Shown: positions 1-64,000, counted from the first letter of the stretch. The stretch: 64,000 bases of DNA from Tubulanus polymorphus (GCF_964204645.1 NC_134032.1:8302275-8366274), one strand, 5' to 3'. Made by a program: numbers and translations. Notes: generated from the sequence alone by a model not told the origin.

Positions 1-98
1 GATCTATCTCCAGTTCGAACCAGTTGCCCATGTTCTACTTTTGAGCAACTACTCAGTTACTATCATATCCGTAGATGTCTATTCAATTATCAATTAAA

Positions 99-302
99 TT
101 AAAATTCATTCAGATAGCACATCTCAGTTGCGGTCGATGTCCGCGCTGTGGATCTCAACGATCGCCACGCGCCACGCAGTTGCAACTGACTGGTTGTAAA
201 TAGATTTTCGATCTGCGCGGGGTAATCGCTCAATAGCAAATAGTTGTCACCAGTTGCTTCGTCGATGTACGCTAGGCTTAAAACGGACCCGTCAAAGAAC
301 AT
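99..302 (-). CDS. Possible terminal exon, hypothetical protein
   Basis: An open frame of 67 codons on the minus strand has even codon use and a non-repetitive composition (it includes ...AYIDEATGDNYLLLSDY...), ending at a TAA at 99-101. No family is recognised. It could be the last exon of a gene extending to the right on this strand: a weak acceptor-like TTTTAAGCCTAG lies inside it, which would start the exon at about 275. No poly(A) signal or upstream exon was found, so chance is a real alternative. Confidence 0.2.
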   Translation of the reverse strand: MFFDGSVLSLAYIDEATGDNYLLLSDYPAQIENLFTTSQLQLRGAWRSLRSTARTSTATEMCYLNEF

Positions 303-850
303 ATTTCACATCAGATTTAAACAAAATGACACCGGACTTAAATAAAGCCACGATGGAAAGATTTTTTCCATAAAAAGGCCAGATCCCCTGATAAAATCGT
401 ATACATGCATCAAGTAGGGTCAGATCTAGACCAGGTCTACCCTCTCAACAATCGACGTTCCAAAAGATCAGTTTTACCTCTTTCTGAAATACATAAACCA
501 TGTCAAAAGTACAGAATGCATTTCTTTTTAATCAAAATTTCCTTCAATTCTAATTTTTCACAATTTTTCTAAGTTCCTGCTTATATGAATTAGAATCACA
601 GCACAAAATAGCTAAATAATTGTTAGGTCAATCAGTTGTTAGGTAAAAATCTTAGGTTTCATTTAATAAGACACCTCCAGAAAGCCAAATCCTCTTTAGA
701 TGACGGCAGCTTTCTTCTCACACATTCTCGGGCGACTAGGAGTTTACTCATAGTTGTGGTTCTATCATCGTTGCTACTAGAGTATGCTCATAGCTGATCC
801 TTCATGTTCACTTAGATATTTGCACTTGGGCGCATGGGAATGACGCTGTT
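303..850. other. Non-coding stretch, nothing recognised
   Basis: AT-rich sequence with no long open frame, splice-flanked exon or clear repeat that I can see. Confidence 0.5.
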
Positions 851-852
851 CC

Positions 853-1688
853 TAATACGGGATATTGACAAATTCAAGTTCTTGAATTACTCGTTTGATG
901 GCGCTAGTCAGAACCGGAAATTGGAACCTAAATCCGCCATGTTCTAGTTTATTTGCAATAAAAATCTCTCGCCTCAAGTTTTCAATCAGCGATATTTTAC
1001 GTACTATATATCGCCACGCATAATCCTTTAAATATGATATCTTACCGTTACGTTGGATATCATAAAACCTCACTGCAAAGGCTAGAAATCACTATAAATG
1101 TCCTAAAATTATCAAAAAACATTTTGCAACTGCTGACGATGCGGACTGATTGCCAGGTGTCACATGGTGGCAGCACTTGACAGCCCAATTTTGATTGTTA
1201 GTTCGAGTCCTGGTACTTTTCATATTTTTATTATGAATCTACGAGTTTAGTCCTTCTAAAATCAATTTTATTTCATAATATTATTTTATATTTATCAGTG
1301 TAGCCTGCAATAAATAAACCTTCAGAATCTTGAACTCAGCAACAAAACGATGACATCCGGCACCAGTCATTACTTCCGTTAGCTGCTTCGAGCGTCATCG
1401 CTAAATTTGTTATTTTTGGTAGTTTTTTACATTTCTAGTCATTTTTAGCGTTCGAAGTGAGGTTTTATCGAATTCAACACATTGTCAGGATATCATATTT
1501 AAAGGATTATGCGTGCCTATGTATAGTAAGTAAAATATTGCTTACTAAAAACTTGAAGCGAGATATTTTTATTGCAAATGAACTAGAACATGGCGGATTT
1601 AGGTTCCAATTTCCAGTTCTGACTAGCGCCATCAAATTCAATGTAGTTCAAGTAATTCAAGAACTTGAATTTGTCGATATCCCGTATT
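853..1688. repeat. Foldback element with long inverted arms
   Basis: The left arm (about 853-1075) is repeated in inverted orientation at about 1457-1688, with roughly 380 bp between. The outer ends match (aatacgggatattgac against gtcgatatcccgtatt), and the arms translate to closely similar peptides in mirrored frames, which is a by-product of the inversion and not a gene. The structure suits a non-autonomous foldback or MITE-like element. The centre (about 1140-1215) holds a GTTCGAGTCC motif like a tRNA B box. Confidence 0.7.
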
Positions 1689-1859
1689 GGCTGGCATCGT
1701 AACAAACTCTGCTTTATCTCGTTCGTAAATATCGAGCTAAGGCTGACTATTTAACAGCTTCAGTGCCAGCTACGCGTACACCCATACTGGCAATTGGGAG
1801 CAGCTTTGTATTATTACTGTGGCAGCAAATGTGTTAAGCATGAAAATTTACCGGGTACT

Positions 1860-2260
1860 AACTTTCCGTGAAACCACTGCAGAAATATTCTGGTGACAAT
1901 TTGATGACGTCGTAGGGGGATTTATGAAATTGACAGCAATCATCTTTTCAAGGGGGTTTATAGGGGTAATTAGAATTATTCTGGTTGCACTTTGAGATGA
2001 TTTCATTGGGGGATTCATGAAATTGAAGGCAGTCATCTTTTCAAGGGGGGTTTATAGGGGTAATTCGATGCTGTCATACGGGGATTTATGACAGCGGCTA
2101 CATTTTCAAGATTAATTCGGCGATGTCATAGGGGGGATGAATGGAGGCAGCCATCTTTTCTGGAAGTGTCTTAATGATTAATTAGAGAGACTTAAGGAGG
2201 CAGCCATATTTTCTAGAAGTGTCTACAGAGATCACGATTTTATGATGTCATAGGGGGACA
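1860..2260 (+). repeat. Tandem-like repeat with GATGTCAT(A)GGGG core
   Basis: Diverged units of about 70-100 bp carry the core tgatgtcataggggg, then ttatgaa and ggcagccatcttttc. The same family recurs in this orientation at 21880-22105 and reversed at 20165-20455, 25635-26050 and 29225-29285. Confidence 0.6.
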
Positions 2261-2479
2261 CAATATTTGTAACTTACCTTGATAGGTTTCCCGGAATGGT
2301 TTACTTTACTGATTGGTATATCTGTACCCTGTGAGCGCTGTTTGCCCGAATCGAACACTTTTCGTTTTTTCGCCTGAGATTTCGCGCATATAGGTTCATG
2401 TCGGCGCTAGAGGAAAAACAATGGGAATTTTCTTTTAGATTAAAAACTAACGCTTCCACAGTTCAGCGAAATTAGTTAT

Positions 2480-2815
2480 TTTAGACTCCGTTCAAGTCGG
2501 ATCTTTTCAGACAATATTTGTCCAACTTGGGAGGGATATCTGAGGGACTGGTATTTTGAGTAGACAAACTTATTTTGAAAAATGAAAATTTGTCTGACTT
2601 GAATGATTACTCCGCTCAAGTCGGATCGCTAGACTGCAGTGATATCTGAATTGGATGTACAGTAGAATCTGGTAAATTCGGATTGTTCGACTCAAGAGTG
2701 TTGTCCGAGCTAGAGGTTATATAAGACTCCGCTCAAGTCTTGGCCTTTTGACTTGAGAGTGACGTCTGAGTGTGATGGTACGGCAGACTCCTACGCTTAA
2801 GTTGGATCTTTTTTG
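2480..2815. repeat. Degenerate tandem repeat with CTCAAGTCGGATC
   Basis: The motif gactccgctcaagtcggatc and variants recur near 2487, 2609, 2727 and 2787, giving a roughly 60-120 bp diverged tandem arrangement. No coding potential is apparent. Confidence 0.45.
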
Positions 2816-3326
2816 AACACCATGGCAATTTTTCAGATTGGAGAATTTCATTGAATCCATAAATAGAGAGTAGGAAAATTATTCTATCATTCGAGCACTC
2901 AGAGTTGACTGTCGGCCTACTTCCAATGGGTCCCAAGTTCAGATCAAACTGACATCGAACACCTATTGTCGACCTTGGTTGATAAGTTATAGGAATAACA
3001 TTAAGATGTTTCTGATTGCTTTTTTTGATTTAAGCTTGCAATGAAACAATTCGTTTGGTCATCAAAATCGTGCCATGGCATACAGTACTTACTAATGCAT
3101 CAGGGAAAAATGACCGGCCACAAATTCCGCAAGGTACGGTGACTGCTGCAGATCCACCTCCTACATAGAAATACAGAAAAAAGTTTTAAAAAAATAAATG
3201 TACATACACAGGGCACCTTCTCCACTCTCAAATGAATGTGGTGTGTAAAGTAAGTTTAACATTGATTGTCTATCTAGTTAGTATAATATAGGGCCAGTGA
3301 TTGTGTGAGTGTCATTTGACATTTCA

Positions 3327-4211
3327 CAGTGGATGTTTTACCGTATACGGCAGCGTGTTTATTTCCGCTATTTTACCGTACATCGTCGCTGATTGGCTGA
3401 TTTACGCCGCGCATGCGCACAGAGGTGCGCGACTTAGAAAATTTGAGGAAATTGTGGTGAACAGAGTTAGAGAAAATAGAGCGGATAGAGCGAGACTCGA
3501 ACCCGATCCAGTAAATTGCCAGCGCAGCATCATCCCACCGAGCTCGCTGAAAACCACCCGAATGTCTTAACTAGGCCTATCTATAGTTCCTCAACTTACC
3601 CTAATCCTATCCCTATAGTAAAACGGACCCTAATCCTAGCCTAACCCTCTGGGTCATTAGACCCTAAACCCATCGGAACCCTAAACCTAAACCTACAGGG
3701 GCTTAACTAATAAAAGTAACAATAAAATCATGTTAGGCCTATTGGGTTTAGGCACAGGGGCTTGTCACAATTTGATGGAGGATGGATGGATGATACCATC
3801 CCTGCACCGCAGTCAGTATTCCAGGGAAAATCATCCATCCTCCACTCCATCAAATTGTGCCAAGCCCCTGTGCCTAAACCCAATAAAATGATTTTATTAT
3901 TACTTTATTAGTTAATACCATAATATATAGTAATGATGTACGGTAAAATAGCGAAAGTTAACACTAACAGTTCGCCGTACGGTTAAATATCAACTTCGGG
4001 TAAAAGTGCAGATCCGCACCTCTCGTGATTGACGCAATCTACTAAATATAACAGAAGTCAGAATCCAGGCTAAAATCTTTCTAGTGAAGATTTAAAATTA
4101 ACCAATGACAATCGTACTGAATTGCTGATGACATTTTGAATCTGAAACAATGATATTTAATGTAATTGATTGAACCGTTTACGCGGAGAGGTGCGGATCT
4201 GCACTTTTACC
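3327..4211. repeat. Nested inverted repeats (foldback cluster)
   Basis: Three inverted pairs lie together. About 3327-3386 pairs with 3932-3992 around ttttaccgtacatcg/cgatgtacggtaaaa-like arms. About 3717-3796 pairs with 3822-3915, an almost contiguous hairpin centred near 3810 (gcacaggggcttg / caagcccctgtgc). About 3998-4029 pairs with 4182-4211 (gtgcagatccgcacctctc / gagaggtgcggatctgcac). This looks like non-autonomous foldback elements nested in one another. Open frames at 3301-3570 and 4166-4405 are part of these arms and are not genes. Confidence 0.65.
3597..3705. repeat. Degenerate CCCTAA-like run
   Basis: Repeated ccctaatcct, cctaaccct, ccctaaaccc and ccctaaacct words resemble a decayed TTAGGG-type telomeric tract, but the period is irregular. 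It sits inside the foldback cluster and may be only compositional. Confidence 0.3.
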
Positions 4212-4215
4212 CAAT

Positions 4216-5636
4216 TTCGTCTTCTTCGTTGACGACATTTTTGTCATTTTTTAAGTCACCCTATAAGAAATTGAAGACAAAAGTGACCCCGCCCACACAA
4301 TGTCACAAAGTTCTTTTGATCCTGTCCAGTCTCTATTTATTCAGGCCTAAAAGACTAAGTAAACGGGTGAAAGATATCGGCATGATGATACGCGATCTGA
4401 AATGAAAACAGTATAAAAACACCAACCATCATCGTCGTAGTCCGCCATGTTGTTTAACCTGTTTGCAGTAGCAACGACTCTGATCGAGGGTTCAAGTCCC
4501 GACACGACACAGCTTCAGACTGAGTCCCATTCCGCGTTTTATCAACAATATACACGTTTGAATCCTCTCTTCAACTCGAAGTTTTTATCTTTTTACCCAA
4601 CTTTGCTCTATCTTTCTCCTTTTATCTTATGTTGTACTACATTGTGGCTTGTCTTGCTTTTTGGTAATTAGACCGCCGGGTGGTCGGCGTTATGAGATGT
4701 TGAAAATTAAAAATTAAAAAATGTCCAAATCCGGATTTTTAGGTTAGCGCGATCGTCTTCAAACGTATTGCATCTAACACGTAGCTGGACAATTTGGTTC
4801 TTCGATAATAAATGTCATTTTTAGGTAACTTCTACTAGGCCTATCTCTATCCGTTATATTTGTTATCACCGAATTCTGTTGGTATTTAAAAGTTTTAATA
4901 GGCTGGTTAATGGCTTGTCTGTCTTTTTTCCATGATTGTTCTACGAACGTTTCAAATGACAAAAACCGATACTTCTCCGGTAGTGCTGCCACCTAGCGTC
5001 TGAGAAGTAAAGTAAAAAACCCATTGTTGGCCATTACCCACTGCTCAAATCGTGCCCGTTTGGTGATTAAATGAACATAATAAATGAAATGGGGGTGCAT
5101 GTAGCAATTAATCATGTCAAAATGACCTTTCACTTTACTGTCTAGAAATGAGAATTATGAACAATTTGATCGATCTCCACACTCCAGTAGGCAGTAGTAC
5201 AACAACGTTGTTGACGTTCGCTCCATTTACGGCAACTCTTGTTTACATTGGGTTACATTTAAGGTGAATGTCACTAACACACTGCTGTACATCACTAAAT
5301 GCGCCACCGACACCGTAGTCCTTCACGCACGCGCATAGTGAACGGCGTAACCAACCGGGGCCACCACAGCGTCAGCGGCGGAATTTACGTCCCTCTGTAA
5401 CTGGAGCCAGTTCGTAATTTGAAAAGGGCAGATTCGTAGGATTCTGGTGGCACTTCAAAATGGGGCTTTTTCTGTCCCATATCAGTGCCTGTGCGGGTTC
5501 ATTTTGCGTCTTTAAAATTGTCTTAAAACGACATACTTTTGAATTCGGGAGGCACATTCAAATTTTGAAAATCGGCCCTTGCTGAAAACAAGGATATCTA
5601 GTTGAGGTTGTGAAAATAATTTGTATTTTTCTACAG
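4216..5636. other. Intergenic region upstream of the cassette gene
   Basis: No recognisable exon is seen. A GGGTTCAAGTCCC word at about 4489-4501 resembles a tRNA B box and may be SINE-derived. The 5' UTR exon and promoter of the gene starting at 5647 should lie here, because a good acceptor (gtatttttctacag, ending 5636) sits 10 bp before its ATG; I could not place the matching donor. Confidence 0.4.
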
Positions 5637-5646
5637 TTTGTGAAAG

Positions 5647-7750
5647 ATGGTAGTATTTGAAGGCGTCGGCGTGCAGGTGCATTTACAAGAAAACCTGATC
5701 AGACGCTACATAGAGGAACATCTTGAGTGGTTGGACGAGTTCATCGCTGGAGCCGATGACCAAACGTGGAGCAGATGGATTTCGATACGAAATCAAACCG
5801 GTTAGTTAAATGCTTTAAAATCGAAACCCGCTCGCCGATTTTAACGCGAATTTGCATCATTTTCGAAAGATGAAATCTGCTAGTTTGTAGAAGGAATCTC
5901 GACTACTGCCGAAATAGATGATTCAATCAGGTGTCCTGGGCATGCAGGGTACTATTTATTTTGGCAATAGAGGATTCCACTCGCGACAAGTGAAGATCCA
6001 CCCGTCACTTATGCAAAAGGACACCATTTCATATGGTATTGATAGAGGATCCTCACGTGCTGCGATTGAAGCGGTGTGGCCACTGCCCAGAAAAATCAGG
6101 GAATTTTACCAAAAACCTTGAAAACCCTTGAAAGTCTGGGAATTTGGAAAATTCTATTGACCATGTGTTTCTTTAGCATGCGATGCATTGAAAAATGGAT
6201 GATTTATTATTATCATTATACAAAATTTGTATAGCGCCTTATTCCAAAGAGGCTCTAGAGCGCTTTACACAAAATAACAAAGACGCGGTAATACATCCTA
6301 CAAAACATATAAAACATCTACATGGAAAATTCAGTCGAAATGTCTGGTGAAAAGTTAAGTTTTAAGAAGAGTTTTAAAACGATGTAGTGATTCAACAGAT
6401 CTGATGGCACTGGGTAGAGCATTCCATGAATTGTAACATTTTAAACCTACTGTCTGTCACACCTGCTCTCCGTGCGACGTTTTGGTCCGTAATTTCGTTA
6501 ATAATCCGTTTATCTACCTTTATTACGCATCAATTTGTTCAGTGAGGACTTTGCATTCAGAAATAAACAACAATTTTTACTAATTGTTTTTGTTTTCATT
6601 TATGAGCGATAGTTTACTCAGCATACGCTCGCGTAATGCTGAAAATTCAGCTCCGCGGGCGCTCGCAAATGTTACAGTGACGTAATCACCTGCTCATTAG
6701 CATATCAAAATACAGTAGGTGGCGCCACGTGATGGGTCATAAAAGCCATTTTTCGGCATTACGCGAGTGTATGGTAGGTAAAACTATCGCTGATTTATGA
6801 AAACACAAACAAATCTATGCCAGTTCATCATTTATTTCTGAATGCAAATTCCTTACTGAACTTATTGATGCATAATATTTGGAGATAAACCGATTATTAA
6901 CGAAATTACGGACCGAAATGTCGCACAGAGAGCAGGTGACAGACAATAGAAGTCTCTCTGAATCGACTCAGGGAATTTCTATAGGCCCAATCACAAAAAA
7001 AATCGGGAAAAACTAAGGGAATTTATAAAATGGATGTAAAAAGGCCACCCTGTAAGGGCCCACCAGGTGTCAGCGCGCTAATATGATAGGACGCAATAGA
7101 TGTGAGGTTGTTAAAATGAGGTTTCACTGCACCGAGTTTTATTCGTTTGTTTATATTTATTTCAGTTAATCTGACGGCTCAATGGCAGACGGGTAACCGT
7201 GACGACGATCCGCAGACGGCGACCACGCGGCAAATTCCCTGTTCTTCGAATCCCGCGCGAAAGCGCCGCCTCGAACTTTTGAGTCGTCGTTGTCAAGCGG
7301 CCGCGCGCAACTGGAAACGCCGTCGGGCTCTCACCGCGCCCGCCGTGCACCAACAAGCGCCGACAGACTACGACGTCGATTGCTCGGGCGACCTACCGGG
7401 GGCGTCGGACAATTCGAGTCATTGGAAATTAAAGCGTTCCCCGTCGGACGCCGAAGATTGCGACGACGAAAACGTCGATTCCGGTTCATTGACCTTGACC
7501 CCGGCTACTACGTCGGTGGGCGGAAATTTACCGACGACGGCGGTCGTAATCAAAACGGAGCCCCCCGGCGGCGAGGGGGAGGATCACGCTGGCGATTTTA
7601 TCGACGAAATGTTTTATTCGGATAACGCTAATTTGCGGATCGCCGATCCAAGCGATTCGGATTTCACCACGGCAGAGCAGAATTCATTCCCTAGTACGAG
7701 TACAGGTGGCGCCACTGTCTCATTGAATTACAGTCAAAACACATCACCGG
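5647..7750 (+). CDS. Shared 5' exons of a nuclear-type cassette gene
   Basis: Two exons, 5647-5800 and 7166-7750, join in phase 1 (acc g / tt aat) and give 246 codons plus one base. The ATG at 5647 follows an acceptor ending at 5636, so a non-coding first exon is likely. The N-terminus (MVVFEGVGVQVHLQENLIRR...) matches no family I know. Exon 2 has a basic, bipartite NLS-like stretch (ARKRRLELLSRR then NWKRRR), acidic patches and an IKTE sumoylation-type site (VIKTEPPG). These suggest a nuclear regulator, which is inference. The exon ends at a GTAAGA donor after the first base of a codon (ccg g|gtaaga). That phase fits the acceptors at 10009, 13881 and 16928, each opening a different 3' cassette with its own stop. 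Confidence 0.75.
6200..6330. repeat. Dispersed GCGCTTTACA-type repeat
   Basis: The words tatagcgccttattcc and ctctagagcgctttacac form a short imperfect inverted pair, of a kind I recall as scattered through many marine invertebrate genomes. It is intronic and I see no coding content. Confidence 0.4.
6445..6950. mobile_element. MITE with long terminal inverted repeats
   Basis: The left arm starts with tctgtcacacctgctctc and continues past ggtccgtaatttcgtt. It is mirrored at about 6780-6950, which ends ...gagagcaggtgacaga. Arms are roughly 170 bp, with a unique centre around 6640-6770. There is no transposase, so it is non-autonomous. A solo right arm recurs at 9497-9676. Confidence 0.7.
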
Positions 7751-9205
7751 GTAAGAACAAAACATTTTATACATCTATCGCTATTTCACAAATTCATCTT
7801 AAAAACTGGTATTGAATGTTACCTCAAGTGCAGTAGATCGATTAAGATACCGAACTCCAGTTCTAGATCGACCCCTAAATTCGGGCGCGGATCCCCAGGG
7901 GATCTTTTGGGGCCTTATAGAAGACCTTCAAATGTTTTGATTTTTTTGTTGCGGTCAATGGCCTGGTTTTATAGACTGGAATCAACTTTAACCCACGGGT
8001 TAAATCTATTGAAAATGAATTAAGTTAGCCCCCGGGTTAAAGGTAATACCAGTCTATAAAACCAGCCCCGTAGCTCTTATAGACTGGTATTAACATTTAG
8101 CCAGGGGTTAGGCCTAACTCAATTGAAAATGAATTGAGTAAGCCCCCGGGTAAAAGTTGATACCGGTACCAGTCTATACTGGTAACCTTGAATTTAAATT
8201 AATTAATGTTTGGTTGATTTAGGAAGAGAATTCTACAGTAATTGGGATATGAAAGAAATGCGGGCCCCTATTTTGAAATTTTAAATTTTCTCCTTTGAAA
8301 CTCCTTAGGCTTATATGCAGGGAACTTCATATCCAGGGGTGACTGATCTGTAGGGACCTAGGATTATAAGATCCTATACGGTTCAAATGTGCTCCTCTAC
8401 CTAGCAATGTTCCTGCAATCCCTGACCCCTATTGTTTAACAATCTTTATGTGTATGCATTTTCATTATAGATTTGTATTAGCCTAATTTAATTGTTTTCT
8501 AGCCTTCTACTTGGGTATGTTGCTTAAAATTGGGGAAAATTATCGTGAAGGATGAACGTTTCGGAGTTCGCTCATCTGACCCCTTAACGTTATTGGTTTC
8601 AGCTGAAATAGAAGAAAGTGTTTTTTTTTCAATCATTCAATGTGCCCTTTATTTCAACGCAGCACAAAACCTTTCTAAAGTTGGCCCTGGCCTGGAACAG
8701 CTCCTGAAATCCAAAATAGTTCATTTTTAATAACTTAAAAAAATTATGTCTTCACGTATGCTGTTTGCTGTTCAGTGAAGTTCTGAACACATATTCACTC
8801 TGGACAATCACTTATGGAGTGCGCCTTGATGAAAGCTTGGTGTTCGTAGTTCATTTCTGATGTCTTGGGACTGTCTTGGGGTGAAGTCTATACCTGTGAA
8901 GAGTGGACAATTACTTTTTGAAAGTGTCCTGATAGAATGCCTGTCTGGCGTTTGTAGTCCATTGTTCATCGAAAGGGCCTTAGATGAAGTTGTGAACACC
9001 TTTTGAAGTCTGGATGATCAGTTTTCGTAGCAATAGTAGTCAATACGTCCAATTAGAACGTCGCGCGCATAGTTGTGAAGATTGATACCTAAAATTTCTG
9101 AAATGGTGACCATACCAATACCATATTTGGAAATTTCTAGTTACCAGATTATGATATTTTTTATTGATTTTATGCGCTAAAAAAATGAATTCAGTATTCT
9201 CCTAG
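7751..9205. other. Intron sequence with a foldback pair
   Basis: At 7961-8185 two related palindromic elements occur (ctggttttatagactgg / ccagtctataaaaccag, then a second copy ending ggtaccagtctatactgg). A related element is at 22161-22320. The rest (8190-9205) is AT-rich with no exon I can support. Confidence 0.55.
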
Positions 9206-9342
9206 GCGAGTCGCGCTTGTCGAGAATTCGGTGAAACAATTTTGTTTTCGAATTCGAGTTTTTTCATTCCGCGAGTAATTTGCGACGACTGTGACGAAGA
9301 AACCGCTTTCATCTCGTGGAAACGAACAGTTCCTGACACGCG
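9206..9342 (+). other. Candidate exon, not placed in a transcript
   Basis: An acceptor-like tattctcctag is followed by 137 bp open in one frame (...FFIPRVICDDCDEETAFISW...) and a strong donor (cg|gtaagtgc). It enters in phase 0 and leaves in phase 2. The exit phase fits the acceptor at 11212, but the entry phase does not fit the donor at 7750. It may be an alternative first exon of cassette A or a decayed duplicate. Confidence 0.3.
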
Positions 9343-9440
9343 GTAAGTGCGCGCTCTAATTTGACTTCTGATCTTTCGAGAAAGAAACTTATCAAAAAGA
9401 AATTATATCGATATATCGTTTAAGAATTTTGAACCTACGA

Positions 9441-9493
9441 TGGCTTGAGATTTTGAACCCGGAGAAGAATTTGGAAACGATTCTGAAAGTGGT
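9441..9493 (+). pseudogene. Duplicated fragment of the 11212-11491 exon
   Basis: The words gagattttgaacccggag and cgattctgaaagtggt match the exon starting at 11212 almost base for base over about 50 bp. The copy lacks the rest of the exon and runs into a transposon arm at 9497, so it is a truncated exon duplicate. Confidence 0.7.
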
Positions 9494-9496
9494 ATA

Positions 9497-9676
9497 TGCT
9501 AGGTTAACTATCGCTGATAGATGAAAACACAAACAAATCTATGCCAGTTCATGATTTATTTCTGAATGCAAATTCCTTACTGAACAAATTGATGCATGAT
9601 ATTTGCAGATAAACCGATTATAAACGAAATTACGGACCAAAACGTCGCACGGAGAGCAACTGTGACAGACAGTAAT
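9497..9676 (+). mobile_element. Solo arm of the 6445-6950 MITE
   Basis: The sequence from aactatcgctgatagatg to gtgacagacag matches the right arm of the element at 6445-6950 with few changes. No matching left arm is present, so this is a truncated copy or single arm. Confidence 0.7.
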
Positions 9677-10008
9677 TTCTATCAGGCGTACTGATGATGG
9701 CTGATAGTATTTAGCCGAAGCGTTGCTCGAAATACATATATTTTTACTAGAACTTCTCTCTCGTTATTCATCTCACACGCATATCGCGTATCGTCTCGAC
9801 TCTTCGATAAATTGGAACGTTTAAAGCTAGAAATTTCTCGGGGAATCTCACTCGGGGAATCTTTTGTGGTCACGTGGAAAAATCAGGGAAATCTCAGGGA
9901 ATTTTAAAGGGCGTTAAGTGGCCACTATGGGTTGATAAGTTAATCGATTATTGAATTTTCGCGTAAATTTCGCCGCATTAATCGTCCGTGATTTCGATGA
10001 AATTTCAG

Positions 10009-11491
10009 GTTCGACGACGGCTGTGCTTCGAAAACGACCGAAAAACCGAGACAAAATCAAAAGAACGTTGACGCGAGCCGTCGTCTGCCTGGCCGAGACG
10101 GACGCGCTGTTGATACCGGATCGAGATGAACTAGCGCGGCTACTCGCGTCCGGGCTCGGCTTGCGAAAAATTACGTTCAACGCAAACGGATCGAAGCAGG
10201 ATCTATCGGATAAACTCTACGAGTAAGTTAGCGATTTATGGTCCCGTTCCATAAACTCCCCCTACGGTTGCCTTCGTAAAGACCCCTACGAAATCAAGTT
10301 CCATAAACGCTTACGGTGAAGATGACGGCTTCCATACATTTCCCCTGTGACATCGTCAAATTCCAGAAAAGATGGCTACCTTCATACCCCTACGATCCTT
10401 TTTTTCGAAAAAAGTTTCGACAAACATCATCTTTGTCCTTCTTTTTAACCCAAATCCATCCTTTTGATAAAAAAGTCCTTCCAAATTTGATTTTTTATGT
10501 ATTTTCGCATGCAATTTTGTCGCGAATTGTACTGTTGAAGTATTCTATTACTCGGGCCTGGTAATTCAATTAAATCATTAAGATTGAATAATTACCCTGA
10601 AATGTATGACCGGTCTACACGACTAGTATTCCAGCAAAGTCATTGCGAAAATGCTCCCTTATGGACCCTTTTACTGGAAAGAACTTCTTTCTGAGTCAAA
10701 AAGTCCCTCCTTTTGGGTCTAGAATTGTGGAAAAAGTCCTTCTTAGTACTTCTTTTTTCCCTGGCCTTACCACTGGAAACCCTGCCTAGATAGTTCCTGA
10801 AAGCATGGATCCATATATCCCCCTACGATAGGCCTATGATTGAATTACCGATGAGAGAGCCTTCCAGTATAGATGGCTCCTTCTATAAACCCCCCATGAT
10901 CACCCAGAGCTGCCAAATGTTCCTGATTTTCAGTGTTTATTACAATTTTATAACAAGAAATACCAATTTGATTTGTTCGATACTACAGAAATATGAAAGA
11001 TGTTACTGATGGTCTTATTGTTGAATGATGGAACATTTTCTTTCATATTCCAATGAAATGTTACTCAAAGAAATTAAACTTGTTACTAATAGCGCTTTTT
11101 AGAGGTTGGCAGCCCCGATATCCGTAGCGGAAACGATAGCTGCCTCCGTAAATTCTCCCCCTATGTCTATTATTGAAGAAATACTTTGCAAATGCGGATT
11201 GAATTTTTCAGGGAATACCCAAAGTTAAAACGTGGCGGTGGTTTTGAGATTTTGAACCCGGAGAAGAATTCGCGAACGATTCTGAAAGTGGTCCACGTCG
11301 GCGCCATCGAGTGTAGCCGACTTGGCGAGGTATCGGCGTCGAAATTCTACGTCCGTCCGCTGCAGGTCGACCTGTCTCGCGTCGTCGACGTGCAGACTCC
11401 GCACTCAGGTGGCACGATCGCGTGCGTTCGCTGCCGGCGCCGATTCAAAATCAACGACATCAGAAGTCATCGCGAGAAGTGCTTCGTTTGA
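10009..11491 (+). CDS. Cassette A: G2E3-like C-terminal module
   Basis: Exons 10009-10222 and 11212-11491 join in phase 2 (ctc tac ga / g gaa tac) and end at TGA 11489-11491. Spliced to the shared exons they give a 410-aa protein. The module contains LLASGLGLRKITF, YPKLKRGGGFEIL and KFYVRPLQVDL, a run I associate with invertebrate proteins labelled G2/M-specific E3 ligase-like (G2E3-like); this is recall, not a search. It ends in a probable zinc knuckle, CVRCRRRFKINDIRSHREKC (Cys-x2-Cys...His-x4-Cys). There is no HECT or RING domain, so ligase activity should not be assumed. Exon 1 of the cassette leaves in phase 2, so it cannot splice into cassettes B or C. No AATAAA lies close downstream; one is at 12876-12881. 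Confidence 0.7.
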
Positions 11492-13880
11492 AAAACGTAC
11501 GACGCGCCGACAGCTACGTGTTCCTTCGAAGAAGCGGTGCAAATGTTAGTATTTTTTCGATTTTGTCGTTATTTCGTAGTCGCTGTGTTCTCCGTATGCC
11601 GTCAGTTCAACGGTACAACTCCTTGATTCCTTGAAAACTCCTTCTAAACCAAAAATATTTTTCTAGGTACTTGTCGAGAACATAAGTGAGAATAATTGAG
11701 AATTGAGTTCTAACGAACAACGTAATTACATTTACTTACACTACACTTTACGGATTGACATAGGCTCTGCTCGCGAGAGCTGTAAAACGACCACTGCCGT
11801 ACCCATACCATACAGTCGATCATGCGCACTAATCGTGGTGCGAAAACCTTGGCGGGAAAATATTCCTGACAGTACTTGAATATCCTTGAATTTAAGCAAA
11901 ATGCCCAAAAGTCCTTAAAAACGCCTTGAATTTTGAGAAATTGGCAATTTTTTGGCTCTAGGCCTAGTTATTATATACACAGATTCCATCGATTGAATGG
12001 TTTACTGATAAAAACAGTACCACTGTGGCTGCTGAAATAGCAAGGCTTTCAATGCTCCACAAAATTCAGCTCGATTTCGGTGTAATCTTCTATTTTTCAC
12101 ATTACCTCAATATATTTCAAAGCGATTATCAACATTGATAGAATATTGACATCCGCTCTTGTGGGGGCAGCTGTTAATTTTTTAAGGGATAACTGATTTT
12201 CAGAGGGGTGGATGTAAAAATGTTGCGGAGAACACTGCGTGAAAATTATGGTTCTCTCTGAGGAAGAATTTTCAGCATAGCTAAGCAAAATTATGTTAAG
12301 TTACTAATGACGATCTTACTCTAATGATTCATTAAAGTAACTGATGACAGCCTTTCATTAACCCTTTCAGCGCTGACTAATTTATACCCGAAAGTGCTGA
12401 AGATGATACATTGTATGAGAAAAATCTTCCAAATGCCACTCCAGTGTGTTGAATAATGGGCATGTCGCTACAGTGCGTCTACACCATCCTGCGGTGTATC
12501 ATTAGTTACTAATATTTTACAATGTTTGACAGGTTATAGTCATTCAATAGGGATAGAAACTAATAACTAATAGGCCTATATGAATACACTACGATGCAGT
12601 GTACTAGCTAAGTCCATCACCAATTTATACATCGTACTGCGGTGTAGATGCACTGGAAGGGTAATGTTATGATTTATGATGACCTTCTCACGCTTGATGA
12701 CTTCAATGATATGATTTGATTGTAGTTACATTTGTGAAACAGGGCCGTATTGTTTGAAATGTTATTTATCACTTACCCGATCACTTACTTTACTTTGTCT
12801 ACACGAACTGTTGCCTATTTGGATGTCTGGCGAAAACTCAAAATGTACATTCGATTAATTTCAAAATAATTGTTAAATAAATGCGTTATCATTAAAAATT
12901 GTTGTTACGTTTAATTCATTCGCCAGGAGCCACAGTGAATAACCAGTGCTTGTTGCTCCTGACAGTCTTTTGGGCAGTTTATCAAGACAATCAGGACAAA
13001 TATCAGTCTTAAGTAGAGGGGAACTTACAGGCGTAACATGACTGAAATATGGATCTGCTTGAAAATTGTGAAAATAATATGAAAAGGTTAAAGAAGCATG
13101 TGAAAAATGCGAAGAAAAATATCCATCCCATCTACCGTGAGCTGTATGCAGCAAAAGCTGTGTAAAAGTTAACGAAATTTCACTTTTTTCCGTCCAAGTC
13201 GCGATCAGTAAATTCTTGTTATTGTACCCTGACGTGTAAAAAACGTGAAAAATCTGGAGCGAGGAAATTCATGTGAAAGATCCGGTGGTAGTTTGTTGTT
13301 AAAAAAGCAATATTGAGGATATGAAAAGGTGAAAATTTCAGAGTTCATCAGTCTCCCTTGACTGTCTTCATCAGTCTTGGAAAATGTTTCTTTAGGTGCT
13401 TGAAGCTCCCTTAATTTGAGCAAAATGTCAGGAACCCCTTCAATTTTTTTGAAAAAAGCAAAATAGAAATTTTCGTCTAGTTTATAGTTGTACAGTAGAC
13501 TATGCCTAAATCGATTAAGTTGGGATTCGTTTTTACCCAATTAGGCAGTGACCAAATTAGAAAACGAGTTAAGGTAGTGTAAAGGATGAACATTTGCTCA
13601 CAGAACTACAGAAAATGGTTTATACATGTACATATGAAAGTCATACAGACACTCCTTATATCCAGGAATGACTGTTCTGTAGGGACCCTGTCCTACCTTT
13701 GACGTCGGTTCGTATGTATGTGTAATTCTATAGTAGGATGATGAAATAATTGGATGGAAACGACTCAAAATTGAATGAATATTCAAGTATTCATTACGAG
13801 GAACAGCCCCGTTTGTTGCGCGCGTGCACGCCTGTCGGTGTAACTATGGTAACCTTCGGTGTTTGTTTGCCTATTTTCAG
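11492..13880. other. Sequence between cassettes A and B
   Basis: Contains a piggyBac-type MITE (12358-12663) and an AATAAA at 12876-12881. Otherwise it is AT-rich and I see no exon. Open frames at 12873-13154 and 13205-13540 on the minus strand have no coding character. Confidence 0.5.
12358..12663. mobile_element. piggyBac-like MITE
   Basis: It begins TTAA-ccctttcagcgctgac and ends gcactggaaggg; the right-hand TTAA has become gtaa. It is closely related to the intact TTAA-flanked copy at 19482-19772, with the same internal words such as ctgcggtgtaga. Confidence 0.65.
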
Positions 13881-14296
13881 ACGGCGGTCGACGAATCGCA
13901 GCGGACGACGACAACGACGAGGTTACCGTGGTTACCGAGCATCGGCAGCACGCGACGCGTCGAGAAACGACGTATGACGACCCCCGTATATACGGTCTAC
14001 CGGCGCGACATTTCCAGCAGAGACAAGTCGCGCTCGATCGGATGATGAATTCGACGGTTCGAACCGCAGCGGTCGCTTCTCCCGGTACCGCGGCGTCAAT
14101 GCAGCACGTCTGCCATATTTGCGATAAGCATTTCAGTTACAAGTCGAATTTGTGGCGGCACATGAGTTTACACCCGGGAGTGTCGCCGTTCTCGTGTCGA
14201 ATTTGTCAGAAGAGCTATCGCAACGCGAACAACCTGAGAACTCACATGTTGAAAACGCACAGCGACCAGATGGATAGACTCGTGAGTTTATTCTGA
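13881..14296 (+). CDS. Cassette B: two C2H2 zinc fingers
   Basis: A strong acceptor (tgcctattttcag) opens this exon in phase 1, matching the shared donor at 7750, and the frame ends at TGA 14294-14296, giving a 384-aa isoform. After an acidic then basic linker come two classical fingers: CHICDKHFSYKSNLWRHMSLH and CRICQKSYRNANNLRTHMLKTH (positions roughly 318-370). The Y/F-K-S-N-L pattern is like BTB-zinc-finger variable exons of insects. A GTGAGT at 14282 could act as a donor (phase 0), but the next known acceptor (16928) is phase 1, so use of the in-frame stop is the simpler reading. The exon end seeds a 70-bp tandem array directly downstream. DNA binding is the expected role. Confidence 0.75.
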
Positions 14297-15125
14297 GAAC
14301 CCGCGTGAAACTCACATGTTGAAAACTCACAGCGACCAGACGGATAGACTCGTGAGTTTATTCTGAGACCCCGCGTGAAACCCACATGTTGAAAACTCAC
14401 AGCGACCAGACGGATAGACTCGTGAGTTTATTCTGAGACCCCGCGTGAAACCCACATGTTGAAAACTCACAGCGACCAGACGGATAGACTCGTGAGTTTA
14501 TTCTGAGACCCCGCGTGAAACCCACATGTTGAAAACTCACAGCGACCAGAAGGATAGACTCGTGAGTTTATTCTGAGACCCCGCGTGAAACCCACATGTT
14601 GAAAACTCACAGCGACCAGAAGGATAGACTCGTGAGTTTATTCTGAGACCCCGCGTGAAACCCACATGTTGAAAACTCACAGCGACCAGACGGATAGACT
14701 CGTGAGTTTATTCTGAGAACCCGCGTGAAACTCACATGTTGAAAACGCACAGCGACCAGATGGATAGACTCGTGAGTTTATTCTGAGAACCCGCGTGAAA
14801 CTCACATGTTGAAAACTCACAGCGACCAGACGGATAGACTCGTGAGTTTATTCTGAGACCCCGCGTGAAACTCACATGTTGAAAACTCACAGCGACCAGA
14901 TGGATAGACTCGTGAGTTCATTCTGAGAACCCGCATGAAACTCACATGTTGAAAACGCACAGCGACCAGATGGATAGACTCGTGAGTTTATTCTGAGAAC
15001 CCGCGTGAAACTCACATGTTGAAAACTCACAGCGACCAGATGGATAGACTCGTGAGTTTATTCTGAGAACACACGTGAAACTCACATGTTGAAAACGCAC
15101 AGCGAATTGATGGATAAACTCATGA
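14241..15125 (+). repeat. 70-bp minisatellite containing an exon end and donor
   Basis: GTGAGT donors recur exactly 70 bp apart at 14282, 14352, 14422 and so on to 15052 (12 copies), with a decayed ATGAGT at 15122. Each unit carries the last roughly 45 bp of the zinc-finger exon (cacatgttgaaaac, agcgaccaga, ggatagactc), the donor and about 25 bp of what follows. Copies are over 90 percent alike and differ at a few shared sites (tggatag/cggatag, gaaaacgcac/gaaaactcac), so array turnover is recent. Since 70 is not a multiple of three and each unit has an in-frame TGA, this is not a protein repeat. Confidence 0.95.
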
Positions 15126-15167
15126 GTTTATTCTCACAAGTTGAAATAACTCGCATGTTATAACTCA

Positions 15168-15277
15168 GGACCCAGTTCCACAGTTGTGAATTAGAGTTAA
15201 CTCTGAGTTGAAATTAGTTCATTTTCAATGTTTTAACTCAGAGTAAAATTTTAACTCACGACTGTGGAACTGGGTCC
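15168..15277. repeat. Palindromic GGACCCAGTTCCACAG element
   Basis: The two ends are perfect reverse complements over about 16 bp and the interior is rich in gttaactc/gagttaac. Fragments with ccagttccac or gtggaactgg also occur near 30,690, 32,573, 36,107 and 46,916, which suggests a dispersed foldback family. Confidence 0.65.
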
Positions 15278-16239
15278 GGATGTTTATAACTCACATGTTG
15301 AAAGCTCGCAGTGACCAGATGGATAAAACTCTTGAGTTCATTCCGAGAATTCGCGTGTTGAAAACTCACACTGACCCGATGGATAAACTCGCAATTTAAT
15401 TCTGAGAACTCACATGTTGAAAGCTTGCAGTGAGTTTAAACTCGAGACTCTTATTATGTCAAAAGCTCACATTCACAATTGCTGATCAACTCATGCTGAG
15501 CGGTCACTACTCTCAATGGGACTGCCTACCATACTTCAAGGCCTCAGAATTTCTGGTTAAAAAAATCCATAGATAACTGAATGAATTTCAGACTGCACGA
15601 TTAGTCAAGATATGCACTAATAATCTTTACAATTTAATATGTCAATAACTTTAATGGTCATATTTTTTATTGATTTAGAATTTGATTTCTCATCATTATA
15701 CATTGTACATTATTTTTGATTACGACAATTGAGATTTGTGTAAGATTAAACATTGATTTCAATGCTAACTAAAAATAAACTATAAAGGCTGAAGATCATC
15801 AGTTTAAATTCTGATTATTTTAACCTTGAATCTTATGATTTCAATAGAATGTTTATGTTTGAAATATGTTCATGCTTGTTCTTGGTGAACCAAACCTTGA
15901 AGTAACAGGGTACCCCACAGCGCTACTGTCAGGGGTGGATTCAGGGGCATGTTGTGACCATGTCGACCAATAAAAAGGGCATATATTCTTAATCTAGGGC
16001 GGAAAGGCATATCAGCAAAATTTTTGAAATTTTCTATCATTTTAGAGCTTTCTGAGCATCTCTGAGAGGCATTTAGTCAAGAAACATTATATATTTAGGG
16101 AAAATATCTATTGTGTATCTCAGGTGGGCACTTAAAAATTCTGACTGTGTCGGGCGATACGGTCGACACGGCCTAAATCTGCCCCTGACTGTGGCAATTG
16201 AGGATTCCACGTATGGCAGGCGAAGATCCGCAAGGTTCA

Positions 16240-16408
16240 CTAGGGGATCATTCATTTATTACGTACGCCCAAAATTTGAATTTTTCAACCCCCCTCCCCT
16301 CTACTCAAAATCGACCATTTTTTCATATACATTAAGCATTACAGTACGCAATTGCACTGACCCCTCCCTCCTCTCCTAATGCGTACGTAATAAATGAATG
16401 ACCCCTAG
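16240..16408. mobile_element. Short MITE with 27-bp terminal inverted repeats
   Basis: The left end ctaggggatcattcattt, continuing through tattacgtacgc, is mirrored at the right end (gcgtacgtaataaatgaatg then acccctag). The interior of about 115 bp has no coding content. Confidence 0.7.
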
Positions 16409-16927
16409 TACATGTAGATAGTTGGTCTTCCACCAATTTCTTCTACAAATCTAAATGAACTTTTCTCTTAAATGAATCAATTTAATTTATGAAAACTATA
16501 CCGAGTAGAAGACCACACTTCACTGTATATCGCACCCCAAGAGCGGCTTCGACTACAGACATCAAATTGACAGCTGCTTTTACAGGGTCCCTACGACCCC
16601 TCGATTCTTTATCAAAAACTTCATAGAGGAAATGCTTTTAAATGGTGCTTGAAACTCCTTTAATTCAAACAAAATGCTCGAAACTCCTTCATTTTTGAGA
16701 AATAGGCAAGTGGAAATTTCATTTATTTTGCTTACAAAGCCACCCAGATAATACTAGCTAGATAAACAGTACCGGTTTAGGTGGAGTCTAAAGTAATTGG
16801 GACTAGTAATGTCGAAATTTGAAATTATTCCCTTATATCCAGGAATGACTGACCTATTTTAATAATAATGTTACCGTGCGTTGAATAGATGAATGTAAAA
16901 CTTTGTTTTTCGTTTTATTTTTTGCAG

Positions 16928-17849
16928 CGTACACGACGACATGGAATATGAATCGAAGGCTCGTACGAGGGTCGAGTTTATACGATAAAGTCATCAAAGC
17001 GGTGTGCGGTATACCGGGTCCGGCCGCGTTACCCAGGACCATACAACGTCGCATCAAGGGCTCTAAAATTCAGGAAATTCGAGGTAAATTGAAACTGTTT
17101 TTGTTTTAGGGTTTCGTTCGCCAAAGTAAGTCAAATAAAAGTAGCCACCATGTTCTGCTATTGTTATTCCAAATCAGGGAGGGATTTAGGGGAGGTTGCC
17201 CTTTTTGTGAAATCAAAGATCATTAAAACCTGTTTAAATTTGTTACTTATCCTTTCAAAAATTGCATTTTTCAAACATATTTCTAAGAATATCTAATAGC
17301 ATTGGTGGGACTCCTCTAGTAGCCTATGAAATGGCTGCTTTATCTGAAAAATGCCTTTTTCTTCTGGACCCCAGTCTTCCAAATTCACTTTGTCTATGGT
17401 CAGCCCTAGTCAGTAGGCCTAACCTGTCTGGTTGGATAATTTCACAAACCACAGTACATTGGTTTAAGCCCATCCGATTATTAAGCTTACCACCAACGAT
17501 GCCTGCAAATTCATTACCACCAATGATAGGTAGGCCTACTAACTATGGGGTCCGCCGCTGCAAATATGATATTGTCTATTTTACAGACGAACTTTGTCGT
17601 TTGGGTCGGCACGGTTTCGGCAAATTGAGCACGGTCGAAATCGGCGGGTCGCTGCGATCGTTATTCTTCAAAACTCCGCCCACCGCTGTGAATCCTGCCG
17701 CATTGAATACGTATTTGGTGAAGGCGCGGATGTCGCTTTTCGAGTACGAACTGTGTTTCAACGACGCCAATCAGACGGAACGATCCATCAAAGAAGCGTG
17801 TTTACTTCATCACCCGCAGAAACAATTTCTCGCTAAATTTTGGCGGTGA
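16928..17849 (+). CDS. Cassette C: unrecognised C-terminal module
   Basis: Exons 16928-17083 and 17587-17849 have excellent acceptors (cgttttattttttgcag and attgtctattttacag), join in phase 1 (cga g / ac gaa) and end at TGA 17847-17849. The first exon enters in phase 1, so it fits the shared donor at 7750 and yields a 385-aa isoform. The module starts YTTTWNMNRRLVRG, has helical-looking stretches (SLYDKVIKAVCG, KIQEIRDELCRLGRHGFG) and a SLRSLFFKTPP motif, and ends FLAKFWR. I recognise no domain; BEN and DUF4806 were considered and do not fit. An AATAAA at 18027-18032, about 180 bp past the stop, suits the 3' end of the whole locus. Confidence 0.65.
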
Positions 17850-18026
17850 CGAGATCGAGTGCCTTTTACGCACATGCCCCGACTCAGTTTCACAAATTAA
17901 GTTAATCGTCGATTCAGGATCACTGTATTATGTTTTACTGAGCTTGATGGATGGGTTTTATTCAAATTTTTGGTTTTTCGCTATTGTTGCGTCTGGAAAG
18001 ATCTTTTTCTGCGAATAATTTATTAT

Positions 18027-18032
18027 AATAAA
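18027..18032 (+). terminator. Poly(A) signal AATAAA
   Basis: AATAAA lies about 180 bp after the cassette C stop in an AT-rich tract. It is the likely 3' end of the cassette gene, before DRC1 starts at 18674. Confidence 0.6.
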
Positions 18033-18595
18033 ATATATCTAATTAACTATTGTATTATTGACAATGAAATATATAATGATTGTTTTTAATATATTATTTG
18101 GTATATAATATGCTTGTTTAATTTCTGTTCATCGGAGAAAATTGTACTGGTCCGGTCCGCCGGCCCGCCGTGGTGGCCCACTATTAATAGGTTTTGATGT
18201 ACCAACATCCGTTCATAGTACGACTGAGATTAAGATTAGTTCACATCTGGCAACGGTTGGTAACATAAGCGTTGGAATATCTATGAAATATGTTCACTTT
18301 AATAAATATCTCTCAAGTTTCACGCTACTGTGTTATCTTCAAAAAATCAAAAATTTCCTTTTGTTAAATCTGTGCATGTCCATATATATCCTATGTTTAT
18401 TCGTACTGTTATGAAAATGCATTTTTCTTTTCTTCGTTTATAATATTTGTATTGTTCTTGTATTTATTACTGTATTTAACCAATAAATGATTTGCTTGTT
18501 TTTTTTATATTAAGGTGTAATAAAGTAATTTTGAATTTGATCCAAATTGGCTGGCAGTTTTTTCTTTGTAGTAGGTGGCAGCACGAGCCGGTCTA

Positions 18596-18608
18596 TATGC
18601 CTAGCAAC
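18596..18608 (+). promoter_or_regulatory. Possible RFX X-box upstream of DRC1
   Basis: tatgcc-t-agcaac resembles the X-box (GTNRCC-N-RGYAAC), with an intact right half and a left half that keeps RCC. It lies 66 bp before the DRC1 ATG. RFX factors drive ciliary genes, so position and gene type agree. Confidence 0.45.
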
Positions 18609-18673
18609 CCGATATAAACAACTCAGCCCTCACTCACTGAAATTATCCATCTCAATTTCTTCAGGCGATTAAA

Positions 18674-29376
<10,703 letters not shown>

Positions 29377-30930
29377 AATATCTGCCCGCCTTACAGCCCC
29401 GCCCCGGACGAGCCCCACGATCTTAAACTCACATATCTACCGTGGGATGTCTGGAAATTAGTTCACAATTTATTCCCGATCCGAGAATTATTATCGATGT
29501 TTATTTATGAACCGTGGGACGTCTGGAAGATACTAGCAATATTTTGAAATTCTAGAGGAGGCTATCCATAAGGTATGTACGCATGGAATATTGACTCGGA
29601 GATGATTCCTTTTCAAAATCAGGCCTATTTTGAATGCCTCTTTTACTTGGTCTAGCTCTAAAATTGGTGAAGTTAAAATATTTTTGGAAAGATTTCAAAA
29701 TTTTTCCTCCAATCCTTTTCTGGGTACGTAGGCCTATATGGTCAAATTTTTATGGACTCAACACATCCGAGTTCCTGATTCTCAACTGAAGACTACCGGT
29801 TAGTGAAATACTTGCGGCCCCAACTTTAAGGTCCTGCTCAGAAATGCGTACATATCTGATTGATACACTTTGTCTAGTATCTTGAATTGTTGTTAATTGG
29901 GGCTGTTATAGGCAATGGCATGAACAAAATTTTCTCGCTGAAAAAAGAGAAAATATTATTTTCCTGAAGTATCGAAAATTGAAAAAGTCAAATACGCAGT
30001 ATAGAAATTTTATTTTATTGATACAAAATAAGAATTATCTAAATATATTTGTAAGGAAAAAATTTGGCTTACGTTTCCGTCCATTTTAAATACAGTAGAA
30101 ACAGCGTTTTGATTTTATGGAATTAATTTGTTGATTTTTTTATAATAAAATATTGTTAATACACAATGTTCCTTTTAATACTCACTCATTGGTGGGTTGA
30201 ATATTGTAACGAAGAAGATTTTCTAATTCAACCATCGATGGACTGGTAGTATATACCCTAGGGTCAAATGATTGATGATGAAATATGAGTCAAAATTTCT
30301 ACTTAAATCCGGCCGAGTTTAGAAAATAATTTTCAGTGAAAAATATTTAACCCACCGCTGACTGTGGAAAAAAAATTCTTACGATTCCCTCCCTAATCAC
30401 GGGCAAGATTTTCCAGTCATTATTTTTGATTATTTCTAAAATGGAATTTTTGTCAACAATAAAATTCACACAAAATAGTTTTATCAATCTCTATAGTTTT
30501 TCACATTTCATTTTTTTCTTCATTCATTTATAGAGGCATTTCAGTCTAACAATATAATTATAATAATAACTTCTTAATAAGTTCTTATCCGAAAAAAATT
30601 TCGCTCACTGCGCTTTCTCCACTTGACTACACCATATTTATTGGCAAACACTACATGACAGGACCCTCAAAGTTTCTAAATTCCCAGGATCCAGTTCCAG
30701 TTGCCAGTTAGAAGTAACTCTTTGAGTTAAGATTACAGTATACGTAAATACAGTATAAGTAAATACATAATTAAATTAATGCCATTGTTAGGACAAATGA
30801 AAAAGAAACAAATTTGGCATTATAAAGAATGGTATTTTCATTGATTTAGAGTTAAATTGGGAAAATTTTTGCTCTAAAAATTGTTGGTTTTAAGTGAGCA
30901 GTGGTATTACTAGGGGTCCAGGGACACCAT
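29377..30930. other. DRC1 3' UTR and intergenic sequence
   Basis: After the DRC1 stop the sequence is AT-rich. An AATAAA at 30144-30149 is the best poly(A) signal, about 770 bp past the stop. I see no further exon or RNA gene up to the transposon at 30931. Confidence 0.5.
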
Positions 30931-32155
30931 GCCCACTTGGGAAGTGGTTTCAAATGCTTAACAATTTCAACATTCAACGCCCCCTGGTGACCATTTACAA
31001 AAACCAATGACCTTGAAACTCACCACAATCATAGAACATGTCAACAGCTACGATTTTGTAATTGATTGTGATAACAAAATATGCCTCGTACCAATTTAAT
31101 ATGGAAATACTAAGTCATTCTACTATTCAACGCCCCCTGGTGACCATATTCAAAACCCAATGACCTTGAAACTCACCACAATCATAGAACATGTCATGAA
31201 CTACAACTTTGCAATTGATCATGGTAACAAAATATGCCTAGGTACCAATATAATAAGGAAATACTAAGTTATTCTACTATTCAACGCCCCCTGGTGACCA
31301 TATAGAAAAACTTATGTCCTTAAAACTCGCAACAATCATAGATGATGTCATGAGCTACAACTTTCCAATTGATTGTGGTTACAAAATATGCATAGGTACG
31401 AATATAATAAAGAAATGCTAAGATATTGTATTATTCAACGCCCCCCTGGTGGCCATATACGAAATCCAATTACCTTGAAACTCACCACAATTATAGAACA
31501 CGTTATGAGCTACAACTTTCTAATTGATTGTGGTATCAAAATACGCTTAGGTATCAATATAATGTGGAAAAACTTTTTCCCACTTACGAATGAGTACTGG
31601 TGACACCAAGATGGCCGCCAATTGCGTCATAATTGGCTGATGAAAAATACCTGTCTCAGGTATAAAACATCCCTTTCCAAAGAATGCCCATCACAAATTG
31701 TAATGAGAAATGGCAAACCAGTAGGAAGCTACAGGACTCAGAATTCGGGCCAAAATTAACATTTTTGGGCACTAAAAAGGTCATAGGACGGCCATCTTGA
31801 GTCCGACCGACCCAATTTTTGTTATGTTGATGGGCCCTGGAGGGATTCACATATATCCGAAAGATCAAGGTAAATTGATCAAAGCGTCTTCAAAATTTCC
31901 CTCAAAAAGTTCAAAAATGTGTAAAAAGTGCTGATTTTGACGAACAACAATCATCAATATTATGGCTGCCAGTCGGCCATCTTGATTCTGACAGGGCCAG
32001 TTTTTGGGCTGAAGATGTGTCTAGGGTAGATACATGTGTAACCCAAATATCAAGACGTTACCTTGAAACGTCTTCAAAACTTCCCAAAATAACTGGATTC
32101 CGTCTACGGACGGACGACGGACGAAAAGTGAACGCAACTAAAGTCCCAAGTGGGC
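30931..32155 (+). mobile_element. Non-autonomous DNA element, copy 1
   Basis: The ends are inverted: gcccacttggga at 30931 and tcccaagtgggc at 32144-32155. The left part has about four diverged units of 140-155 bp (attcaacgccccctggtgacc, ttgaaactcaccacaat, gagctacaact...). The right part has caagatggccgcc/ccatcttga words and ggacggacgacggacg. No transposase frame exists. Copy 2 lies inverted at 54002-55226. Homology between copies extends about 18 bp left of 30931, so the true left end may be near 30913. Confidence 0.75.
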
Positions 32156-32591
32156 AAAAAAAAGGAAGGCTTTTCAAGCGGACTGTGACTGTAGTTCATT
32201 TTTGACGAGTCAAATCTGAACTCAGACCATGAAACTAGATCCTGATCTTTTCTTGTTACGAGTGGCAAGGCTCCAGCACCAGTTGACAAATAAATGATGA
32301 CGTCAGGCGCTAGACATCTGTCCTAAAGGCGACTACAAGCAGGGGACGGAGGTGCTCAAAGGTAGGGGCCACATTCTGAAATTCTACGAATTTCAGAATT
32401 ATCTAAATTATGTTATCCTTAAGGTACATCATCACTATTTGGAAACCATTTTTTGCCAAAATTATTGTATTTTATATTTTTTGATTAAATAGTAGTTCAA
32501 TATGTATACTATTGGAATTCAAAATGTTGAGGGGCAAAAAAACATCTAAGTGGTGTAATTCTGAATTCACCATGTGGAACTGAACCTCGGT

Positions 32592-33785
32592 TCATATTTT
32601 GTGCGATTTGCTGGTTTTAAAAACTGACAGAGGCAGCGGAATAATCAAATAATACCATTTAGCACCGAATACTGATTTCAAATTCTCGCAAACGCCGGCG
32701 CTTGGCCGCGCGGCGTGAATCTTCTTCGAAAACTCGTGCGAAGTTTTGCCGCCGACGATCAACACGATTTGATGCCCGGTGTACGCGACGGCGGCGACGA
32801 ACCCGGCAACCGTTAAATACAGCAACAACGCCGTCGCGCACACCGACACCGTCTGGTAACCGCATAGCAACTGTATCACGGCGACGACCGGGAAATACAT
32901 CCAACACTGCGCGCCGAACGGGTCGACGTATTCGGCGCGGAGAAAACTCGCGATTTGCGCGAGGGTGAACGCCGCGCCTAGCACGCAATTCACGATCATC
33001 AGGAAGAAGTATTTCTGATTGTGAAGCCCGATGCAACGCGCCGTCATGAAACAGTGGTGATCGCGTTTCAAAACGCAACAGTTACACGTCACGCAGTGAT
33101 GCGCGCGCGGGGGCTTCACGATTTTACAATAACCGCAATAGTCGAATCCGTCCGCCCGATGGCTGTTCATCGCAGTCGCAGATGTAACAGATGCATTTTC
33201 TTTGTAGGGCATATCACATGCAATTTCTGCTGGTGCGATGCCCGCAGGTACATTCGCCCTACTGTATGCCAGCTGCCGAGTTTTAACATCTGATGCAGAT
33301 ACTGCTGGTACATTCATTTGTGCGGGTGCATTTTCTCTGAGCGCTTGCTGTTGGAAGACATTGAAATCGGTAGCTCTATCTACTTGCTGCTGCCAAAAAT
33401 CAGACGCATTTGCGGCAGGTACGTTCGTACCCCTTGCTCCATCTGGTCGCTTATCAGATGCGTTCGAATTTGGTACGTTCAACCGCGCAGCTGCGCGCAC
33501 CAGAAAGTAATTGCCGATTATTTGCATCCATGCGTAAATCGGGAATAAGAATTCGAAAAGATTATCGGAAATCGCATCTGAAGTCGTCAGCGCGTAACTC
33601 AGGTCGAAGGATAACATCGCGAAAACTAACGCGACGAAATAAACTGATAATCCGTAATTCAACCAAACGTAAATTTTCGTGACTGGCACCGAATTGTGAC
33701 CGATCCTAATTGAAACGTTGTTCACGATTTCTGGTGCGTTCAAGTCAATCTCTGATGATGACAACATTTTCATCGACTTTTCCAT
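32592..33785 (-). CDS. DHHC-type palmitoyltransferase, ZDHHC22/24-like
   Basis: A single-exon frame of 397 aa. DHHC enzymes attach palmitate to cysteines of membrane-associated proteins, usually at Golgi or ER. The Cys-rich domain (217-262) is complete: CGYCKIVKPPRAHHC, then CVTCNCCVLKRDHHC with catalytic DHHC at 242-245, then a Cys and an N-x3-F. Membrane segments are expected near 39-60, 76-97, 262-286 and 318-346. The tail (GGKTSHEF, then CENLKSVFGAKWYYLIIPLP) is like the ZDHHC22/24 branch, hence the subfamily guess. Between TM2 and the Cys-rich domain lies a roughly 105-residue loop (102-206) with repeated NVPAxxASD units, much longer than usual. The ATG at 33785 has a good context (A at -3, G at +4). 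The absence of introns suggests a retrocopy or intron loss. Confidence 0.93.
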   Translation of the reverse strand: MEKSMKMLSSSEIDLNAPEIVNNVSIRIGHNSVPVTKIYVWLNYGLSVYFVALVFAMLSFDLSYALTTSDAISDNLFEFLFPIYAWMQIIGNYFLVRAAARLNVPNSNASDKRPDGARGTNVPAANASDFWQQQVDRATDFNVFQQQALRENAPAQMNVPAVSASDVKTRQLAYSRANVPAGIAPAEIACDMPYKENASVTSATAMNSHRADGFDYCGYCKIVKPPRAHHCVTCNCCVLKRDHHCFMTARCIGLHNQKYFFLMIVNCVLGAAFTLAQIASFLRAEYVDPFGAQCWMYFPVVAVIQLLCGYQTVSVCATALLLYLTVAGFVAAVAYTGHQIVLIVGGKTSHEFSKKIHAARPSAGVCENLKSVFGAKWYYLIIPLPLSVFKTSKSHKI

Positions 33786-34774
33786 GTTCTAGCTAAAAAA
33801 TTCTCTAAAATTTGTTTTTTTTCTGAGTTCGAATTTCATGAATTTTTATCCCGAGACAGTTGTCCTTAAGTAATTGGGCCTGCTGCGTGTTTCCTTAGTT
33901 TGCTTTCAAATTGCCATTTTTCCGCCTTTCTGTTCAAGATTTCGTAGCAAATCTTTGGAAGACTGATTTTCTTCTGCGTCTTGTCATTTACTAGATTTTC
34001 CAATTAGATACTATTATTGTTCGGAACGATAATACGGCTAATAAAATTTAATTTGAACTTGAATTGTTCTTTTTTACGGAGGCAACGTGCTTTTATTTAC
34101 GTTTCGATGCGATATTTACACCGGAAGTAACAATTCTATGAAGGCCACGTGCTTATATTTACTTTCCGGTACGAATATTTACACCGGAAGTTACGTTGTC
34201 GAAATCGTGCACATGCGCAAATAGCAACAGGCTTGGCGGTTAGAAAAACGAAGCGACACGAAACGCCTTCGATTCAGCGGCGGAAAAAATAAACGAAACG
34301 AACTCCGCGGCGGATTGTGATTGTACAGAATTTCGGTACGTATATCGCCGAGGTATCATCTACCCGGATGGGGTCGTTTCGGCTCAATATTAAGCATATA
34401 ATTTCTGCAAACATCGGTTCAGCTTCCTGGCCGATTTTTCTGCGTAGTCGCCATTTTAGTTCTCCCTGGCTGTTTCTAAATGTAAAAACCAAATCGGCCG
34501 TCATCGAAACGTTAATATTTCCAATCGAGCGACAAAAAGCGTCTTTTAAAAGCTCAAAAATTCGAGTATTCAGACCATACTTTAACAAATGTTTAAAAAG
34601 TACGAGATTTCTCACTGAGACGGCATTTTAAGTTTCCCCTTTGATAGTTCGTTATAGTAATACAAGGTGGCAGCACCCCCTGGGTAGATATTAAATTATT
34701 TCGAGCGTCTACTATTACATGATTCAAATTGCAATTCGCATTTGTTTACAGGTTTGTGGCGAATTTTACCCAAA
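33786..34774. promoter_or_regulatory. Head-to-head promoter region, DHHC gene and PRDM15
   Basis: This roughly 1-kb gap separates two divergent genes. A tandem duplication of about 64 bp (34085-34195) carries ACCGGAAGT, an ETS/GABP-type core, at 34120-34128 and again at 34183-34191, with CACGTG at 34145-34150 between them. ETS pairs are common in bidirectional housekeeping promoters. An acceptor (ttgtttacag, ending 34751) shows PRDM15 has an upstream 5' UTR exon here. Overlapping open frames at 34274-34631 on both strands have no coding support. Confidence 0.55.
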
Positions 34775-37700
34775 ATGTCGTCAGCCGCTGATCTATCCCT
34801 AGATGAATGTAAGTAGCAACATCAATAACGTGCATACTCTTTACTGACTGAGATAAGACAATGAAAATAAGGCTGCCTATGCTATAGTATAGTCGATACG
34901 ATAACGTCGCCAGTCAGCGGCGCGTCATGCCTCCACTCGCAACCTTCTTCCATGATATACTGTCAGCATCAACTTATCGACTTATTGATGAATATAGGCC
35001 TACCTCTTAGCAAGCCATATAATAAAACCCCTTTGCACGTTTGCTAAAAAATTACCTAACACGTTCGCTGCCGACTTGATGATATGATGGTGCCGCACAA
35101 ACTCTAGAAGTCGGCGCTAGATCTGCTTACATAGTCAGCCTTTGTTCGAAATTGACCAATGAGCATGGAGTGTGAAACAGGAACTGTGTCATTCCCATTT
35201 GCCGGGGTGCGAATAAATAGGAAGAATGTACGAATATATTCGTAGCCGGCACTGGTGACAGAACCCCGAAGTACATTATATGCATAGCTGGCAGTGAACG
35301 TATTCCAGGGTTCCTGGGAAGATTAGGGAAGGGTTCTTTTTAGAGGCCGATGTCAAGAAGGACATCAAGGGGGTGCTGAGAGCTTAAGGGTTAGTCTAGA
35401 TATTAGAAAAGAACAGTTCCTAGTCGGAGTATCGGGTTTTGGATGGAATATCTTAAGAAATTAGATCAGATTTGTTTGTTTATGTTTTTTTAAGGTGATA
35501 TTTGCGGCGGCGATCATTACACGGAACAATGTCCCGAATTAGGAGTCGATGAAAACTCATTTCAAGTGTCGACAAGGTAAAATATTTCATTAACTGCAAC
35601 CCTCTGAAGTATCCTTATCCGCCCGCATGGATACCAGTTAGGCCTACCTATCCTCTGGTACCCCAATTGACCTTCACTCCAATACCTCGAATAAAATTCC
35701 TCTCCCAGAGGTCATCTCCAATGCCATCAATAAACAACTGTCCTAAGCTCCGGGAGCCTAAAAAAAACTTCCCCCCACCCCAATATCACTGGAAAATCCC
35801 CCCCCCCCCCATCCTCCCAAACTTGGCACCATTGCTCCTAATTTCTTTTCCAAGACCACCTGGTTAAACTATCCATTTTCTCTGAGGCCCCCTAGTCTCC
35901 ACCCCTGAAACGCTACCTAAACATCCAAGCCCCTAATCATCAGGAGATCCCCTACTAACCTCCAACCAACTTATGGGGCCAGTTCGTTCTAAGTCCAAAA
36001 AAAATTAAACTCAAATTTTTGGTGTAATTGCCAGTGGTTACTTCATGTTTTCAATGAGGACAACAATTCAAACTTAACCGTTTTAGGCTTAAACTTTTTC
36101 GTGAAACTGGGTCCCTGTCTTAAGTCGTCGGATTGGCTGTAGAACTAAGATGCTCTTAGATTGATCTTCTAAAGTTTAAGCCATCCCAATGGCTGTGCTA
36201 GAGATTTGTGATTGGCGCTGTAATCAACAAAGATCAAAGAAGCATGGTGGTCCACCATCTCTCTGATCCACCCCTCATTAATGAAAACCATTTCCACAGT
36301 GTCGTCTGTAAGCTTAGACTAACTAGTGAAATTTCACGTGACCAGGGTATTTCTTTCAAAGAAAAGACATTTTGCGTACGCAATCGAAATCTGCTTCTTT
36401 TAAACTGTCGAATTTGACATAGTTATTCAATGTTTGTGTCTATATTATTTGTAGGGCAAGGTCGACGCTGCCGAATAATTTAGAGGCACAGTCGCTCGAA
36501 AATGGGATGATTAACGTCATCGCGACGGCAGCGATACCGGCTAAAACGCGATTCGGTCCACTCGACGCCCAGCGTATACATGACGATAAAGATATCCCTA
36601 ACGGCTTTGTTCTAAAGGTAAATTACCCATCAGAGAATAGGTTTACTTCATTTCATTCATTTTTTTAAAGTTATGTGTTTGATTTGATGCTTGAATTGAT
36701 AACTGGTCAATTTTGATATAAAGTTACGCTAGCTAACTGACTTGTGACTAAGTTAGTTGACTGACTCAAGAGTTAAGTTAACTCCTTACCCAGTAGTTAC
36801 TGTTAGTAAAATTCTGACTAGTCTTTGTAGTTAACTGTCTCAAGAGTTGAATTGATTACTGACTATAATCAGGCAGTAAACTGAAGCAAGTAATCTTCTG
36901 ACTAGTCAAGGTAGTTAAATGACTCAAAAGCCTAGTTAATTGCTGACTCAAGACTCAAGGTAGTTAACTGACTCAAGTAAAGTTAGCTACTGCCTCTAGA
37001 ATGAAATTAGATTAATAGATTGATTCTATGGAGTCAAGGTAACTGCTGACGGCGAAAGTTTCATTAGTTATCCGACTGTGGAATAGATCGTCGCTACAAC
37101 TGATAAACTGCTGGGGAACTGTTCTATACTATTCTAATTACCGATAGAACTTACAAAATGTAAGTGACTCGCACTTACCCAGTACAAAGAAATCTAATTT
37201 ATCTAATCTCTTCATTAATCCAGTTTGCAATTTCATGTTGTTGTTTGTGAACCACTGGGTCCTGTGGTGATTGTAATGTTTCAACATCGGTTATTTTTGA
37301 TGCCGGTATTTTCTTTTTAGCTGGTCGGTCGAGGTCCTGTTATGACATTCGACTCGTCTAATGAAGATCAGTGTAACTGGATGGTCCTCGTACGAACCGC
37401 CGATTCGGAATTCACGCAGAATTTGATGGCTTTTCAAGTCGGCCACGACATCTACTTCAGGTAGAAGCAATTCACGTTTTATATTTCATTTCTCGAGAAA
37501 AAATATGAATTTTCTTAAAGAAAGTCTAGGAGAACATGTTTGTGAAAAGCTCTAACTGGAAAACTAAAGTTGTAAGAAAATGAAGTTTTCTGGGGAATTC
37601 TTTAAATGGCTTTGAAAATGCTTGGCAAAAATTTCCTAAAAATGTGTTGAACAAAATGTTGTCACCCCTCAATTATCTGCCACCCTCGGCTTGGCTTTCT

Positions 37701-40700
37701 GCTCTGAATTTGAATACCCTGGTTCCAAAGAAGTTTGTGCATTGTCAATTAAAATGATCTTCAGTTAGGCCTATCTGTCACTCTCATATTTCTGTCACTC
37801 TCACTCTTACTACTGTGACAAGCAGAGATGCTAGTTTTCCGGAAATATCCGGAATTCCGGAAATTTAGGATCGCCGATGTCAATTCCGGAAATTGGGTGA
37901 GAATTCCTCAATTGACAGCGGTATAAAAAATAAATTTAACTGGCACTGGCTAGAGTGTAAGGACAGTAACGGGGACTACTTATCGAACTACATTCGTAAG
38001 TTAGACTTAGCTGGCGTGGCGTACTGCGTCGTTTGTAAAGACCAGGTCAAATACGGTAGTGGCGGGAAAAAAGATATTCTTCGTCACCCGGATAGCGCGC
38101 GGCATAAGCAGCGAGGGATGTGAAGCACAACGAATGCCTGCTGTCGTATTTTCAGATACCCAGATCGCTCTAGAATGCATTTCCGGCGATGCAAAAACGC
38201 AAAATGACCCCCGTTCTAAATTCCGGAATTTTGGTACTTTGGCCCTAGCATCTCTGGACAACACAATGGTCCCAAAAGCTAGAGTTGAACTTATAAAGTT
38301 TCAAAAACGTTTGAAATAAGCTTAAAAAATCCTTGGAAAAGGTGTTTCGAAATTGTCAGCGGGCTATAACTCGATTAAGTGTTCCTAAATGACATGACAT
38401 TATTTTCTACCTTTTTGCTACGTATCCATGGCAAGATCATCAGCATCATTCATCATCTGATAGATGGTATTTTGAAGTTGTAGAACTTCGAATCGGTTAC
38501 AGTAGGCCTATGTTGTTATATTGGGTGGTCACGCTACTGCTGGAAAACCTTTTCTGTCCAGATTTAGAGCCATTTGCGTTGATGGGCCCCGTAAGCAGAC
38601 TGCTCTAATAGTTTATAATTTGTCAAGTGAAGAGCTTACCGTATGTCTTATAGTTGAACGATGGGAGTTTCCTTAGAAAATAGCCACCCTTCGCTCGGCA
38701 AATCAACAAAATCTAGCTTACGTACTTTAACCCATTAGCATTCAGGAATTTCACTATGTAATGTCTATCAGGGGGACAAAAGGTTTTCCGTGAACCGTTA
38801 ATTTGATGAGTTTCATACTCGATTTCGTGAAATCGAGGAAAAACTTCCCGTGAAAACGTGAATTTGAGAGGTAACTTGCACCTAAATTTCACAAAAAAAT
38901 CAGCGTGGTTTCATGAATCTCTTGATGATATATTTTCCGTGAATCGCGAATTTCTCGGCGAGCAACGAATCGATCGGGACTGGGATTCGCGCTTCATTCG
39001 GTCAGAATTTGGTCAGTTATTGACATATGACAAGTTAGGCTACATAGTAGACATTCATTTGCCTGTAAGTACATTGTAATGGCTTTGAGTGCCATAGTTG
39101 GATTGTTAAGACTTTAACTTCTTTTATTTTTTTTTTTCAAAAAAAAAAACTAACAATTTTCATGCTTGAATTGTGAGTTATCCGAAAAATGGCCATGAAA
39201 TAGTGTTCTCTGTTTTCTTGCATGAAGAAGTTAATTTATACCTGCTATTGTCCCATCTATCACGATACAGTAACTCTTTTGTAGTAGATTTTTATGAAAG
39301 TTCATGTTATTTCGTTGTAATCACGCTTGGGCTTTCACACAAGAAGCTATTAGATTTGATGAGGTGGGCCACCAAAATCATGACCATGAAATTAATCCAG
39401 ACATACTTGGATATAAGTGAGCGCTGGGATCTGTCATGTTCATAGTTCATGCTCCAGATACTCGAGAATTTCAAATAGGAAGATGTCGATTTCTGTACGT
39501 AATTTTGATGCCTTGTGTGTCTAGTTTATCCTAAGCTAATGGGTTTGAATCCAACTATAACCGTTTTATGTGTAGCAAATGCATAAAAAGTCTGAGCAGA
39601 TTCGGGTGGGTTCAGTGCTATACGGTAAAAAACAGCTCCTGAAGAAATGATTCGATGAAATCTAAATATTATTATGCAATTTATTTTGTAGTGCGTTGCA
39701 GGATATAGGCGTCGGTGAAGAGTTGAGGGTTTGGTATGCACCGCACTATGCCAAAAAACTGTCGAAACCAGTGAAACCCGACCCCAATATTCAGAGTACG
39801 TATCTCTTCTGCCGGTCTAAGCCCATAAGTTACTGCTTGTTCGAATCTGGTGTAATCAAAACTATCTCCGGGGTTGGTGTAATCCAGTAGCAAACGGAGT
39901 CGGGATGGGTCATTATTCAGGGCCGGCGTAGCCTGGGAGGCTTTGGCTGGGCCAATGATTTTGCAGATGATGATTTTTCAAAACGTATTTGTGATCGACT
40001 ATGCGTCTAAAACATTATGATCCGTAACATTCATGAAGAAATCGACTTGAATCATGATACCCGGGTCTCGAATAGCTCTGGAGCCTTCGAAATGTAACTA
40101 TTAAAAAAATGTCTCGTAGAAATGCCCCCGAACCCCTTGAAACAATAGGCGCGAATTTTTCGCGTGGTTAGGGCCTCGGATATGAGCCAAGCTAATGTCA
40201 GCTTGCACCCGCCGGCCCTGTTATTACGATGAATTTTAGTAAGAAAATTCGTTAACGTATCATAAGGAGCATGCAATAATCCAACGCAATCAACTCTAGC
40301 AACAGATGCCTTAAATACGTGTTAGGGGTTTATTGAGCGCCACATAATTGTTTGCAACTAACAAAATTGCCGTTGCCCAGTTCACACCAATACCTATAAG
40401 CTTATGGTAATCATGAACGTACGTACAGTCACATCTTAGTTAATTCGGGATGTAAGCTCTATCAATAATATAGATAAGACTGCTCCCAATATTGCGGTAA
40501 ACTTAGAAAAGAAAGTTGAACTGATTTTTTGTTTTGTTTTGTTTTTAGCTTTACTGTATATGCAAGGGGAGTGGCAAGAGGCTTTGGCAGATCAGACAAT
40601 TACTATTTATATCACTGAGGATGATGCAAATCAAATAACGGCACAGCAGCAGCAGCATACAGGTAAATAATATCACCCTCTCCTCGCGCCAGTCACAAGC

Positions 40701-43700
40701 ATGCGCAAGAACATTGTGGCGATATGATTTTTTTTTCTAATTCGAAAATTTCGAGTTAATAAGTAAAAAGAAAATTATATGGCTACAATGCTCTTCCGTA
40801 CTAACTAACAGGTTACTTAAAATATCCCCTCAACATCCCTCACAGCATAACCATACGGGTAAATAATATAACCCTTTCCTCTCTCAGTCACTAACAGGTA
40901 GGCCTAACTGAATATCCCCTCATCACCCCTCAGAGCAACAGCATGCAGATAAATGATATCACCCTCCCCTCTCTCGATCACAAACAGGAAACTAAAAAAT
41001 ATCCCCTCAATTCGCCTCACAGCGACAACATACACGTAAATAATGTCATCCTCTCCTACCTCACAAACAGTAACTAAGTAACCCTTCAACTCCCCTTACA
41101 GAGACCCGATAGGGACCCTGTTATCCTGTTATATAAGAAATTGTCACACGCAAATTTTCTAAAATCTTGAAAATTCTACAATATCATTCTCATCGATGTT
41201 TTTGATTCTCGTCCGCAACAGTTGAAGTTGCTGAGGAGAGGGATTTTATCGACGACAACGACGTAGATTTCGAGCCAGAGGATGAACGACGTCCGTCGAA
41301 GGCATCCGTGTTGAAGTTGAAAAAAGAGCCATTCTTCGGGCCACCGCCGAACCGGCCGCTACAGGCGCTTTCGTGCAGGCGTTGTAGTAAAGAGTTCTAC
41401 GATAAAGCGGAATTAGCCCTGCACATACAGGAACATTTGAAGGTTCGTTATAGAATTTCTTTTATGAAAAGTAGAATCAGAATTTGAACAATTGATCTTC
41501 GATATTAAATTCATTCATCAATTAAATTCTTTTTATGGCTAAAAAGATCATCACAAAAGTTGATTGTAATCGGAAGTTTCAGTCAAGAATAATTTATCTG
41601 AATTATTTCAGGTAATTAAATTACATGTAAATCTGTAGCAGTTTTCACGAAACTTGATCAACTTTCATGACGATTAAAAACCTACATCATTGTCCATCCT
41701 CACTTAAAACAAATTTTATCGTAATCATCTAGTGTCATGATTAGTGACTAATCATGACACTAGATGATTATGATAAAATTTGGTTTCACCAAAGGGTTTT
41801 ATACGAAGGGGTTGACAAAATCTTTTTAGAAATTCTAATTCAGATGTTAAAGAAATTACTTGGTTGTACATGTAATATATTTGATATCAGCAGTCTCACA
41901 CCAATACACCATTTAAACAAATTAGCTGTTAAATCATCGTTATAGCTGATTTGCTGCGTTACTAGACATTCTAGGGTTAATAACTTTTTAGAAATTTTAG
42001 AAGTCAGGTATGAAAAAAAAACATTCTTTTTTCTCCACACAGGTGAACTCTTGCGAAATTTGCGAAATGTCGTTCTTCCAATTGGACGCCTTGAAACGAC
42101 ACATGGCGATGTTCCACCGTAACCCGATGACCGGCGATTCGTCGACGTCGAAAATCAAAAAAGAGAAAGCCTCCGACTACGGCGACGAGCACGAGACGGC
42201 GGGCGGTCGCGCCAGTAAGAAGCGTCGCGTAAGCCCTCCGCCGCGCAACCACCGCTACTCGACGCGCGGCATCCGTTTAGACATGGCCAAATTGACAGGA
42301 ATCAAACGCGAACCGCAAAGCAGCGACGAGGAGTATGTGCCAGAGAAACGCGAGCCGAAAAAATCGCCCACCGTAAAACGTGGCAGAGGCCGGCCGCGTA
42401 AAGTGGTGACACCCGCGGCCGAGGTAAAAATACGCAAACCGCGAGCGTTCGAAGAGACAAACGTCGATGCCGACGTATTAACGTCGATCGCGGGAGCCAA
42501 CGTCGAAGAATGTCAGGAATCGGTCAAACGAGTAGTCGACGCGGTTGTCAACGCCGTCGAGTTGTCGACGAACGTCGCCGGGGAGGCCGACGGGCTGAGA
42601 GACGAGAATATCAACGACGATGATTTCGACGATCGTGCTGAACGCGTGGACGACGAGGCAAGACCGGACGACGTCGACGTCGAGGGGGATGAGGACGATG
42701 AGGCAGAAGAGGGAGAAGATGAAAGCGGGATCGCGGTGCCGGAGATGAACGATGAGGAACTAGCGAGCTACGAACGCGAGGAAGACGGGTTGGTGTTGGA
42801 TCGCGAGCAGTTGAAAATCGAATCGAACGACCGCGAAAAATGTTACATCGTGTACACGTTCATGGCTCGAGTGGACGACCTAGAGCAGCAGCCAACGCAA
42901 TCCGGTATCGAGCAAACACAATCATCAACTTTGGGTCAGACTGATGAGTCCGGTATAGGGCAGATGGAATCTGGTCTCGAGCAGATGGAATGCAGTTTAG
43001 AGCAGACACAAACTGATATCGGGCAAACAGAGTCTAATTTAGAGCAAATGGAAACCAATATAGGGCAGACTGAGTCCAGTTTGGAGCAGATTGAATCCGG
43101 TCTAGAGCAGATCGAATCCGTTTTGCAGCCAACGGCATCGAGCGTCGTCGAACGAATCGAACCTGGTGCGCAAATCTACGAGTGCCGGGCATGCGGGCGT
43201 CTCTTCAGCCGCGATGTGTTTGCTGAGAAGCACGTCAGCGTCACGCACGGCTTCGTCTGTTCGTACTGCACGAAGTCGTTTCGCAAAGACACCACGTACC
43301 AGGTGCACCGCTGCAAACAAATGGTCGAAGGCGTCAAACCAGATGCCGATGGTGTCTACCACTGTCCGGAATGCGATAAGAAATTTGCAACCGTCGACAC
43401 GCTGCACCCGCATTTGTTCGGGCACCGGCGCAAGCTGCAGTGCCGCCTGTGCAAGCGGTCGTTCATGCGTAAGGAAACGTACCGGAAGCACGCGTGTCCG
43501 GCGAAACGGCCGGCGGCGAAAACGTACCGCTGCGACATCTGCAACATGACGTTCGCGACGGCGAAATATCTGTTCCGGCACCTGGCTGCGCACACGGAAC
43601 GTTTCAAGTGTATCAAGTGCAGCCATTCGTTTTCGCGCAAGCAGAGTTTGCTGTCGCACATCAATAAATGCAATCCGGCTCAGTTCCGCGCAATGGGCAT

Positions 43701-45684
43701 CTCGGCGTTTCCGTGCCGCATTTGTAACCGCGTGTTCAGCGAGGCGGTCAAACTCGACAACCACATGGTCATGCACGAAGGCAAGTACAAGTGCGACGTT
43801 TGCTTCAAGAGCTTCACGAACATGAATACGCTGAAGCTGCACATTTGCTCGTCGTCGAAAACCGAGGACAAGTCGCTGGTGATCGACGCGGTCGTGACGC
43901 CGACGGCCGAGTTGCCGATCGTCAAATGCGACGGCGGTTACGCGTGCCGCCTGTGCGACAAACACTTCGCCACCGAGAGACTGCACGAGAAACACATGAC
44001 GGCGCACACTGAGAAACTGGTCTGTGACTTCTGCGACACGGCGTTCCAGCGAAGACTCGAGTTGAACTCGCACGTGGTCGTGTGTCGCGCGACCGGCGCA
44101 CTGAAGGAGACCGGACGCGTCAGCTGCGAAGTCTGCCCGCTCGTGTTCATCGACTTGGCCGAGTACAAACGCCATGTCGACGTGGCGCACACGCAGCCGT
44201 TCCGCTGCGACACGTGCGAACGCCACTTCCGCAGTTTGCTGCGCAAAATCGAGCATGAGCGCGTCTGCTTGAAAATGACGAACGACCAACTGGAGAACTT
44301 AGTCTGCCAGTCGTGCGGCAAAATATTCAAAGACGCGCAGAGCCTTGCGCGGCACATGATCGTGCATCAACGGCCGCAGCACCACTGCGATGACTGCGGC
44401 AAGGACTTCTACCGACGCGACTACTTCAACCAGCACACGTGTCGGCGCGCGGATGGCACCGTCGTGCAACTGCAGCGCGGCAAGTACGACGGCGCAGAGC
44501 AGAACACGACGCCGCACATTTGCCATTTGTGCGGCAATTCGTACATCAGCTATGGCAACTTGAACAAGCACTTGATACGGCACGGCGAAAAAACGGTCCC
44601 TTGTCCCGTCTGCGAGAAAATGTTCCACCTGGAATCCGCGATGAAGGAGCACCTGAAACACGTGCACTCGAACGACAAGTGCGCGCAGTGCCCGCACTGC
44701 GGCAAGATGATGAAGTCGAAGAACTCGCTCGGCGCGCACATCAAGCAATTCCACCGCGACAACGTCGTGTTGTATCCGTGTCAACACTGCGGCAAGGCGT
44801 TCCGACAGCGCGGCAACATGCTCAAACACATGCTCATGCACTCGTCGCACAAGACGTACGCCTGTCCGTACTGCGATAAATCGTTCAAGTACCCGGAACA
44901 GTTGCACAAGCACAAACTCGAACACGAACAAGGCCGACAGTTCAACTGCGCTGACTGCAATCGCTGGTTCGTCAAAGAGTACGAGTTGCGCAAGCACAAC
45001 GCCGTCTTTCACAGCGGCGTTATGTACACGTGCGAATTCTGCCCGACCGATTGTCGGCACATACACACGCTGAAACGGCACATCCGACGTCGGCATCCCG
45101 ATCGTTTGTACTTGCTGAACGACGCGTCGTACTTACGCAGTTTACAACGAATCGTCTCGGAAGGTGCCGTCGCGGCCGCGGCTGAAGACGATGATAACGA
45201 CGATGTCGAGAACATCGTCGCCAAGCAACCGAAACAGACGATTCAAACGATTCGCATTTTGCAGCCCGGTTCCGGCTCAGACCGCCTGCAAGAGATGGAA
45301 ATCGAGCTGACCGGCATCGACCAGCCGCCGCAGCAGCAGCACGTCGAACCTATGCAGGAGGTGACTATCGAAGAAATCCAAAACGACGCCGACCTTCAGC
45401 AGGTGCAGCGTTTGGTCGGCGAGGCGTCGGTGGCGCGCGAAGGCAACGAGGCGGCGCAGACGGTCAGCATCGAGTTCATGTCGCACGAGGCGGCCGAGGT
45501 TCTTCAGAGTTTGTCGACGACCAGCGGCGACGTGCAGACAGTCACGCTGGCCGATTTGACGCGTTTGACCGCTGGTCAAGAGGGCGCGACGCACATCATA
45601 CACCAGGACGGCGAGTCGCAGGAGTATATACTTGTACCGCTGATAAACGCCACCGATGAACAACACGCTATTACTACTGGTTGA
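34775..45684 (+). CDS. PRDM15: PR/SET-domain zinc-finger protein, PRDM15-like
   Basis: Eight coding exons: 34775-34808, 35495-35576, 36455-36617, 37321-37460, 39692-39795, 40549-40662, 41222-41442, 42043-45684. Phases agree, giving 1,499 aa. PRDM15 is a nuclear chromatin-linked transcription regulator. Residues 12-28 form the knuckle CDICGGDHYTEQCPEL that precedes the PR domain in PRDM10/15. The PR/SET domain spans about 39-172 with FGPLDAQ, DSSNEDQCNWMVLVR, GHDIYF and GEELRVWYAPHYAKKL; the RAR-S-LP-NLE start and YAKKL-KP end favour PRDM15 over PRDM10. One finger lies at about 263-285 and 22 more in the 3.6-kb last exon, 23 in all. Ahead of the main array are acidic stretches and a Q/E-rich heptad repeat (42883-43130). 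The tail is Q-rich and ends LVPLINATDEQH. KKEP and IKREP are sumoylation-type sites. AATAAA lies at 46352-46357. Confidence 0.93.
35580..36450. other. PRDM15 intron, C-rich tract
   Basis: A C/T-rich strand with ccccccccccc near 35798 and many cccc runs (35590-35950) lies in the intron between exons 2 and 3. I see no exon in it; open frames here are compositional. Confidence 0.4.
36720..36985. repeat. Degenerate AGTTAACTGACTCAAG tandem repeat
   Basis: Words such as agttaactgactcaag, ttgactgactcaagag and agttaaatgactcaaa recur irregularly every 40-60 bp in the intron after the exon ending at 36617. It is a simple decayed tandem repeat. Confidence 0.6.
37823..38256 (+). mobile_element. Non-autonomous hAT-like element with a BED-like finger ORF
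   Basis: The element starts CAGAGATGCTAG and ends CTAGCATCTCTG, a perfect 12-bp inverted end that fits the hAT CAGNGNTG rule. Inside, 37893-38123 reads an ORF with KFNWHWLECKDSNGDYLSNY, then CVVCKDQVKYGSGGKKDILRH and SARHKQ, a Cys2-His2 BED/TTF-like finger as found at the start of hAT transposases and their host relatives. The ORF stops at 38121-38123 and no catalytic domain follows. The 8-bp flanks (gtgacaag, gacaacac) are not a clean target duplication. It sits in a PRDM15 intron. Confidence 0.7.
38257..39691. other. PRDM15 intron, nothing clear
   Basis: AT-rich intron with no exon I can support. Open frames at 38858-39079 and 39173-39445 lack family similarity and splice context. Confidence 0.45.
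40640..41110 (+). repeat. Roughly 90-bp tandem repeat containing an exon end and donor
   Basis: The end of the PRDM15 exon (cagcagcagcatacag|gtaaataatatcaccct) is repeated in diverged form: GTAAAT-like words at 40663, 40859, about 40949 and 41036, each preceded by cacagc..ca.catac/gcatgc and followed by atcaccctctcctctc. Intervals are about 196, 90 and 87 bp. The donor is kept in two copies (gg|gtaaat, ac|gtaaat) and lost in one (gataaat). Confidence 0.8.
41711..41781. repeat. Near-perfect palindrome, 34-bp arms
   Basis: aaattttatcgtaatcatct continues through agtgtcatgattag, then a 3-bp loop (tga), then the mirror strand to ataaaattt. A single mismatch exists. It would form a stable hairpin in the intron before the last PRDM15 exon. 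Confidence 0.85.
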
Positions 45685-47775
45685 TCGATCAGTTGATATA
45701 CTAACTTATGTGCCAATAGATCGAGATATTGGTTAATTGATTTATGAATTTGCAGTATCAGTCAATAAGTTTGCTATGATTAATAAGGTTGATATTTGTT
45801 AATTGATTTAGAAATAGGTCGATATAGGTTAGGCTACTGGATTTATATTTTGATTAATTTACTAATAGATTGATAGTGGTGGATAAATTTGCAAATATAT
45901 TAATATTGCTTAATCAATTTGCAAATAGAATGAATGATTAAATTTGTTAATGCAACTGAAAAAAATGTACATTTTTAACATCAAATTTATCAATTTTGAA
46001 TTATTGAGTAATGGAAATTGATTGATTAAAATTGAATTAGTTACTGTGTATAATTAATTGATTGCCATTCATTTACTCACTATTTTTATAATTTATATTA
46101 ATTCGTTTACGGTGTCTTGGGTTAGATAGTAATTGTCATTGTATTTGATATATTTTTTGTATGGCGTGGTGAAATTGACTCCAGAGTAAAAGAAATTGGA
46201 ATGAACTCCAAGTAGACTCCGTCCATAGCGGCACTGTTCTAATCAGTGATAATCAGTTCAAACCGGTAGAATGATAAAAAGATTATCTGTCCCTACTGTT
46301 TGTCAAAGTGAAACAAGTCTGAAAATTTATAGGCCTACCTTTGTTTAGAGGAATAAAAGCGAATTTTATTCATGAAAAAAGTAAAATCCAAAGACAACGT
46401 TTCAGACTCCTAGTGACCATCGTCAGGTGTGCGCCGTTTGACCTTTGAAATTTTGCATATACAGTAAAAGGCCTTTGATAATGCCTCCGTTAGGACCAAT
46501 GAAAAACAAGGCATTTTCATTCAATATGAGTTAGATTTGGCAAATTTGTTCTCTGAATAATGTTGGTATTAAATGAGCAGTGGTATTAAAAAGGATAGCG
46601 TTATGATGGACTTTGACTGTAGCGATGTTTTCGCCTATCTATACATCTATACCGGTATTGTCCTAGCGCTATGGACAGCATCTCCTGTGATTCAAACTCT
46701 GTATATTCGGACATATCTCAGCAAGGGTGGATAAAGGACAGAGTGTAAGAAAAGCCCTTCTTAGTCCTAAATCCTCTTTGGGAGGGCCACCAGAAGTCCA
46801 CACTAATTTTCGTGCTTAATTACAGTCCTCGCATTACCAAATCTGCCCTTTTCAAAAAGTGCAAATTCGCTTGTCCATCCCTTCAAAGAGTCCTAGATCC
46901 GCCCTTGCGCAGCTGTGTGGAACTGGACCTTAGAGGGCTAGATTTCATTTTGACTCAATTAAATTCCTTTCAATGTTTTAACCCTGGGGTAAATTTTGAT
47001 CCAGAATTGTGGAACTGACGATTTTTTTTTTGTTTCAATAAAAACGTGTCTTTGTTTTATGAGATTTTTTTTCAAGAGTAGTGTGTTCTTGCGTAATGAA
47101 AATACATGTTGATGTAGAACTTAAAAGGTTTCCAGTAAAAAAAAAAGAATTGTATTTTAAAAACTTGTATATTCCCAAGTTTTCCTTCTTTCGTTTTTAC
47201 ATGCTGAAACGAAATATGCCAGAGAATTGTGAATATATTTATTTGATTCATTGAATAAAGATCTGACACTGCATTTTTTCACCTAAAGATTTGTCAGTTT
47301 TTTTTGTTTTCATTTCTTCGGTTATCGCCACCCGCCTGGGTGTTTTTTTTTGCCACTTCGGGATCAACCTGGGTTGACCTTTATAGACCTATGTGTAGAA
47401 TGGTTCTGAGAGTGACCCCAGTGAAGTTCATAACTTGTTCCTTATTCCGTTACTTATTGAGAATTCATCTCCCAATAAGGAACAAGTAACAAGTTACTTT
47501 TTCCTTATTGGGAGATGAATTCTGTTGAATTTTTTTTTTTGTATTTGTACAACAATGAACGGTTTCCGCTGCTGCAATACCTGTTTTATACAATGATTCA
47601 CATCGTTATTCTCTTTATCTCTAGTAGTTTGAATTTACTGTGTTGTTTTTCTGAAATTGCTTTATCGTTCACGATTCGATATCGTTGTTTTAAAAGACTA
47701 TATGTTACAATACACGAATTTATACCCTTTCGATCGGATCGCAACAGGGCGGCGGCCTTCGAAGAGTTGCACACA
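45685..47775. other. PRDM15 3' UTR and intergenic sequence
   Basis: The 3' UTR is AT-rich with many ttgattaattt/gatatt words. AATAAA signals lie at 46352-46357 and 47037-47042. A foldback fragment related to 15168-15277 is near 46910-47015. At 47407-47520 a piece of the AACAAGTAAC palindrome family occurs, inverted relative to 52780-52895. No further gene is seen. Confidence 0.5.
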
Positions 47776-47852
47776 ATCAGCCGACAGGGTTTGAACCGAT
47801 AGCGAATACAACAGCATCACGCCTTTTCCAACTGAGCTACTGAGGCCGCTGT
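47776..47852 (-). repeat. tRNA-derived SINE-like or tRNA pseudogene
   Basis: The minus strand shows an A box (TAGCTCAGTTGG, plus 47828-47839) and B box (GGTTTCAAACCC-like GGTTCAAACCC, plus 47787-47797) at tRNA spacing. D and T stems pair poorly and the acceptor ends do not pair, so it is not a working tRNA. It is probably a SINE head or a pseudogene. Confidence 0.5.
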
Positions 47853-47967
47853 TCGGGCAGGGTTGAGAAATCCATGTGGTGAAAAACGAACTAGATTTTT
47901 TGCCGGAATAATATGAATAACTATTAAACTAACACAATTAATAAATTACTGCCAAAGCTTGATCACG

Positions 47968-47973
47968 TTTATT
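47968..47973 (-). terminator. Poly(A) signal for the 48009-50147 gene
   Basis: TTTATT on the plus strand reads AATAAA on the minus strand, 36 bp after the stop codon. This is an ordinary position for a short 3' UTR. Confidence 0.65.
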
Positions 47974-48008
47974 TCTCCATAGATCAGAATTGTTTTAAAT
48001 TCGTATAT

Positions 48009-50147
48009 TTAAGGTTTTAATTTCGAAAGCTCGTTGAGTGGTGCCATCAAGTCAGCGATCTTAGAAATATCTTCGGCCTGAAAGACACGATTATGATACG
48101 ATGTAATGGAAGTCATTCCTATGGTAAATACTGCAAGGTTGCTTCAAAGGGGGACAACAAATCATAATACGATATCAAACTTAACCAAAATATGCAACGC
48201 CATCCTCGCTTGCCGGGGTTTTACTGCCTCCCGTCGAAGCTCACGCCAACACTAACTGGTCCTGGTCGGAGTACCTTCATTGGTCTAATTACACCGGCCT
48301 AGATTTGTAGCTGATCGGCGGGAGGCAATCAAACACCAAGTGACGCATACGACGACAAAACGCATAGATGCAGTTCCACTGGGAGTTGAAATTTGACCGC
48401 CTTGTTATTACGTTATTACAACCAACGCGGATAGATGGCGCATGGGAATAAATTTCTGGCATCATCGATGACACAACAGCGATAAACGATGTGAATTGAT
48501 TGAAACATTTAGCGATGATCAACGAAATAAACATGAAAATACTTACGCTTGACTTGGACATATCGATAGCCGGGTTAGGACATACACCAGGTATCGGGTG
48601 CGTACCAGCCACGGTATCTACTTTCAATGTCAAATCTACCACGCCTGGAATATAGTGTAAATATGTTCAAAGTGCCCTTTTCTGTTGTTGGTTCGGTTGG
48701 AAATCACCCCGAGATAAGATGCCGTTCTTGACTTACCCATGAAAAAGTTCTTAGCTGTAATTGTCTTCAGTTGACAAGTTTGAGCATCGAACGCCATGTC
48801 TCCGAGTATGAATGTGTGGTAGGTGATGACGCCGTTAGTTGTCGTGTTTTTAGACATATCACCTGCCAATTGTTGTTAATTATGCGTGATAAATACCAAA
48901 AAGTATCAGATAAGTGATAGTAAACTGTGATAGTGGGTGATAGTGCAGAGTTGAGAATCAGGGAACTCGCTAGCTTTTTTCCAATAGTTTCATTAGGGTT
49001 AGAAATCACTGCTGTGAGTGGTTTAGCTGGTTGACCAATGCCGAGCTTAAGTCTGAATACTAAAATTGCGTCTGAATACTAAAATTGCGTCTAAATAATG
49101 GCGTGAATCAGAATTATATCAATAAACTTACGATGAAGACATCTGTTCTTGATACCATGTTCAAAATAGTCATCTAATACTTTGAAGAGTGATGGGGATA
49201 GTAGTCCGTTCAAACATTTTCTGTTGCCTCCCGGGATAATCTGTAAATGCTAAAAAAGGGTCGCAAGCGGTCAGTACTTATTATGCGTATTGTCAAATCA
49301 GGCGCATATCCGATAGATTGTTTCCCAAGAAAAATCCATTGAATAAATGTTTGATTTCACAAAATGCCCAAACGACTGGACAGCTGTTTGGAGCCGCGGC
49401 CGAAGATAAAGAGAAGTTTTTAAACTCTTATTGCAAAAATCACGACAATGCATACGTTTTTCAATAGTTTAATATAGGAATCAAATGCGAATGTTGTGTT
49501 AATTCCTGTCTCAAAGTCAGCGTTCCAAACGTTTGTATGCAATCGTTTATTCGGTAGGTCCAGGTCAAAACTGCAAACATAAAAAGAGAATAATATAGTA
49601 TATTAATTGTCGAATCTGTAATACGGATACTGTTAGCGGTCCGTAACGATAGAATAAAATGATGCGTTTTAAATATCCATTTTGATGGATATTAAATTAA
49701 CATAATTTGTTTTTAATCCCAACGTAACACATTCAAGGCCTACAACTCAGATTGAAGCTGTCGCAAATACGTGGCTTTCTTCATATAAGGCCTCAATAAG
49801 CCAACATAGAATTCTTTTTTACAAATACGCACAGAACACAGAAACGCGGAATCATTTGATCTCGTAAACATTGTTTCCCGAAACCATGTTTATCGTACAC
49901 TATACATATGGAAACGCTCGGAAACATGAATCTGTTTCCTTCCCGTTCGTTTGGCTTAAGAAAGACATGCTTACAATCCGTTAATCCTGAATTGTTTGAT
50001 CTCGGGAAGTCTTCTAGCCAGGATACTCGTCGTTTTCATGTCGAACTCCCCGGATATCTTCAAGGGAAAGCAGCCGCACTCGTTGTTTGCTGGTGCCGCG
50101 GATATCAAACCGACCAGAAAACTAAAAAGCATAATCATCACCGCCAT
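48009..50147 (-). CDS. Secreted protein, possibly ependymin-related
   Basis: Six exons on the minus strand: 49975-50147, 49456-49570, 49132-49249 (or -49240), 48737-48862, 48547-48644, 48009-48077. All phases agree, giving 232 or 229 aa. The protein opens with a clear signal peptide (MAVMIMLFSFLVGLISAAPA, cut near A18-A20) and has six cysteines (CGCF, RKCLNG, NRCLH, QTCQL, GVCPN) and two N-glycosylation sites (NTT at about 86 and 140). The size, secretion, cysteine layout and a late L.VDTVAGTHPIPGVC segment recall ependymin-related proteins of marine invertebrates, but identity is low and only a profile search can settle it. Exon 3 has two acceptors 9 bp apart (TAG and CAG), adding or dropping three residues. 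TATATAAA at 50223-50230 and AATAAA at 47968 bracket the gene. Confidence 0.75.
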
Positions 50148-50222
50148 ACTGAGGTATTCGAACGATCAGCAGAATTGTATATATCTTGACACCGAAACTA
50201 ATCGTAACAGGACACACGCTGT

Positions 50223-50230
50223 TTTATATA
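50223..50230 (-). promoter_or_regulatory. TATA box of the secreted-protein gene
   Basis: TATATAAA on the minus strand lies about 75 bp upstream of the ATG at 50147. Transcription would start near 50195, leaving a 5' UTR of about 50 nt. Confidence 0.6.
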
Positions 50231-51815
50231 GTAACTGTGTAATCATATCATTCTGGTTAAACATAGCGCAGACAAACAACAGTTTGTTCAGTTGCATAAT
50301 TTCGCATCACAAGCTGTTTTTTAATCAACATCGATTATATACGAACCAATCGACGGAGATATTTGAGATGCGCGTGGGCAAAACAATGGTGTCAACGTAC
50401 TTTAGGTCGTTAGATCGAATCGTATCCGGTGTTTTTCGCTGTGTTTAGGGGGAATGACCTCAAATTTCAGTTTGTTAGGAACTGAAGATGTGTATATTAT
50501 TTCTTTCGTTAAATGACTTATTTCATCTGTGGTCTCCTGCAAAAAGAGTTAAGACCAGATATTCGATATACAAGAGAATAGAAATTATAAGAGAGATGAA
50601 AAAAGATATATACATTCATCCACGAAGTCACTTATTTGCGGCGTATTACTACATCACTTGGTGTAAACGCGTCGCTGTGCTGAGAGGTGCGAAAACAGCA
50701 AAATCGTTTCCAATCGAACATGAAATCATGGAATGATGTGGCAGAGCACTGATTCATTTCTTGAGGATTGACAAATTCGATGTTCACATTTTTGAATGTT
50801 TGGGGCTACAAGAACCAAGACTAAAAACGGTATCATTACCATAATAAGCTTTGTCTATTATCTATGAGAAATACACGGTCCGACCGATTAGTTTGGAATT
50901 GATTGGAGCGCATTTAATTTTGGTCAGATATCGAGGCCTACACCCACCTCACATATCAATAACTGTAACCTTCCCAAAACTAAGCCGCCAGATAACGCTG
51001 CTCAATGGGAAGTATTACTGCTAAACTTGTCAAATCAGGTCTATAATGTTTATGATTCCATCCGGTAGTATGTAAATAGTATGTTCTGTAAATAACGCTT
51101 GTTATGTCTTAAAATACGTTTTCATTTACCTCCTAAATGAATACTGTTTTTTTCTCCTCCATATACCATAGAAGTGGTTGGAGTGTAATGAATATTCGTA
51201 TTCGTGTTAAAAGTATTGAGAGCAATCTGATCGAATATGTATTAAAACATGTGTGTAACTGAAGCTTTTATGCGTACATATTGTTATTGACTGCATGTTG
51301 TTTTTGTAGAACGATTTTATCTTTTATACGATATATAATCTGTATCCTAAATGTACATTTGTTGTTTGTGATGAAAGTGAAGTTTAAGTCTAGACTTCGG
51401 TCTGTCGAATATCTGGTCTTAACTCGCTGAACGGCGTAAGCCAACCTCGACGTTAAAACACGATTGCATAACTATTTCTGCTAAAGTGAGCGTTTTAGTG
51501 AGCGTTTAACCTGAACCTTTAGCTACGTCACTAAGTTGCATTAATTTATATACAGCTATGTGAATACATTACAAGGCGATGTCTGATTCGTTTCTTGTAA
51601 CTTATTCGCTAGATGGCGCGAGTATACTATTGTAGTTGAAGATTATGTTTGTCTCGGAGTAAAATTTAATTGGAATGGTAACTTTGCTAAGGCAAACAAC
51701 TATCTTTACGATAAAGCTATGGGAGCTATGTTTTCGATCGTTCAAAAAGGCAGACGTTTGAAATTGCCCATAGATGTCGTGTTTAAATTATTTGATATGT
51801 GTGTTGCTCTATACG
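50231..51815. other. Intergenic, nothing recognised
   Basis: Mixed AT-rich sequence. An open frame at 49996-50448 (+) is the antisense shadow of the signal-peptide exon and flank. I see no gene. Confidence 0.5.
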
Positions 51816-51817
51816 GA

Positions 51818-52188
51818 AGCGATAAGGGGCCTCGAGATGTCGCGTTCCAACTCGACAAGTCGCCATATTTATGTCGACATATTGCGATATATCGCGTCAA
51901 GTCGACATGAATATGTTCACATAGCGTGACGTTTTCACGACAAATTTCGCTTTTTCGCCCATTTTCCACGGGACGAGTCGTCATTTGAAGACATGTCGAA
52001 ATGTAAGATGAGGACACCAGCGATATGACGACTGAGTTTGAAGTCGTCATGAATATGTCGACTTGTCGCGAGGAAAGTGGTCGAGAGAACGAAATATGTC
52101 GTCAAAACGTCAACGCGATATGTCGACATGAATATGGCGACTTGTCGAGTTGGAACGCGACAACTCGAGGCCCTTTATCGCTTCCGTA
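51818..52188. repeat. Foldback element with long GTCGACAT-rich arms
   Basis: The left arm (gaagcgataaggggcctcga onward, including ttccaactcgacaagtcg) is mirrored at 52118-52188 (cgacttgtcgagttggaa, cctttatcgcttcc). The interior repeats gtcgacat/atgtcgac. Arms are about 70 bp. Open frames here are by-products. Confidence 0.75.
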
Positions 52189-52394
52189 CGTAACCGCTCT
52201 CGCGGTCGACACACGTGGTAACGCAATCGTGTTTACTACGTCTGGATTGGCTCGCGCCATCACCTGGCGATTTGTTGTCAAGGTCGAGGTCGAGTTTGTT
52301 TATCAGCAGAGTAGACATCGTTACGTAAAATATCTGGACTACGGCAAAGTGTATACCAGTGCCACCTGGCGAATAAGTACAGCGAGAAAATCTG

Positions 52395-52870
52395 ACTTGT
52401 TCCTTATTGGGAGATGAATTCTGAATAAGTAACGAAAATTGACCCGGTAAAGACGAAAATCTGAATAAGAAACAAGGAACAAGTTACTTGTTCCTTATTG
52501 GGACATGAATTCTCAATAAGTAACGAAAATTGAACAGGTTCCTTATTGGGAGATGAATTCTCATTAAGTAACGACAATTGAACCGGTAAAGACGAAAATC
52601 TGAATAAGGAACAAGTAACAAGTTACTTGTTCCTTATTGGGAGGTGAATTCTCAATAAGTAACGAAAATTGAACCGGTAAAGACGAAAATCTGAATAAGG
52701 AACAAGTAACAAGTTACTTGTTCCTTATTGGGAGATGAATTCTCAATAAGTAACAAGATAAATCTGAATAAGGAACAAGTAACATGTTACAATGTTCCTT
52801 ATTGGGAGATGAATTCTCAATAAGTAACGGAATAAGGAATAAGGAACTAGTAATGAACTTCACTGGGGTC
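52395..52870. repeat. Tandem palindromic repeat, AACAAGTAAC family
   Basis: Four to five units of about 90 bp contain ttccttattgggagatgaat, tctcaataagtaacgaaaat, tgaaccggtaaagacgaaaa and gaataaggaacaagtaac. The joint between units is a palindrome: ataaggaacaagtaac, aa, gttacttgttccttat. A single inverted copy with shared flanks (gtgaagttcat...) is at 47407-47520, so the secreted-protein gene lies between inverted copies. Confidence 0.85.
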
Positions 52871-54001
52871 TCAGAGTGACATTCTGGTGACGCTCTTGGT
52901 AATTGTAACCACTGGATATACACACCTATATTGTCATTAGGAGGGTAATGGGGTTGGAATTAATATGGAAGAAATTTCGTCCATTAGTCCATTAGCCGTT
53001 TGGAAATACTGGGAGAAGAAAATGAGCAAAATTTCAGTGAATTTCGCCATTCTACTTATCGAGAATTGTCCCTGAAACGAATCGAAATTCCAGTATTTTA
53101 TTCCAATTTAAAACAAGATTTGTGCAACCGAGTCCTAGGTGCCCTAAAATACCAGAGTATCTCCAGGAAGCAAACTAATTTCAAAATTCGATAAAAGGTA
53201 ACTTCCGGGAAGAAAATTTGTTCGGAATCCATCTCTTGGAAGTTTAATTCCGTTACGCCTGAAATAGAAAGCAATAAAAGATTTTAAAATTTTTTTTTGG
53301 AAGCTTGGCCGATCGCATTGGGTGTTGTCGTTCATAAGAGGTCCGTAGCGTAATATTCTCATTATTATTATCATTTTTTGTATCTTTTCATAAAAATAGT
53401 CCCTATCCTGCAGTTTGTCCTACATTTAAAATGATTCTATTCGTCAGAAAGTGGCAGCGTCAATCCGCGTAGTGTAATGGACAAAGTTCCAGACGTTTCC
53501 AATTATTTCTAACATTAATATGAACGAACGTAATCCATGAATTTGAAAATATATTTTCAACCGACACACATTATGCAGTTATCATTTAGTCAGAAGTTAT
53601 AAACTTGAATTATATATTTTTCATACAAATCATACGAAAGTATCGGACCGATGTAAGAAATGAAACCTAATCATGTTGCGACATGTCATTGTGTCAGATT
53701 ATTATTACCCTGTACCACACGGCACCAATCCCTTTTACATTCATACACTGACGGCTTTTCGCTGACCCATCTTCTACACAACACCGTGAATTCAGACACC
53801 TTGCGAAATGCGGACACGTATATGAAGCCACATATTCAGAGATAAGAACAGAACGCATGACTTGGCCGCACTATAGCTCAGTCTACTACCAACCACGACA
53901 ACCTGTGGACATGCGGCACCTGTTCGACATCCATTGTTCCTCCAACATCATGAAATTCGACTCAGCAAAATAACTTCGACGCTAAACGTAAGTAATTTTT
54001 A
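52871..54001. other. Intergenic with a possible tRNA-like fragment
   Basis: At 53864-53945 the words tatagctcagtctac (A-box-like) and gttcgacatcc (weak B-box-like) suggest a decayed tRNA or SINE. The rest is AT-rich without genes. Confidence 0.35.
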
Positions 54002-55226
54002 GCCCACTTGGGACTTTAGTCGGGCTATTGCGTTCACTTTTCATCCGTCGTCCGTCCGTCATTCCGTAGACGGAATCCAGTTATTTTGGGAAGTTTTGAA
54101 GACGCTTCGAGGTAATGTCTTGATATTTGGTTTGTACGTGTATCTACCCTAGACACATCTTTAGCTCAAAAACTGGCCCTGAGTGATTCAAGATGGCCGA
54201 CTGGCAGCGATTGTTGTTCGCCAAAATCGGCACTTTTTACACATTTTCGAAGTTTTCGAGGGAAATTTTGAAGACACTTTTATCAATTACCTTGATCGTT
54301 CGAATATATTTGTATCCCAAGGGCCCATCAGCATGAGAAAAATTGGGTCGATCTGTCTCAAGATGGCTGTCCTGTGACCTTTTTTTACCCAAAAATGTCA
54401 ATTTTGGCCTGAATTCTGAGCCCTGTAGCTTCCTAATGGTTCGCCATTTTTCATTCGAATTTGTGATGGGTAGGAAAGGGATATTTTATACCCGAGATTT
54501 GGTATATGTGATCACGCAATTATGACGCAATCCTGGCAGCCATCTTGGTGTCATCAGTACTCATTCATAGGTGAAAAAAATTTTTTCCACATTATATTGA
54601 TACTTAAGCATATTTTTTACCACAATCAATTGGAAAGTTGTAGCATGACATGGTCTATAATCGCGGTGACTTTCAAGGTCATTGGTTTTTGTATGTGGCC
54701 ACCAGGGGGTGTTGAACAATGCAATAACTTAGTATTTCTATATTTTTTTCGTACCTATGACTATTTTGTTACCACAATCAATTGGAAAGTTGTAGCTCAT
54801 GACATGATCTATGAATGTGGTGAGTTTCGATGACATTAGTTATTCTATATGGTCACTAGGGGGCATTGAATAGTAGAATAACTTAGTATTTCCTTATTAT
54901 ATTGGGACCTAGGCGTATTTTGTTACCATGATCAATTGCAAAGTTGTAGCTCAGTACATGTTCTATGATTATGGTGAGTTCCAAGGACATTGGCCTTCGC
55001 ATATGGTCACCAAGGGGCTTGAATAGTAGAATAACTTAGTATTTCCATATTGCATTGGTAACTAGGCATATTTTGTTATCACAATTACAAAATTGTAGCT
55101 GCTGACATGTTCTATGATTGTGGTGAGTTTCAAGGTCATTGAATTTTTCAAGGTCATTGGATGGGGGGGCGTTAAATATTGAAATAGTTAGATTGTTGAG
55201 CATCTGAAACCACTTCCCAAGTGGAC
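54002..55226 (-). mobile_element. Non-autonomous DNA element, copy 2 (inverted)
   Basis: The reverse complement of 30931-32155 in layout: gcccacttgggactttagt at 54002, caagatggccgactggc near 54190, then four units with ggtcaccagggggc-type words and gttgtagct, ending ttcccaagtggac at 55226. The terminal hexamer has one change (gtggac for gtgggc). There is no transposase ORF; frames at 54183-54833 are repeat sequence. Confidence 0.75.
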
Positions 55227-55994
55227 ATGGTGTCCCTGGATCCCTGTCGGTTGAATTAGAACCAGTTTCCTGACCCATTCGAAATACTGGTGTCCAGTTG
55301 AAAAAACAGTGAAATTGAAAGTTTCCTTGAAAATCTCCGATCAATAGACTGTGAAAGTTATCTCTGGAGATAAGATATGCAGAGAAGCCGTGCTTACCTG
55401 GTAATGATTCGATAAAACGTAGAGACGTATCCTAGTATGTTATAGGTAAACTAGTTTATTTAGGATACGAGCTTTTGATACTAATGCATAGTCACTTATT
55501 ACACACAATACAATGATGGACAACAATCCTTTGAGTGTTTCTACACGTGAAGCCTAGTAAACTGAGCAGTCACTTCGTTATTAGAATCAAACACAATTTG
55601 TGTTCTCTTGACTAGTATTTCCAGAACTCAACCTGGTTTACATTGTACGGTCAAGCTCAAATCTCTTTTTTGTTACAAACAAATGGTCAGTAAACTTCAT
55701 GATTTGTAGACCAATCGGCGATAACAATAAGCCTCTGGTCGAAGTTGATACTGACGTTTATGGATTACGAAATCATTGAAGATAGGCAGCTGAAAGCCAG
55801 ACAGACACAGACACATTCGATTGACTCCCGCTGCTAAACAGTGTATGATATTGCACGGAGGGTAGGGCATCTTAACCCTTCAAGGGATTCGAACTCACTA
55901 CGCTAAAGCCATTCCCCAAATCCCTTGACCTCACGAGTCGTTGGAATCGTAACTAGCCGACTAGAATCCGGTCGTACCAAATACAGCGCTTGTA
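55227..55994. other. Intergenic with tRNA-like B box
   Basis: At about 55883-55895 the minus strand reads gagttcgaatccc, a good tRNA B box, without a convincing A box. It is probably SINE-derived. There is nothing else I can support. Confidence 0.35.
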
Positions 55995-56003
55995 ATATTA
56001 GGC

Positions 56004-56179
56004 TCCTGTTGGAATTCTCGGACCAATCAGCGAACGTTTTACTGAACAAGAAAGTATCGATGTATGACGTCATGTGCAAAAGCGCCGGTAACGAAATCAT
56101 GCGTCGTGAGGCCAGGGGGCTGGTGGAAGCGAGTTCGGGGAGCAATACCGGGTCCCAGGCAAGCGAGGAGGGGGGTTAG
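56004..56179 (+). CDS. Possible terminal exon, unknown protein
   Basis: An acceptor-like cgcttgtaatattag (ending 56003) is followed by a frame reading LLEFSDQSANVLLNKKVSMY, then a Ser/Gly/Glu-rich tail ending at TAG 56177-56179. Codon use is more even than in the flanks. I recognise no family, and no upstream exon or poly(A) signal was tied to it. It might be a transposon fragment. Confidence 0.25.
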
Positions 56180-57658
56180 GTGAATAGAACGTTGTGACGA
56201 TATCTACCATGTCGAAAATTACCCGTTTCCAATAGATCTGGCTTCAATAAAATCCCTATTTAGTGCGATCGTACGAACAACACTAATGGAAACTATGAAT
56301 AAAGTCTCCATTTTCAGCCGATAAAATCAAACAGAAATACGTAAGAAAAAATATGCTTCGGTTTCGATCCATTCACCTACTGCTCACCAGACCAGCTCGT
56401 TACCTGCTGCGCTATTGGGTCTATTCAATCGTTATTCAATTCCGGACCGATGTTAGTCTGAATCCGTGATTTACGGTTGAGTTTGACGCTCCGGTAATTT
56501 GTAGTCATTTCGGGATGTATTTTATCAATGGATGACGATTCTTTGCGTTATTCTTGTCGCTGTTTAGACCCGGTAATTACGCGGGATTAATTCATAATAC
56601 ATTACTATTGTTGTGACATAGGCATTTTAATCAATTTAACTACGTATCACTTTCTGCTAATACGCTATCTCAAGCTCGTGGGACAATTCCTGCTGGTTAG
56701 TAATTATAGAATAATTAAAAGCTTTATGTTCAAACCCGGAATTGGATAAGATAAATTTCTAGAATAAATGCACGGTACTCCCGGGGAAAAACGGAGAGGG
56801 AGAGCAACATTGGCGGCATCTACCAGAGCAGAGGCAGCGTACCAAGCAGGGTAAGGGTGATATGATATTGTCAGTTGTCATTTGTTTAAGTTTCCTGCAA
56901 TAGAACCCTTGCATCATCTTATCAACCTGAGATTAGTTGTTGGTTATGTTTGGTCTCTGGTTTCTATATCGCCGTGCAGGACAGGAGGGGAAGTGCATAC
57001 GTCACGAACAAGAACAGCGGCGCTCTCCCACAGCAATTTCGGGCTTCCCCCTCCAGGTCGCACGACACTATACACAAATTACGTCTATAAGCTATTAGTG
57101 GTCAAATCCGAGAGGAGTTTTTGGCTGGAAAGTGGAAAAGAAATAATGATAATAATCAAGAGAATTACAAGAGGGTTTCTGCGAGAGCAGCAGAAACCCT
57201 AATAATCACGAGAATAACATCTGTATCTGGCGAAAGGTAAACATTTTGATGAATGAATATTTTCTATACGTGGAACTGCAACTATTTAATAGGGAATTTG
57301 TACTCTTACTAAAAGAGTAGTCAAAGTCAATAGTAAACACAGAACTTAAAATGTCTATTGGTGTTCTGCACCACGGATGGAACGACACATCTTATTGGTA
57401 TTACTTCGAAAAACGTCACCGACGAAATTTAATCATGGATTTTTCTACATAGTTTAATAGTCAAAATGTATCTTATAATTTATCTGTAAAATACGATATT
57501 CATGTGATAGCCGGCATGAGTAGAGATATGTTGTTTGTCTTGCCTTAGGCAAGGCATTCAAATCCACATTTGTTACTGGACAGACGTAGAACCTTGTATC
57601 GCTGAAGTGCAGATCAGGAACTACAATCTCCACAGGGAGATTAAGATGAAAGTCTATG
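56180..57658. other. Intergenic, nothing recognised
   Basis: No convincing exon, repeat or RNA gene. The frame at 56882-57202 looks compositional. Confidence 0.4.
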
Positions 57659-58662
57659 CTAGTTAAGGTCCGGGGTAATAATAATCTTCGTGGAGCGCCT
57701 ATGAACATGGTCGTCGTCGTCGTTGGAGTTATCATCATAGTCTGGATAGTTTATTGTTAATTTTGCAGTCTGTCACAGTTTGGATCACATCTTCTCAGAT
57801 CTCAGATCATTACTCGTGTTTATTATCTAATAAACACTTAGTCAGGGAGAGAGTTGTAATTAGTCAGATAGACCGTATAAGTCTTGAGGCTTGATCACAA
57901 CCGATCACAACCGATAAGGGCAAACCCTTAAAGAATCAATATTCACTGCGCATCGCATCGAAAGATAGTAAATGTAGTTACGTTCTCCTCAAAACAGGAT
58001 TGCTACCGATAGAAGGCGCAACTTTCTGTATAGTCTGTCTCTACAAATATTAGGACGGTATCAACTGGTCGACCAACACGAAAATGCAACTTTCTGGTGA
58101 TCGTGAATACCGACGAGAACGCAGCGGCTCACGTCTTCAAATTCGTTTCAAACAAGTAACAGCCTGATTGTTGATTTATTCACTAGCAGTTATATTGAAT
58201 GTAATTACCGTAAAGTCCGTTATCTTATTGGTTCAGATTCATAATCGGATATGTCTCAAACCACCCCAAGTATATCCCATTATGAACCATTAGCCCGAAC
58301 GATTGGGTTGCGAAGCACATAATTCGGCGTAACATATCAACAATCAATATCACTGCTACAGGATCACGATTTTTTGCAACCTATATTGAAGAAAATACAT
58401 GATATCGAAATATAATTTTGAAATGAAACATTTTCTCACTTAAATTGATCCCCCACCCCGAATGTAGGCGCGCTAAGGATCGTGTTGATGAGGATGGTAG
58501 TTGGCCCTCATTTGTGTCGATCACTCGGATCAACAAACATATTATTTATTTATATTAATTATGAATTCTTGTGAAATTGTGTATCTTTTCAGTTGTTACT
58601 CACCATCCGCAAATGATGCGGCACTGACCACAATCAATACAATTGTTAATACGCATGAGCAT
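57659..58662 (-). pseudogene. Possible small secreted peptide, frame broken
   Basis: At 58604-58653 one minus-strand frame reads VLTIVLIVVSAASFAD, a signal-peptide core, ending at a GTGAGT donor in phase 1. At 57659-57741 a phase-1 acceptor (aactatccag) opens an exon reading DDNSNDDDDHVHRRSTKIII and ending in TAG, so the two join in frame. However, the ATGs at 58660-58662 and 58654-58656 are in another frame, and a TAA lies just upstream in the signal frame. One missing or extra base would explain this. It may be a pseudogene, a sequencing indel, or chance. Confidence 0.25.
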
Positions 58663-60049
58663 TAATGGCATGAGCAAGTAATTTCATCATCGTCTAGAAT
58701 TTAAATAAAATAGATTAGCAATTAGGAGTTTTGGGAAATTGTTAATTCCGGTTATTTAACAGTTTTTGAGAGGCTGTAAAGGAATAAGTATTTTTGCAGA
58801 TATTTACGAGGTTTGGAGTGATGCTGCTTTAGAATAAACAACTGATGATAGATATAACGCAAAGCACCGATAACGAGTTTTCTGCATTGTTGGTTTGAAT
58901 GCTGTGCTTTGACGCGCAAGTTCGTTAAGATCATAATATATGTAACGGTGGGGGTCAATGAAATAGTCGACCTGGCTTTATTCATCACTTGAGGGATCCG
59001 CTAAAAATGACGATTTGTCCAATTAACGAAAAAGGTGCATCTTGACTTCCTGATTCGTATCACCAGTCTTTGTTCATTAAGAGAACCTGCGTGTAATCAT
59101 GAGATGTGTCCAGTGAATATGCATGTGTCATTGTATATTGTTTCATCGACAATCAATGTTTGATGATGAATTATTAAAACTTGAATATTTCATCACTGGC
59201 TTACCTTTTTCGCTTCTTCCAGCTTATTCAATTTTCGAAATGAAAATATCTCGTTTTCCAGAACAGTCTACGAATTACTAAAACATATGGCAAGCGACAT
59301 TTCATATGCTTCAAGTTCGAAATGAAAATATTCCAATGATTTTACAGCTGAATATTGATTGACACTCATATCGATGTTTTCTGAAACTCGATCCATACGA
59401 TTGATTTCTGCTTTAAAACCCCCTTTTTCCAACATGCTATTCATAGTTTTAAAGCTGAAACTAGATTATGGATTCCCGATGTCAGAATATTAAACCTATT
59501 CAAATTAAAAGCTAACATGAAAATATAGCTGCATACCAGCGGTAACGGGTTAATCCCCTTAAAACCTCTAGGCTTGATATGTAAATCAAATATAGTAGCA
59601 CTAACCTACAGTTAAAAGAATATTTTTGACACTATTAGACTACGCATAACCAAATATCCTTCGAATGGTGAAGCTGTCTTAATTTGAGGTCTTAACTATA
59701 ACACCAATAATCGATCAATTATGGTCAATCAAATGAATCCTTGGCTTCAAACCTGAGACAAACTATATTCTAACGGGGCTCATTTTTCAATCAAGATGGT
59801 AGGTTATTCAGTTATGTTGATCAAGTAACAAACATCGTTAATGGCTATGGACAGCTATATTGTTTTCTATAGCCTCTGACAGCAATAACAGTTCGGAACA
59901 AGGCTCAAATTCTGACTTCTTTTCCGAAGTGGTTTGAATTGAACCCGTGCCCAATCCATTTTCCATAGTGCCACTTTTGAATAGATAGAGTGTAGAATGA
60001 ATATTAATTCGCCTGTTCATTATTTTGTCTGTTATGTACTGCGCTGCCA
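58663..60049. other. Intergenic, nothing recognised
   Basis: AT-rich sequence without exon-like frames, RNA genes or clear repeats. Minus-strand frames at 58752-58988 and 59838-60119 show no coding character. Confidence 0.45.
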
Positions 60050-60350
60050 ACCACGATGATAATTCGATAAGAGAATTCAGTGACCAGACCTTTAAGTGTG
60101 ACAGGTGACTGGTATACATCTATTAGCTCATCGATTCACGATGATAATTTATCCAGTGGAATTTGCTCTCTAACCAGACCCACATGTATTTGCTCATCGA
60201 TTCACGATGATTATTTAACGAGTAGAAATTTCAGTAACCGCATCCTTAAGTGCAACAGGTGACTGGTATACATGTATTTGCTCATCGACTCTCGATGGAT
60301 ATTTAACAAGCAAAAATTTCAGTAACCAGATCGTTAGGTGCTGCAGGTGA
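60050..60350 (+). repeat. Roughly 85-bp tandem repeat, CTCATCGATTCACGATGAT
   Basis: About four diverged units contain ctcatcgattcacgatgata, tatttaacgag..., cagtaaccagat, ttaagtg..acaggtgact and ggtatacatgtatttg. The last two units are included in the direct duplication below. Confidence 0.75.
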
Positions 60351-61202
60351 CTAAATAGTTTTCTGCTGTAATCTATTCAACGACGAACAATAAACTACGT
60401 CTTCAATAGACCATACTCTAGACCATGCCATTTGGTATGGTAATGTACTAGTACTATTCCTTCATTCTTAGTAGAAATCTTAAGCTCAATAAAATAATTC
60501 ATAACCATTTCTTTGAACTAAGGTTATGCAAAATTTTGATTCCAAGCTTATATGAAGTTTGCTGTAACATGCCGTCTTTGGTTTACTCGTAATTGTCGCC
60601 GTGGTTACGAAGTGCAACTATGGTGACTTCTATCACGTTCACAAACTTTCGCAATTCTGTCGTATCGTAAGACTAAATCGGTTTTGATCCTCGAATCGCC
60701 TCCAGGTGTTTTGTAATCATTCGATGGTTTCCTCCATATTCCCGTTCTAATCAACCAATTGTAGTCCGGTAGGTGGGTTCACTGAATCTCCGAACTATAT
60801 CTTTGGTTTCTCCTTCCAGACAGCAGATGGTCCAAATCCCTCATCATATCATAATGTCGTTTGGTGGGGATTGAAACACGCGATATCTGTACTCGATTCA
60901 TTTTGGCCGGTGCTGGCTCTGCACGTAAATAATCAATCGCAATTGCTGGATTTCTTAGTCACAGGAGTTTTGTTCCAGTCCCCGAAACTTGGGAATAGTC
61001 TCTTTCTATTTCTTTGAACCATTGTTCTAATTCGTGGACTTAGTATCTTAAAGCTCCGTCGTTAGTTCTGACATTTCCATAAACGTTCCATATTCTACAT
61101 CTACGTCTAGCAATCGATTTTTTGATCTGTTGAGGTTCAGTCTTATGGGCCTCGTTAAGTAGTACTTTTTCTAAGTATTACCACCGTTTATTAACTTTTA
61201 GT
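60191..61202 (+). repeat. Direct duplication, copy 1
   Basis: The sequence from tgctcatcgattcacgatg to attaacttttagt is repeated at 62989-64000 with a constant offset of 2,798 bp. Differences are very few (for example gatgga/gataga near 60288 and ggccgg/ggctgg near 60906), so identity is above 99 percent. No gene is recognised inside. Confidence 0.95.
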
Positions 61203-62988
61203 AATTAATCGCCAATCTGGTTTTTTAATCCGACTCGATGGGCCAATTAATAATGTTCCGACAAATCCGAATAGAACTATATAAAACTGAATTTTTTCTT
61301 GATGAAATCAGACTTTCATTCTTCCACCAATCAAGTACTTTTTTCACCGAATCAAGTACTTTGATATCTACAAATATTCGGTGGGCCAAAAAATTATCCA
61401 CTAGGTATTATGTGTCCCATGTTCACTTCCCAAGATTTCTGTCACTGCCAACTTGGCCATTCACAATGAACAAATTACATTATTGACAAAGTTCAAGAAT
61501 TCAAAAGACTGATCGCCAAATATTGTCTATTATTGGAATAAATTTGCATAGTTTGATCACTACAAAATATTTCAGTATGGGGAATGATGCATAGTTCAGT
61601 ATATATTTCAGTATGGGGAATGATGCATAGTTCAGTATATATGATAAACTATGCTAAGTTCCCCACACTGAAATATTTAAAGTGATCAAACTATTTTGAA
61701 AACCTGTTAAGTTTTAGAATTATCACAATAATTTCAATATGCAAAATGCCGAATTGCTTATATAGTCAACTCAAATTCTAACCGATGAAAATGATAGCTG
61801 GCTTCATCACTCGCATTTGTGATGTTATGAATGTGGCCAGTGCCATTTCATTTGCAGATGATGAGTCATATTTCTTATATTGACCCGTGTTGAACTTACG
61901 ACATCATAGCATTGAATATCTTAATTGTGAGGTTCCGGGCGGATCATACAGCAGGTGTGTGTTATTTTACTTAACAAGATGTCAGCACAATTGAAAAGGT
62001 GTATATCCATGGTTTCTAGCTCGATTGCTGATAATCATGACATATCGTTTAACGGATTTGTTTTGTAAAATGTGTTTAAAATCGAGTGTATAGTAACGTA
62101 TCAAGATATCTGACGAAAATGCGATTTATTGTGATATAAGATATTAACACTACTGGACAAGGTTTCGAATTGAATGATTATCTTTCAAAGTAGTAATCCT
62201 ATATTCACTCCAAGACGGAGCCTCATCCCTTTGCCACATACTTATAACTAGCAGGTAGGTAGGCCTAAGTGAACGCCACTCTTCTTTACTGGGCATGGCA
62301 CATTTTTTTGTCAGGATCAACATAAAAATGAATTCTTATGATATTTTCATATTTCAGAATGTCTAGTTGGGGTCAGTGTCATAATACCTGGTCATATCAT
62401 TTATAGCAAAATGAGAACGCGACCAGTCACTCATTGTAGATTACAAAACTAATGAACGAATGATATTGAATTTATTACCTAAGATTTCAAGTTGCATTGC
62501 ACTTCGCATAGCCTATCTTCTCTTAGAATTATGCTCTACGGCCGAAAATGGCAAACTATGATCACAGCATCTAGAACAACCTAGATTGACACAGAAGATT
62601 GTTGATAAATTAGTTAGGTAGAACAGAATACGGCTCTAGTTCTGGAGTTATTTTAGTGCTTGTCCGCTTTCCGTACTTTATTTAATTCTAACTTTCCGAT
62701 TGGATTTATCATTTTATCTTATTTACTTAATTCATATTTCATACAATAAGAATTTCATGAAATACGACTGCATTGTGTTCTGAGTAACATCTGAGGATTG
62801 ATTTTCACTTAACGATCAACAGTAAGTCCCCAATGAAGAATGAATAGCCGACTTCATTGATGTATGTGGAAATTTCATTCATGCTAAATGAAAGCGTATT
62901 TGTGCGCATAGCCACGCCTTGCAGTGCCTCTGCACTTCCCGCTGAACGCAGAAAGTTGTTTCTCGTGGAATCATGAATTTTACTCGGA
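61203..62988. other. Unique spacer between the direct copies
   Basis: Holds the MITE at 61549-61693 and otherwise AT-rich sequence with no gene I can support. Confidence 0.5.
61549..61693. mobile_element. Small MITE with internal 42-bp duplication
   Basis: The ends tagtttgatcact and agtgatcaaacta are inverted, followed inward by atatttcagtatggggaa / ttccccacactgaaatattt. Inside, tcagtatggggaatgatgca plus tagttcagtatatat is duplicated in tandem. Confidence 0.75.
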
Positions 62989-64000
62989 TGCTCATCGATT
63001 CACGATGATTATTTAACGAGTAGAAATTTCAGTAACCGCATCCTTAAGTGCAACAGGTGACTGGTATACATGTATTTGCTCATCGACTCTCGATAGATAT
63101 TTAACAAGCAAAAATTTCAGTAACCAGATCGTTAGGTGCTGCAGGTGACTAAATAGTTTTCTGCTGTAATCTATTCAACGACGAACAATAAACTACGTCT
63201 TCAATAGACCATACTCTAGACCATGCCATTTGGTATGGTAATGTACTAGTACTATTCCTTCATTCTTAGTAGAAATCTTAAGCTCAATAAAATAATTCAT
63301 AACCATTTCTTTGAACTAAGGTTATGCAAAATTTTGATTCCAAGCTTATATGAAGTTTGCTGTAACATGCCGTCTTTGGTTTACTCGTAATTGTCGCCGT
63401 GGTTACGAAGTGCAACTATGGTGACTTCTATCACGTTCACAAACTTTCGCAATTCTGTCGTATCGTAAGACTAAATCGGTTTTGATCCTCGAATCGCCTC
63501 CAGGTGTTTTGTAATCATTCGATGGTTTCCTCCATATTCCCGTTCTAATCAACCAATTGTAGTCCGGTAGGTGGGTTCACTGAATCTCCGAACTATATCT
63601 TTGGTTTCTCCTTCCAGACAGCAGATGGTCCAAATCCCTCATCATATCATAATGTCGTTTGGTGGGGATTGAAACACGCGATATCTGTACTCGATTCATT
63701 TTGGCTGGTGCTGGCTCTGCACGTAAATAATCAATCGCAATTGCTGGATTTCTTAGTCACAGGAGTTTTGTTCCAGTCCCCGAAACTTGGGAATAGTCTC
63801 TTTCTATTTCTTTGAACCATTGTTCTAATTCGTGGACTTAGTATCTTAAAGCTCCGTCGTTAGTTCTGACATTTCCATAAACGTTCCATATTCTACATCT
63901 ACGTCTAGCAATCGATTTTTTGATCTGTTGAGGTTCAGTCTTATGGGCCTCGTTAAGTAGTACTTTTTCTAAGTATTACCACCGTTTATTAACTTTTAGT
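62989..64000 (+). repeat. Direct duplication, copy 2, cut by the window end
   Basis: Matches 60191-61202 to the last base of the window, so the duplicated unit may be longer than 1,012 bp. With a 2,798-bp offset it could be one step of a larger tandem duplication. Confidence 0.95.

Follow-up and report, generated by a model that had tools for sequence, protein, structure and literature searches.

A likely lola-like gene of Tubulanus polymorphus: a constant 5′ half, phase-matched alternative ends and two putatively captured cassettes

A stretch of 64,000 nucleotides of the Tubulanus polymorphus genome, analysed here as a whole and referred to as the window, holds two adjacent exons followed on the same strand by three 3′ cassettes (A, B and C) of very different content. 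Does this arrangement represent one gene with interchangeable ends, and, if so, how did ends with no evident relationship to each other come to share a single beginning? The predicted exons and a repeat that overlaps one of them are listed in Table 1.

Table 1. Predicted exons and the associated repeat, with positions counted from the first nucleotide of the window
Feature	Position	Strand	Content and phase
Exon 1, shared	5647..5800	+	start codon (ATG at 5647) and N-terminal (Nt) domain of ~50 aa; phase-1 donor (ACCG/GTTAGT at 5800)
Exon 2, shared	7166..7750	+	basic/NLS-like stretch RKRRLELLSRRCQAAARNWKRRR and acidic tail with IKTEP (SUMO-like); phase 1-1; donor CCGG/GTAAGA, phase 1; length 585, divisible by 3
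Cassette A, exon 1 (A1)	10009..10222	+	first half of predicted G2E3-like N-terminal domain; phase-1 acceptor, phase-2 donor
Cassette A, terminal exon (A2)	11212..11491	+	C2HC motif and stop; relatives upstream of HECT exons
Cassette B, single terminal exon	13881..14296	+	two C2H2 fingers and stop; Pfam zf-C2H2, E 9.9e-12
Cassette C, exon 1 (C1)	16928..17083	+	phase-1 acceptor, phase-1 donor
Cassette C, terminal exon (C2)	17587..17849	+	stop; predicted C-terminal domain of DUF3987-type repeated gene family
Minisatellite	14239..15134	+	70-bp unit, 12.8 copies, 96% match

Exons 1 and 2 together encode 246 aa and end in phase 1. A first-pass annotation of the same DNA had placed the end of the shared part in this phase at 7750 and had assigned phase 1 to the acceptors at 10009, 13881 and 16928; the former was borne out base by base, and the coordinates and phases of the latter hold. 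It had also proposed that each cassette carries its own stop and can be joined to the shared part in frame, which we reproduced, with joined open frames of 410 aa for cassette A, 384 aa for B and 385 aa for C. Furthermore, the cassettes cannot be chained to one another in frame because of the phases of the donor at 10222 (phase 2) and of the potential donor at 14281 (phase 0), as the annotation had likewise stated.

The splice sites differ in quality. The first acceptor of cassette C is the best of the 3,323 AGs in the window, those of exon 2 and cassette B lie above the 99th percentile of these AGs, and that of the terminal exon of cassette C lies at percentile 98.9; both acceptors of cassette A are weak (89th percentile each). 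When the first 18.7 kb were scanned for codon usage, the main plus-strand signals were exon 2, B, A2, A1 and C2, with exon 1 and C1 near zero; the scan is partly GC-driven, so that the reverse strand and some other frames of these GC-rich exons score too, and it discriminates poorly between frames in exon 1 and C1. The locus is bounded on the 3′ side because the next gene on the same strand, DRC1 (dynein regulatory complex protein 1; PDB match, E 7e-45), starts at ~18676. The minisatellite arose by expansion of the 3′ end of the cassette B coding sequence, stop included, and its copies bear a GTGAGT donor-like site. Farther downstream, at 42010-45684 (+), an intact open frame of 1224 aa with many C2H2 fingers represents a separate zinc-finger gene, with no Nt exon in frame.

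Searching the genome from which the window comes (268 Mb) with the shared module revealed at least 33 copies of the Nt domain at E<0.001, at least 32 of them besides the window's own. A paralogous exon 1 used as the query gave 41 matches at E<1, of which 33 had E<0.001, and the window exon 1 matches its nearest paralogue with E 7e-9, the WLD...TW.RW core being conserved. PDB sequence searches with exon 1, both single and profile, yielded no credible match, and neither did Pfam for exons 1 and 2. AlphaFold modelled exon 1 alone as two helices at low confidence (pLDDT 62), and isoform A, predicted without an alignment, had a mean pLDDT of 33. To judge from this weak model of exon 1, the Nt domain probably forms a small helical module for interactions, and it may mediate an interaction shared by the predicted isoforms. 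Fifteen exon-1 copies, 90-100% identical in protein sequence to the query copy, lie in one 250-kb cluster with two divergent halves (C8:11.41-11.65 Mb). Within this cluster, the constant exons are alike and the finger cassettes are very different. In open-licence papers, we found no description of such an Nt family.

Zinc-finger exons follow the Nt copies at many places. Of 30 Nt matches outside the C8 cluster, 15 have a listed same-strand C2H2 match at most 8 kb downstream, against 0.12 expected under random placement; this is an undercount because only the best finger matches are listed. For the same 30, no C2H2 match is listed upstream and none on the opposite strand. Nine loci were opened later, seven of them without a listed match within 8 kb, and all nine hold same-strand C2H2 frames downstream of exon 1. 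Altogether, the same was found in 13/13 stretches around Nt copies (10 outside the C8 cluster and three inside), nearly all of which contain a recognisable exon 2, least clear at C3:22.48, and at two further loci, C11:2.24 and C1:8.02. In the loci opened, exon 1 with the Nt domain comes first, followed by exon 2 and then the terminal exons, with 1 to ~35 C2H2 terminal exons per Nt copy on the same strand. The richest unit (C8:11,496,000-11,546,000) spans 50 kb and comprises a single Nt exon, a single exon 2 and 35 finger-pair frames, all in the same orientation. With cassette B as the query, rows of short two-finger exons were recovered on the same chromosomes.

These units also share a rule of phase. 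Exon 2 is symmetrical (phase 1-1) and a multiple of three in length in all nine units measured; it carries an AQNVL-AVKRRR motif in several units and a SUMO-like KxE or KxEP near the acidic tail in most. The terminal exons have their own stop and contain two C2H2 fingers in 60 of 80 cases, and up to nine. The best-scoring acceptor is in phase 1 in 80/83 zinc-finger cassettes of the window and related loci, 12 further finger frames with no acceptor over the threshold having been left out of the 83. This rule is not a product of the scoring because other open frames of the same stretches, put through the same procedure as a control, gave phases of 26:23:22. Against the rule, no phase-1 acceptor scored above the threshold at some divergent loci, namely, C11:5.69, C7:1.945 and part of C3:22.48. 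In close pairs, the DNA-contact residues of the fingers are somewhat more variable (0.35 vs 0.24), but the control is too crude for this to speak for selection.

The window gene has the features of this family, namely, an Nt exon 1 with a phase-1 donor, a symmetrical 1-1 exon 2 and a C2H2 cassette (B) with a phase-1 acceptor and a stop. The locus thus belongs to a large family, the other inspected members of which carry C2H2 cassettes, a fact that the first-pass annotation overlooked; its comparison of the architecture with lola and mod(mdg4) is supported by the same exon order and the phase-1 terminal exons at many other loci. A mere coincidence of gene prediction, with exons 1 and 2 and the cassettes belonging to unrelated genes in a row, would be very improbable given that the same exon order and phase recur at the other loci opened, and for cassette B it is contradicted by the family. 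Because the other inspected members carry C2H2 cassettes, cassette B, the standard type of the family, is probably also the ancestral one. Cassettes A and C likewise have a phase-1 acceptor and a stop, without C2H2 fingers; among the copies seen, non-finger cassettes occur in the window gene alone, all others having fingers only. The three cassettes had been described as unrelated in content, and we concur: B has the two C2H2 fingers assigned to it, as Pfam confirms, and A and C resemble a HECT-ligase family and a DUF3987-type family, respectively.

The relatives of cassette A (31-41% identity) are followed, at nine loci, by same-strand HECT exons 2-7 kb downstream, which makes the earlier label "G2E3-like" reasonable. 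The zinc knuckle that had been attributed to it does not stand; the cysteine motif is CX2C-X12-HX4C (C2HC-like) and not of the retroviral type. Judging from these homologues, cassette A appears to be the N-terminal part of a G2E3-like HECT ligase, minus the HECT domain. It would be a HECT-less end, since no HECT match was found within the window. The phase-2 intron inside the cassette lies at the same place in the one relative checked, and Pfam and PDB sequence searches with cassette A returned nothing credible. Near-identical G2E3-like frames are dispersed at L006, L007, L008, C5:13131462 and C6:18206531, 4/5 of these loci having a HECT exon within a few kb, which suggests that the G2E3-like HECT family is itself mobile or recently duplicated.

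Cassette C had been left as unknown; instead, it matches the C-terminal domain of a repeated DUF3987-type family. Its relatives (27-43% identity) are preceded, at six loci, by same-strand DUF3987 exons 1-5 kb upstream, and the three relatives checked keep its phase-1 intron. The match is to the C-terminal domain only, with no DUF3987 domain itself in the window, and nothing credible emerged from Pfam and PDB sequence searches with cassette C. Accordingly labelled by its relatives, the cassette is predicted to be the C-terminal domain of a dispersed, mobile-element-like DUF3987 family. The behaviour of this family is that of a mobile element, since some DUF3987 frames occur as near-identical, dispersed copies. 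Four DUF3987 open frames, each 467 aa long and with nearly the same score, lie on four chromosomes (C6:23004686, C4:11674287, C9:2124132 and C7:18147617) and represent a recently active element-like family.

We consider it likely that the window gene combines a constant 5′ half with mutually exclusive, phase-matched terminal exons, of which A and C have been captured. A single pre-mRNA would run through all cassettes, the donor of exon 2 would join one of the phase-1 acceptors, and the mRNA would end behind the stop of the chosen cassette, so that the terminal exons would be mutually exclusive. As in lola, the isoforms would differ in their specificity halves; they would share the Nt domain, the NLS and the SUMO-like motifs. 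Given that the cassettes all have the same orientation, we infer that splicing in this manner, in cis, would suffice, and trans-splicing of the mod(mdg4) type would be unneeded. Trans-splicing of cassette transcripts with promoters of their own, as in Drosophila mod(mdg4), would be permitted by the phase-1 rule, and the biggest unit, with 35 cassettes over ~50 kb, could be taken in its favour. Nevertheless, it seems improbable: there are no opposite-strand cassettes in any unit opened, whereas mod(mdg4) has them on both strands (PMC12692577), and cis splicing accounts for everything.

In the window gene, the C2H2 cassette B would have been joined by the two captured cassettes, A and C, which are inferred to have moved into this gene and not out of it. 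Real doubt attaches to A, and some to C, because the acceptor of A is weak and non-finger cassettes are absent in the other members. Moreover, A and C fit the family rule by phase alone, and two phase-1 acceptors would occur by chance in ~1 of 9 cases; either cassette could have its own 5′ exons. Conceivably, then, only cassette B belongs to the family gene, and A and C are either small genes in their own right or the decayed remains of a G2E3-like gene and a DUF3987-type element; in both cases, they would have landed in its 3′ region and would have their own promoters or none. The relatives of both cassettes are multi-copy and dispersed, some near-identical, as this would predict, and it would accommodate both the weak acceptor of cassette A and the restriction of all other members seen to finger cassettes. 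We regard it as unlikely, though, given that A and C, at ~25-43% amino acid identity to their nearest relatives, retain intact frames, splice sites and ancestral introns, all of which unconstrained fragments probably would have lost. In addition, each opens directly at a phase-1 acceptor, that of cassette C being the strongest in the window. The maintenance of open frames and splice sites in sequences so far diverged from their relatives argues for constraint on A and C.

More tentatively, and with somewhat less than even confidence, we propose that, throughout a genome-wide family of lola-like genes without BTB, the conserved phase-1 constant module could act as a capture platform, where any phase-1 terminal exon landing downstream could yield a new isoform, and that A and C were so acquired alongside the original zinc fingers. 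If this is true, one promoter would give rise to a regulator that binds DNA, a ligase-like partner lacking HECT and a factor derived from an element, three products sharing one interaction domain. The window gene is a testable case of how such loci acquire foreign cassettes and still retain the old one.

More broadly, a small, unrelated N-terminal domain occupies a lola-like role at >30 places in this genome, and one Nt unit, with ~35 cassettes, exceeds lola. Since the domain is unrelated, this suggests that the same way of generating isoforms evolved independently, and it suggests a new class of C2H2 regulators, marked by a domain absent from the catalogues. The design, as in lola and mod(mdg4), is already known; the family is previously unlisted, and its N-terminal domain is different.

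At the level of genomic anatomy, several alternative 3′ exons can be joined in frame to one constant part, as in lola and mod(mdg4). Drosophila lola (longitudinals lacking) also has constant 5′ exons that encode a shared N-terminal half and many alternative 3′ exons, most of them C2H2, with fingers in 17/20 isoforms (PMC11426971). Unlike in lola, where the constant part contains a BTB domain of the TTK type (PMC11426971), the constant part here carries an uncatalogued domain of ~50 aa, and two cassettes of the window gene are not zinc fingers. The absence of BTB from the constant part had been noted earlier, and we found no Pfam match to BTB in the window or the paralogues, and BTB domains of the TTK type are reported from Arthropoda only (PMC11426971); the window gene would thus work like lola without being a member of the lola family. 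The products of mod(mdg4), which combines constant exons with >30 alternative 3′ exons, carry BTB and mostly FLYWCH cassettes (PMC11426971) and are made entirely by trans-splicing, from alternative exons on both strands with their own promoters (PMC12692577); in contrast, all cassettes seen here are on the same strand. Cassette A resembles G2E3-like HECT E3 ligases in its homology to the part upstream of HECT and in the phase-2 intron shared with the relative checked; it differs in having no HECT in the window and in its predicted attachment to a transcription-factor-like N-terminal half. Similarly, cassette C is homologous to the C-terminal domain of DUF3987-type repeated proteins and shares their phase-1 intron, but the DUF3987 domain is absent from the locus. 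Finally, as in the capture of transposon domains by host transcription factors (for example, PMC10027918), a regulatory gene would have gained a domain from a repeated element; here, by contrast, the captured domain would be one alternative end, and the original end would be kept.
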